DNA of 64,000 bases from Brachypterus glaber (Eukaryota > Arthropoda > Insecta > Coleoptera > Kateretidae): positions 18,989,589 through 19,053,588 of the forward strand of contig OY294048.1 in the NCBI GenBank assembly GCA_958510825.1, read 5' to 3'. A program made the position numbers and the translations under genes. The notes beneath the pieces were generated by a model. That model ran no database searches. It was not told the origin of the DNA and saw nothing but the letters and a program-made list of their open reading frames with translations. This document shows positions 1 through 64,000 of this stretch, piece after piece. Each line of letters starts with the position of its first letter. Within the stretch, counting starts at the first letter, position 1.

Positions 1-1015
1 AACTATGTTTTAATTTTTTTTTTAAGATTTTTTTTCTTCAAAATTATTCAAATTTTTAATGTGCATAAATATAAAAAAATGCATGAAAATGTAAAATAAT
101 TAGTCTTAACATGATAATACCCCATGTATTAACTATTTTGACCTTTGCGCAAAATTTCCAAAATTAATTTTTTAAAAATATTGAAAATTTCATCAATTTT
201 TAATCAATCCACATTAAGCAGCTTCTGTATCCCTTGGAACCAAAACCCTCCCCGTGCGAGATTTCCAGAAAGAACACTTTTCCAGATATTGAATGATCTG
301 AAAAACTAAAGACTGTTACTAATATTTTTATTTATTTTTACTAAATCCAATTATTTTTTTTTTATATGCATTTTATTATTTATTTTTTGTTAAAATTGAT
401 TTATTTTAAATTTATTATGTTATATGGGCTGAAGGACTTCGGTCAATGGCCTTTTGTATAGATTATGTAATAAACGACATTATTATTATTATTATTATAT
501 TCATCAATTTTAAAGAAAAAAAAAACAAAAAAAAGTATTAAATAAATAGTTACATGGTTAAATATTGAATTTTAAGCATTTTAAAATGACTTATCACAAG
601 ACCTAGGGTGCCATTTAAAATATGGTCCCCCACTGCCCTCCTAACGCTGCCTTACAGAATAAAAAATTAAAAAATATGAAAAATTATAGTTTTTGTTGTG
701 TGATATGCATATTCCAAATTTGAAGTTTATGTATTATCCCGTTCAAAAGTTACGGGGGTGTACCATTTAAAAGAATAACCCTGTATACTAATTGGTCCAG
801 AGCTGTAGCAATGACATTTTATTGGAAGGGGGAAGCAAAAACTTTCGTTGGATTAAAGAATTTTCAACATTTGTGTCCCAGAAAAGAAGTGATGTCAACA
901 AAAAACTGAATTTTTCCAACTTTTTGATTGAAGAATTACCAACGATTAAAATTTTTCTTCAGTTTGTCAACTTTTTCGATGTGGTTATTAAAGGTGTTTC
1001 CACATCCCGTTATGG
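1..1015. repeat. Intergenic AT-rich DNA with a LINE or SINE 3' tail
   Basis: At about 420-500 there is a GGCTGAAGGACTTCGGTC-type tail followed by a polyadenylation-like AATAAA and a (TTA)n microsatellite. This arrangement is typical of the 3' end of an insect non-LTR retrotransposon. No coding domain accompanies it. An 81-codon open frame at 792-1037 runs into the tandem array and has no recognisable domain, so I do not call a gene. Confidence 0.4.
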
Positions 1016-1412
1016 CTACGGTTCTGTATTGATCTAATATTAGTCAGTTAGAATTCAACTGTTTAACAATATTTAGAGCTTTACCATTATTCCTCAATTA
1101 AAAATACCTTTTCTACGGTTCTGTATTGATCTAATATTAGTCAGTTAGCATTAAACTTTTTTAAACAATATTTAGAGCTTTACCATTATTCCTCAATTAA
1201 AAATACCTTTTCTACGGTTCTGTATTGATCTAATATTAGTCAGTTAGCATTAAACTTTTTTAAACAATATTTAGAGCTTTACCATTATTCCTCAATTAAA
1301 AATACCTTTTCTACGGTTCTGTATTGATCTAATATTAGTCAGTTAGCATTAAACTTTTTTAAACAATATTTAGAGCTTTACCATTATTCCTCAATTAAAA
1401 ATACCTTTTCTA
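1016..1412. repeat. Tandem repeat, four copies of a ~98-bp unit
   Basis: Each unit starts CTACGGTTCTGTATTGATC and ends in CAATTAAAAATACCTTTT. Starts are at 1016, 1113, 1212 and 1311, giving periods of 97, 99 and 99. Copies 2 to 4 are almost identical, while the first differs around GAATTCAACTG, so the array probably grew recently from its right side. No gene is inside. Confidence 0.9.
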
Positions 1413-1530
1413 ACTGTAGTGCAACCATAATGTAAGTAATGATTACTCCAGACATCTAGAAAAAAATAAATATTTATAATGAAAAAGTTTTGATAAAAAA
1501 ATGTTTTTTGTCTCTTTTGTTAATTTATTT

Positions 1531-2991
1531 AACACGGTTCACCTGGGAGATTTTAAATAAAAATTTCGTGGACCCCTACATTTTTTGGACTAAAACATAC
1601 CTGGTGACATAAGAAATCAATTTTCATTTGAAAGAAAATCGTAAAAGATACACTTTTTTAGAAAGATAAAAAAACGTTTTTTTGAGTAATAGGGTGTGTC
1701 AAAAAATCCCGATTTTTTAAATCGAAAACACTATCTGGCTCAAAAGTTGCTCTTTAGTAAAAAACGGTGGCCACTCAAAAATGAGCTAAATCGATTAATG
1801 TTTAGAGGTAGCTCAAATCACTCAAACCTTGAAAAATATCGGTACCTGTTTTTCGGATAAAAAGTGATTGTATATAAAATTAAGGAAATTTTGGAGGGTT
1901 TCTTTGGTAATATTTATAAACAATACTAATTGTGAGAAACTAGAAAAATTATATTCCCCCTACTCTTAAGTTAGAACATAAAAAATTATTATTTGAAGAT
2001 TTCGCGAAAATTTATTAAAAATAGGGCATATTTAAAAGGACATAACTTCCTTATGAATGAATTTTTGAACTAGGTGCATATCATTTTTTTATGTTTTTAA
2101 TGTTAAATAACCGCTCATTACTAAAATATTTGTTTTTGGCTTTATATTTTTTTTATTTTTTTATTTTGTTCATGAGTAAAAATTTACTAAATGCATTTAT
2201 CTTTAAAACGGTTAAACCTGCGATGTTAAACCACAGAAACTTTTTTGTATATTTTTACATAAAAAAGTATATTCCAACAAGAAAAAATCAAAAAAAGTAC
2301 ACCGAAAAAAGTTTTAGGCAAAAAACAGAAAATCCACCCGGGTTCGAATTGAAATTAATTTTTTTACTCAACTTGAGGAAAAAAATTATGTCTTCTGTAT
2401 AGTCATGTAGGTTAACATGTATATATGCTTATATACTAATATATAATTTTTCAGATTTTTTATTTAAAACTATTTTTATGCACTTTTAAAAACTTGCAAA
2501 AATAAAATTTTCGCGAAATCTTCAAATAATTGGCGATTTTTTCATGTTCTAACTTAAGGGGAGGGGGGATATAATTTTTTTAGTTCTTGCATTTAGTATT
2601 GTTTTTAAATATTACCAATAAAACCCTCCAAAATTTCCTCAATTTTTATCGGTATCAGTTTTTATCCGAAAAACAGGTACCGATTTGTTTTTAAGTTTGA
2701 GTGCTTTGAGCTACCTCTAAACATTTATCGATTTGGTTCATTTTTGAGTGGCCACTGTTTTTTACTAAGTAGCAACTTTTAAGCCAGAGAGCGTTTGTGA
2801 TTTTGTAAATCGCGATTTTTTGACACATCCTATTACTCAAAAAAACGTTTTTTTATCTTTCTTAAAAAGTGTATCTTTTACGATTTTCTTTCAAATGGAA
2901 ATTGATTTCTTATGTCATCAGGTATGTTTTAGTCCAAAAAATGTAGGGGTCCACGAAACTTTTATTTAAAATCGCCTAGGTGAACCGTGTT
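1531..2991. mobile_element. Fold-back element, 1.46 kb with ~480-bp inverted arms
   Basis: The left arm (about 1531-2012) opens with AACACGGTTCA and is the reverse complement of the right arm (about 2499-2991), which closes with TGAACCGTGTT. Both arms carry the same landmarks in mirror order, including GATTTCGCGAA and GGTACCGATATT-like stretches. The ~490-bp spacer holds a 103-codon open frame whose tail (YTEKSFRQKTENPPGF) resembles a translated module also found in the arms of the element at 44647-45811. That shared frame may be chance in AT-rich DNA. No transposase is visible, so the element looks non-autonomous. Confidence 0.85.
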
Positions 2992-5900
2992 AATAACACT
3001 ACACTAAAAAATCTCAACTTTTTTTTGCCCCGATCGGAAAGTAATTTTTTCTTACTAATTCGAGGGCGTAGAAACCGAATCTGACCTTAGAAAAATTTCA
3101 TCACCTAACATTTTTGAGATATAAGTCCAGGAATAATGACGTTTTTTTTCAAAATCTTAAAAAAAAGAGTAGGATTTTGAAAATTTTAGGGTATATTAAA
3201 AAAATACAAGGAACTCAAAAATATATATGCCAAGGACCTACTGTCAGAGTAAGTACGAGAAAAAATAAATAAAAAACTTAAAATGAAAGTGGATAGTTTA
3301 CTTAATTGTCTTTTTTTGTGGCAAAACTATCAAATCTGTATAAAAATTTTATAGGACTTAATTTGTAATAAAATTCTCTACAAAAATATTCATACAAATA
3401 TTTTTTTATGTTGCTTAGTTTGTTCGTAAAAAGTAAATAAATGAAAAAGAAACAAAATTAAAGTACACAGTGTAATTTTTTTCCCGAGCCCAAATAATAT
3501 ATTTTTCTTATCAATTTTAAGGCGCAGAATACAAATTTGACCTTAAAAAAAATCCAGCACGTCTTATTTTTAAATTTTAGTTCAGGCAATTATGCCAATT
3601 TAAAAATAATTTATAAAACAAAATTTTGTGTATTTTTGTTTGTTTTTTTAATGGTTCTACATCAGAAAAATGTTACTTTAAAACATAAGAACCATATTAA
3701 GTAACATTTTTTAAGTTCAATTTTGACCCCCTAGTAATGATTTTTGACAATTTTTAGCATGATTACGTGGCAATAAGCTTGTCCCCTTATGCACCCTTCT
3801 CCTTACCCTCCACCCCTACTTAGTTTTGTCATATTATCCATTTTTTTTTAAAATTTTTTTTATAATATTCCTATTTATACTACCTATGAATATAAAGTTT
3901 TCATGTTTTAAGTTGGGTATTTTTTAACTAATATTGAGTCGCCGACTCCAAATTTGTCTTCGGAATATTTTTATCTTCCAAGATTTTGGAACAAAAGAGG
4001 GATAAAATAATGATTTTTTAACATTTTTATCTCATTTTTCTCAAAAAACTTAGGTAATAGAAATATTCTGAGATAGTTAAAAGGCTTTTTTCGGTTTAAC
4101 CATGATTAATGTGATTATCAAAGGTCAAATTTTGGTCAAAGAACACAAAAATTTAGTAACGGCTGATTTTAAGTTTAGTCAAAGTAAATTCAGCAGGTAA
4201 GCTACAATCCTCACATCCCCCCAAATATTTGGGGGGATTGATTAATCATTGTTTTAGATTTATTTAGTACCAATTTGTTCATTTGACAACATATATCAAA
4301 ATCTTCCAAGACCTGACTAACCGCAAGAGTTCTTCCCATGTATATGCCAAAAGAGTAATTGTGGTGTCGTCTGCAACTGCAGCTTGTTTAATAAATTTAG
4401 GGAGATCATTAATAAAAATTAAAAATATTAACGGTCCTAAAATTGACCCTTGATGACCTAATTTTGATCTAAAGTTTTTAGATCTTGTTTTTTTTTTTAA
4501 TTTAGATTAATAACTAACTTTCTGCTTACGAAATAAGAGTATAACCAGTTTACAATGTTTACAGGAACCTTCATACTTAACAATTTATCACCTAATTTGG
4601 CCGAATTGTTGACTTTTTAGTGGGGCGTAGTAAATAGTATATTATCCAAGGACGAGAAATAATAGCTTTAGCCCGCCAAAGTAAAATAAAAGACAAAGTC
4701 TTAACAAAACTGTCACTTTTAATTTAACATTTCTAACCGAAAAATGTCACTTTGGAACACAAGCGAATAAAAATAATTAAAACATATTAATTTCGTATTT
4801 TATATCAAAATTTAATAAATTTTAGTGTATTGCCACGCTTTAAATTCAAGATTCCCCGAGACTCCCCAGCCAAACTTTTTTTTGTATAATCTTGTAGAAT
4901 ATTAGCTGTATTAAAGCGTACATATCCAACATTTTCTAACTTTTTAGATTTCAAAAGGTTATTAAATAAAATCCAATGTCGCGCGTAGCGTAAGGAATAC
5001 CTAAGTATGCTATATTTATCCGCAGTAAAAAATCGGTTTTTGGTGCACCACCGGTGGATTTTTTAAAAATTGGTATCTTTTAAGGATGCTGGAACTAAAT
5101 CCATTTTTTAATTAAACTAATTTATATCCAATAATTTTTTGTTTCTAGCTCTGGCACTGCGAATAATATAATAAGAGAAAAATTAAGATAAAAAATACTT
5201 TGCTGCACAATTATTAATGTCAATGTATTTTTTTGACCCTTTTAACAAGCTTTTGATATTTTAAAAAAGCAGTGGTTTTAAAACGTACCTAACTGTTAAT
5301 TAACTTAAAGCTGGGTACTATCAAAGGGGTGCTTAAAAATTTTGAGGTCACTGAATTGGAAAACACTTCCAACAAAAAAACAGAAAATATGAATAATGCT
5401 TTTAATTTTAAAAAAATGTGATATTTTTATAAAACACTTAACAAAATATAAACTTTTAAGATTTAATTGAGTTAATCATTAAAAATATTGCTAAAAACAT
5501 GCATTTGCTGACTTTTTAGTGCTGTTTGTAAATTATATACCAATTATAAAAGAACTTTTCCAATTTGTTTTCTACTACGATCGAATCCAATTTAAATGAA
5601 AGTGGTTTTATAATACCTATAGCACCCTATTTTGATATCAATAATCGGCATTTGGTGTCACGATTTTAAATCCTATAATTTCTTAAAGAGAACTGTGTAT
5701 AGCCAGTCCAACACTGGAATCGCCCTTTAAATTTAATATCAAAAACTTTGAATCAACCTAGTCGTCAAATGATTGGTTGTAAATTTCAAAAAATAAATAT
5801 TTTGTTGATTTGTGTTTTCACTATTTTTTCGTAATCAGCGGTGCAAAAAATGGCCATATGCAAAAAAACAGACTTTTGTTACATTTTTTATTCTGGGACC

Positions 5901-6724
5901 ACTGTGCACTCCTGTTAGTTTGTCACCGGGTGATTAGCTTAAGGGGTATCCGCTATCTTGAGTTTTAGTGGTGAGTGCGGTTATCTCGTTAAATATGAAC
6001 CTTAAGATAAAAATGCGTATCACCAATTTTGTTAAGGAGAAAATTTCCAACAATTTTTGTTTTGATAATTTTTTAACGATCGAGTTAATTTCTAAAATAG
6101 CCATTGGAGGTGAAATAGTTTTTTACGATTTTCCTAATAATTATTCCTCGGAGGATTTTTGACGAGCATAAGATTTTTATAATGAATTTTCATAGGTATT
6201 TTGGTACCGTTACAACTCGACTTTCAGCGGCGCAGATTCAGCGCCCAGTAAATTTTTTGCTATTTCAACATAGGAATTCTTTGTCATTTGACTGGACTTA
6301 TTTTGAATCAAACTATATTAATTTAAAAATTCTAGTAAAATAAAAACTTACTTAAAGTACTTACACTGGCCAGCAAACCCCTATTTACAGTAAACATATG
6401 GCTTGGTGTTAAACTAGGTTTATGGTGAGTTAATGTTAATATCAGTCCCTCTACCTAAAATTAATTATTCTTTAGTAAGTGATTAGGCTCTAGTATACAG
6501 GGTGATTTAGAATTTCTGAATCAAACAAAAATGGTAGATTCCCCATGCGAAAGAAGACTAAGGCTGAAGTGATTTTTTTTATGTAAAATACATCGGACTT
6601 CCCACTACAATCACATTAGCCTTGATTTTAATCTTTGTTTTCTCAGTATTGTATAATCTCAAACAAGCTGTATATGTATTAGTCGCCTAATTTCGGATAT
6701 CATTTCTAATCTATCCAATATTTA
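2992..6724. other. Intergenic, no gene recognised
   Basis: The stretch is AT-rich and full of stops on both strands. At about 4620-4770 it carries a diverged piece of the repeat that bounds the palindrome at 19958-21115, with the landmarks GCCCGCCAAAGT and AAAATGTCACTTTG. A 64-codon frame near 5968-6162 has no recognisable motif. Confidence 0.5.
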
Positions 6725-7337
6725 AGGGGCTGTCCATATATTACGTAACGTTATTTTTCAAAAAATTAACCCCCCCTCCCCTGTGTAACAAACTGTCACA
6801 TTTACCAACACCCCCCCCCCTCCCTGTGTAACGCGTAAAAATATAAAAATTTATATTTGTAAAAAAATATTCATAATCAATATCACACAGGGAAAAAATA
6901 CTAGGTGCCTCTTTTTACACTGAGTGTCACATATAACACGTATATTGTTTATGCACTGGTACACAAAATAGTACACACATTGGTGTTCTGTGAGTACACA
7001 TTCATTCATCGCCAATGATTTATCGGCAAGATCACGCAAGAACAGGGCCGTAAGATTTTTTTTTTAATATCAGTGTCAACAGTTTTTTTTACTGATTAAA
7101 ATATTATTTAAATATGCATAGTTTCGTCAATTTTTGTGTGAAAAAGGGAATTATGGGCCACTAAATAGTAATTTATGTTGAAACAAAAATACAACTGCCA
7201 AGCTTAGGAAATAAACATTAAATTTTTTAAATTCCGTTACGTAACGTTTACCTAGACCCCCTCCCTCTGTCACATACTGTAACAATTTCTCTGAACCCCC
7301 CCCCCTAGGCTCGTTACGTATTATATGAACAGCCCCT
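6725..7337. mobile_element. MITE with AGGGGCTGT termini (~610 bp)
   Basis: The terminal inverted repeats begin AGGGGCTGTCCATATATTAC and are mirrored at the right end, which finishes GTATTATATGAACAGCCCCT. TTA/TAA flanks are compatible with a short target duplication. C-rich runs sit inside both ends. The interior shows no transposase, so this is a non-autonomous DNA-transposon derivative. Confidence 0.8.
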
Positions 7338-8910
7338 AATACAACATACAACTTATTATAACGAAGTTCTTTAAACGAACCATGATTTATTATGAAAACA
7401 ATTTTATTTCAGTTTATTTTTTACAAAAAAAAAACGGTTAAAATTTTTTTGTGCATTTGAATAATTTCGGACATATCCAAATTTTTTTTTCAAGAGTAGA
7501 TCTGGATGCCATTGCTTATCTTTCTTGTTATTCCTTGACATTTTGTTTTGCAAATAAGAAATATTTTAATCTCGAATTTAATCATTGAGAATCTTTTTAC
7601 GAATACTATATGAGCCATAATTTTGCCATTTGCAAAGTCGAAACGATTTGTGCTGCTATTTAACGGGGAGAAGCTCTACCGTTACCATACTACAGGACGG
7701 ATTTAGTTTTACTTTTGGCTTTACATAAAAGTGGGTTTCTGTTTATCTCTACAGATAGTATCTTAGATACTTAGGAAACTATCTTTCCTATATACTTGCT
7801 ACTTGTTTCCGAGCAAAACGTGTATAAAAAACATCTACTTGTATTTTCTATATTTACTCTTTCCAGATTCTCCCCGAAGTCCAAGTGTGTTCTTAAGCTT
7901 ACTAGATATGAAAATTATTTGGCTCAAAAACGGGTTAATTAAATTTTCTTTGCTGTTTCCTTTCGTACCTATTGATATATTTCGTTCGTATGGAACATTA
8001 CTTCGGAATGTTTTTCTCATGTACCCAAATAATGATTAATCAGTCTAAGGATAATTTTGTGTGTTTTCAATAAACATTTCTATTAAACTGCTAAAATGGC
8101 CAATGTTTGACTTTTTGTATCCATTCAAAATTTTTGTCATTGCCTTTTTTGGAACCAAGCAACAGATTTAAAAATGCATATAACTTATTTTTAAGCCAAA
8201 TTCTAAAAAAATAGTATTTTAAGTTCAGTATTTGGGTTCAGGAGAAACAACTTCACAAGGAAGTTAAATTTTATCAAAGTGAATGAAAAATATTAACTTT
8301 AAAGCAAAACAGCTAAAAAAGAATAGTTAACCTTTTCTTACTTCAAATCCTTAAAATACATAGTGGATCTAAAATCATATTTAGTCTTTTTGTTTGGAGA
8401 GAACTTTTTATTAAAATATATGTTAATTTTAAGTATATGAAATCTGAATTATTTTGTCATCCTTAATAATATGTACATATTGCTATCCCTTTTTTAGGCT
8501 AGATGATACAAATAATTTTAAGATAAACACCCCTTATAATATTAGGGGCCATATTTTAAGTTTATTAACATAGGCAATAGATAATATGCTGCCCAAAAAT
8601 AAAGATGGAAAAGGGTCCAGGGGCGTTGGTATGTTCTTGTCGTGGGATCTCCCAGGCAAAATTTGCCAATTGGTAAAAGAAAAATTCCTCCCTGAAAAAA
8701 CTGATGACTAAAAAAAAGGTCATCGCCTTAAAAAATTACAAAAAAAGGTCATCATCGTCTCTGAAAAAAATATCTGGCTTCCAGAAAAAAAGTCTTCTTG
8801 AAAAAACTATTGACTAGGTCATTTTGAAACGTCCGTAAAGCAAACTTTAGTCTTACTTGATGACAAAAAAAATTGTCGCCCCCTTAAATTTTCCGCCCTA
8901 GAAAATTGCA
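7338..8910. other. Intergenic, no gene recognised
   Basis: AT-rich sequence with no convincing exon. At 8690-8870 there are short degenerate copies of an AAAAAAGGTCATC-like motif, related in style to the poly-A-interrupted minisatellites elsewhere in the window. Overlapping open frames on both strands at 7803-8039 have no domain. Confidence 0.45.
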
Positions 8911-9497
8911 TAGTACAGTTGATTTCAACAAAACTGGAAAAGTGGGGTTAAGTAAAATTTCATGTTTTCCATAAAATTTAGTTGTGTGAATGTGGATTAT
9001 TTAAATGGGGTTATGCCTGTTTGAAAAATAAGGTTAGTTTAACCATGTTAAAAATCATATGTTATTCTATGCATTTGTGTTTAGTAAATACTATGTGGAT
9101 TTTAAAGCGTATCTCTATTATTAATTACTGTATTTCTGCTCTAAAATATCCCTATTCTAAAATGTCTATTATTAAATCCCCTTATCAATATATTTTGTAT
9201 CTAATAAACTTGTTTTAAATACCTTTATTTTTAAAAAACACTACTAGTATATTGGTCTCCTACAACTAGGTATTCCTCATAGTTCCTTAATTTAAAAATT
9301 ATAATTATTGGTTTTACGCCAGTATTCTTCGAGTATTCTTGTTTTTCTGCTTTATCTCTCCCAATTTTAAAAAAATACACAATAACAATATTGACACTAA
9401 ATTTATTAACAAGTAAACAAATATTTGTCAAATGTTCACAATGTAATTTTTTTTTTATAACCCCACTTTTCCAGTTTTGTTGAAATGAACTGTACTA
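8911..9497. mobile_element. MITE with 40-bp terminal inverted repeats
   Basis: The left terminus (8911-8950, starting TAGTACAGTTGATTTCAAC) is mirrored by the right terminus (9458-9497, ending GAAATGAACTGTACTA) with very few mismatches. The interior contains short open frames on both strands with no recognisable domain. Confidence 0.85.
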
Positions 9498-9678
9498 CTC
9501 GATATTATAGTATTGCCTAATGGGAAATATGGCCCTCGGTATATTTAAACCTTTTGATGTATAAATACTTACTTTTGCTGCTTCTTCTCTAGATAAAGAA
9601 TTTATCTGAATTTTGTAAAGAAATGAAATTGTGTCTTCTGCCTAAAATTTAATATACATACAACTTACGAATTATAAA

Positions 9679-11216
9679 TATCGTCGTGTTACCTTAACTA
9701 CCTCGTATCTCCAAATTAACAGGTTTGCAGGGGACACAAAAAACCGGTTAACTTTAAAATTCTTAGTTTTTTTTATTGTAATATAGACAAATGTAAGTGT
9801 AGTTATTTCTTGTGGACCCTTCAAGAATAAAACTTGCAAAATTATTAGTTACGTGAATCAAAAATTAGAATTATGGAGATACGAGTTAGTTACAGTAACT
9901 ATTATTTCCAAGTCGTAACCCTGTACTGGAGATACGAGGTTGCTCAATTAAAAACTGTGAAATATTTAAGGCATGTAATTTTTAAATATTTACAATATTT
10001 TAGAAAAAAATAGTATATTGGGATTTTTCAATTTTTTTGCTTTAACTGAATCTGATGATAATTTTTTTTCTGACTTCTCCCGTGGGGGTGATTATTTTAA
10101 AATGTTTACAGTATTTTTGTAAAAGTTGGTATATAGTGGTTTTTGAGGTAGCTAAAACTAAATCACATAATAAAAAAGTTCCAACTCCACCCCCGGGAGG
10201 GGGGTAAATTGTACCAAACCCTCCATCTGGGGGCGGGGATAATTTTCGTGAATAAAGGGGTTATTGATGTTGCTAAAAGTGAATCTGATAATTAAAATTT
10301 TCTAACTCCACCCTAAGGGGGAGGGGGTGATTATTGCTTTCCTACAAATTTACAAGAAAATATTGTAAATATTTAAAAAAAAGTACACCCCGTAAGCCGG
10401 GGGTGGATTAACGTTTTTTTTTATAAAATTGAGCTTAAGCGACCTTAGAAACCCCTAGATATAAATTTTATAAATATTTTAAGAAAAAAAAAATACCCAG
10501 GGCCGGCCTTTCAAGCCTCAAATTTGGCGCCTCTAGAAAAAGAAAAAAAAACCCTAAAATAAAGCTTCGTGCGCATACAAAAAAAAAATTGCCCCCCAAA
10601 AAATGCCATCAAGAAAAAAGCTTTGTCCCTGACGGTTTCTACCAAACGTGGTGCCCCTACAAAAAAAAAATGACTGCGCCCAAAAAAATAACCTAAGACA
10701 AAAGCTTTGTCCCTGACGGTTTCTACCAAACTTGTCGCCCAAAAAAATACCAACAAGAAAAAAAAATGTGTCTCTGACGGTTTCTACCAAACTTGGCGCC
10801 CTGCAAACAAAATTGACGCCCACGCCTATGGGGGGGGGTAATTACCCTCATTACCTCCCCCCCCCCCTGATCTAAGCCCTTGGATGGAGGGGTGGTAGGT
10901 CTTTTTTTACTTCACCAATATATTTTCCGCATCCAAATACATAAGTATGCAAAGTTTTATCTTCTTAGATATTTTCACCTACGGTAAATTCCTTGTTTGC
11001 TAGGCCTAATATTGGAGATAAGAGGTAGTTACAGTTATTTATTTTAAGTAGTAAAGGAGATACGATGTAATTAGTTCCACATAACTTATAAACCAATTGG
11101 AATTTTAAATCATGACTTTGTTTAGGTCATTACTAATCATGTAAAGAATTGATTAGTGCAAAAAACCAAAAATCGAATTTTTGGAGGTACGAGGTAGTTA
11201 AGGTAACACGACGATA
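9679..11216. mobile_element. 1.5-kb element with ~35-bp inverted termini
   Basis: The left end reads TATCGTCGTGTTACCTTAAC and the right end is its complement, finishing GGTAACACGACGATA. Related GGAGATACGAGGTAGTTA blocks recur inside at about 9880, 9937, 11015 and 11055. The interior includes runs of C or G and the minisatellite at about 10560-10815. No transposase is seen. Confidence 0.7.
10560..10815. repeat. ~60-bp minisatellite, TTTGTCCCTGACGG family, locus 1
   Basis: Successive units share CTTTGTCCCTGACGGTTTC, then TACCAAACTTGGCGCC, then a poly-A run. Three clear copies and one partial copy are present. The same unit forms separate arrays at about 16870-17155 and 49150-49320. On the minus strand the array translates as repeated FGRNRQGQSFFL-like peptides, which I take as a by-product of the repeat. 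Confidence 0.8.
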
Positions 11217-11585
11217 TTCTAAATATTTTACATTAAATATTCTAATAATATAAGTATTTTAATTTGTAGTACCATCTACTGAAGATATTTTAATTCCAAT
11301 GTATACTTTGATTATCACTTTATTTATTAGGCTTGCTTACTCTAAAAAGTGATGATTAAAGTATGGGAAGGTTGGTTAAAGGCGCTACCCTAAGCAATGA
11401 TCCCTCCAACTTTTTTTTAAATATTATTCTAAAATAAACTTGTTAGGTTTAAAGTAAACTTTAGGTATTTGGCTATAATATAATAATAAATAAAATACAA
11501 AATAAAAAGAGTAAATATTTTTTTATCCAAAAAAACAGAAATCTGAAATGGCGCTATTTCCATACACTTCAGGGTAAAGTAAATG

Positions 11586-12136
11586 TACCCGGACAACATC
11601 CATAAACTTATGAGGCCTCATGAGAGCATCATGTTATTATTTCCACGTTTTGTACTCATACGAACATCATGATGAGAACATATTATTATTTTGTATCATG
11701 TTATGGGTTTGTTATGACTTTGTTATGAGGTGTATACATTTAACAAATCATTAAATGATGTCATAATGACTGATTGAGAACGATTGCCGAATAGTACAGG
11801 CTTCTGTAATATTTCAATTTCAATGTGGGTGTTCTAGGTGGTCGATTTTTTCGTTAATTTTTTGGTATCTCTTCGCGTTTTCAAGATAAGAGCAAGAAGG
11901 TGTGTGTGTATGTGATCTTTTTAAGCAGGGTAATTTCCTTTCTTTTTTTTATATTTAAATTTCGCGGTTAATTTAAAGTTTGCGCATGCGCATTCCGTAG
12001 ACCGCTGCTAAATCTTCATGACATGATCTCGTAATGACTTAACAATGAGGAGTCATCTGTATGCGTTCATGAACTTAGAGAAAATCATTAAATGATGTCA
12101 TAATGACTTCCACGTGAAATAGAAAATGTCCGGGTA
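11586..12136. mobile_element. MITE with TACCCGGACA termini, inside a receptor intron
   Basis: The left end TACCCGGACA is matched by TGTCCGGGTA at the right end. A direct repeat (AAATGATGTCATAATGACT) occurs near both ends. The element stops about 50 bp beyond the donor site of the chemoreceptor exon on the minus strand, so it lies in that gene's next intron. Confidence 0.65.
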
Positions 12137-12189
12137 AATAAAGTTATAAAATAAAACAAAAAGAAGGCGATGGTATTAAAAATACTTAC

Positions 12190-13013
12190 CACATTAGTCA
12201 AGAAATGTACAAGTAAACATAATCCAAAAATATCAAACAGCATTAGAAATAAGGTTAGCCCATAAGGTGTAAAGATGTCGTGTAAAGATATTTCGGTTTT
12301 TGATATAGATACATAATATTTATAAGAAACTCCAACCATTAAAATAATTAAACTTAAAACAAACATTACAATCTGCCAATCGAATATCTTTATGTATCGT
12401 TTCAAGTTGTTCAATATATCTAAATATAATTTTTCTTGGATTGATAACTTTTGGATTAAAGTTAGATGACAATATTGAAGATACTTGGTGTGTTTATGCA
12501 GTTTAAAATATTTTTCTCTCAAGTGGTTTTCCAGACAACATCTGATCTGTTTTAAACAAGCCGAAAATAATTTCTCATAGATTAAATAAATACTTGTGAA
12601 AAACAAAATCAGGCCTATATGTAATGTGGAGCCCGATATAAAAAAACATAATTTTATTAAAAAGATATAAGTAGGATCTTCCATATTTATATTAAAATAA
12701 ATAATTGTTAGAACTGGAATGAAATATGCAATTATTAAACACATATACAAAATATTAGTTATTCTGGACCAGGACTTGTTTAAAAAAGTTTTGATTCCAT
12801 ATTTGCTTCGATCTTCTATTATTCTGAGCAAAACGGTATGATAGCACGCCACTGTTGGATTTAAAGGTAAATTATTAATTAAAAGCAGAATCATGAGAAA
12901 AGAGGCATATAAACGTAATGCACAGTTTAGTTTATCATCAAAAGTTTTATAAGATTCAAGATTACTTATATCCATAACAAATGATACTGGAGCAAAACAA
13001 CCAAAAGAAATGG
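12190..13013 (-). CDS. Chemoreceptor exon, gustatory receptor type (partial gene)
   Basis: A seven-transmembrane-type protein, most like insect gustatory receptors, which are ligand-gated channels of sensory neuron membranes. The exon encodes about 274 residues. Hydrophobic segments lie near residues 25-48, 80-103, 114-146, 205-227 and 244-262 (the last is FLMLFDIFGLCLLVHFLTNV), with a long lysine-rich loop (KLHKHTKYLQ) between the third and fourth. The exon closes in phase 0 at a GTAAGT donor, the place where many gustatory receptors are split in the last intracellular loop. The C-terminal exon with the family's TY-x5-QF motif was not found. An ATG lies at 12975, but the frame stays open upstream to a TTTATTTCAG acceptor at 13014, so an earlier exon is likely. 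Family call is by topology and split position; an odorant receptor is less likely. Confidence 0.7.
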
Positions 13014-13308
13014 CTGAAATAAAAAAAAAACAATTACAGTTTACAAATATTTATATGTTTACTTTTATTTTATCTTCTAGATACTTTTAATATTTTCTTA
13101 TACATTTTAGGATACTGAATCCGAATCTGTACCCATTAAAACCGGTTAACCGTATTCCTACACGGCCGGTAGGAATACCTTTCTACAACATTCTAGCTTC
13201 GCCGACCTCAAAATATTAAAGATAAATTTTCAACATAATATCTATGTGGGTTACAGTATCCGAGAGAAAATATGGTTTTCATAATAAGAAAGGAAAGTAA
13301 ATAAAATC

Positions 13309-13582
13309 TGTGGCTTGGTTCTGAAAAGGCTAATGTCAAAAATTTTAAACGGATACACTAAGTCAAACATTGGCTGTTTTAGCTGTTTAACAGCAATGTT
13401 TATTGAAAACACACGTCAGCCCTTGTCGCTTTTAAGCGATAAATGTAAAAACTTTAAAAAGTCTACATTTATCTCACGAGCACTGACATTGGCTTTTTTA
13501 GGTTATATAGATCTGAAAAAAATTAGTTCGGCGCTGTAAATCGAAAATCGGAAATAGTTGGCCCTTTTAGAACCAAGCCACA
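13309..13582. mobile_element. Short MITE (~275 bp)
   Basis: The left terminus TGTGGCTTGGTTCTGAAAAG is mirrored by CTTTTAGAACCAAGCCACA at the right, about 22 bp with two mismatches. A 74-codon open frame inside (13315-13539) has no recognised domain and is probably incidental. Confidence 0.75.
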
Positions 13583-14900
13583 AAAATAAATCGCCATTTT
13601 TTTTTATTTCAAAATGAAGTGGCGCCCCAACCTAATTTATTTTTTTAAGAAAAAGAAAAAGTTTGGCACAATTTTATTATAGTATTTTTTACGACATGAG
13701 GACAAATTTAAAAATAGTTATTTGCGCTCCTAGTAGAGGTAAGTGAATTTTTCTGTGTGGGGACGTATTTAAATAAACACGACCGAAGACAGAAAAAACT
13801 TACCTACAAGTAGCGCATTACGTTTTTCTCACTACCAAGGAGTTAAAATCTTGTTTCATTTATAATATTTTTGACATTTATATGTGTGACAATTCAAGAA
13901 ATCATTCTTTTAAATTAAAATTAGAAATAGTAGTCTTGTGTCTAGATGTCCCCCTGCGGTAAATGTAAGCACACTTACTGTCCTTGTGCCGTAAATCGTT
14001 TTTTTTTTGTCTTTAGTTACGGTTTTGTTTCTATTGATTTCATCTACCACTAAGTGCGCTCGATATAGTACTTTCCATTACTGTCGACTTTTTGATTAAG
14101 TAATGTCAACTAACCTAGTTGGTAGTGAAAAAATGTTTTTCTTTTTTTAAATAAACCAACTTACATACTTAAAAACGTATTTTTCTTCAAGCGTACTAAA
14201 ATGTCCATATTTTATAACTGAACACACTAGTAGTGATCTATTTTTTACAGTAAAAAAATGAGTTCATTGTTGTACGCCTTAAAAAAAAGTTAGCAAAACC
14301 ACCACTGGCGGCAGCACTCTTTGACTTTGATGACAGCCATACTTTAAACTTGTTTGTTTATTATGTATACAGGTGGTTGAGATTCTGTGCAAAAACCGTG
14401 TGAGAAATTGATTAAAAATGATTGAAGCAGAATATAGGGTTTATACACCTACAAATCTCTCCGAAATTGCAAATGCTACATTAGACAAGTAACCATCGAA
14501 ATCGTGAAAAGTGTACGATTCAACCTACGAAAAAAAATTAAAATGAGCTAAGGAAGGTTTAAGTTTATTTCAAAAGGGTTTTATTGGCCTATTTTAATAA
14601 AAAAAGATATACTTTATTACTAAATAAATTAAATTCAAAAATTTAAATTTAAAAAAATATATATAGGATGCTTGAAGAAAAAATAATCTTTCACTCAGAG
14701 GAAAAGTGCTTTTTTGTACTCCGCTTCGCTTCGTCCGTAAATTCTACAGACTAGTAAAAAAAAGCTTTACTTTTCCTCTTAGTAAAACCATATACTATTT
14801 TTGAAATACCCTAATTTACATACCTAAAAAATAAGGTTTTTTGGAGGCGGTGAAATGTGCCCTTTTGTATGGATATCTATGAGGGCATCCATACTCATAA
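13583..14900. repeat. Intergenic with a dispersed repeat copy
   Basis: The block at about 13960-14160 (landmark TAAGTAATGTCAAC) reappears in reverse orientation at about 34670-34830, so it belongs to an interspersed family. A CTCCGCTTCGCTTCG block flanked by AAAAGTGC/AGCTTTACTTTTCCTC lies near 14700-14780. No gene is seen. Confidence 0.5.
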
Positions 14901-15656
14901 ACACTACAAATTGTAAAACCAACGTATAACACTGGTAAAAGATTACAAATTATACAATCGTCTAAGTAAGCAAACATATTTTCTTCAGTTTTGGAAATGT
15001 GTAAAATTTAAAACATACTTTTGTTTCCAGGATCCGATAAGTTATTGTAATATTGTAAGCTTTCCTTTTTTGCTACAAACATTAAAACCATTAAATTTAA
15101 ATTAGGAAAATTAAATATTTATTATTTATACCGGGTGTCAACAGATAGTGGAAGCAGTGCATTATTTCTTTATTTTAAAACCTTTTGATCTTATTGCTTT
15201 CCCATTTTGAAAATTTTTAAAATTTCGGGAATGCCTTGTATTCATGCAAAAATCCAAACTCCACCCCCTGAGAGAAGGGGGTATTTTTCTTGAAGATAAT
15301 AATATTGGGGTTTTTGTGGTTTCTGAAAGTGAATCTGATAATAAAAACTCTGTTTTACACTACAAATCGTAAAAACCAACGTATAACACTGGTAAAAGAT
15401 TACAAATTATACAATCGTCTACTTAAGCAAACATATTTTCTTCAGTTTTGGAAATATGTAAAATTTTAAAACATACTTTGTAGATAAAGCTTTCCTTTTT
15501 TTCTACAAACATTAAAACCATTAAATTTAAATTAGGAAAATTAAATATTTATTATTTATACCGGGTGTCAACAGATAGTGAAAGCAGTGCACCATTTCTT
15601 TATTTTAAAACTTATTGCTTTCCCATTTTTAAAATTTTCAAAATTTCGGGAATGCC
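14901..15656. repeat. Direct duplication of a ~300-bp block
   Basis: The segment beginning ACACTACAAATTGTAAAACC at 14901 recurs at 15357 with the same order of landmarks (AACACTGGTAAAAGATTAC, ATACCGGGTGTCAACAG, TTTCGGGAATGCC). The second copy has a few small deletions. The intervening ~120 bp contains a TGAATCTGATAATAAAAA motif found many times in the window. Confidence 0.8.
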
Positions 15657-16869
15657 ATGCAAAAATTTTTTTTTTGCTTATTTTTGCGTTTTATGACGTT
15701 TTATGTCTATATAAATCAATTTCGAGCAAAAAAAAATGGTCGCTCGATCGGTCGGTCTGTCCGTCAACACGATAACTTAAGAAAGCTTTAAGCTAGAGAC
15801 TTGAAATTTGGCATACAGGTATCTTATCAAAAGTTCTCTCTCGGGATTGTTTTAGGTGAACGTTGGGGTGCGGCAAGGGGGCAAGTGGGGAAAAGTACGT
15901 ATTTTTTACAAAAAATTGAAATTGTTATATAGGGCTTTTTAAGGTTGCTGAAATTGAATCTGATAATACGAAAATTCGTATATTGGGGTTTTGAGGTTCC
16001 TGAAAGTGAATCTGATAAAAAAAAATCTATTTTACGAGCGGAGGTGAAAATGCGAAAGCTCTTTTACTGGGCAGTGTATTTTTTCTTGGGTACACAAATT
16101 GGGATGTATGTTGCGCTTTAGCAGGAAGTTGATCGGATTATTCATCTTGAGTTATGGACTGACAGACAGACGGATATTTTCAAAGTTTCTCATTTAGTCA
16201 TGAAACACATTTGTATCCAAGAAATTTTTGTCTATGACATTTTTAGGTGATTTTGGAAAATGCGAAACTACTATTCCAGCAATTGCTCTGTGAATAGTAT
16301 GATAACGAATAGTACACCGAAGAAGCGAAAAATGAAAAGCTCGTATATGTTTTTGGCATATTGAATTTTTTAACTGACACTAAATGTAAACGTCAATAGT
16401 TTTATACTATATGAGAGATGGGGCCCCGGGGATCACAGATATATTTTTTTTATTTTTTTATTACCGATAAGTAAAAGAAAAAACCAAGTAATTTCTTTAA
16501 CGAATATTATATCTACACTTTATTAAGCAAATTCCACAAAATAAACAAATAAAAATACTAATAAATATTATCTAAGCTAAATAAGTTTATCATAAAAACT
16601 ATTATATTCTTTTGACATTAAAAATCTTTTAACTCTTCTAGATGATTACACTTAGAGACGTTCCGAGCCTTTTGTCGTGGGTTATTTTTTTTAGGCCATC
16701 ACCCCTCAAAAATTATTTACCCACAAACATTTTTTTTAACCCCAAAACTTTTTATAGTTTTGCCGACTACCAAAAAATTTTTTATGACTAAAAAATAGGT
16801 CCTCACCTTCCCCTCGCCCAAAATTATTTTTTTTTAAATACAAAAAAAAACAAAACAAAACATGCTCAA
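15657..16869. other. Intergenic, no gene recognised
   Basis: The stretch contains several copies of the TTGAGGTT(C/G)CTGAAAGTGAATC motif, scattered through the window and probably the ends of a repeat family. A GGTCGGTCTGTCCGTC block near 15750 and a second GACAGACAGACGG block near 16160 are simple-sequence-like. I see no exon. Confidence 0.45.
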
Positions 16870-17155
16870 CCCCGAAAACAAGCCTTGTCCCTGATGGTTT
16901 CTATCAAACCTTTGCACCCCTACCAAAACAGAGAAAAAACACCCTCAAAACAAAACAACTTTGTCGCTGACGGTTTCTACCAAAACTTGGCAACCTGCAC
17001 CCTGGCTACCACAAAAACAAGAAGATCCTCAACCCCCAAAAACAAGCTTTGTCCCTAACGTTTTCTACATTTCTACCAAACCTTGGCGCCCCTAACAAAA
17101 AAGAAGGAACACTAGCTAAAAAAAAGCTTTGTCCCTGACGGTTTCTACCAAACCC
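16870..17155. repeat. ~60-bp minisatellite, TTTGTCCCTGACGG family, locus 2
   Basis: About four to five degenerate units with CTTTGTCCCTGACGGTTTC and CCAAACCTTGGCGCC, separated by A-rich runs. This is the same family as at 10560-10815 and 49150-49320. The units here are more diverged and vary in spacing. Confidence 0.75.
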
Positions 17156-17483
17156 AAAGAAAAATACACTGCCCATTAAAATCGCTTTCCCATTTTTCAC
17201 CTCCGCGCGTTAAATGGATTTTTTATTATCAGATTCACTTTCAGAAACCTCAAAATCCCCAATATAGAAACTTTCACTAAAACTACCCTCCACCCTCCAG
17301 GGGGTGGAGTTTCATTTCTAATATTAAGAAAAACTAATAAACTTTTTTTTTTTTTAATAATTTATTTCTGACCCAAAATGCAGTACAAAACTGGTAACTA
17401 GGAATAGCTAAATACTCACAAAATTTTAACTCAAAACTTTAAATTGGATTAAATTATTCAATATTTCATGGTAAAATATATAT

Positions 17484-17805
17484 ATTTTTGCTAATTTTGC
17501 TACAGTTTTCTTTACTTTTATAAACAAGAGATGGCACTACATGTGCTCATTCTAACACTTGAGACGGAATATTCATACCGTATCTAGAGCTAGAATGGAT
17601 TAATTCTGTTTTTGAAAAGTGTGTGTATTTGCTTAAATTCTAAAGCAGTAGTATAAAAAAAATATTTCTTTTCAAACACAGCTCTAGATAATATCTACCA
17701 GGATGGTATGAATATTCCGTATGAAGAATTAGAATGAGCACAATAGTGCCATCTTTTGTTTATAAAAGTAAAGAAATCTGTAGCAAAATTAGCAAATATT
17801 TGACC
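17484..17805. mobile_element. Fold-back element, ~320 bp
   Basis: The left arm (TTTGCTAATTTTGCTACAG, then TTTATAAACAAGAGATGGCA) is mirrored by the right arm (TGCCATCTTTTGTTTATAAA, then CTGTAGCAAAATTAGCAAA). Arms are roughly 130 bp around a ~50-bp centre. No coding content. Confidence 0.8.
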
Positions 17806-18766
17806 AGTTTTTATCAATTTAGTTTAAAAAATTAAACCTGCTCCATCTATTGTTAAATATTTAAACCTGATATATGTCACAACAATCTGACATACTTCAA
17901 TTTTTGCATTATAATTTGTAAATATGTGCTAAAATTAATTAAAAATCTTTTTTAACTACTGATTTGATAAAATTATTAAATAACATTAATTGCTTTATTA
18001 AAAAATATGTGTTTTGTTTCATTTACAATGACGAGTCACAAAACACATTGTTTTTAACCGTGTCCTCAGTTTAAAGCCATACAGTGTTTCATATTTGCAG
18101 TCGAAGAAAAAGTATAGTCTACAACACGTATGGAATAGTCATTCCGGGATCGCGGGACCATCATACTCGCCTGCCGGCTCGTATGACAAACTTTCCGCTC
18201 GCGCGGAATATTGTCCATTCCATACTAGTTATAGAATATACTATTATTTATTTATATTATTATTATTAATATATGAACAAATTTGCCGTACAATAATAAA
18301 ATGTACCTATGTTTTTTATTACTATTTTTTTATGCAAGAAAACAATAAAAAACAAATCAATAACATTACAAAGGCCTGCGATATATTTTTGTTTTTTTTT
18401 GTAGCAACTAGAGAATTTCAAAAAACACAACAAATCCTGACAAAATTCTGTGCCAAATTTCAGCTCAAAAAAATTTAATTAGGCTCCGACCCACTTCATT
18501 TGAAAATTGGAAAAAACTAAAAATAATATATTTTTTTAATTAAATACAATCACACAATACAATCAAATACAAATCAATAAAAATACAAGTCAAATCCCAC
18601 CCAAAATGAATGAAAAAAAAAATATTAATAATTTGATTTACTTTTTTTTCAGCTATTAAATGAAGTGGCAGCTTTTTGAATCAAAGTCTTGTTTTTGATA
18701 AAAAAAAATATAAGAGTTAATTATCCCTTTTATTTATTTTCTTGTTAAAATGTGGTTTACCTACGC

Positions 18767-18813
18767 GTAGGTACGTTAGCTACGTTCGTAGGTACGTTAG
18801 CTACGTTCGTAGC
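18767..18813. repeat. 21-bp minisatellite
   Basis: Slightly more than two copies of GTAGGTACGTTAGCTACGTTC are arrayed head to tail. The unit is itself partly palindromic around GCTACG and CGTAGG. Confidence 0.85.
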
Positions 18814-18939
18814 TTAACCGGTTTGTATTTATATGAACTGTTAGTTTTTTGTTTAAAAATCGCCACCTATTTCAAAATATGCCTAGCTCAAGTATGAGGC
18901 ACTCAAAATATAATCTACCGCGTCACAGATTGGCACAAT

Positions 18940-19270
18940 TTGAGAAAGGTAGCTACTACTAGTGCATATTGGAGAAACCTTAAAAAATACCAAAGTCTAG
19001 TTTTTAATTTGTTAGTTAGATTAGAACTATATTCTATTTCTGAGTTTTTGGACGAACCAACTGTTAGATTTTTTTTTAAATGTGTAATTTTAATGTGTAA
19101 TTTTTTTACCTTTTTATTTTTTAAATTTGTAATTTATATTTTTTATTGTGTAATTTACTATTTTGTAATTTTGACAATATTTCATATTTAAAATTGTTTA
19201 TTCCAAGATACTTGAGGGCTGTATTTTAATTTATGAAATAAATGATTTATTTATTTATTTATTTATTTAG
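18940..19270 (+). mobile_element. Non-LTR retrotransposon 3' tail (decayed)
   Basis: A short open frame with no domain runs into an AATAAATG signal and a (TTTA)n tail at about 19243-19270. This is the usual finish of a retroposed insect LINE. I infer the class only from the tail; the body is not recognisable. Confidence 0.4.
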
Positions 19271-19957
19271 CTACTTTAATTTTAATAAAACGTGCTTTGA
19301 CTCATTTGCGAAATCGTGGTAAAGAAAAAATATAATTTTAATTTTTGTTTTCAGTTTTCGAATGAAGTGAAGCGGACCCTAATTTAACTTTTTTGAGCTG
19401 AAATCTGTCACAGAATTTTCTTATGATATTTTTGTTTTTTGAAATGCCTACTCTAGTGGCTACCCATGGCTCACTTGAATGATATTTAATATTATAGGTA
19501 TACCAAACACCCCCATCTCCAAAAACCCATATCCAGTCTACATTGTTCACCTTTTTTTGTAGTAAACTTGATCAAGGACCACTTTTATTACACATGTGTA
19601 ATACACAGTATGTACATATGTACAGGGTTTTGGGCTTGATTTAATAAATTGCATGTCCTAGATGGCAGAATTTTTTTTCCAAAAAAGCACCGTGTATAAT
19701 AAAAAAAAATGTTGATCTGTGTTATAGTAATAATATGATAATGCATGCCTTTAAAATGACTATATTCAAAGCAATATTTGGGTATAGTAAAATAAATCTA
19801 TTGTTGCAGTCCAGTATACACTAACATGATCTCTAGATCACCAATACAGTTTACAGTCATCGTTTTATTTTTTTATTGCTATTGTGTGCATTGTAGTGAG
19901 TACATTTATTAATTAAACTAGTATATTTTTATTTGTATTTAAATAATTTTTCATTCG
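19271..19957. other. Intergenic, no gene recognised
   Basis: AT-rich sequence with no supported exon. At about 19330-19440 it shares, in reverse orientation, a TTTTTTGAGCTGAAAT(T/C) block with about 18400-18480, so another dispersed repeat is present. Confidence 0.4.
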
Positions 19958-21115
19958 CTTGCATTTCAAAGTGACATTTTTTCGTTAGAAATTTTAAATG
20001 AGAAGTGACACTTTTGTTAAAAGTTCCACGGTGGGCTTTAAGCTTACAGAGATGAAAAAATCGAACACCCCATAACTGACAACGGGATATTATTTCTAAT
20101 GCTTTCAGAAGTACATGTTCGTTGAGAACAATCGTAGGTGTAGCCGTTTTTTATTCCATCAAAAATTAGTATATGTGACCCAAAAAAAATTCAAATTAAA
20201 AAATTTGGAGGTCTTACCCCTTAAATTTGTTTATTGGGGTAAGAGTTTCATCCCTAATTTTTTTCAAAATTTTTGAAAAAATCTAGAGGTCGCTCACAGC
20301 CATTTTTCAAAAAATATGTTTGCTTAGCTTTTTTTATTTTTTTAAGGCCCAAGGATTTTTTATTTAAATCTATTTAAAACGAAACGGTATAAAATGATAG
20401 TAAATTGCTAACCTCAAAAAAAATCTGAATTTTTCTTTCAAAATAGCGGAGCTGTGCCCCTTAAAGTTTGAAAATTCACTACATTGCTTGATTTTAGGTC
20501 TAATTACAGGCACAAAAAAATGTTTTTCATTGTCTTCAAACATTGTGCGTGTAGCCCAATATGTCCTCACATAAAAACAACTATATTTTTGTTATCGGAT
20601 ATACAGCACGGTGGGCTTTAAGCTTACGGAGATAAAAAAATCGAACACCTCATAACTGACAACGCGATTTTTTTTGAGGTTAGCAATTTACTATCCCTTT
20701 ATACCGTTTCGTGTAAAAAAGATTTAAATCAAAAATCCTTGGGCTAAGCAAACATATTTTTTGAAAAATGGCTTGAGCGACCTCTAGATTTTTTCAAAAA
20801 TTTTGAAAAAAATAGGGTATGAAACTCTTACCCCAATAAACAAATTTAAGGGGTAAGACCTCCAAATTTTTTAATTTGAATTTTTTTTGGGTCACATATA
20901 CTAATTTTTAATGGAATAAAAAACGGCTACACCTACGATTTTGTTCTCAACGAACATGTACTTCTGAAAGCATTAGAAATAATATCCCGTTGTCAGTTAT
21001 GGGGTGTTCGATTTTTTCATCTCTGTAAGATTAAAGCCCACCGTGGAACTTTTAACAAAAGTGTCACTTCTCATTTAAAATTTCTAACGAAAAAATGTCA
21101 CTTTGAAATGCAAGC
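19958..21115. mobile_element. Fold-back element, 1.16-kb palindrome
   Basis: The left arm (about 19958-20423) opens GCTTGCATTTCAAAGTGAC and is mirrored by the right arm (about 20667-21115), which closes CACTTTGAAATGCAAGC. Landmarks in both arms include CCACGGTGGGCTTTAAGCTT-like and AACATGTACTTCTGAAAGC. A third, partial copy of the arm start lies in the spacer at about 20606-20668. No transposase is seen. Confidence 0.9.
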
Positions 21116-21325
21116 AATTTAAGGCGTGAAACCTCCAAACTTTTGAATTTGAAATTTTTTTGGGTCACATATATACTAATTTTTGATGGAATAAAATACG
21201 GCTACACCTACGATTTTGTTCTCAAAGAACATGTAATTCTGAAAGCATTAGAAATAATATCCCGTTGTCAGTTATGGGGTATTCGATTTTTTCATCTCCG
21301 TAAGCTTAAAGCCCACCGTGGTTCG
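21116..21325. repeat. Extra partial arm of the adjacent palindrome
   Basis: This stretch repeats the right-arm sequence of the preceding element (CGGCTACACCTACGATTTTG, then AGCCCACCGTGG) in direct orientation with scattered substitutions. It looks like a second, truncated insertion or an unequal-exchange product. Confidence 0.8.
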
Positions 21326-21761
21326 TATTTTGTTTTACTTTGGCGGGCTGCAGCCTATCAATAGTATATTGTATTGTATTTGTATATATCTTTATTGTAT
21401 ATAATAAAGGTAAATGTTTATATTATAAGAATTGGCAAATCAGTCTAGTATAACTAAATTCTATATATAAAAAAATAATATAATGTTAATAAAAAAAGTT
21501 TAACTTAAAAGTTACAGGAGAGTGTATAATTTAATGTAAATGAGTGAAGTTAATTAGATTATAATCTATATTATATAATAAAATAATTATTTGTTCCAAA
21601 AAAATAAAATTGAAGAAAGGCATAGATACCAAATAATATCAAAGACTACAGATAGAATATAACTAGACAGCTTACAATTTATAGTTATTCATTCAAAACA
21701 AAAGCGCGCAGTTTCAAACAGTTCCATATGAATGAGTAGATTAGCTTAGCTTTTTTAGAGT

Positions 21762-22751
21762 TTAAGTTATTAAGAGCATACAACAGGCCATCAGTATTAG
21801 TAGGATATTTATATACCAAAAGGGTTCATAGAGAGGGCAGTTAAAAAACATATGGGTTAGTGTCTCCTGTTCTGATTTGTTACACATTGTGCATATTTCA
21901 TCAGGGTTAATTTTGTATAAAGAACCTCTAAAATAAAAACTCAGGGTTTTTATATTACTTGTACTTAGTTGGGCAATTACTCTAATAATGCTGATATGTT
22001 CTTTAAATTTAAGATAGGTGTTACTATGCATATGAACTTATACATTACACAGTAATTCCCAGAGCTGACTTTCTAGGTCTTTATTATATAAGAATGTTTT
22101 GTATTGCTCTAACATTCGGTTTTTATTTCTCTTTAGATTATTATAAGTTAGATTATTCCAAATATTAATTTTATTTATTTTAGTTAATATACCCTTTATA
22201 CCTGAAATCCAGTTATACTTTACAGGAATGTTTTGCACATTTTAAAGTTTATCAAAGCATATTTTTGGGTAGCGATTATCTTGGATAGACAAAAATTTTA
22301 ATAACCAAGATATTGTTACTTTAAATACTGAGTAGGATAAGTGAATTGTACCAGATTCAACTCTAACTACATCATCTGGTGTATTTGAGGGTAAACAAAG
22401 CAGTCGTTTAAAGAAGAATACCTGAACTCTTTCAATTAAGTCAAAATATCTGAGTGACCAGAAGGGTGATGCATTTAAGAGAGTATTCAGTATTATTGAG
22501 TTATATAACTCCATCCTAATATTCCATGAGTTAGCTTTCGATTTTGCCATAAGTGTTATGACGGCGCCTATAGCTGTCTTAGTTTTAGTCACTGATGATT
22601 TTGCCATCTCTAAAAAAATTGCAGAAATGGAGAATGTCACACATAGATAAGTGTATTGGTTGACAGTTTCTAGAGGTTCATTGTCATATTTAAAGTTATA
22701 GTTGGTTTTGTAGCCACATTTAGAGAAGCATACTACTTTTGTTTTCATCAA
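21762..22751 (-). pseudogene. LINE reverse transcriptase C-terminal remnant (decayed)
   Basis: Three consecutive minus-strand open pieces in different frames (22751-22242, 22238-22038 and 22031-21762) read as the C-terminal part of a non-LTR retrotransposon polyprotein. The first has the post-catalytic features of such reverse transcriptases: KTKVVCFSK, then a YTYLCVTFS block, then ASPFWSLRYFDLIERVQVFF and the LLKFLSIQDNRYP-like region. The last has a zinc-knuckle-like motif, CTMCNKSEQETLTHMFFNCP (C-x2-C-x8-H-x4-C spacing or close). The YxDD catalytic core is not present. Two or more frameshifts separate the pieces, so this is a 5'-truncated dead copy. The clade was not determined. Confidence 0.8.
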
Positions 22752-23066
22752 TAATATATTAAAGTACTAGTTTCATTAAAATTAATTTTATGTAGGTACT
22801 TACTTCTTTGAGCAAAGTTTTATCCAAGTTCTAAGATAGTAAGAACTTAATATACCGATACCATTTGTTATATACATACAGGTCCAGGCATCGGTGTACA
22901 AGAGGGATAAGGTGTAAAAATAGGTACAGTTTGTTTAATATTTACAAAAAATGGTAATTGGGGGTTTTGAGACCCGCTAAAAATGAATTTGATATTTAAA
23001 GAATTCTATCCGTACCCCTTAATGGGGTAGCACCACCCCTTTTTTATATAAATATAATTTATATAT

Positions 23067-23150
23067 GGGAGAATTATCTCAGCGGTCTAAGGCATGGATA
23101 TAGCATTGACACTGAGTCAATGATCGTGAGTTCAAACCTCACTGGCGCCG
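23067..23150 (+). repeat. tRNA-derived SINE head
   Basis: An internal pol III promoter pair is visible: an A-box-like TATCTCAGCGGTCTAAGG and a B-box-like GAGTTCAAACCTC. The two ends do not form a seven-base acceptor stem, so this is not a working tRNA. The sequence after the B box (GGCGCCGATTGCC, then CAGTTAATTAATAAT) recurs diverged near 30590-30650, as expected for a dispersed SINE. Confidence 0.6.
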
Positions 23151-23892
23151 ATTGCCTTTTTCAGTTAATTAATAATCGAAATTTGGCGAAGGCGTACTCC
23201 CTAGATATATTGGTTCGAAAGTCAATTAAAGCCGTTGGTTCCCTCTACTACTAGCCCACACAAGTCCTGGACTTAGGGGATGCTTAATTAAGTAGAATAG
23301 TACGAGGTTAAAAACATACAAACAAATATATTTTGCATGTAACCTGAAAAAAAAAATGGTACCTGGGATTTTTCGTCTCGCTGAAAAGGAATTTAATATT
23401 TAAAAAAATCTGTCTCTTCCCTTAGAACCACCCCTACTTACCTACTTATATTTTTTCAATTAAAATGATAGAACCGCACATATTTACAATTTTTTATTAA
23501 CCTGATAAGTTATCAATGTTATCAGTGATAACATTTGGTACATTGGGGTTTTGCAAGTCGCTTAAGACGAATTCAATATTTTACAAAATCTATGTGCCTC
23601 GCGCAAAAAAATTCACTTAACGCAATTTCATCCGCGAATTTATTGTACACAGTTGCCTGGACCTGTCTATATATATATAGAAAGTTGTAAAGTTTCAAGG
23701 GGAAAGGGGGTTAAAAAAAGCATGATATACTTAATGGACGTCCCCAAACCACTTTAACTCAGTCTCTTTTACCTTTTTTAAATTGTTTTTAATTTAATTT
23801 ATTACTATTATGTATATTAAATATTTTCTAAAAGCTTGTGTAAAATAGTTTATAGTTTTTTTTAAATTAACTTAATTAATTTTTCTTTTAAG

Positions 23893-24005
23893 ATATATGT
23901 GGACCATTATATTTAACAATAAATGCATTAAATGATCATAAACTTGAGTTAAACTGGAATTTTACATGTATGGACCATCCGGATACTATTTTATTAACGG
24001 ACACG
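23893..24005 (+). CDS. PLCXD paralogue 1, exon a (N-terminal extension)
   Basis: Begins after a TTTTAAG acceptor and ends at GTAAGA. It reads ICGPLYLTINALNDHKLELN, then WNFTCMDHPDT, an N-terminal extension strand pair. It aligns with the first exon of the second paralogue (KCGRVHITVSSF, then LEMNWITHCEY), with the same entry phase and phase 0 exit. Confidence 0.75.
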
Positions 24006-27000
24006 GTAAGAAATAAAAATAAAACGGAATAAGAGGCATTTCGCGCCTAGCCTGCCACCTTTTTGCATTTATCTCACGGATTTTGACGAAACTTGGGATA
24101 CATATATTTAGTACCATGGTATCATATTTTTCAAATCCATCCACTTGTTAAGTACATACAGGGTGTTTAAGTTAGCTTAGTACCATCTACATACACTTAA
24201 CAGTCCATTATCTCCTATAAATATTAATTTAAAGAGCTACAAGTTTGCTCATAACTACTTTTATCGTCCGATAAATAATTTACCCTCCTAAGGGTACCTC
24301 TGAATAGTAGTTTTTATTTAGTATCTCTGGAATTCCATTAAATACAGTGAAGATTTTTTTCACATGCCTTAACATTGATAAAGCCTTTTTATGTAATTTT
24401 TAATTTAGTAATTTTAACAGGGAAGTGCAAAATGGGGGGTGATGTCACTTTTTTGTCCCATACTTTTTTATCTGCAGCTTTTTTGACATTTTCGCAATAA
24501 AATATTCATCATTAATCAAAAATACATAAAAAGGTACTCTTTATGTAACACCGTAGGGCCAACCGTTCTCGAGAAAATTTTAACTCAAATTTCACGTTTT
24601 GAGCATCCAATAGGAACTAAAAATGCGCCAATCAAATTTTCAATACTGCATGGCGATTCTACATTAGAAAGTACGAGAAAAAGTTCCCGTATACAAGTTT
24701 TTACAAATTTATTGGTAAATTTTGTTAAGAACGTTTCACCCTACGGTATTACATAAAGAGTCCTTTTTTATGTATTTTTATTTAAAAAATATTTATTTTA
24801 TCTACAGATAAAAAAGTTTGGGGCAAAGAAGTGACATCGCTCCTACCCATTTTGCACGTCCCTGGTTAAAATTACTAAATAAAAATTACATAGCCTTTAT
24901 CAATGTTAAGGCATGTGCAAAAAATTTACTGTAGTTCATAGGGTTCCAGAGATATTAAATAAAAACTACTTTTCACATTTGTGCACTTAGGAGACCATCC
25001 GGAGGCTACGACTCGTAGCTCCCTTAGGGCTCATTTCCTGACCAACATTTTTAAGAACTTTTTGTCTTATTTTCGCATTATATTCATTTGATTCGCCAAT
25101 TCTGAATCATTCTGTATTTTAATTAAATAGTATTTTTTACGATTTTCTATCAAATAAGTCTTACAAGATTACATAATTCAATATTTTCTTTGTATTTCAG
25201 GAAAACAAAACTGTATTTGAAACACTAATAATTAGTAATCGATACGGATACCATAAAACAAAAATATCTTTTGATATAGTATCCCCCTTTCCTGGAAACT
25301 GGAACAATAATACAGAAAGTAAAATATTTGGACCTTCCTGTTTTAATTATGCTATTGTTAGTAGGATAATGGGGAAAACAATTGACTGGCAATGTTTAAA
25401 AATTCAACCTACATGGATGGAAAAGTAAATATATTTGCACTATTCAATTTTATGGTCATTAAAAAGAAATTGCAATCATCTCATTCAGATCAGCATATAA
25501 ATCAAAATACAGTGGGGTCCAAAAGTCACCCTCCCCCCTCTTAACTTTTGAACGAGTTGAGATATGGATTTCAAATTTAGAACTCTTAAATAAGACAACT
25601 TAAACTATCTTTAAGCATATATTTGATACTTTCAGCTCTTAAAATGTGGGCAGGGGGGCATGGGGGGAAATTTTATTAAATTCATTATGAAATTAGGCAT
25701 TTTTAAAAAATTGGTTGGATTTTTTAGAGAAATTTTAACAAAAATACCCATTCAACCTTATTTTAAACCCAAAAAAAAATGTTTAAAAAAAATAAAAAAT
25801 ATACAGTTAAATGGAGAATTTTATAAGCTTTAAAATGATGTATCAGACGACCCACCTTTCCATTTAAAAAAATGTCGCCCCATGCCCCCCTGCCCACATT
25901 TTAAGAGCTAAAAGTATTAAATATTAAAGTCGATATCTAAACTTGTTCAAAAGTTAAGAAGGGGGGGAAGACTTTTGGACCGCTCTGTATATTTTTACTA
26001 CTTTAGCTTAAAGTATTAAACCAAATATTATTTAAAAGTAAATCAGGTGGTTTTTGACATTTTGGCATAAAAAACATGATTTTTTGAACATTTTAAGTAC
26101 CCCGCTTGTCGTGAAAAAAACAATAGCATCATCATGTGCCAAATTGCAGGTGGAACAAAAAAATTGGGTAATTTAAAAATTTAAATGATAAATAAAAAAT
26201 GTTTGTTTTATAAGGCACGGATTTTTCAATCGAATAAATCTGAGTTCACGCCTCCATGTAAAATATACAAGTCGTCCGAATCGATCCCTTCCCAAGTAAC
26301 ACGCTTAGATTTTACAGATTAAATTGGCTGTACCTCGCATTTTAAACCAGCTTTTAGCTTTATTTCGGTAATTTAATTTTCTGTATTTAGGATTTTTTAT
26401 TAAGCTGTTCTTAACACTTTATATCCACTGTAATAGCTATAATCGACATGGCGCAGCCAATAAATAGTACAAAATAAAACCACAGCTTTTTGTGTTATTT
26501 TTTATATACTTTAAAACTATCTTAAAACAATTAAAAATAATAGAAATTTAATGCATTTTAAAACCGCTTAATGCTAGCATTATTGCCTAGTCACTCACTC
26601 TCATTGTCAAAATGGTTATCCATCCGGCGGTAAATAGCGGAACTAATTCATTACAAAAATCTGTAACCTAAAATAATATATTTCATACAGGAAGCTTGTC
26701 TTACTTACAGCCTATAGAGTCGACTAATAGATGTCAATGATGTAAGCTTCGCCATTTTTTTGCTTTCCTTAGTAAAAAAAATGAAAATCTGAAAAAAAAA
26801 TATTAACTTATGAAACTCTTTTACTGTTAAAAACATAATATCCTGTAAATAACATTTATTGAAAGTTTTCGGATCGTGAATAAAATAAAATAATTAAAAA
26901 AAAAATTAAAAAAAACATTATTTACATTAATTTATTTTTAATAAACCTTCACTATTGCTGGGGCCCGTGAATTATAATAAGTTTTTGTCATCACTTTTCA

Positions 27001-30000
27001 CAATAATATCTTATTCGCACTTAAATTATTTGTCAAACTATTTTAAAAGTCCATTTGTTATCACAATAAATAATATATTTTTATTTTATCTAACAAAGAT
27101 ATTTCCAGAACAGAGTAAAGTTTATGACAATATTATATTATTAAATTCCTTAACTTTTTATAAAAACTTTTAGATATTTTTATCTTGGCAACAAGAAAAA
27201 CAGAATATAGCTGTAGTCTATCTTTAGGACGTTTCTTAAAGCGACATTCCAGCTTCTGTGAAACCCGCATAGCAACTGTGTACTGACTCTCCTAAATTGG
27301 CCAAATGTTATCCCTACAACCGCTGCACATCTCGTTTATAGAAAGCTGTTACAGCCAAGCTGGCTTTAATTTTAAAACGATGACGTAGTGAGAGAGACTT
27401 TATAGCTACTTGTGCTACTTGGGTTAATTACTTTTAAAATTTTTAGAAACTTGTTATTATCGGAGAAACCCGGCTTTAAAATTTGCTGAAAAGTCTCAAA
27501 AACCATGCAATTAACTTTTTAGTTTTATTTATCTCAAAGACTAACTATACTATACTAGGATACCCGTTCCAGTTTTGATTTAAAGCCTAAAATATTTATT
27601 TTAACAGAGCTCTATTCTAATATAAAGGTATACATATATTTTTTTAGTTTCGAAACTATGACCTTATCGGATTTATTATTACCAGGCACACATGATTCTG
27701 GTGCACTTAAAATTCCAGCAATTGTTGACAGATATTATGAAACTCAAGATTATGATTTCTGGGGTCAGCTTGTATGGGGTATACGATATTTTGATGTCAG
27801 AGTTGGATACTACAACGATGAGTAAGTTGTTAATTTTTAAGTCCAAATGAATTTTACCGGAAAGATTTTTGTTTTTTAAAACATTTTTTATTGAGTTTTT
27901 AAGAAGAATAGTAGATTACAGGGCGACACGGAAAAGTACCATTTTCCGGGAGACCTGTATACTATTTTATTCGCAACCGTTTTTATTTAAAGATAAAGTA
28001 CTATTTTTTTTGCAACCTGGATGTTTTGACATTTTTATTGTATTGATGAAAAAGTCCCCTACAATATAGGAAACGACACCAAAAACATTTTTCTACCTCA
28101 AAAAACAACCGATTTATAACCAAAAACCCTAAGGATTTGATATTTTTCGGCTGTCCACTTTTTCGGCCGGTTACGTCCGTATCCGATTTTCAAAAAAAAA
28201 TTATTTTCGTAATCAGGACAACCTAGCGGAAAATTTAAGGGTGTACTCACTTAGATCCAAAAAATATTGTTTTATATCTCCATATAACCCACCCCTAATA
28301 TAAGCATAACTTTTAGGCATTTTATACAATTATGGACATTTTAGGATGTCGTTTAGATATGTTTGACACCCAGTCAAGTTGAATTTAATAGTAGTAAGTA
28401 CCTACATTTTGTCATTTTGTCTTTGACTTATAATTCGTAGCAAATGTCCATAATTGTATAAAATACCTAAAAGGTGTGCTTATATGTTTTTATTTGTTAA
28501 TAGGTCCGAAGATGGAGAAAAAGCCCTCCGAAACGTTACTAAATAGTTAAAAAAACTTATCTAAGGTATTTTTATTTTTTATAGATTTTATATAGTCCAC
28601 AGTTTTGTTCGAACTGTGAAATTAATACCAGAACTGATTAAAGTAAGAGACTTTCTAAATTTTTCCCCCAAAGAAATAGTAATATTAGATTTTCATAAAT
28701 TCGAGTACCCGGAAAATTTTACAGAAGAACTACATCTAAAGCTGCTGGCTGTCATAAAGGACACACTTGGAGATTATATTTATCAGACTCCGAGATACAT
28801 AAGTAAATATGGTCCAGAGTTAAGGGAGTTTTGGAGTGCTGATCAAAGAGTTATCATACACTATAACGATATACAAAAATTAAAAGGTAGGATATTTTCC
28901 TTTTTTTTACATTTTGCAATTTTTGGCGATATGCGGTTTTTGCATGATAGCTACCAATTTATTTTTTTTGGGGGGGGGGGCGGCAGGTTATCTATTGACT
29001 TGGGCGGCAGATTTAGTAAATTCGGCCCTGCTCACTTGACCTAAATTTGTTAAAGTAAGTACAATATTGCATCTAGAAATTATAAAATAGGTTGGTCTTG
29101 CAAACTACTGGGCCTATCAAAAAATTGAAATGGGCCATTTTAATTTTAATTTTTTTAATTGAATAATCTTGTTTTGTGCCTAAATTATTTCGTATACGAT
29201 TACACTGCTCTACAAAAAAAAAATTATTTGCCTGGGATTTGATTTCAGAACATTTTTCCGTTTTTCACGATCAGCTCGTTTTTTTGCCTACAGTTGTAGT
29301 AAAAAAAAATAATTTAGGCCTCATTATTTTTGTTTTGCCGTGGATTGATTCTTTATTAGTGGGATTCTTAGCCAAAGAAAGCCGATTTAAAATATCTTTA
29401 TTCATTTGTTTTTTGAATAGGCTTCTAAATTCAAAAAATTTGTTTTTTTTCGCATTTTTTCGATATATTTAGATAAAAATTTTATATGAATGCTAAAGAT
29501 ACGACTCTAATTTTTATACACAATACTAACACAAATGTGCGGTTTATAAAAATAAAAAAAGTTTTAGATTTAATCCAGTGACGGAGATTTTACCGGGGGT
29601 TATCGAAAAAATTTTGAAATATTTTATTTATTTTTTGGAGAGCAACACAATAAATTAAATTTATTATGAAAAAATAAAAAACAAAACAAAAAATTAAAAA
29701 AAAAACACATTTCTTACTTGCTTTAAAACTTTAAAATAATATTAAATAAACATTAAATAATTCAAAATATTGTTGTTCTGCTTTCAATAACTTCCCATAA
29801 AATCTTCGTTACTGGATTCAGTCTAAAACTTTTTTTATTTTTACAAATCTCACATGTGTGTTAGTCTTGCCTATACAAATCAGAGCTATATCTTTAGTAT
29901 TAATATAAAATTTTCATGAAAATATAGCGAAAAAATGTCATTTTTTGAATTTAGAGGCCTATAAAAAACAAACGAATAAAGATATTTTAAATCCGCCTTT

Positions 30001-32961
30001 TTGGCTTAGAGCACTATTATTAGAGAACCAATTCACAACAACAAAAATTAATTGAACCTTAATTATTTTTTTTTTGCTACAACTACAAACAAAAAACCCA
30101 CTGTGCTCAAAAAAAACGAGCTAATCGAGAAAAACAAAAAAAGGTTCCGAAATCAGTGAATCAAATATAGCCAGATGCAACTAAAATGGTGTCGGCAAAT
30201 TTTTGAGTGTTGAGCAGTGTTATTGATAAGGAAGTTATCAAATAGCTCCAATTTTTAATAATATATTATTTAATGAGTGTATAATAATTGCTATTAATCA
30301 ATGAGGGAGAATTTTGGGACACGAGACGATAGGCGAGTGGCCTAATCACCCGAATGATTAATAGCTATTACACGCGAGTAGAATACTATACTTTATCCAC
30401 CGCCGTGTTAAAGTTTATTTTTTACAGCCCCTTGATAAATAGGCCTATTAATCACGGCCGTGGATAAAATTACTTTTGCCTTTGTTCTTTTAAAGTTTAA
30501 CATCAGATTCAGTTTATGGGAACTAGATGAAAGAGTTAACCCGTCTGATTGATTATAAGTAGCTAGCAACTAAATAGCAACTAATAGTGGAAGTTCGATT
30601 CTTGAATGCTCGCGCGCCGATAGCCTTTTCAGTCAATTAATAACACAGGACTATAAAAAAATGAAGTCGGTTTTTCAGAAACCAGACTATATTTTTTCTA
30701 CGTATTTTTGGGCGCTGAAAACGAATATGACAATGAAAAAAATTCTTGACCCTCAAAATCTTGAGATATAGCGCACAATGAGTTTTTTTGTATGGATTCG
30801 AGACAAAAAAAATAAATCAGCAGGATTTTATATTTCTTTTATGGAAATATTGCTAAATAAAAATGATTTATGCCATAACTTGTAGATTTTAAATATCTAC
30901 CCTGGTTAATTTTTTATCAGGCATTAAATTCCAAATGTCACTTTTTTCGTGTTTTTTCGACATATTTCATTAAAAATTTTGTATAAATAATACAGATACA
31001 GCTAAAAATTTATATATGTAATACTACTACATACATATATAAAAAAATTACATGTTTTTTTTTATTTCCAGTGGTGGAGAATCCGGGGGGGTTTAACTTT
31101 GCACATGTCAAAAGAAATATTATAAAATTTTCTTCATTAATTAACCAGACACTATTTTTCTCAAGCTTTTTTTTTAGCGATTTAAACAAATTTGACAATA
31201 AAAGACCTCCCTGATCCTTAATTTGTCTCAAAACCAAGCGCACAGTGGCAAAATTTTATCATAAAGCTGTTTAAAACCGAAAATTTTACGGTGTTTCGCC
31301 AGGGGGTCGTAGGGGCTCAAAATTGATTAAAAAGTGCGTTACGTAATACTTGAACGGTTCTATTTTTATTTTCTATTAATAAGGAAACATAAAGCAATGA
31401 TGCTTTCCCGTTAAAAAAAAAGATTATTTTCGGTTTTTGCCAGTTCGTATATACATATGTATGTAAACATAACTTTTTTTAATCCTTGGTTTACGTTGGG
31501 TTTTTCGCTTGGTTTGTTATGCTGATTTTGAAGCTATGCTAACAGGAAGAATATATTTCTGACAGAAAACATACCTTGAAAATACACTTTGTGTACTACT
31601 TATCGCTCCTTTTTTAATAACACAGGCCCACAAAAAAAAATTTGTGACTTGGATTCCAATATGATATTCCTATGTATTTTTTTCTCGCTGAAACCGAATC
31701 CGTAAACCGTTTAACCCTTACACGTCAGGATTTTGACATAACCTCAAAAAACACTCGAAAAACTACTGAAACCGCTAAAATCATCTACTCCATACCACTT
31801 TCACCCCCTTCCTCCAAATTTCCTAATTTCGTAACCCTATAATCCCCTAACCTCTGAATACCATTACTCCATAACCTCAAAACCCCTTCATTAAGTAGAA
31901 AAATCTGGTTTGGGAAAACAGAACAATTACGTGAAATTTTCTTGTAGAACATAGTTATGAACAAGTAACTGTATAACCCTAAAACCCCATCACACCTCCT
32001 AACCCCTTCACTCCGTGACCCCATATATTATAAACTCTTAACCCCATCATTCTATTCTGTGGAGAAGTCCGGTTCTCGAAATCATAAGAGTTTTGTGAGT
32101 GAATTCATGAATCAAGGTCTACTTCATTATTTTTTTAACCGGACTTCTCCACAGAATAGGATAATGGGATTAAGGGGATATAGTATATGGAATATCACGA
32201 AGTGAAGGGATTTTGAGGTTATGGTGTTAGAGGATTTTGGGGTTATAGTTACTTACCTATGAAAGTCCATAAAAAAAATCAAGAATTTATTCTTTATTCC
32301 CAAACTAGATTTTTGTATGATACTTAATGAGGTTACGGGGTTTTGAGGTTATGCGGCTATGGAATTATGAGGTTGGGGGATTATGGGGTTCTGGGGTTAT
32401 AGAATTAGTAATTTGGGGACAGGAGGGTGACAGTGGTATGGCATAGATAATTTTTTTTTTGAGGTTATGTAAAAATCCTGAAGTGTAGGTGTTAAACGGA
32501 TTGCGGATTTAGTTTCAGCCGGAAAAAATATATAGGAATATCATATTGGAATCTAAGACAAAAATATTTTTTTTTTGTGGGCCTGTTCAATGTATTCTTT
32601 GTTTTTAGACACTCCTTGGCTCTGGAATGGACTAACCCGTTATTGGGGAGATAAACGAGAAGTTGATGAATTGGAAACTTATATTAAAAATGTAACCTCA
32701 TCACCGAACGAAGAACATACCTTAAAACTTTTGATGGCCGAACTTACACCTAACTTTGTTTATGTCTTAACTAATCCGATAGGAAGTTTGAGGATTATGG
32801 CAAATAAAGTAAATCCACTGCTGGGACCCTGGCTGAGAGAAAATGAAGGATCCAATAATGTTAATATCGTTTGTACAGATTTCTTTAGTGGAAATGATAT
32901 GATAAACCTTGCTTTGGAAACAAACTTTAGAAAAAAAGCACTAAAGCACGAATTAAATTAA
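23893..32961 (+). CDS. PI-PLC X-domain protein, paralogue 1 (5' end missing)
   Basis: Insect PLCXD-like protein, a relative of phosphatidylinositol-specific phospholipase C that keeps only the X (catalytic barrel) domain behind an N-terminal beta-type extension. Five exons join in consistent phase: 23893-24005, 25201-25424, 27648-27821, 28585-28886 and 32609-32961, encoding about 388 residues to a stop at 32959-32961. All introns are GT-AG. Key residues are present: the first catalytic His in LPGTHDSG, the Arg/Asp pair in GIRYFDVRVGY, the second His in FYIVHSF and the conserved ILDFH. The exon bearing the start, and probably a signal peptide, ends in phase 1 upstream and was not found. Members are often secreted or membrane-associated; the natural substrate of this group is not known. 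A tandem paralogue starts at 49918. Confidence 0.85.
24006..25200 (+). mobile_element. Intron filled by a fold-back element (arms 24310-24585 and 24722-24980)
   Basis: The two arms are mirror copies with the landmarks TGCCTTAACATTGATAAAG/CTTTATCAATGTTAAGGCA. The centre holds the CTCGAGAAAATTTTAAC-type module that also lies in the elements at 35626-36362 and 44647-45811. The right edge of the repeat continues to a TAGCTCCCTTAGGGCTCATT block shared with those elements. Nothing coding. Confidence 0.75.
25201..25424 (+). CDS. PLCXD paralogue 1, exon b
   Basis: Starts after TGTATTTCAG and stops at a GTAAAT donor in phase 2. It encodes ENKTVFETLIISNRYGYHKT, then a PFPGNWNN block, and ends QCLKIQPTWMEN. 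The GYHKT, PGNW, C-F/P and PTWM landmarks match the second exon of the other paralogue. Confidence 0.85.
25510..25988. mobile_element. Fold-back element in PLCXD intron 2
   Basis: Terminal sequence ACAGTGGGGTCCAAAAGTC is mirrored by GACTTTTGGACCGCTCTGTA. Arms are about 170 and 125 bp, with C-rich and G-rich runs and ATGTGGGCAGGGGGGCATGG-like cores in mirror positions. The rest of this intron, to 27647, shows no exon or other element I can support. Confidence 0.8.
27648..27821 (+). CDS. PLCXD paralogue 1, exon c (first catalytic His)
   Basis: Acceptor TTTTTTTAG, donor GTAAGT. It encodes FETMTLSDLLLPGTHDSGAL, then a DFWGQLVWGIRYFDVRVGYY block. The His of PGTHDSG and the G-I-R-x-x-D-x-R motif are catalytic and inositol-binding positions of the PI-PLC X fold. 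Confidence 0.92.
27822..28584 (+). repeat. PLCXD intron 3 with a small inverted repeat
   Basis: Arms at about 28300-28345 and 28441-28483 (CATTTTATACAATTATGGACATTTT and its mirror, with small changes) bracket ~100 bp. Right beside them at 28502-28537 is a GTCCGAAGATGGAG...CTCCGAAACG block, which resembles the hammerhead-like motifs elsewhere in the window but has C where the core U should be. Confidence 0.6.
28585..28886 (+). CDS. PLCXD paralogue 1, exon d (second catalytic His)
   Basis: Acceptor TTTTTTATAG, donor GTAGGA. It begins FYIVHSFVRTV, carrying the second active-site His, then an EIVILDFHKF strand, and ends YGPELREFWSADQRVIIHYN then DIQKLK. It exits in phase 1, which the next exon completes to GAC. 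Confidence 0.92.
29201..30222. mobile_element. Near-full palindrome in PLCXD intron 4 (~1.02 kb)
   Basis: The left half opens TACACTGCTC and the right half closes GAGCAGTGTTA. Mirror landmarks include TTTGAATAGGCTTCTAAATTC / GAATTTAGAGGCCTATAAA and ATCCAGTGACGGAGATTTTA / ATAAAATCTTCGTTACTGGAT. One arm of the same family lies at 60143-60432. The open frame at 29176-29472 lies in the left arm and is not a gene. Confidence 0.85.
30223..31621. repeat. Dispersed repeat copy and SINE piece in PLCXD intron 4
   Basis: At about 30263-30470 lies a copy of the AATTGCTATTAATCAATGAGG / CCGAATGATTAATAGCTATT family that is multiplied at 62985-63540. At about 30590-30650 is a diverged piece of the tRNA-derived SINE seen at 23067. 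The remainder is AT-rich without an exon. Confidence 0.65.
31622..32586. mobile_element. Near-full palindrome (965 bp) ending just before a splice site
   Basis: The left end ACAGGCCCACAAAAA and the right end TTTTTGTGGGCCTGT are complementary, and mirror landmarks run to the centre at about 32104. There CTATTCTGTGGAGAAGTCCG (32052 onward) faces CGGACTTCTCCACAGAATAG. The right end is 22 bp short of the exon at 32609, so the branch point for that exon lies in or very near the element. Confidence 0.85.
32609..32961 (+). CDS. PLCXD paralogue 1, last exon
   Basis: Acceptor GTTTTTAG. It encodes DTPWLWNGLTRYWGD, then an EELxTY-like helix (ELETYIKNV), LLMAELTPNFVYVL, MANKVNPLLGPWLRE and NIVCTDFFSGNDMINLALET. 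The MAELTP and TDFF-GND-I motifs are standard for the C-terminal part of PLCXD proteins. The stop follows KHELN, a length in keeping with the family. Confidence 0.92.
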
Positions 32962-33268
32962 ATTAAATATAACTATCGCTGGTTATTTTTTGCCAAACAC
33001 TATCAAACTAAATTTATTAGTGTAATATATTTTTACTACTAGTTATCTAAAAATACTAATATTAAATTATATTCTAAAATTACAAAAATTTGTTTAAATT
33101 ATCACAATAGTATTGATAATAATACAAAAGAATACTTAAAATTCATAAGAGACGAGTAAAATTTCCATACTATATTTCCAATCGTTGTTTATATTTGTTT
33201 CATTAATAATGGCAGTTTTAATTTCTTTTATAGTATATTTACAAAAAATATTGTAAATTTATTGCTTA

Positions 33269-33274
33269 AATAAA
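33269..33274 (+). promoter_or_regulatory. Poly(A) signal of PLCXD paralogue 1
   Basis: AATAAA lies about 310 bp after the stop codon in AT-rich 3' sequence, just ahead of a MITE that begins near 33301. It is the first good signal within a plausible 3' UTR length, although AATAAA occurs often by chance in this DNA. Confidence 0.5.
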
Positions 33275-33300
33275 CAACTTATTTGTAATTCTACACACAT

Positions 33301-33445
33301 AGGCGTAACGAGGGGGGGCTTAGGGGGGCTTAGCCCCCCCCCCCCAAAAAACTATAAAAGTCTCACAGACAGACAAACTTAAAAATTACGCATATATTTT
33401 TAGGGGCTCAAGCCCCCCCAAAATTTGGACCTGGTTACGCCTCTG
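33301..33445. mobile_element. Small MITE with AGGCGTAAC termini
   Basis: AGGCGTAACGAGG at the left is mirrored by GGTTACGCCT at the right. Interior G and C runs face each other (TAGGGGGGCTTAG and CTCAAGCCCCCCC). About 145 bp long. Confidence 0.75.
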
Positions 33446-35625
33446 TCTACACATTATTATTACAAATATTTCAAATATTCATAACTATTCATAACTATTA
33501 CAGTGTTTTTACAAGAAGTTACATATTTTTTTTTTTTAACGCAGTGTAATTTCACATTATTTTTGCGTAATTTTATCGAAACTTAAAATTATTTTGCAAA
33601 ATTAATAATGAAATTCAATTTTTTTTTGTTAAATTAAAACTGAATTTTACAATTTTACTAAAACTACAAATAAAACAAATTATAAACTGAAAGGTGTTTT
33701 TATTACATAAATATTTTAACAAACTATACTACTATAATACTACTAAACTATAATAATTGTCTCTGTGTACAGGGTGTCCCGCCCGTGCATGTTATCTTTT
33801 TAAACGGCTAGAGATCATTAAAAAATTTCAAAAGAATGTTGTAAATCTCAATCTATACTATACATAAGACTATCTCTATTTGGTATTAACACAAATAAAA
33901 ACCTATTCTTCTTAAAAACAATTACTTGCCGACAGCTCTGCACAACTATGGATATATTAACCAAAATATAACCTACACCTACAAAAACTACAAAATAACA
34001 TCTAATTAACAAGGATAACTTACAGATTATAAATATAACAACACTAAACAAAACACAGCTAAATTCAAAAAACATTTGCCGGCGTCTCACAACAATGTGC
34101 TACGGCATCAACTGGTGCAAGGAGGAGCACGCATCAGGCTCTTCCGCTTTATTTTTATTCTTATTAAGGTAAATTCAGAATAGCTGTAGTAATAACTCAA
34201 TTTTGTTTGTAAAATTAATAATTTTTAATTTACATTACAAGATAAGAAGTTCTTTAAAATTGATTTGTACTTGTACAATGCTTATATTAAAATTCTTAAT
34301 GGATAAAGTAAAAATACTGATTATTGTATAAATCTAATAACAGTTTGCTAAATAACATTAATAAAATGATAAAATTTCGTAAAAATATATATATATATTT
34401 TATTTTCACTAAGATAATTGCATTATTATTGCTATTTAAGTTTACTAATTATTGTACTCTATTGTACCCTACTTTTTTCAGTGTAGCGCCATATATTGTT
34501 TTCTACCACTAAATAAAGTTTTAAAATCAATATACTATTTGATGATTGATGACTTTATAAAGTCTTTTTCTGAAATAAGGTAAACTAAACAGCTAGTTAG
34601 CCTGGTAATTTGACGTACATCATCGGATTAGTATGGTTTTTTTATGACTGTGGAAAATTCCTTTTTCTCACTACCAACTAGGTAAGTTGACATTACTTAA
34701 TCAAAAGGCCGATAGTAATGGAAAGTACTGTATCGAGTACACTTAGTATAGATGAAATCAATACAAACAAAACCGTAACTAGACAGAAATTAGTAGTTTT
34801 CGTAACAAGTAAGCGACTTTAGTCCTCGGTGCACGAGAATGAAGTTTTTTTGACGACACGAAAGTCAAAACATCATTCGAGTGCACTAAGGACTTGTCGC
34901 AAACAACATTTTTCGTTCGATCTACAGTCTAGACTATTTTAAAATGTATATTTTAAAGAATTACCTGTGTTTAATTTTGACATTTCAAAATTTTACAAAC
35001 GTCAAATGACTTTTGTCAAAATGAAAGCTATGTGTAATCGTTTGGATAAATGAGTGTGCATAGTTGTCATTTCATTCAAATATGTACTATGTACTCGTGC
35101 GGTAGAAAAATATCGTAACGAGAATATATAGTGAACATGCATTTTTTTTATTTCGTATATCTTAGGTCGTACGAAATAGCTATTTTCCTAACATGTGCGG
35201 AAAGAGGTTCTTTTCGGCACTCGATTGCATTTGCCTGAATGACGTGTAGCGTAGTAAGTTTATTAATTATATAAAATGGAAGAATGGAGAAGGAAAATAT
35301 GCTCTGCAAATAAAGGCAAGCTTGTCCAAATGGAATTTTATACAAATATGTTTTAAAAAAAAAATTGGAAAATGAAAATGTCAAATATATATATCAAAAG
35401 TCAAAATCAAAACTTTCTGCGAAGAAGGAAGTAGATGCTCTCAACCTTCCATTTAAGAACACAATATTCTCATGGGTTCTACCGCTTAAGATTGTTAAAA
35501 TAAATAATAATAAAAAAACTTTTTTTTGTGTCTTTATGTCAGCGCAGGCCATAAAGTACACTATTATGTAGTTGGTTACTAAGCAATAAAAACACAATAA
35601 TTAACTACGATGACATAATAGTAAT
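33446..35625. repeat. Intergenic with dispersed repeats
   Basis: The block at 34480-34600 (TGGCGCC-like, TTCTACCACTAAA, GACTTTATAAAGTCTTTTTC) is the inverted counterpart of blocks at 39180-39260 and 61465-61560. The stretch 34670-34830 is the reverse copy of 14040-14160. No exon could be supported. Confidence 0.55.
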
Positions 35626-36362
35626 TATACAGGGTGATCCATAACTGGCATGCCAAAATTTAAGAGGTGATTCTAGATCCAAAAATATAAAAAAAGTTCC
35701 TATAAAGGTTGGTCCGGAAATGAGCCCTAAGGGATCTAGGGCCCTTTAAAATTGTAATAAAAATAAGGTTTTTAATTAATAACTCGGGTACCGTTTAAGC
35801 TAGAGCGGCGAGCTTTTGCATGTATACTAGTATTAATAAGGGCAATAAGTTTATGTTAATTTATTTTTTTAATTTATCCAGAGGCGTGCCCAGACGGACA
35901 AAATATATGAGGCTTAAAACATTTTTGCCCCAAACTTTTTGTATGTTTTTTGGATTTGTTGTAAAAAATATAGATTTCTAGAGTAAAAATACATATAAAA
36001 TATCATATAGTGTAACACTGTAGGAGCAACCGTTATCAAAAAAAAATGCAATTAAGAGGAAGTAACATTATGTGCCACCAAAAACGTTACTTTTTAAAAG
36101 GCTATTACTCCTTTAATATTAAAATTTAAGTGTTTTGGTGTATAATACTTTTTTGCTCAGTTTTAAATGAAGAATCACCCTGCAGCATTAAAATTTTATT
36201 GGTGCTTTTTTTTGTTCCCCATTCAATACGTCATCTTCGAAGGGCCGTAGCTCCCTTAGGGCTCATTTCCGGACTAACCTGTATAGAAACTTTTTTTCAT
36301 ATTTTTGGATGTAGAATCACCTCTTAAATTTCGGTACGCGAGTTCTGGAACAGGCTGTATAT
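35626..36362. mobile_element. Fold-back element with TACAGGGTGATCC-type end
   Basis: The left side holds AAGAGGTGATTCTAGATCC and GAGCCCTAAGGGATCTAGG; the right side holds the mirror TAGCTCCCTTAGGGCTC and GATGTAGAATCACCTCTT. The centre shares the AACACTGTAGGAGCAACCGTT module with the elements at 24310-24980 and 44647-45811. Confidence 0.8.
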
Positions 36363-37429
36363 AGGTAGAGAAGACATTTTTTATAGCCGAGCCTATTAAA
36401 TCCCTTATTTAAGAGTGCGAGGCTATAATAGTCTTCTCTGCCGTAGTTTATAAATTAGTTTTTTCACTACTAGCACAATTTAACTATTTTAATTTAAATA
36501 ATAAAATAAATTATTAACAAATGATATTTCTCGAAATTTCATCAAAATCAAGTAGCCTTGATCAATGACATTTGCTCAAACAAATACTTTGAACTGACGT
36601 TTTAAAAATTTATTTATTTTTTTAAATTTTTTCATAATATTTTATGATTGTATTGTATTGTAAAAAGTTATTTAAAGCTATTTTCTTGGGTTTAATTAGT
36701 AAAAATTGCACAAAGAACTGAAACATCTTAAGTGGCAGAAATCAGTTGTTTATAAAATTGACTCCTACTAGGAGAGTAAAAATTATTATTGCTATAGGTG
36801 AAGAAAATTGATTTCACAGTCTGAAAACATGATAAATAATGGTAGGTTCTAAAGCTAGTAGCGACAAAAATATTATAAAAGCCCCACAATTTTAATAACA
36901 TTTTATATTTTTAGTCTTTTTTTTTCATTTCATAAAAATTTATAACTTTTATGTGTTTTTTTACATCAAAAATTTTTGGGCCCTCCCTGTGACCCTCATT
37001 CATTGATCAAAGAGGAAATTCGCAAACCAAAATGACACACATATGTGTCAACTTTTCCCACAACCCACAGCCAGAGAAACAATATCTACACTGACGAACA
37101 CTAAACCGACGAATATTACAGTCCTCGAAAATAATTGGTGCAGTGGCACACATATGTGGAACTGTTTTAAATAAGTTTTTAGTACTTTACACGTTTTTTA
37201 CAATGAGCCCTCAACGCCTTTACCCTTTATAGGGCAGATTACTACGAATAAAAATTAAACATTTTTTTAAACATGTTTATTGTTATTTTATAAAGGTAAT
37301 CCTGCCAAAATTATATTAAAAAAGTCCTTTTTTATTTTTTTTTTCAGCGGGTTGATATATCCACCAAATAGCTTTGCCTTTTTCAAACGCCGATCGTCAT
37401 ATCAGGACAACAAGGTTTTAACTGACCAC
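36363..37429. other. Intergenic, no gene recognised
   Basis: AT-rich sequence. Three separate CACATATGTG motifs at about 37038-37160 are the only notable short repeat. No exon or element border is clear. Confidence 0.4.
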
Positions 37430-38463
37430 AGGTTCCCACAGATGGAAATAGGTTTAAAAGGAATAGCAAACTTAGGTGATGATAAATCATGTGAGCAAAG
37501 GGTCTGTATAATTCAAAACCGATGACAATTAAATCCTAATGAGCGCCAGTTCGTAAATAGTGGTAAAAGTTCTTCCACAGACAATAATAGACTGAAAATA
37601 CTTTTGCACCATTTCAATAGTGTTTTTGTTGCTGATTTCAATTTTGTTTAGATCAAATCTCTATCTGTTTCCATTTTTAAGAAAAACCGTTCCAAAATTT
37701 TATAAAAATCTAAATTTGTCATTTTTGGAGGCTCATATTTACAATATTATATCAGCTAAAAAAGTGTTTTCTAGTTTAAATTAAAATTACGTTCATGCTC
37801 TATAAAATAATTACAAAAAATGTCCGAACATAATTTTAAAATTTAATTTTTGATTAGTTTTTGATACCTCTGCAATTATGTTCAAAATAATGTGAATTTA
37901 TCTTTGTTAAGCAGTTTTTATAAATTTAGAGTAAAATTTGTTATATTAAATATAATAAATTTTGTCAAGTCTGTGTTTGTCAATTTTGCTAAATATACCG
38001 CCCAAAATAGTCTTAAACAGCAACACTGAATCATCATTGCATTCAGTTGGACACCTGAAATTAAATTCAGATACTTTTCTTTACGGTTCTATAAGGCACG
38101 CAAGTAACTTTAAGCTAAAGAAAACCTTTGTAGGTGCTTTAATAATTTATTTATTGTCCACTTAAAATTACATTTTTTTATTTTTTTGAATTTTCGGCAG
38201 GGTATTTCTCAAAAACGGAAAGAGATAGAGATTTGATCTAAATAGAATCGAAATCAGCAACAAAAACACAATTAGAATTGTGCAAAAGTATTTTCAGTTT
38301 GTTACTGTTGTTTAGCATGCAGTCTGCACAAGAACTTTTACTACTATTTACGAACTGGCGCTCATTAGGATTTCGTTTGGTTTTGAATTTTGCAGATCGT
38401 TTGCTCAAATAATTTATCATAAACTAAGTTTCCTATTTTTTTAAACCTATTTCCATCTGGGGG
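37430..38463. mobile_element. Fold-back element (~1 kb)
   Basis: The left arm (37440-37680, with CAGATGGAAATAGGTTTAAA and AATCCTAATGAGCGCCAGTT) is mirrored by the right arm (38215-38460, with AACTGGCGCTCATTAGGATT and TTTAAACCTATTTCCATCTG). The spacer is AT-rich without a domain. Small open frames on either strand are arm shadows. Confidence 0.8.
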
Positions 38464-39812
38464 GACGTGTGTGACATTGTGAAATTGCAGTAATTGTCAG
38501 TATATTTTCTATGTTAAATTTAAAATCCTTTAGCTTGAAACTTTTTATAGATATAAATTGGATTATTTTCGTTATTTGTACAAAATTTTAAATTTATAAG
38601 TTAAAGCGTTTAAAATTGATCTTACAAAATATATTAAATTAATGCAGTCTCACAATGTCAGTCATAAACCAAATAAATTTTTGTTTTAAGGCGGATTGCT
38701 TTTAAAATTGGTAGAATTGATCCTATATTAAAAGTAATTTTTCAAAAAAAAGTTACTTTAATCGGAACTTTAATTCAGTTTTTTTTATTTTTTTTTATTT
38801 AGCCCCTATAACTTTTTTGTTTTTGGGGGGATTACTTTAAAAATTCGTAGAATTGATCCTTCCCACTAAGCAAAAATTAACAGTACCTAGATTTATCATC
38901 GTTTTTTTATTGTTTGGGTCTAATAATTTATACATCTTTCCAATTAATAGTGATTTATGGTATAGAAAAGGAAAATAGGATTTTTCCTATGAGAAAATTA
39001 AACAAGGGCTGGAGGCGGAGTGGGTTAATTTTAGAGAGGGCAATATTAAATTATGAAATCCTATGACAGGATTCCATAGAAAATTTCTTGCTATTTCTCC
39101 CTCCACATATCTGCTCTTGTCAAGTGAAAGGAATTTTCCACAGGCATGGAGAATCGAATTTGCAGACTACTAATTCCAGAAAAAGACTTTATAAAGTCAT
39201 CAATTTTTAATCAGTATATAAACTTTAAAACTTTTTTAGTGGTAGAAAACAGTATGTGGCGCCACCTACCCACTGAACAAAACTAACTTACAAGAAGCTT
39301 TAAGTAAGTTAGGAAGAGAGCTTTGGGAAACCTTACTCTCGTAGGGTCCAGGAAACCTGGAAAGAATGTTGAAGCAAGAAAAAATAAATAAAATAACGGA
39401 AATTTTGATGACTAAAAGAAAAAGAAAAGGTCTCACCTCGCTTTCTCCCTAACGAAAATAAAAAAAAATAAAATGTATCTGACGAAATTTTTGATGACAA
39501 AAAAACATCTCGCCTATAAAAAGCGTTGTCCCTGGCGAAAAAATTCACACTAAAAACAAAAAGCTTTACTCCCTGAGCCCCTGACTCAAGTTTTGATTGA
39601 TGACTAAAAAAACCTCTGAAAACAGTTGAAAAAAAAATTGATCTCGAACATCCCTGGGATTTTGCCGAACAAATTAGAAATTTAACTATTTGTCGAATTG
39701 AAAAACTTTGGGGGGTTTGTGAAGCGTATATTATAAAATCCGAAGCATTGTATATAATCACGGCTGGTTTATATTTTTAGATTCAACGTAATCTTATTCA
39801 AGCGAGAGCAAG
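38464..39812. repeat. Intergenic with dispersed repeat
   Basis: At about 38965-39250 lies a copy of the family that occurs twice in tandem at 60966-61249, with the landmarks AAAATAGGATTTT, GGCGGAGTGGGTTAATTTT and GAAAGGAATTTTCCACAGGC. From about 39400 to 39640 there are degenerate GACGAAA/poly-A units. No exon is seen. Confidence 0.55.
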
Positions 39813-39884
39813 AGCAGAGTGGCGCAGTGGAAGCGTGCTGGGCCCATAACCCAGAGGTCCGTGGATCGAAACCACGCTCTGCTA
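39813..39884 (+). tRNA. Initiator tRNA-Met (CAT), copy 1
   Basis: A 72-nt gene that folds completely. The acceptor stem is AGCAGAG/CTCTGCT with the A1-U72 pair of initiators and discriminator A. The anticodon stem has the three G-C pairs GGG/CCC around CCCATAA. The T-stem CGTGG/CCACG carries the A54-containing loop ATCGAAA typical of animal initiators. A TTTTTT pol III terminator follows at 39890-39895. Internal A and B boxes are intact. Confidence 0.97.
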
Positions 39885-40039
39885 GTAACTTTTTTATAAC
39901 CCAACTTATGTTATTTTAAATACATATATTTAACTAAAATATGATGGTCCGTAATGCTAGGACAGAAATGTCCACATTTTTTTGTGGAAATTTTTATTTT
40001 GGACAATTTTTTTATTTAAGGTAATTTTATTCTAGTAAG

Positions 40040-40111
40040 AGCAGAGTGGCGCAGTGGAAGCGTGCTGGGCCCATAACCCAGAGGTCCTTGGATCGAAACC
40101 ACTCTCTGCTA
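40040..40111 (+). tRNA. Initiator tRNA-Met (CAT), copy 2, probably decayed
   Basis: Same as copy 1 except for two changes in the T-stem: CTTGG faces CCACT, leaving two of five pairs mismatched. The B-box-containing loop is unchanged. The terminator is a TTTTT run at about 40118. It is likely a pseudogene or a weakly stable transcript. Confidence 0.85.
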
Positions 40112-40415
40112 TAAACCTTTTTATAATTAAACACGAGTTTATTTGCTACTCAAATATAATTTATTAATTTGACTAGAATGATACATTGGTGGAGCGGCAA
40201 GTATTGTAACTACTAAACTAATGTAGTCTAGTGGCCGTTATGCAAGTAGTGTAAAGGCCGTAAAATATTATGCAACAACAACTTATGTTATTTTTAATAC
40301 ATATATTTAACTAAAATATGTTTGTCCGTAACGGTAGGACTTAAATGTACACATTTTTTGTGCACATTTTTATTTTGGACAAATTTTTTATTTAAGGTAA
40401 TTTTATTCTAGTAAG

Positions 40416-40487
40416 AGCAGAGTGGCGCAGTGGAAGCGTGCTGGGCCCATAACCCAGAGGTCCGTGGATCGAAACCACGCTCTGCTA
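40416..40487 (+). tRNA. Initiator tRNA-Met (CAT), copy 3
   Basis: Identical to copy 1 through all 72 positions, with a TTTTTT terminator at 40493-40498. The leader TATTCTAGTAAG before the gene is shared with copies 2 and 4, which shows that the flanks were duplicated along with the gene. Confidence 0.97.
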
Positions 40488-40638
40488 TAAACTTTTTTAT
40501 AACCAAACTACTGTAGATTGTTAATTAGGTACATGTTAATTAAAGACGAGTTTATTTGCTACTCAAATATAATTTATTAATTTGACTAGAATGATACATT
40601 GGTGTAGCGGCAAGTATTGTAACTACTAAACTAATATA

Positions 40639-40817
40639 CTATTCCATCAATCTATTTTCTAATCATCATGCAGAGTTGACTCTTGGCACTGAAGAGGGCC
40701 AGCAGCCCGAAACTGTCAGTCTACCAATATCACTCTGTACGATGATTAGAAAATAGATTGATGGAATAATAAATTAATATTTTTATAATTTTGTTTAAAA
40801 TTAAAAATTTCTGTCCT
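40639..40817 (+). mobile_element. Hammerhead-bearing retro-inserted fold-back element
   Basis: A 179-bp insertion flanked by a perfect 15-bp target duplication, TACTAAACTAATATA, at 40624-40638 and 40818-40832. The empty site is visible in the paralogous interval between tRNA copies 2 and 3, where ACTAAACTAATGTAGTC is unbroken. The element opens with a 28-bp arm (40640-40667) perfectly complementary to 40741-40768, with a hammerhead ribozyme fold on top and an AT-rich tail of about 50 bp. There is no coding capacity. The long target duplication points to target-primed reverse transcription supplied in trans. Confidence 0.88.
40671..40737 (+). ncRNA. Type I hammerhead ribozyme
   Basis: All core parts are present in order: CTGAAGA at 40689-40695, stem II GGGC/GCCC with loop CAGCA, and GAAA at 40709-40712. 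Stem III is a short A-C-U/A-G-U hairpin with loop GUC, ending in the cleavage-site C at 40721. Stem I is formed by CAGAGT...TTGG-A upstream with T-CCAA...ACTCTG downstream around an internal loop, and it continues into the 28-bp element arms. Predicted cleavage is between 40721 and 40722. The very short stem III resembles hammerheads of Penelope-like elements and retrozymes. Activity is inferred from structure only. Confidence 0.85.
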
Positions 40818-41022
40818 TACTAAACTAATATAGTCTAGCGGCCGTTATACAAGTAGTGTAAAGGCCCTAACATAGTATGCAACACCAACTTATGTTATAT
40901 TTAATACATATATTTAATTAAAATATGTTTGTCCGTAACGCTAGGACTTAAATGTCCACATTTTTTGTTAACATTTTTATTTTGGACAATTTTTTTATTT
41001 AAGGTAATTTTATTCTAGTAAG

Positions 41023-41094
41023 AGCAGAGTGGCGCAGTGGAAGCGTGCTGGGCCCATAACCCAGAGGTCCGTGGATCGAAACCACGCTCTGCTA
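41023..41094 (+). tRNA. Initiator tRNA-Met (CAT), copy 4
   Basis: Identical to copies 1 and 3, with a TTTTTT terminator starting at 41100. The downstream flank diverges from the array, so this is the right edge of the tandem set. Confidence 0.97.
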
Positions 41095-41650
41095 GTAACT
41101 TTTTTATAACCCAGTTCTGTTATTTTTAATACACTTTTAAGTGTGTACACTCTATTTACTCTGCGATTTTCTCGAAAACTAAAAGAGATAATCAAGTTCT
41201 GCAAAAACGACCTTAAATGGGGCAACAATGTCTATAAAAATAGTAGTAGCCAAAAATAAAATCGACCCCTCGACCCCTTTCCCAACTTTATTTTTTTCAA
41301 ATAGCACTCTTATATATTTAAGTTTTAAAAGTGATAAAAACATTTAAAAACAACCCCCTGATTTCAACTATATTTGGCACCGGTTTTCCCAAAAACTAAA
41401 AGAGGTAATTAAATTCTGTAAAATTTACCTTAAATAAACAACAACAATATCTATAAAAAATATCCTGAAATTAAACTCATTCGTACCCCCTCCCTCAACT
41501 TTATTTTTTCAAATAGCACTCCTATATTATTTCGGATGCTTTGGATAGACTTTGAGCTTGCAAATATAATGGTTATTATTTGCTATTTTTAAGTTTTAGA
41601 AGTGGTAAAAAGTTTAAAAACGACATTAATGGAGGTTCTAGTGATCCTTG
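41095..41650. repeat. Intergenic with diverged direct repeats
   Basis: Two related stretches (CTCGAAAACTAAAAGAG...AATTCTGCAAAA-like, then ACCCCTTTCCCAACTTTATTTTTT-like) occur near 41165-41345 and 41385-41530, and again near 42100-42260 and 51655-51780. This is a dispersed family without coding content. Confidence 0.6.
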
Positions 41651-42088
41651 TTTAAATTGTGAATTGAGAATAGTGGGACTGGATATTGGTAAAAAAACAA
41701 AAACAACAGTTAATGTATGTCGCATTACATCTTTTATTAAGACTTCTCCAGGACTAATATTTGAGGGTTGTTGTTGTTGTCAAAACTAGACTAAAAATAT
41801 GATAACACAAATAAATAATGATGGTTTTCATTACACAAACGACTTTGTTCGCTGCTTTCATTGTTTGTACTGTATGTTTATTTAAGTTTTGTTTTATTTT
41901 TTGTCTAATGAAAACCATCATTATGTATTTGTGTGATCATATTTTTAGTCTAGTTTTGACAATAAGAACCCTCAAATGTTAGTCCTGAAGAAGTCTTAAT
42001 AAGAGACGAAACGTCGACATACATTAACTGGTGTTTTTGTTTTTTTTTAGCAAGATCCAGTCCCACTATTCTCAATTTACAATTTAAA
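41651..42088. mobile_element. Palindrome with 183-bp arms and a hammerhead-like motif
   Basis: Arms at 41651-41833 and 41906-42088 are equal in length and mirror each other (AATTGAGAATAGTGGGACT / AGTCCCACTATTCTCAATT-type landmarks). In the right arm CTGAAGA (41985-41991), a GTCTT/GAGAC stem and GAAA (42008-42011) stand in hammerhead order; no good stem III with a following UH site is evident. In the left arm the GAAA position reads GATG, so that copy is decayed. Confidence 0.8.
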
Positions 42089-42718
42089 AACAACCCCCCG
42101 GATCCCATCTATATTTAGGCAGTGATTTTCTCGAAAACTAAAAGAGTGATAAATAAGTTCTGCAAAAACCCGTGTAAATTATATAATAAAAGGTAGCAAA
42201 AAATTAAATCCACCCCTCAACCCCATCCTAAAACTTAGTCATCTCTAATTTTCGAGAAAATCACTGCCTAAATATAGATGGGATTCGTGGGTTGTTTTTA
42301 AACGTTTTTCACCACATCTAAAATCTTAAAAATAGCAAATGAATATACCATTGTTTTTGCAAGTTCAGCGCCTATCCAAACCAATCAAAAATATTTGAGG
42401 GCGCCATTTAAAAAAATAGTTAGAGGTTAGTTGTGAAAGGGAGTGTGGGGGTGGATTTTATTTTTCGCTACTTTTCATATACATATACATATACATACTA
42501 TACAGTTATACTACGAAGTTTCAAACTTCGTAACTAAACTATTATTAAAATCTCCTGCGGGCGCCACTGTACTAAAAATGTTGATAAACATATACAGGCT
42601 TATTCCCGGAAGTGCTCTATTAAAAGTTTATGTAGAACTAATAATTTTAAAAATTTGATATTTTGCACTTTGGGGTTTTTGAATATGGCCAATCGATAAA
42701 TTTTATTGTTATGCTTGT

Positions 42719-42751
42719 GCCACTTCCGGTTGTACCGGAAGTGGCACTTAA
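42719..42751. repeat. Short perfect palindrome GTGCCACTTCCGG / CCGGAAGTGGCAC
   Basis: Thirteen-base arms with a TTGTA loop. The motif CACTTCCGGT..ACCGGAAGT recurs at 48960-48987 and a half-site near 44252, so it probably marks the termini of a repeat family rather than a terminator. Confidence 0.7.
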
Positions 42752-42808
42752 CTTCGATTTTTTAAATAGAACGCACTATATATTTTTCAATTTTTAAAAT
42801 TCTCATTA

Positions 42809-44215
42809 AATTTGCTTTATTTTGATGTATAACACTTTATCTCTATCTCTGGTAGTTTTTGAGTTATTCAAGTTTCTAGCAAAAAATTAGCAAATTCAAG
42901 CACCCATAAAAAAAATAATATCTCCTTTATTTTTTAAATTGGAGAAATGTTGTTTTGTAGTTTACTCAATAATACTTACCCGAATTATCCTAAGCTGTAA
43001 CTGAACCCAAAAATTTACACAGGGTGAAAGCAGGTGAAATCTAACAAATTTAAAATAGGAATAACTCATTTTTTTTTAAATAGCACCCTATACATTTTTT
43101 TATTTGGTTAAATAAAGAATTAAATTTGCTTTAAAATGAATGGGAGATATGCTACACCTAACATTAAGCCTTTTCGAGTTATTTGCGAATCATTGTGAAA
43201 AAGCCTTAATTCTATTAAAATTTGTTATTCTTGTTAATCAACTAGGCCAGTAAAATGAATCGATTTGTATTTAGGTATTTACCTTAAGGACCATTAATAT
43301 TAACCTTAAAAGTAAAGTGCATTTTGAAATTAACTAAAATATTTTTGAAAATCATCAGCTTTTAAGGCCTGTACTTTTTTCTTTTTGTAATCGTGCAACT
43401 TGTGGTTTTTGGATGCTTGAATAGGAAATTCCCAATAGTGACTAGCTAGAATTTAGACATGTGGATGAGCATAAAAGTAACCCAAAACGTTGACTTAATT
43501 ATCTTCGTTGCTTCTAATTGGTTTTGTTAGACATTTCCCTGCGTTTTCTTTCCCGAATTGGAAAAAATTTGTGTGAATTCTTCTAAATTTTTTAGATGGC
43601 AGTCTTCGTAAATCAGGATATTTTTTATTAAATTTTCTGTAGGTTCTACTAATTATTTAATCATCACTAAAAGTAGCAAATAAATCCAAAATAACAGGGT
43701 AAGAATAAGCCTCTGCCATTATTTTACTCTAATTTATCAAGATGACATTTAACTCAACAAAATAAAAACGAAATTTCATTTACCGACTTTGATAAAATAA
43801 AATTTACTGAAATAAGCTTTTTTTACAATAATTTGCAAATTACTCGAAAACGGTTAACGTTAGGTATAGGGTATACCTATATTGATTTTAAAGGAAATTT
43901 AATTCTCTATTTAACTAGATAAAAAAAACTATGGGATTCCATTTTGAAAAAAAAATGAGTTATGGCTATTTTAAATTTGTTAGATTTGACTTGCTTTCTG
44001 AGCAGGGTGTATAAATTTTTGGGTTCCGTTTCAGCTTAGGATAATTCGGGAAGTATTATTGAGTAAACTACAAAACAACTTTTCTCCAATTAAAAAATAA
44101 AGGAGGAATTATTTTTTATGGGTGCTTGAATTTGGTAATTTTTCGCTATAAACTTGAATAACTCAAAAATTACGGGAGATAGGCATAAAGTGTTGCACAT
44201 CAAAATAGAGCAAAT
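42809..44215. mobile_element. Fold-back element, 1.4 kb with ~400-bp arms
   Basis: Left arm from AAATTTGCTTTATTTTGATG to about 43206, mirrored from about 43816 to ATCAAAATAGAGCAAAT at the right. Inner landmarks match in mirror order, for instance TAGTTTACTCAATAATACTT / AAGTATTATTGAGTAAACTA. The spacer of ~600 bp has no domain. Confidence 0.85.
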
Positions 44216-44646
44216 ATAAAAAAGCCAAAGTAAAAAGAAGATAATAGACCACTTCCGTGAAGTACCCTGTATATATAAATTTAAACTTACGTACTAATAA
44301 TAATCGTAATAATAATTGTAAGTAAAACAAGTATTTATATCCTTCTAGTTTTAAAAATCGCCTAAATAGCTGTTTTTTGTTTTTAATGTGTAACATTTTC
44401 CTGAAAAGTGGCATGTAGAGTTTTGAGGTCGCTGAAACTAAATCTGATAAAATTTTATAACTACAACCCGCTGGTCAGAGAGCAACACTTTTTAAATATT
44501 TACATTAATTTCATCAAAATAGGTATACAGGGGTTTTTGCAGTCGCTGAAGCTTCCGATAATAAAAAAAATTGACTTAAATGCATAAAAATGGAAAATCT
44601 TTTTTACCTGTGTCGTGTATTTTTTAAAAAGTGAAATCATTGCATA

Positions 44647-45811
44647 CACGGTGTATTTGAAATAGCCTCGGAAATTTTAACAGATGATTCTACATCATAA
44701 AATATGACAAAAAGTTCCTATAAACATATGTCTAAAAATGCGTCCTAAGGGAGCTACGCCCCTTTGAAAGTGGCTAAAAAAATCGGTTTTTATTTAATAA
44801 CTCAGGAATCCTTTAAGATATATCAACGAGGTTTTGCACGTCAACTAATCCTACCAAGGCCCGTTTTTATGTGTTATTTTCATGTAATTTCAACCAGGGG
44901 TGTGCGAAACGGGGGGGCTTATCAGTTTTTTGTCCCAAACTTTTTTCTGTGTAACTTTCTTGCAATTTTATTTTTGAAATATGATTTCTCAGGTCAAAAT
45001 ACATCAAAAGGTACTCTTGTTGTAATACTGTAGGATTAACCGTTTTCGAGAAAAATTCATTTGAAGGTGAAATTCCACGGTTCGAGGACGAAAAATTAAA
45101 TACTAAAATGTTGAAAACCAAAATTTTAATGATGCAGGGCGAATGTACATTAAAAACTAAGAAAAAAACCTCATATACAGGTACTTCCAAAAATCAATCC
45201 TAATGGAGCTATGGTCTCCTAAATATGCACCATTTTTAAAGGGCTATGGTAGCTTTAAAAGCGTTTTTTCGACCTACATGTATGGAAACTTTTTTTCTTA
45301 GTTTTTGATGTAGAATAATATTGCATCATTAAAATTTTGGTTTTCGACATTTTAGTATTTAATTTTTCATCCTCGAACCGTGAAATTTCAAATGAACTTT
45401 TCTCGAAAACGGTTAATCCTACAGTATTACAACAAGAGTACCTTTTTTATGTATTTTGACCTGAGGAATCATATTTCAAAAATAAAATTGCAAAAAAGTT
45501 ACACAGAAAAAAGTTTGGGACAAAAAACTGATAAGGCCCCCCCGTTTCACACACCCTTGGTTTAAATAAGTACGTGAAAATGACATACAAAGATGGGCCT
45601 TATTTGGATTAATTCACGTGCAAAACCTAGTTAACATATCTCAAAGGGTTCCTGAGTTATTAAATAAAACAATTTTTTTTTAGCCAATTTCAAATGGGCG
45701 TAGCTCCCTTATGACGCATTTTTAGATATATGTTTATAGGAACTTTTTGTCATATTTTATCATGTAGAATCACCTGTTAAAATTTCCGATGCTATTTCAA
45801 ATACACCCTGC
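44647..45811. mobile_element. Near-full palindrome, 1.17 kb
   Basis: The ends GTGTATTTGAAATAGC / GCTATTTCAAATACAC and landmarks throughout are mirrored about a centre near 45229. Both arms encode, on opposite strands, the same stretch reading FDLRNHISKIKLQ, then YTEKSLGQKTDK. That is expected of a palindrome and is not by itself evidence of a gene. It shares its central module with elements at 24310-24980 and 35626-36362. Confidence 0.85.
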
Positions 45812-46338
45812 ATATCAGGGTTGTCAGCAGGTTTGTTTCTAGGATCATGCAAATGAAACAGTAGGAGAGCTCTCTAAAGATAACAGTAGATAAGTGAATA
45901 CTAGCGCAGATTTAAATGGCTTCTCGGCTATTTGGTTCCTGGCGCTCAGTCGCTACGTTGTTCTCGCAAGAGAATGTGTTCAAAATTCACAGATCATGTT
46001 TACCTACCTAACACGATAATGAACATTTTCTGAATTAGTTCAATAGGTTAAATTAAGCAGAATACTTAAAATTTTAAAACTTTTTCATTAGTGCTAAAAT
46101 AGTTTTTTTTTAATTCTCACATTTGGAATGATGAATGATTTTGTTTTGATTGGTTTTAGTGTTATGTTTTTAAATTCTGTCACATGTTTTCAAGGATTTG
46201 AAGGTACCTACTATATTATACATATCGAGATACTTTATACATTCATAAATAAATTATCTATCATTAAAATAGAAATCACGGGAAACAATGTACAGTATAC
46301 ACTGTAGTACTATTTCATTCTTTTTGGAAATCATCAGC

Positions 46339-46852
46339 AGTACCCGGCGTATTTCCAGTTATAATCCAGTCTTCAGGTCAATAAAAGAGGTACTGTAAAC
46401 CGATTTTCGATTAAAAAACACCATTGTATTAAGCATAAAAAACAACCTTCCTATCCGAGTCATAGTGATTTTTTTTTTTTTTTTGAAAAAAAAATTAAAT
46501 TTAAAAAAGTATAGTGTAACGTTTAAGCCGGTGCCCTGAATCATCTATAAGTCGTACAAAAAAATACTTTGAACAAAAAATGTTATAAATTTGGACTTCT
46601 TTATTTTCATATTTAACATTTTTTGTCCTTGGATGCACCGATCTTGAGATATTTTGAAAAATCCTTTTTTTGTGAAAAATATGTTTAAAAAATTACAGTA
46701 CTAAATCGAGTTCAACGTCGCAAAATAGTTTTTTATTTGCGGCCTTAAACACTACCTAATAAACCGAAAATCATAACTCCCTGAATTATTTTCGGGTAAA
46801 GCCTCTTTTATTGACCTGAAGACTGGACTGGAACTGGAAATATGCCGGGTAC
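46339..46852. mobile_element. Fold-back element, ~510 bp
   Basis: AGTACCCGGCGTATTTCCAG at the left faces CTGGAAATATGCCGGGTACT at the right, and AGTCTTCAGGTCAATAAAAG faces its complement. Arms are about 100-115 bp. The spacer contains a TTATTTTCATATTTAACATT block also found, rearranged, near 52960-53040. Confidence 0.8.
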
Positions 46853-47208
46853 TGATCATCAGCAAAATGTATCGATACACACAGATTCATTATGTTGTTA
46901 ATATTTAATTAAAATAATAGATGGACAGAAAGGCATGGTGCTACTATTATCCGTTCGACTAGTTTTCAAAATACAAATCCAAAAGATTTTTACAACCTGG
47001 TTATCACTATTTTAACCAAAACGTGCTTAAATTTCAACTATTTAGTTGTTTATTTTTTGATTAAAGGTGAGAATATTTTAAAGCACAGTACAAAAATAAA
47101 AGTAACTTGAAATAATAATAATAATAATAATTAATAAATACAAATATTAAATAATATTATAAAACGGTTTTAAAATTCCATAAGGGGCAGGTCAAAAAGA
47201 TATTTGCG

Positions 47209-47801
47209 CGTTCAAACTGTCAGTTACCTATAAAAACAGCAAAACTAATCAAAAGTCATCAAAGATAAGTTTTGCTAGCAAACTGCTGAACGGCTAATAT
47301 CTGTCACTTGTCACAACCACCATTTGAGGTTAGAAATACCCACAAAAAGTACATTTGCCCACTTTTTTAAAATCAATCAAAAGTAATCATCTCAAAACAT
47401 TGATGAGGAATGATTCAGCCACATCTGTCAATCAAAACTTATCATAGCGTTCAGTAGTGATTTGACATCTCTCGATGAGTTTTGCTGTTTTTATTGAACG
47501 CAGCCATTGTGTGTATGAAAAAGCATATGATGTGTGTATATGATCATCGAAAGCTGTCAAATCAGTACTGAACGTTATGATCAGTTTCGATTGACAGATG
47601 GTGCTGCAATCATTCCTTATTAACGTTTTGAGATGATTAGTTTTGATTGATTTTTTTAAAAGCGCGGGATTGTACTTTTTTTGGGTATTTTTAACCTCAA
47701 ATGGTGGTTGTGACAAGTAACAGATATTAGCCGTTCATCAGCTTGCTAGCAAAACTTATCATTTGATGACTTTTGATTAGTTTTGCTGTTTTCATTGAAC
47801 G
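47209..47801. mobile_element. Near-full palindrome, ~590 bp
   Basis: Arms 47209-47478 and 47543-47801 mirror each other, for example AACAGCAAAACTAATCAAAA / TTTTGATTAGTTTTGCTGTT and CACAACCACCATTTGAGGTT / AACCTCAAATGGTGGTTGTG. An open frame in the right part is an arm shadow. Confidence 0.85.
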
Positions 47802-48987
47802 TAGCCAATACCTTGTTTTTTTTTTAATTTGTAAATTCATGATAAAGTTTTATATAGATTTTCTTATCAAGTTATAAGAGACATTATAAGATTTCATAAA
47901 ACCTCATAGAAATTTATGATTTTTGATAACTGCAATGGAAACGGTTTTCGCGAGGGTTTTCATCAGATTTTTTTTAGGGTTGTCTTACTTTTAACCGCTA
48001 AGTAATTCAGGCGTACAAATGGGAGGAAATCTTGAAGGTAATTTCTCGAGGAAATAAGAGGACATTTTACCTTAATCAAACGTAGAACCTTTTTTAGGTA
48101 ATTTTCAAGATTCTTCTAGGTAATCTTGAAAGAAAATTTCAAGGAACTACCTCCTAAAAAGAAATCTGGTGTTCCCTCGCCTTGTTCAATAGAATTTTAA
48201 CTGTATAAGGTACAGTAAGTTATAGATAACTACACTCTAAAAATTTTTTTGTGAAATTACTGACAATATCGTTGGTTATTTAATTCCACCGATTTTGTTA
48301 GTAATATTACATATCAACTTTGTAGTTTAACTAAACTGCTTTGTTATCTTGTAAATTCTAAAAATGATTTTCTTGTAATTTCACAACATTTTCCTGTGAT
48401 TAAATAATAATTTGTGAAATTATTTCGCATTTTTACAATATTACAACACGTCTTTGTAATTTTAAATGTTTTTTCTTTTTTGAAAAACTAAAACATTTGT
48501 ATTTTTTTTGTAAAATGTTGAAGTATTTTCCCAAAATTTAGTAAATCTTCAATAATATTGCGTTTTTATTAAACTAACTTTTAATTTTACAACATAACAA
48601 TATAAAATCGCTGCAAAAATGTTAGTATTTTTTTTTGTAAAAATACCAACGTTTTTTTCAGTGTAAAGTAACAGCTTTGTTGCAAATAATTTAAATCAAT
48701 TAATTTTGACATTGAATGACTAACAGCTTGATTGTTTCCTAGTATTTTATAAAAAAACATTTGAGGTATTAATAATATAATATAGACTATTTTTTTCAAC
48801 TATCATAATATCGGTTTCAACCAATAAAATACAAGGCACAACTATAACGACGGGATATTTTTGCCACGAAAATGTGATATTATTATTTTCAGAAAAGTGT
48901 TCAGGTTCCAAAAATGTAAGGGATTTGGATGTCGCACTTAAAATGTAAAAGTAGGCAGCACTTCCGGTAAAACCGGAAGTAGCAAAA
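47802..48987. other. Intergenic, no gene recognised
   Basis: AT-rich with stops in all frames. From 48240 to 48660 there are loose repeats of TTTGTAATTTTACAA-like words, without a clear period. No exon is seen. Confidence 0.4.
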
Positions 48988-49540
48988 TTAAATTTGTACA
49001 AATAAGTTCCTTTTTGCAAGGAGTTCCTCAGAGTTCCTTCGGAGTTCCTCGGAGTTCCTCCAGAGTTCCTTGGGAGTTTCTTCTGTGTTCCTTAAGAGTT
49101 CCTCGGGTAATTTTTGTCAAATAAGACGTAGAAATTACCGCTGTGCAAGCACTACTGCCAATGAGGCACCCTCAAAGAAAAAAACTTTGTCCCTGACGGT
49201 TTCAGCCAAACTTGGCGCCCCTACAAAAAAAGAGGTTGGCGCCCAAAAAAATACCTTCATAAAAAAAACTTTGTCCCTGACGGTTACTACCAAACTTTCG
49301 CCCCTTCAAATAAAAAATGGCGCCCCCAATTCCCTTACGGCTCATATAGTTCGAAAATAAAAACTTTAATCCGCATGGGTAATAAATAATAATTGTTTCT
49401 GACCGCGTCTGAAATTTGTACAAAACAGTTCCTTTTTGCAAAGAGTTCCTCAGAGTTACTCTTAGTTACTTCGGAGTTCCTCGGAGTTCCTCCAGAGTTC
49501 CTCAGAGTTCCTCAGAGTTCCTTCAGAGTTCCTCGGCTTG
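48988..49540. repeat. Two GAGTTCCTC minisatellite blocks around a TTTGTCCCTGACGG array
   Basis: Block 1 (about 49010-49107) and block 2 (about 49431-49534) are built of 10- to 13-bp units GAGTTCCTCGG / AGAGTTCCTC. Each is preceded by AATTTGTACAAA..AGTTCC then TTTTTGCAA, so the pair arose by duplication of a longer unit. Between them, at about 49150-49320, are three units of the TTTGTCCCTGACGG minisatellite (locus 3). Confidence 0.85.
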
Positions 49541-49917
49541 TACAAAAGATTTCCTCGCGGTCAGCCCCTCGGTTCTATCCAGTCTCTGCTTTTAGCAGCA
49601 GATTTCGCTAGCTGTTTTTACTATTCCTTACAAAATTTTTTTAACTTCATATAAATGATATGTATGGAACTGATTTGATTTTAGTAGTTGCCCTACTACC
49701 TCTATGTGACTCTGAAGAGTGCTAAAAAGCAAAGGAATAGTAAATTATTACATACAAGCTTTTCTGTCGAAAAATAGGCTTAACGGCTAGTAGGTAATAA
49801 AAGTAGCAACATATATATTTTTTATGTTTTTTCCAAAACATTTTTTTTTAATCTTTTTAGGAAAGTCCTAGGACTTTTAGAAATTTTAAATTTTATAAAA
49901 GCCAATTTGTTTTTTAG

Positions 49918-50066
49918 CTTGGCGAAAATGTGGAAGAGTCCATATAACTGTTTCATCTTTTCAAGAAACCTATTTAGAAATGAACTGGATAACCCATTGT
50001 GAATATGACGACGATGTTATCCCAGATTATATTTATCTTACTACTCAGGACATGAAAGACAGAGAC
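49918..50066 (+). CDS. PLCXD paralogue 2, exon a
   Basis: Acceptor TTTTTTAG, donor GTAAGT, phase 0 exit. It encodes WRKCGRVHITVSSFQETYLE, then MNWITHCEYDDDVIPDYIYL, aligning with CGPLYLTINA...LELNW of the first paralogue. Two leading bases complete a split codon, the same entry phase as in paralogue 1. Confidence 0.85.
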
Positions 50067-53000
50067 GTAAGTTTTTTACCCAAAGATAAAGTTGACGCCC
50101 TTACCAAAAAAAAAAAACATTGAAGATGTTTGACGACTACGAAAAAAGGTCCTCACCTCAGAAAAAATATTTACCCCCTGATCATTTTGACGACTTAGAA
50201 AAAAAAGGCCCTCGAAGGAGCCCTCTAGGCTGGCGCGCTGAGTTCGGGAATTTCATTTCATGCCAAGGCCGGCTCTGCACTCAAGTTGAGAAAATATATC
50301 GTCGGCGATCTCACAAAGACTTCGTTTGGGGCCATAGCGAAGAAAATTTTGTGGGGGGGGGTCAAAAATTACAACTACCTAAAAATACAACTTTTTTCCT
50401 CGACAAAAAAGTTAATGACTAAAAAAAAGTTCCTCGCATTTTCGTGAAATATATAACTTTTGTATTTTGAATCCCTGCAATATACGACTTTTGTCTGAGA
50501 AATAGAGAAATATAAAAATTTTGAGCACTATTTTAAATGTCAAAAGTGAGTTTTTTTCCACTAGTGACTAAAAAATTTTTCACCCACTCTTTTACGTACC
50601 GCTTTTGATCTCACCCAAAATTAGCTACATACCCTATTAATTAAGTATTATAACTATTCTATAAATAGAAGCACGTTAACTAAATCATAAAAATTAAAGA
50701 AAACCCCAAATTATTCTTTAGTTTTTGAATAAAATACTGTTTTTATAAAAAATTCTGTCATCACTCCAGTTTGACGTTTGTAAGAAATGTAAAACTAGCA
50801 ATTGTTTATTTTTAATAGGCATACTTAGGCCATGGCTACCTATTATTTTAGTATTAAGAAAACTTAATCTTAATATTTTTTGCATAATTTTTCCCAAAAT
50901 TATAGATTTTTATTTAAAAATAAAAGGTGTTGGATAAAATTAAATTCTCAACTCGTGTATTAAGTGATTTTATCCACTTAATACACTAGTTAAGAAAATA
51001 ACTATTGTTTTGTATTAATGAAATATACAACTTTTCAAAGTGATAAAATATACAACTTTTGCTTTTGATCAATGAAATATACAACTTTTTAAGATGGGGG
51101 GGGGGCGCTCCCCCCATATCTACGGCCCTGCACGAACTAGCCTAACTAACAAATTGCACATTTTGGGATTATGTACAATTTTTACTCAAACGCTTGAAAA
51201 CAGATCTCACGAACTAACCTAACTGTTCAAAGTTTAACGTTTTTAATGTTTTCCATAATTTTTATAAATTTATTTTCTTTGCCTCTATAGATAGGGGTAG
51301 TTTACTTTAAGCTTTGTATATTTTTTTAGATAAATGTGTAGTTTACGGTATCAAAATTTTCATCTCAGCATAACACACTGTTTAACATGATTTTTTTTCA
51401 AAATTCAAGCATCTACCCCTAAAAATAAGGGTAGTTTACTTGAAGACGTGTTTACTTTTACTTTTTCAAAGGAAAGTCTTAGATTTTTGTTGTGTTTTTT
51501 ACGAAAAAATAAATTCTTGAAAAAAAAAATATTTTCAAAACATTTTTTTCTTTAATTTTTCCTTTTTTGTTTCTGAAAAACAATATTCAAAAATAATATT
51601 TTTGGAAACGATTTCCTTTTTTTTACAAAAAAATATATATTTTACACAACTCTATTTACCCAGCGAATTTCTCGAAAACTAAAGGAGATATTCTAGTTTT
51701 GCAAAAATCAGTTAAGACAGTAAAATCTGTAAAAAATGGTCAAAAATAAAATTCACCCCAACCCCCTTTTAGAAGTTAGGAAATGTTCAAGTATTACGTA
51801 ACGCAAATATTCATCATTTTGGACTTTTTTTCCTATACCATGAACATGGGCGTAACACTCCAAAATAACCCTCACCCCCCTAGGAGCGTTACGTAATACT
51901 TGAACGTTCCCTTACCCCCAACATTATTTTTGGATGACGTGTTTTGGATGACACCCCTATAATATTTGGGTCGTTTTGGATAGACCTTGAGTTTATAATA
52001 CCAGAATACCAAGGTTAATATTTCTGAGATAATTATAACAGCCAGTCCCGTACAGTATCTAAAAAAATTAAATTTAATAAATTTTCAGTTTATTTTGGAT
52101 GTTTTCTTCGTAAAAAATGCATTTTCTTGATAATTTTTATTGTTTTTTGTATATTATGCCCTATTTAACTAAATAAAACAATAAAACTTATCAGAACATG
52201 ATTTCCTTGTCTGATTTTTTTAATGAAGAATTCAACTTAAGTGACCATTTAAAAAAAATGTGCTCACGAAGTAACTTATCTGCAGACACATTTTTAATGT
52301 TATTTTTCTGTAGCTTTTAAACACATTTAAATAGCACTTATACTAAGGTATACACAATACCCCTAGGTTTAAAGAGCACAAAAATAATATTGTAAATCTG
52401 CAACGGTTCTTTAAAAAATTGTCACCAAAAAAACATAAAACTTTAAAATGCTCTCCTCAAAAAACTGATAATGATCTCAGGGATGGCTTCGTGGGCCGTG
52501 GGATATCCTACAAAGTTGGGTAGTTGAGAAATTTGCAGGGGCGAAGACCTTTTGTTTTCTAGTGAACAAATTTTAGCAGTTAAGAAAACTTTTGTTCTCT
52601 CACCCCCAACGTCACTTCTGATAATAGTAATAGATAATAATTTAAAATTCCTGTTGTCCGACAATGTTATTGTAATGAAAGTATCGACTTGATCATTAAA
52701 AAAAAATTGTTTATTTTTTTAAAGAAATTTTGACAAAATTTCCTATTTAAAAAATATGTAATCCAGTCGTCAGGGAGTTTTATTTTTGGTTTATTGAGTA
52801 GGGATTAGGGCTAAGGATACGAAATCTGTAAACTCTAGTTCAGTTCCCTAGTGGCGGCGCCATAGATCTAGTGTCCTTAATTAGGGCCGCAAATAAAAAA
52901 AAAACAATTTTGCAACTCGATTTGAAACTGTCAATTTTTTGACGTATTATTTACAAAAAATGTATTTTTCAAAATATCTCAAGCGGTGCATCCTAGGATC

Positions 53001-56000
53001 CTAGGACAAAAAAAGTTGTATATGAAAATAAAGACCATCATTTTCTGTCCTATTTTTTTGTCTAATTCGACTAATTCACTTCATTTGATGCTTGTAGTTT
53101 TGGTAAAAATATATATTATTCATGTGTAACACTTGAACTGTGTTCTTTTATTTCCAAATACGTATAAAAAATTTAAAATTAAATTTAGGCAGCCGTTTAA
53201 AGAAATGTCTCCTTCATGGTGATCTCAATGGTTAAGTACTTACATAGTTATATGGAAATTTTACCATGCAGGGCCCTGTAAGCCAAATTGTCGCAACAGA
53301 ATGAGTAGCCTTCCATATCTTTATGGCTTGTTTTCTATACTTAATTATATATTTTTTAAATTCAACTGACGTAAAAAAGGTGCATAGGTCAAAAATATCA
53401 AATAGCAATAACTCTCAGAAAATTAAATTTTAAAGATAACAGTTAAACCGATTAATAACACTAAACCCAAACATGAAATTGAATTTATTATCATACATTT
53501 ATACACATAAGGCGTACTTCATGGAGGGATGCAAAAGAACTGGCGAAGGATAGAAATATATGAAAAAGTTTTGCAAAGACAAAACAAAACCCGACACCTA
53601 ACGGTACCATGGGTTAACGGATAACTATCTAACATTTATACACTAGGAATGGTAGATATCAACAAAGAACATGGGGTTTGGGTAAACCGTGTTAATTGCA
53701 TTTTTGCAACTGATTTGTTTAAATTTTACAAAATTTTGTAAAACAACTTATAAATATATGTATTCTTTTTACTTTGTATTTATTAAAAAATTACACCTGT
53801 CGGCATTTGGCATTATCTTACTCTTGAACACAGGTACCGTATCGGTACATCTAAGTAGAATCACAACTTAGGGGACGTCCATAAAGTATGTAACGCTTTT
53901 TTAAGCAATTTTTGACCCCTTTCCCTTCTGTCACAAAGTTTCACACCAGCACTGACTCCCTCCGCCCCTATGTGTCCCTTTACATTAAATTTTTATAATA
54001 TATTTTATACAAAAAAAAAATACTTTTGTATTTTAAATATTTTTAAGGACAGAAATTTTTTATTTTAAAGAAAATTATAAAAATACAAGCTATGAAGCCC
54101 GTTCTTCGGACGGGGTAGTTAAAAACTTAAATTAGTTCTCTCTTTACTAACCTTGTTAAATAATATTCCTGAAATCAGGGGTATAGGGAGTATTTTTTTA
54201 TTCTAATTTTCGATATCAATAAAGAAAATTTTTGCCAAATATCAAGATTATATAGTAAGAGGTTTCTGAGATACGCAAGCTTTTTAAAAATGTCTAATCT
54301 TTAAATTATTCCCCTCTTAAAACTAAAATATCACAATTTTTACACCCTTTGGGATCGAATATCGAAAAATCCTGAAAGACGTATCTTTTCGATTTCGATA
54401 AAGAACATTTTTGCCAAATATGAATATTTTAAATTAAGAGGTCTTTGAGATAGGCAAACTTAAAAAAAAAAAACCGTTTCACCCCCTTAAGGGTTGAATT
54501 TTGACAAATCGCTTGTTAGTGGGTGCTTACATAATAAAAGGAACAAACTCTCCAAGTTTCAAGTTTTTATGTCCAGGGGTTTAGGCTTGGCGTATTCTAC
54601 TGAAGTGAGTTAGTTAGAATTTTATATAATAGATTAATAATTTATTATTCCATCAATCTATTTTTTAATCATCGTACAGAGTGATTGCTGGCCCTCTTCA
54701 GTACCAAAAGTCATCTCTGCACGATAATTAAGAAAATATTCCCTGACCCAATGAACTAGCTACGTTGTTAGCCATTAAACGCATTCTTTACTTTGGGGGG
54801 TTCAAATTTTCGACACTAGGTGGTGCGATTTGGTAACTTTATAGGGAATTTTATCATAATAGTTTTTTCTGGTAATAGCTACGGTTGGCATATTGATATC
54901 TTTATCTGAATAATTTATATGTTTGAGCAGACTTTTTGAGCCTTTCCTTATTATATGTTAGTTTTTTTTAATTAATTTTTATTCATTTGATAGGAATGTG
55001 CATGGTACATAATAACATGGAATGAATGCTAAAACATGGAATGAAAGGAATAAAAAGGGAAGCAGTGTAATTATTTGTATTAATAGACTAATGCATATGC
55101 TTTTCTTAAGCCAGCAACAAAAATTAATTTTAACAATATATTTTGGGGCTAATATAAGGAAAATGGCCGAGGAATTGAACAATCTACACGCCAGAACCAA
55201 AATGCATTTAAGTATGTTAGGAATGAAGGTTCGGGTCCTTCAAAAGATTCAACTGCTTTTAAATAAGGTACCTACCTACCTACCTTCTTGTTTTTCATTA
55301 TTGTTGTTTTTTTTATTTCTGTTATTTTTTTAATTTAATATATTTCTGTAATTTTTTAAAATAGGAATATGTTTTTTTGAGAAATGTTATTTTATATCAA
55401 TGAACTAGTTCATTGTTTTGTATACGTTTTTAAATCCATTGACATAACCCTGAAATTTTCATTGTCAATAAACCACAATGGCCAATCCTAAGATAAAAAT
55501 TCCCTGTAAAGTTACTAAATCGCACCACCTAGTGTGAAAAATTTGAACCCCCTAAAGTAAAGAATGCGGTTAATGGCTGCCATTCATATTAGCCACTTGT
55601 TCAGACACCATTACTGTTCCACCACTCCTCTAGTTCATTGCCCTGATCTTACTTGCAAAATAAGTAATGTCATTAGATTAAAACTTATGCGCCATCTATT
55701 GCTAGATGTAGACAACTACTCATACTTCTCCTAGTCTGGAGACTTTTTGAATGGTAGCAGCCCGAAACATCCAATATCACTCTGTACGATGATTAGAAAA
55801 TAGACTGATGGAATAATAAATTAAATGTTTTTATTACATTTCAGATACCTAAAACTTTGCTCAAAGAAGTACATAAAATGCAGTTGAATATAACAAGGCC
55901 TTAAGGATGAGATAGAAAAAATTGTACTATGGTCTGTTTTTTCAAGCAAGATAGTTAATTAAAAATCACACAGTAAATATTTTACAACAGGTTGGAATAG

Positions 56001-59000
56001 TATATGTTTGTTTATGGAATATAGTTATGTTTTATAAAATAAACTACGCAGTATATTCGCACATTCAATATTTGAATCTGTTTTGAAAATATTCACTGTG
56101 CGATTTTTTATTTACTATCTTGCTTGAAGAAACAGACCATAGCACTTTAATTTATTTTGTTGATCACATTTCTCTAGAACTATCTCCTCTCCCTGTCACA
56201 AAGTGTCACAAAATCCCGGACCCCCACACCCCCATAGTCGTGCATACTTTACGGACTTCACCCTTAGTATCTACCATGTCTTGTAATTTTTTACACTAGA
56301 TTTAAGGTAAATATTTTTAATATATTTCTAATTAATTGCAACATTTTTTTTTCTACATAAACCTATTTTAGTTATTTTAAAATATTACTATAATTATCAT
56401 ATTATAATCTACCCAACAAGTATGGGGTCTAAGTACCATTTAACCAACATTTTGATGCGACTTTTGTTAAATGGCGCTTAGACCTAATACTAGTTGCGTA
56501 AATTAACGTAATATTTAAAATAACTAAAATAGGTTTATGCAGAAAAAAAAGTGACATAAAAACTGTTTTATTTAATATTTATAATTCGTCAGTAGCACAA
56601 ATTAATAGAAAATGCACTTTTCGGTTAATATGGGCAATTTCGGGGCCTTGTTGGCACGGGTTAAAAATTTTTGATCAGGCTAAGGCCTATTTTTATACTT
56701 AAAATGAAAAAATATAGATATCAAGGTTTTTAAATTTTATAAAATTACAAACACTAGGGCTAGTTTTATACGAATTTTATCGATATTAGGGTTTTTGGGG
56801 CCCTAAATGTACCCCTTAGGATTGTCTCTATAAATAACACATAAAAAAGATTAAGCTAATATTTTTTTTTGAACCACCCGAGGAACCACCCTAGTGTATG
56901 ATGGCTGACAATTTTTTTTTCACTTTTTTTGACCTATTAAAAGATTTTAAATCAAAATCTACAAAAAAATCTTCCCACTATACTTACTAATCCTTGGCCT
57001 ATTATAGGCCAATTATTATAGGTGTATACCTAATATAAAAAATAAAAGTGGCTTTTAGTAAAATGTTATATAAAAGAATTAAAGTTCCGGTTGAACTAGT
57101 TGTATTCGGTTAAAAACTGAATTCGATCATTATCTCTATTTCCTGTGATTTACAAGTACAGGGTGATCCAACTTTAATTACGCAAGCCAATATCTGGCTG
57201 AAGTTATTTCCAAAGTTCTTTTTTACTTGTCTGTTCTTGTTATTTTTAATAATATTCTCGATTTTGTTTACAAGAAGACGTGAGCCATATTTATTGATTT
57301 TTTCCCAGAATATCCAAGTTTGTAATAGTATATTTTTAAGACAATTATTTATTAAAAATTGTTAATTGGTTAACTTTATTTTATTCATGCTAAAATAAGC
57401 TTTTCTTTTCACAGTTTTACCTTCCTAATACTCAAGTTATTAGCTAGGGAATTTAGGGTTACCATAGTAACCTTAAAAGGTATTTTATGAAGGTTACTTA
57501 CATTCTAGCTAGGTACATTGCCATTTTTTCAGATTTTCACTTTTTTGAATTTTTGACTAGAGCTTCTTACTACCTTTTTGCCTGTACTTAAAAAACATAA
57601 AAATATTAAATATAGGTTAAATTTTGTATATTGGTATAAAATAAAAGTATAAAATTAGCAGCCTAGCGCTTTCGGCACCATTCCGGTACCATCCTCAGGG
57701 CAGGCCTTGTTAGGGTCAGCCTACTCTTATCTGTGCAGTAAATTACGGTCACATTGTATAACATTTAAAACATTTAAACATTTAAAAGGATTTACCAAAC
57801 ACAATTAAAAAAGAAAAATCATTTAAGAACTAGTTCCGACATTTTAAAAAATGTTCTGAAATGATTTTTCATTTTAAAAAATGTCGGAACTAGTTCTGAA
57901 ATGATTTTTCTTTTTTAATTGTGTTTCGTAAATCCTTTTAAATGTTTAAATGTTTTAAATGTTATACAATGTGACCGTAATTTACTGCACAGATAAGAGT
58001 AGGCTGACCCTAACAAGGCCTGCCCTGAGGATGGTACCGGAATGGTGCCGAAAGCGCTAGGCTGCTAATTTTATACTTTTATTTTATACCAATATACAAA
58101 ATGTAACCTATATTTAAAATTTGTGGTATACTGTCAAAAAACCTTATTATAAAAATATTATGCACATAGCCCATTTTATTTACAATGCAACCAGGTACTA
58201 TGTGCATTTTTTGAGATTTTTTTAGTGCAGGGCAACGAGGTTTTAACTAATAATAATATAATAATTATAATGAGTAATAATAATTTATACAAATTAATAA
58301 AAAAAAATAGCCACAAAAACATGTGAATTTAGTGCAAACCGGTTCTAGCTCAGTTAGAACCCTGTTGTACTACTACTTTTCATAGATTTTTGGGTTATCA
58401 AGGTTCTAACTAATTAATTATTTTAGATGCGGCTTAAAACCCGTTAATAAGATCATATTATTAAAACAATTTCAAGAACAGAGAAGGGGATAAAACTCAA
58501 AAATAGTTTTATATACCAAGGGACTAAACTGGCTGTTTTAGTCCCGCTGCATGAGTGTTTCCTGAGCGAGCGCAGCGAGCGAGGGAAACCGAAATGCAAG
58601 GGACTAAAACATCCACGTTTAGTCCTGAGGTATATACACTATTTTTTGAACGACCAAACATAATTTAGGTAGGTAGAGTAAAGTAAAATTAAAAACCATG
58701 CGTCTAAAATCTGGTGTTTTCTTTTCGTAATTTAATCAAGCTGCCTTTGAATTGCGAAAAGTCAGTTTCACGGCTATCGCGATTTCAATTGTTTTTTAAT
58801 ACAGTTGACACAAACGTCAGTTCGAAAAAATGGACGAAGACGATATATTTTAAGTAAAAAGTCCAAACAATGTTATTTTTTAAGGTTTTCTTTGTTAAAA
58901 TCAAATAAATTTGTTTGAATCGTTAATTTATTACAAAACTTCACCAAACCTAATTTTTGTACCAGTAAAACATATAGTAAGTATAATATTTTAATATTAT

Positions 59001-60702
59001 CAAGGTTGCCGTGATTTCTATTCCCTTGGGACAAAAACGGCAAGTTTAGTCCCGAAAATGAAAGCGTAAAATTAAGTTTTAGTCTTGGTCGTGCAAAGAA
59101 GAATTTTTAAAATTGCTTCGTTACGGAATTATTGGCCTGTGTAAAGTTGGATCACCCTGTAAATACCAGTTAATTAAGGACTGACCAGCAGTATATTTGG
59201 AAATGAGAGGGGGGTGGACCATTGTAAAAAAAATTGGTTTTGGGAGAAGGTTTGCTAATAAAACAGGCTCGCGGCGAGAAAATCATTTTTTTTTTAATTT
59301 TTGTTTGTTCGGAATTAGGTGTAACTATAAAATTCTAAAAATATCAGTCATTAAACTTCTCTAAGGGTCCTAATTGGGCCTCTAGAATTAGTAAAAGTAT
59401 CCATAAATTGTAAAAAATCGTTGAAAATTATAAAGAACTTTCACTTTCGGGTTTAGACCGTGTTAATGGATTTTCACTTTCCGACGTTTCGTCTCTTACT
59501 ACTAGAGACATCTTCAGGGATTAATCTGAAACTAAGTTTCGAATCAACTTGTGTCACTATTTATGACGAGTTGTGGTTATTCACCCGTGACGAGGTTTTT
59601 CCTATCAAAGACTTCCATATTGCAGGTAAGTGGTAACCAGTGTCCCGATTGATATTGTTAGGATGCTTGATGATTTCTATCGATTCCCGTATCTTCCTTG
59701 GCATTTTTCTGTTTTCTGTTAATATTTGTTTTGTTTCAGACAAATTGATTTTATGACCTGTTTCATGTACATGTTCGGCTACTGCCGATAAGGAAATTTG
59801 TTTCTTTCTTATATTGCGCTCATGCTCTTGAAGTCTTGTAGAAATTTTTCTCTTAGTTTCACCTATGTAATTGTAGTTAATTCACTTGTTTATAGGGCGT
59901 TCATGATTTCAGACAAGAATTCCCTAGACACAGAACTCCTTAAACTAACCAAAGCCTTGACCATGAACGGTTATACCAAAAAAGACATTAATAAGACCAT
60001 ATACAAATACAGAAATCCCAGACCCAAACAACAGGACAATAGTGACAATGACAGACAGACACAAGTTATACTTCCCTATGTAAGCGGTATCACGGATAAA
60101 ATAGGTAAACTTTTGAAGAAGTCAAATATTAAGCCTATATTTCGGTTATATAAAAATTTTATCAAAATATGCGTCAAAAAATAATTTTTTGAATTTAGAA
60201 GCCTATTAAAAATAAACGAATAAATATATTTTAAATTCGCTTTTTTTGGCTTAGAGTGCCACTAATAAAGAATCAATCCACGGCAAAAAACCACTGTGCG
60301 CTATATCTCAATAAAACGAATTGATCAAGAAAAACGGAGAAAGGTTCCGAAATCAGCGCATCCAATATAGCCAGACGCAACTTAAATCTCCCCGGCAAAT
60401 AAAAAAATCTTTTTTTGTAGAGCAGTGTTATTATTATTATTATAAAATCTGTAAAAAATATTTTAGGAAACAAGACCCGCTTTAGTCAAACTACGCGTGG
60501 CAGATTACTCTGAAGGATACTATAAGACAAAAATAAAGTTTGGTTCTCCCTGGTTACCCGGTCACTGGGAAAAGAACAATTCGTTTGTACGTCCCGAATC
60601 TGGAGAGCATTGTTTCCCATTCTGGATCGCTTCGATGAAACGGGACCACATAATAGACTCCAGATGTTTGTCGATAAAACCCACCTGGATGGGCGATAAT
60701 AG
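49918..60702 (+). CDS. PI-PLC X-domain protein, paralogue 2 (both ends missing)
   Basis: Two exons (49918-50066 and 60467-60702) match, one for one, the first two identified exons of the PLCXD gene at 23893-32961. They cover only the N-terminal extension and the PTWM junction. The catalytic-His exon (PGTHDSG) is not present between 60703 and 64000, so it should lie past the right edge. The start exon was also not seen upstream. The intron between them is 10.4 kb and carries several nested elements. The gene is a tandem duplicate in the same orientation, about 17 kb downstream of the first copy's stop. Whether it is active cannot be told from this part. Confidence 0.8.
50067..53870. repeat. 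First part of the PLCXD paralogue 2 intron
   Basis: Contains poly-A-rich degenerate units at 50090-50430, a direct-repeat relative of the 41165-type family at 51655-51780, and several C-rich MITE-like ends (for example near 51780-51915, GTTACGTAATACTTGAACG). No exon of the host gene is recognised. The AT-rich block 52700-53100 shares pieces with 46540-46760. Confidence 0.5.
54646..55815. mobile_element. Nested inverted pair of broken hammerhead elements
   Basis: The left edge (TATTCCATCAATCTATTTTT) and right edge (AGAAAATAGACTGATGGAATA) match the arms of the 40639 element. The left copy, read on the minus strand, has CTGAAGAGGGCCAGCA but lacks the GCCC-GAAA and cleavage-site part, a ~24-nt deletion. 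The right copy keeps CAGCAGCCCGAAAC and CCAATATCACTCTG but has lost the CTGAAGA side. Neither can fold as a full ribozyme. A further inverted-repeat element sits between them. Confidence 0.75.
54770..55578. mobile_element. Innermost fold-back element with ~90-bp termini
   Basis: Left terminus 54770-54860 (AGCCATTAAACGCATTCTTT, then CTAGGTGGTGCGATTTGGTA) is mirrored at 55496-55578. Outside them CAATGAACTAG / CTAGTTCATTG are also inverted. A 103-codon plus-strand frame at 55022-55333 (MNAKTWNERNKKGS..., then ANIRKMAEELNNLHARTK) has no recognised domain; its hydrophobic end suggests chance. Confidence 0.75.
56264..57166. other. Intron DNA, nothing recognised
   Basis: AT-rich, with a CCATTTAACCAACATTTTGA / TTGTTAAATGGCGCTTAGAC mirrored pair at about 56435-56480 and AATATTTTAAAATAACTAAAATAGG / CCTATTTTAGTTATTTTAAAATATT arms around it. 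That makes a small inverted repeat spanning roughly 56340-56560. No exon. Confidence 0.5.
57167..59161. mobile_element. 2.0-kb element with TACAGGGTGATCC termini, hosting others
   Basis: TACAGGGTGATCCAACTTTA at the left is mirrored by AAAGTTGGATCACCCTGTA at the right, with CAAGCCAAT / ATTGGCCTG just inside. The interior holds the 508-bp palindrome at 57608-58115 and a separate block at about 58500-59110 built on AAGGGACTAAA / TTTAGTCCC inverted words around GAGCGAGCGCAGCGAGCGAG. No transposase was recognised. Confidence 0.7.
57608..58115. mobile_element. Perfectly balanced 508-bp palindrome with hammerhead-like motif in each arm
   Basis: Two 246-bp arms (57608-57853 and 57870-58115) flank a 16-bp centre and match almost base for base. 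Each arm carries, on opposite strands, CTGAGGA, a GGTACC/GGTGCC stem with loop GGAAT, and GAAA: 58025-58053 on plus and 57670-57698 on minus. This is the hammerhead order CUGANGA-stem II-GAAA. The next bases give AGC/GCT as stem III, but the residue after it is G, where cleavage needs A, C or U. Confidence 0.85.
59487..59517 (-). other. Hammerhead-like motif 3' of a Penelope-like fragment
   Basis: On the minus strand CTGAAGA, a GTCTCT/AGAGAC stem with loop AGTAGTA, and GAAAC follow each other 44 nt after the stop codon of the GIY-YIG fragment. Penelope-like elements are known to carry hammerheads in their terminal repeats. A convincing stem III and stem I were not found here. Confidence 0.55.
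59561..59878 (-). pseudogene. Penelope-like element, GIY-YIG endonuclease C-terminus (fragment)
   Basis: The minus-strand frame reads YNYIGETKRKISTRLQEHER, then a SLSAVAEHVHETGHKIN block, then RKIRESIEIIKHPNNINRD and ends shortly after LPAIWKSLIGKT. YIGET, the R-x-EH segment, the AEH-HETGH segment and the RE-x-x-EI-x-K tail are those of the C-terminal GIY-YIG nuclease of Penelope-like retroelements, which nicks DNA to start reverse transcription. The first half of the domain (the GVY-like strand) and the reverse transcriptase are missing. The frame is intact over this stretch, so the insertion is fairly young. Confidence 0.85.
59879..60142 (+). pseudogene. Penelope-like element, post-RT linker (fragment, inverted)
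   Basis: The plus-strand frame reads NSLVYRAFMISDKNSLDTEL, then TKALTMNGYTKKDINKTIYK, then LPYVSGITDKIGKLLKK and NIKPIF. This is the stretch that lies between the reverse transcriptase and the GIY-YIG domain in Penelope-like proteins. It starts at the very base where the minus-strand GIY-YIG fragment starts, so the two run outward head to head. It is cut off at 60142 by another repeat. Confidence 0.8.
60143..60432. repeat. Single arm of the 29201-type palindrome
   Basis: Matches the right half of the element in PLCXD paralogue 1 intron 4: TTTTTTGAATTTAGAAGCCT, then AAGGTTCCGAAATCAG and ending GAGCAGTGTTATT. It finishes 34 bp before the exon at 60467, with a short (TTA)n run next to it. Confidence 0.8.
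60467..60702 (+). CDS. PLCXD paralogue 2, exon b
   Basis: Acceptor ATATTTTAG in phase 0. It encodes ETRPALVKLRVADYSEGYYK, then GSPWLPGHWEKN, SGEHCFPFWIAS, CLSIKPTWMGDN, matching GYHKT, PGNW, CF and PTWM of paralogue 1. I place the donor at GTACAG (60703), because this gives phase 2 as in paralogue 1. A second possible donor GTATTT at 60716 would give phase 0 and add four residues. Confidence 0.85.
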
Positions 60703-60965
60703 GTACAGATTCAAGGTATTTATAATAATTTAAATTATAAGTTTTTAAAATATAGTAGGTCCTACTTTCCAGGAAACCAAAAGGCGTCTTTTTGACGTCA
60801 ATTATTGGGCACTAACTGACCTACATGACGTCTTTCTGTAGTCCCAGAGTGGTATATAAGTCACAGTACAGGGACGTAACTTTACTGACGTTATAATAAC
60901 GTCAGAAATATGACGTTAGGATAACGTCAAAAATATGACGTTAGAATAAAATTATATATCTCTCC

Positions 60966-61249
60966 AATTAACAGTTATTTATAATATGAAAGGGGAAAAT
61001 AGGATTTTGCCCATGAGAAAATTAACCCACAAGGTTTGAGAAGGGGCCTTTAGGCTCCAAGCGGAGTGGGTTAATTTTAAAAAGGTTAATATTATATTAT
61101 GGGATCCTATAACAGTTATTTATAATATGAAAGGGGAAAATAGGATTTTGCCCATGAGAAAATTAACCCACAAGGTTTGAGAAGGGGCCTTTAGGCTGCA
61201 GGCGGAGTGGGTTAATTTTAAAAAGGTTAATATTATATTATGGGATCCT
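60966..61249. repeat. 142-bp tandem duplication
   Basis: Two nearly identical units begin ACAGTTATTTATAATATGAA and contain GGCGGAGTGGGTTAATTTTA. They differ mainly at CTCCAAGC versus CTGCAGGC. A single diverged copy is at about 38965-39070. Just upstream, at about 60877-60950, are several TGACGTTA / TAACGTCA words. Confidence 0.85.
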
Positions 61250-62984
61250 ATGACAGGATTTCATAGAAATTTTCTTGCCATTACTCATAATATGAGTACA
61301 GGACAAGGGCAGATATACATATTATGTATATCTGCCCTTGTCCAGTGAAAGGAATTTTCCACAGGCGTAGAAAATCTATACTAATCCGATGATGTACATC
61401 GAATCAGCACTGATAATTTAGCAAGCTATAGTCGATATAGCAACTAAACAGTACTGCTCAGTTTACGTAATTCCAGAAAAAGACTTTATAAAGTCCTCAA
61501 TCTTTAATCAATATATAGAATTTAAAACTTTTTTTAGTGGTAAAAAAAATATGTGGCGCCTGAGCATTAAATAGACATCCCAGCGACGTACAGTTTTGAT
61601 GACGTCAAGATTTGACCAAAAACTGACATTTTGCCACGTCTGATATGCGTCGTATGTATGACGGCATTAAAATCTTCGTCTTTATTTTATTTTTTTCTTA
61701 AATTTTAAATAAATTTCTTAAGTTTCTCAATACCAAACTACTATCGATTTTTTAAATATTGTTTGTTAAAATTTCAGTTCAGCAAAAAAATTAAGGTTTT
61801 GTTTCTTGAAAAAAATGAGTCAATGCTTTTGAAGGGAGTTTAGGCTCTTTTGAAAGTTGTATTGTTTAAATCTGTTCAAAAATTATAATTATAATTATTT
61901 AAATCTTGTAATTTCAAAAGTTTTATGCTGCTGCATGATCAATACCCATGGCTCGTCTAAAAACCATTTTAATACACTTTGCTTCAGTATGAGTATGGTT
62001 ATTTTTTTATTTCCAAGTATGATAGCTAGAGATTTTAAATTTTATGAACATATTCAGGACACGTTTCCCTTTACAAAAATAATAAACACTCGTGACCATC
62101 CACTCTGGAAGGTGAAATAGTTCTTCCATATTTTTTTAAGTTGGTACTACTTATACCAAAGTATTATAAAAACGTGTTTAAAAAATAATACAGTTGCTTT
62201 TCATCCGTGAAACGAGTAAGATGTACTTTCGGCAGGAATTAGTAATACGTTAAGCGCGTTTAATTTTCTAGCATCAAGTCTTTTAGTATTAGTTATTTAT
62301 TTATTTATTTGCTATCTTAGATATGCCCCAGAATCGATTTTATATATTTTATAGTGATTGTATGGAAGATGTACAGTAAAATGACGAACATGTGATTATA
62401 TTGGAGTAAGAAGGGAATTTTATGTTTTTTAATCATTTATAATGCTGATAAATTTTGATTTGGAAGCAACTAACACGTGAAGAAGTTTTTATACGTACAA
62501 AATTTTTTATATACTAGCGCATGCGCAAATATAATTACAAATTAGAAAAAACTGCCTTGGCAACAGCTAACACAACCAACAGTAAACACGAAAAGGAAAG
62601 AAGGAAAAGAAAAAGAAAAGGTCTTACAGAAGACTGGAAATTTTATATAATTAAAACAGGAGTGGGCATGGTAAAAAGCCAGACAAGAACCACTCTTGGT
62701 GAATTGAGTAACTAAGAGGGATCTGGCTAATTATCTCACTGAGAAAAGGCCAAAATAAAGGAAGAAGAAGAAGAAAAAATAATAATCATAATAACTTATA
62801 ACTTGTATAATTTCAAAAATTTAAACTTTCACCGCATTCCAAAAAACTTATAAATAGCTATAGCTGCCGATTTTAGATTTCGCATAAATATTTAGTTTCT
62901 ATTATTTTCCATAATTGGAAAACACCTCCACCCTACCCTGTGGTAATGTAGTAGTAGTAGTAAAACTACCCTGTGGTAATAGTA
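61250..62984. other. Intergenic or intronic, no gene supported
   Basis: At 61465-61560 lies a copy of the GACTTTATAAAGTC / GTGGCGCC family. At 62757-62775 a (GAA)n tract ends a polar AAGGAAAGAAGG-rich stretch, a possible retroposon tail. An exon-like frame at 62022-62113 (IARDFKFYEHIQDTFPF) has weak splice-like borders but no family match. Confidence 0.4.
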
Positions 62985-63540
62985 TATTATTAAATAAGCG
63001 TATAATAATTGCTATTAATCAATGAGGGTGATCCTTGGGACGCGAGCCTATAGGCGAGTGGCCTAGTCACCCGAATGATTAATAGCTATTATACGCTAGT
63101 AGAATTCTATACTTTATCCACGGTCGTTTTAAATTTTAAACGGTTTATTTTTACAGACCCGTGATTAATAAGCCCATTAATCACGGCCGTGGATAATAGT
63201 ATATTATTTAACGAGAGTATAATAATTGCTACTAATCAATGAGGATAAATTTTGAAACACGAGCAGACAGGCGAGGTCCAAAGTGCAAACGGCCGTGGAT
63301 AAGAGAATTCACCCGAATTGATTAATAGCAATTATCATACGCTCATTGAATAATATACGGCCGTGATTAATACGCCTATATACTACGGGCCTGTAAAAAT
63401 AAGCAGTTTAAACTTTGAAACGGCCGTGGATAAAATATAGTATTCTACTCGCGTATAATAGCTATTAATCCTTTTGATGATTACGCCACCCGTCTATCGG
63501 CTCGTGTCATTGGTTAATAGCATTCACGCTCCTTGAATAA
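62985..63540. repeat. Multiplied fold-back repeat, AATTGCTATTAATCAATGAG family
   Basis: At least three partial copies in alternating orientation, with the words TTGCTATTAATCAATGAGG, CCCGAATGATTAATAGCTATT, TTTATCCACGGCCG and TAATCACGGCCGTGGATAA. The same repeat occurs once at 30263-30470. The GGCCGTG inverted pairs would let each unit fold. Confidence 0.75.
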
Positions 63541-63762
63541 TAACTATTTTTTACTTTTTTCTGTGAGATACATACAGCGCGCTGCAGCGTTTATTTAATT
63601 TATTTCCCCATAACAAAAATAGGAAAATAAACATTGCTGGTATTCAATTCTTTTAAGAGTTTTCTTTTGTATTTAGGTCTGTAGGCAGGGGTAAGGGGGA
63701 TGATCGTTTATAACTAGTTAGATGCAGCTAAGTTGCTGGTATGACAAAGACTAAAAAAGTAC

Positions 63763-63911
63763 CTTAAAATCTTCGGTTGCACGTGGATTGCATTTCCAGC
63801 AACATGTGCTGCCAAATAATACCAAACCAAATGGTCTGATTCCAATGTATGTAAATTTTCGTTAAACCAATCGCTACATTTCCGGTAACCAAATTGGTTA
63901 TTTGGACTCAA
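63763..63911 (-). CDS. Lipase-like exon lacking the catalytic serine (fragment or pseudogene)
   Basis: The minus-strand frame reads FGYRKCSDWFNENLHTLESD, then HLVWYYLAAHVAGNAIHVQP and KILR, then a GTAC donor-like site. The layout fits the nucleophile-elbow exon of insect pancreatic-type lipases, where H-L-I-G-H-S-L-G-A-H-V-A-G is usual. Here G-H-S-L-G is replaced by W-Y-Y-L-A, so the catalytic Ser is absent, while AHVAGNA and the KI-R strand remain. Some lipase relatives are inactive binding proteins; a decaying copy is equally possible. The upstream border is uncertain. Next to it at 63922-63943 is a short (AAACT)n run. Confidence 0.5.
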
Positions 63912-64000
63912 AAGCTTATGAACTAAACTAAACTAAACTAAACTGAAATTGAAATATGTTAAAAAATATCTTGTATGATTTATGGCCCTTTTGTTTAAAG

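Follow-up and report, generated by a model that had tools for sequence, protein, structure and literature searches.

An insertion with a type I hammerhead motif in a long hairpin between tRNA-Met genes of Brachypterus glaber, apparently shortened from a small mobile element akin to retrozymes and Penelope elements

Judged by the papers cited below, two groups of animal elements come closest to the insertion described here. The first comprises the non-LTR retrozymes, which are ~170-400 nt in size, are arranged as tandem hammerhead monomers and have target duplications that, when present, exceed 4 bp (PMC7229834). The second comprises the Penelope elements, whose insertions have inverted head-to-head pLTRs with junction palindromes and an inferred self-priming step, and whose target duplications are quoted as 8-10 bp (PMC3846280). 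One of the inverted Penelope ends may carry an optional tail, given as 31 bp in PMC3846280 and as 30-40 bp in PMC11167929. A purified Penelope-like protein was reported to cut and extend both strands, to prefer ATT sites and to start inside the RNA, and its insertion in vitro did not need hammerhead cleavage (PMC11167929). The hammerheads of Penelope elements are described as minimal, without helix III (PMC7761336), and Penelope-like elements have been named as strong candidates, without proof, for moving animal hammerhead elements (PMC7229834, PMC7761336). The schistosome retroelement Sm-alpha is likewise short and non-autonomous and contains a type I hammerhead (PMC6155905). Among the matches listed from the open-licence literature, no title or opening of an abstract described a hammerhead element like the present one, in fold-back or clamped form.

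In the 64-kb stretch of DNA analysed here (the window), a 179-bp element at positions 40639-40817 on the plus strand, referred to as copy a, is flanked by an exact 15-bp target duplication, TACTAAACTAATATA, the two identical copies of which lie at 40624-40638 and 40818-40832. When the 50-nt flanks were shuffled 1000 times, an equally high score never arose. The element is situated among four tRNA-Met genes starting at 39813, 40040, 40416 and 41023. When its flanks were joined and compared with the spacer that separates the second and third tRNA copies, 210 of 222 positions were identical, and the empty paralogous site in that spacer (40211-40225, plus strand) was found to be 1 base off the duplication. 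The interval 40639-40817 was confirmed as a genuine insertion between tRNA genes carrying a hammerhead motif in a long hairpin. The original prediction of a retro-type insertion was borne out by the exact duplication and the empty site, and the predicted lack of a protein and of a tandem monomer layout also held, no protein frame having been noted in the 179 bp and no second hammerhead of the family adjoining them. Within the tRNA-Met row (39813-41094), the second gene scored 44.7 bits compared with 57.7 for the other three.

Like the animal retrozymes (PMC7229834), copy a has a type I hammerhead and is short, non-coding, A+T-rich and strongly self-paired; its 179 bp fall inside their range of ~170-400 nt, and at 15 bp its target duplication is also longer than 4 bp. 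Unlike the tandem hammerhead monomers described for retrozymes, the copies found here are single, with no tandem array in the window, and the stem I of copy a continues into a perfect 28-bp arm. With Penelope-like elements (PMC3846280, PMC11167929), copy a appears to share inverted head-to-head ends, a one-sided tail, an A+T-rich target and a type I hammerhead motif, but it has no protein, it possesses a helix III, and its duplication measures 15 bp rather than 8-10 bp. Its layout of inverted ends, tail and duplication resembles that of Penelope, a resemblance seen across three copies only, and a Penelope-type origin for the layout is suggested by analogy, which is not proof. The likeness to Sm-alpha (PMC6155905) is one of description, and unlike that element no tandem satellite was seen in the window. 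Copy a would seem to derive, in shortened form, from a small mobile element akin to the known retrozymes and Penelope elements.

The hammerhead motif of copy a spans 40669-40739 on the plus strand, and all core parts of the type I form were present, namely CUGANGA, GAAA and UH, three stems and an open end on stem I. Outer stem I is formed by 40669-40676 and 40732-40739 (TGCAGAGT/ACTCTGTA), and inner stem I by 40683-40688 and 40722-40727 (TTGGCA/TACCAA, with C40687 and A40723 mismatched). The core C3-A9 (CTGAAGA) occupies 40689-40695 and is followed by stem II (40696-40699/40705-40708, GGGC/GCCC, with the loop CAGCA), the GAA after stem II (40709-40711), stem III (40712-40714/40718-40720, ACT/AGT, with the loop GTC) and C17 at 40721, which places the predicted cut at 40721/40722. 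When a hammerhead descriptor was run over both strands of the window, this site was the sole match. The same descriptor gave no match in 1500 simulated Markov-1 sequences of 64 kb or in 2,549,736 resamples with the composition of the copy a inset itself, figures which are rough bounds on chance since the limits of the descriptor were chosen after the site was seen. A chance origin of the hammerhead core is unlikely.

The prediction of a complete type I hammerhead stood as far as the core is concerned, every core base being in place, but not for stem I, which has a C x A mismatch (C40687 x A40723) directly beside the cut and is further interrupted by an internal loop and by A40668 x C40740. The covariance-model check proposed for the motif was negative when run with Rfam. 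The hammerhead families gave no match to copy a at the gathering score, nor at E values up to 10 on 82 nt, in searches made without a positive control. The hammerhead-like motifs near 41985 and 59517, described below, were likewise unmatched, suggesting that the silence of Rfam on copy a may partly reflect low sensitivity. Other Rfam matches, including MIR7723, SNORD44 and SNORA36, were discarded, as they scored well under the respective gathering thresholds. With tertiary contacts unscored, the hammerhead secondary structure came to -13.4 kcal/mol compared with -24.8 kcal/mol for the minimum-energy fold, which pairs the hammerhead core bases, and the best fold with the core kept open (-18.5 kcal/mol) was also not the hammerhead arrangement. 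The 74-nt inset alone showed only a moderate excess of stability over shuffled sequences (z -2.39, 2/200 equally good). Stem III is short, with 3 bp and a 3-nt loop, and its segment ACTGTCAGT is its own reverse complement save for the central base, so that a dimer would be favoured. Type I hammerheads with a weak helix III are described as cleaving better as dimers (PMC7229834, PMC7761336).

Two relatives of copy a were detected within the window by short-word blastn. Copy b (54633-54845, minus strand) is 213 bp long and copy c (55503-55823, plus strand) about 321 bp, its 5' end being taken from the alignment with b, and each consists of a 5' body and a 3' module. Positions 40728-40776 of copy a were 48/49 identical in c and 47/48 identical in b, and b and c further share, at 93%, an 83-nt 5' stretch which is absent from copy a. 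The hammerhead is broken in both relatives. In b, the 5' half CTGAAGAGGGCCAGCA is exact, but a gap of 24 nt in the alignment with copy a falls on the rest of the hammerhead, and there is a T at the mismatch C40687 x A40723 of copy a; c retains GCAGCCCGAAAC from the 3' half but has no CTGANGA. Copy b is flanked by a repeat (54617-54632/54846-54862) with 16 identities in 17 columns, which was equalled in 1/1000 shuffles with 61- and 51-nt flanks and in 46/1000 with a flank ending at 54850, within the repeat itself; it is a probable target duplication. No target duplication was found in the flanks of copy c.

As b and c have this 3' module attached to a longer 5' body, copy a is best regarded as belonging, in 5'-truncated form, to a short non-coding family in which the hammerhead and arm form the 3' module, a reading built on three copies within the window, two of them with broken hammerheads. 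The earlier picture of a self-contained fold-back element defined by its arms had to be given up in view of this shared module and of the 5' body missing from copy a. No tandem copies were seen in the window, b and c being single, and no SINE head (tRNA, 5S or 7SL RNA) was matched by Rfam over 54600-55900 at E values up to 5. Exact-pattern scans for relatives outside the window in viral_contigs and genome_contigs, collections not meant for animal genomes and possibly lacking the records of the window itself, gave no match. Between b and c, a 105-aa open frame (MAEELNNLHARTK...) lies at 55016-55330 on the plus strand and is possibly a host exon; a 48-aa piece of it matched 0 Pfam families.

The 28-nt 5' arm of copy a (40640-40667, plus strand) is the exact reverse complement of the 28-nt 3' arm (40741-40768, plus strand), the latter being common to b and c, and the whole insert folded at -69.1 kcal/mol (z -9.78), with 0/200 shuffles equally good. 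The predicted 28-bp perfection of the arms held, all 28 of 28 positions pairing. In b, the arms pair over 23 bp around one bulge, and an internal loop then separates this stretch from only 5 further, weak pairs. Because this arm pairs less well, the perfect outer arm of copy a may partly be a by-product of insertion. The left arm of copy a is the complement of its own 3' arm, and the target end next to it, TAATATA, resembles the expected continuation TAATTTA.

Our preferred explanation, held with slightly better than even confidence, is that copy a arose when a member of a short non-coding family of the animal retrozyme or Penelope-associated type was retro-inserted without its 5' part; the 3' module of this family is a type I hammerhead in a long extended stem I. 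This explanation was drawn from the duplication, the empty site, the core far above chance, the common 3' module, the 83-nt 5' stretch common to b and c, the hammerhead halves retained in b and c, the probable duplication around b, the pairing of the arms in b as well, the Penelope-like layout, and the presence in the window of five hammerhead-like motifs against a simulated mean of 0.24. Counted against it were the lack of an Rfam match, the mismatch beside the cut and the more stable rival fold; the restriction to three copies, two with broken hammerheads; the dependence of b's duplication on the flank used and the absence of one in c; the length of 15 bp compared with the 8-10 bp quoted for Penelope; the tail common to a hammerhead-free locus; the presumed status of the Penelope fragment discussed below; and the lack of a tandem array in the window.

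For the mechanism, we infer that a Penelope-type reverse transcriptase would use a transcript of the element as template at an A+T-rich target. The enzyme would prime from both target strands, or the new strand would fold back, and the outcome would be head-to-head inverted 3' ends, a one-sided extension and a target duplication. The hammerhead in the RNA would cleave at 40721/40722, probably more readily in dimeric form, and the cut pieces would be kept together by the 8 plus 28 bp of stem that extend past the core. In a single unit the cut would possibly amount to a reversible nick that leaves the RNA usable as a template, whereas cleavage of tandem transcripts would free unit-length RNA, as in retrozymes. 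A more speculative extension, to which we attach little confidence, gives the arms two jobs, in that they would clamp the cut RNA (making the cut a reversible nick and the RNA copyable across the cut site) and would also allow a short cDNA, primed from the second target strand, to pair with the main cDNA and start second-strand synthesis. If this were true, the fold-back form would be a replication device and not a by-product. A bounded monomer, an empty site, two decayed relatives and a Penelope-like layout in one window provide a concrete test case for models of the priming, the tail and the arms.

The tail of copy a lies outside the arms and comprises 49 A+T-rich nucleotides (40769-40817, plus strand). 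Its portion 40778-40817 recurs at 54046-54085 on the minus strand, with 38/40 identities and no hammerhead, so that the tail is shared with other sequence. The tail may be an optional extension, as in Penelope elements, or the sequence of another element acquired by a template jump. In the latter case, copy a would be a chimeric insertion, in which a LINE-type reverse transcriptase started on the 3' tail of its own RNA (40778-40817) and then jumped to an unrelated hammerhead hairpin RNA, and the hammerhead family would have no dedicated mobility machinery. The match to the hammerhead-free locus is in keeping with such a jump, as are the sequence between arm and duplication, which is only 13 nt in b compared with 49 nt in a, and the likeness of c to a, which ends at about 40786. 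A 15-bp target duplication is also within the usual range for LINE-type insertions. However, an optional one-sided tail is a described Penelope feature too, and b has its own probable duplication without the tail of copy a. We consider the chimeric insertion unlikely, although it is the strongest competitor of the truncated retro-insertion.

The window was scanned for CTGANGA and GAAA together with a stem II no shorter than 4 bp, a rule written after a looser scan, when the motifs had already been seen. This gave five hammerhead-like motifs compared with a mean of 0.24 and a maximum of 2 in 400 simulated sequences. They were the motif of copy a, motifs at 41985 (plus) and 59517 (minus), and an inverted pair at 57698 (minus) and 58025 (plus). 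In the four motifs other than that of copy a, a single unpaired base follows A9 and the helix III loop is missing, and by our own reading they resemble the minimal Penelope motifs. Those at 41985 and 59517 consist of CTGAAGA, stem II and GAAACGTC, with the extra base after A9.

The motif at 59517 adjoins an open frame on the minus strand (59564-59881) which contains YIGETKRKISTRLQEHE and which we take to be a probable Penelope GIY-YIG endonuclease fragment. Its single database relative, P0002, is 40% identical and reads GVYKISCSCGKCYIGE. A second frame in the opposite orientation (59792-60181, plus strand) is presumably like the C terminus of a Penelope-like reverse transcriptase. Pfam gave no support for either frame and no GIY-YIG match, and PDB sequences gave no meaningful match to the 59564-59881 frame. 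The predicted model of that frame was of low confidence (pLDDT 62.8, pTM 0.29) and all helical, lending no support to a GIY-YIG fold. Pfam searches with 8 peptides of the window returned no family. A 319-aa frame of the window had no match among 2489 candidates, and two joined exon-like translations matched a single unnamed protein with 45% identity.

Another possibility is that a, b and c are pieces, as pLTR-like ends, of one Penelope-like family and not of a separate non-autonomous retrozyme. Copies b and c are inverted head-to-head, their lengths of 213 and 321 bp are near the 181-218 bp quoted for pLTRs, and hammerheads occur in published pLTRs. Yet none of the listed open frames adjoining the three copies was recognised as Penelope coding sequence (reverse transcriptase with GIY-YIG endonuclease), and the published Penelope hammerheads are minimal and without helix III, unlike that of copy a. 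Treating b and c as a single composite insertion with a common duplication was also rejected, 697/1000 shuffles being equally good. We regard this possibility as improbable.

Less probable still is a small DNA transposon (a MITE or foldback element) with a chance hammerhead-like sequence. Perfect arms and the abundance of inverted repeats in the window (68 pairs, each of at least 40 nt and within 3 kb) would suit it, but the arms of copy a are not terminal, having the 49-nt tail outside, and do not abut a short duplication, 15 bp is a long target duplication for cut-and-paste elements, and the hammerhead core is far above chance.

The 68 inverted pairs indicate that fold-back forms are common in the window, whatever the cause. 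A fold-back sequence at 41651-42088 has arms at 41651-41839 and 41900-42088 that are 89% identical over 192 columns, the right one containing the motif at 41985. A near-perfect palindrome at 57601-58122 has arms of 253 nt (98%) separated by 16 nt; each arm contains one of the hammerhead-like motifs (57698 minus, 58025 plus), and the palindrome is possibly flanked by a 12-bp repeat, ATAAAAATATTA, for which 3/1000 shuffles were equally good. The inverted pair 46333-46390/46802-46859 (58 nt, 90%) contains CCTGAAGA in each arm with no hammerhead-type stem II. Tandem repeats were observed at 1016-1412 (a 99-bp unit in 4 copies, 98%) and at 60969-61256 (a 141-bp unit in 2 copies, 97%).
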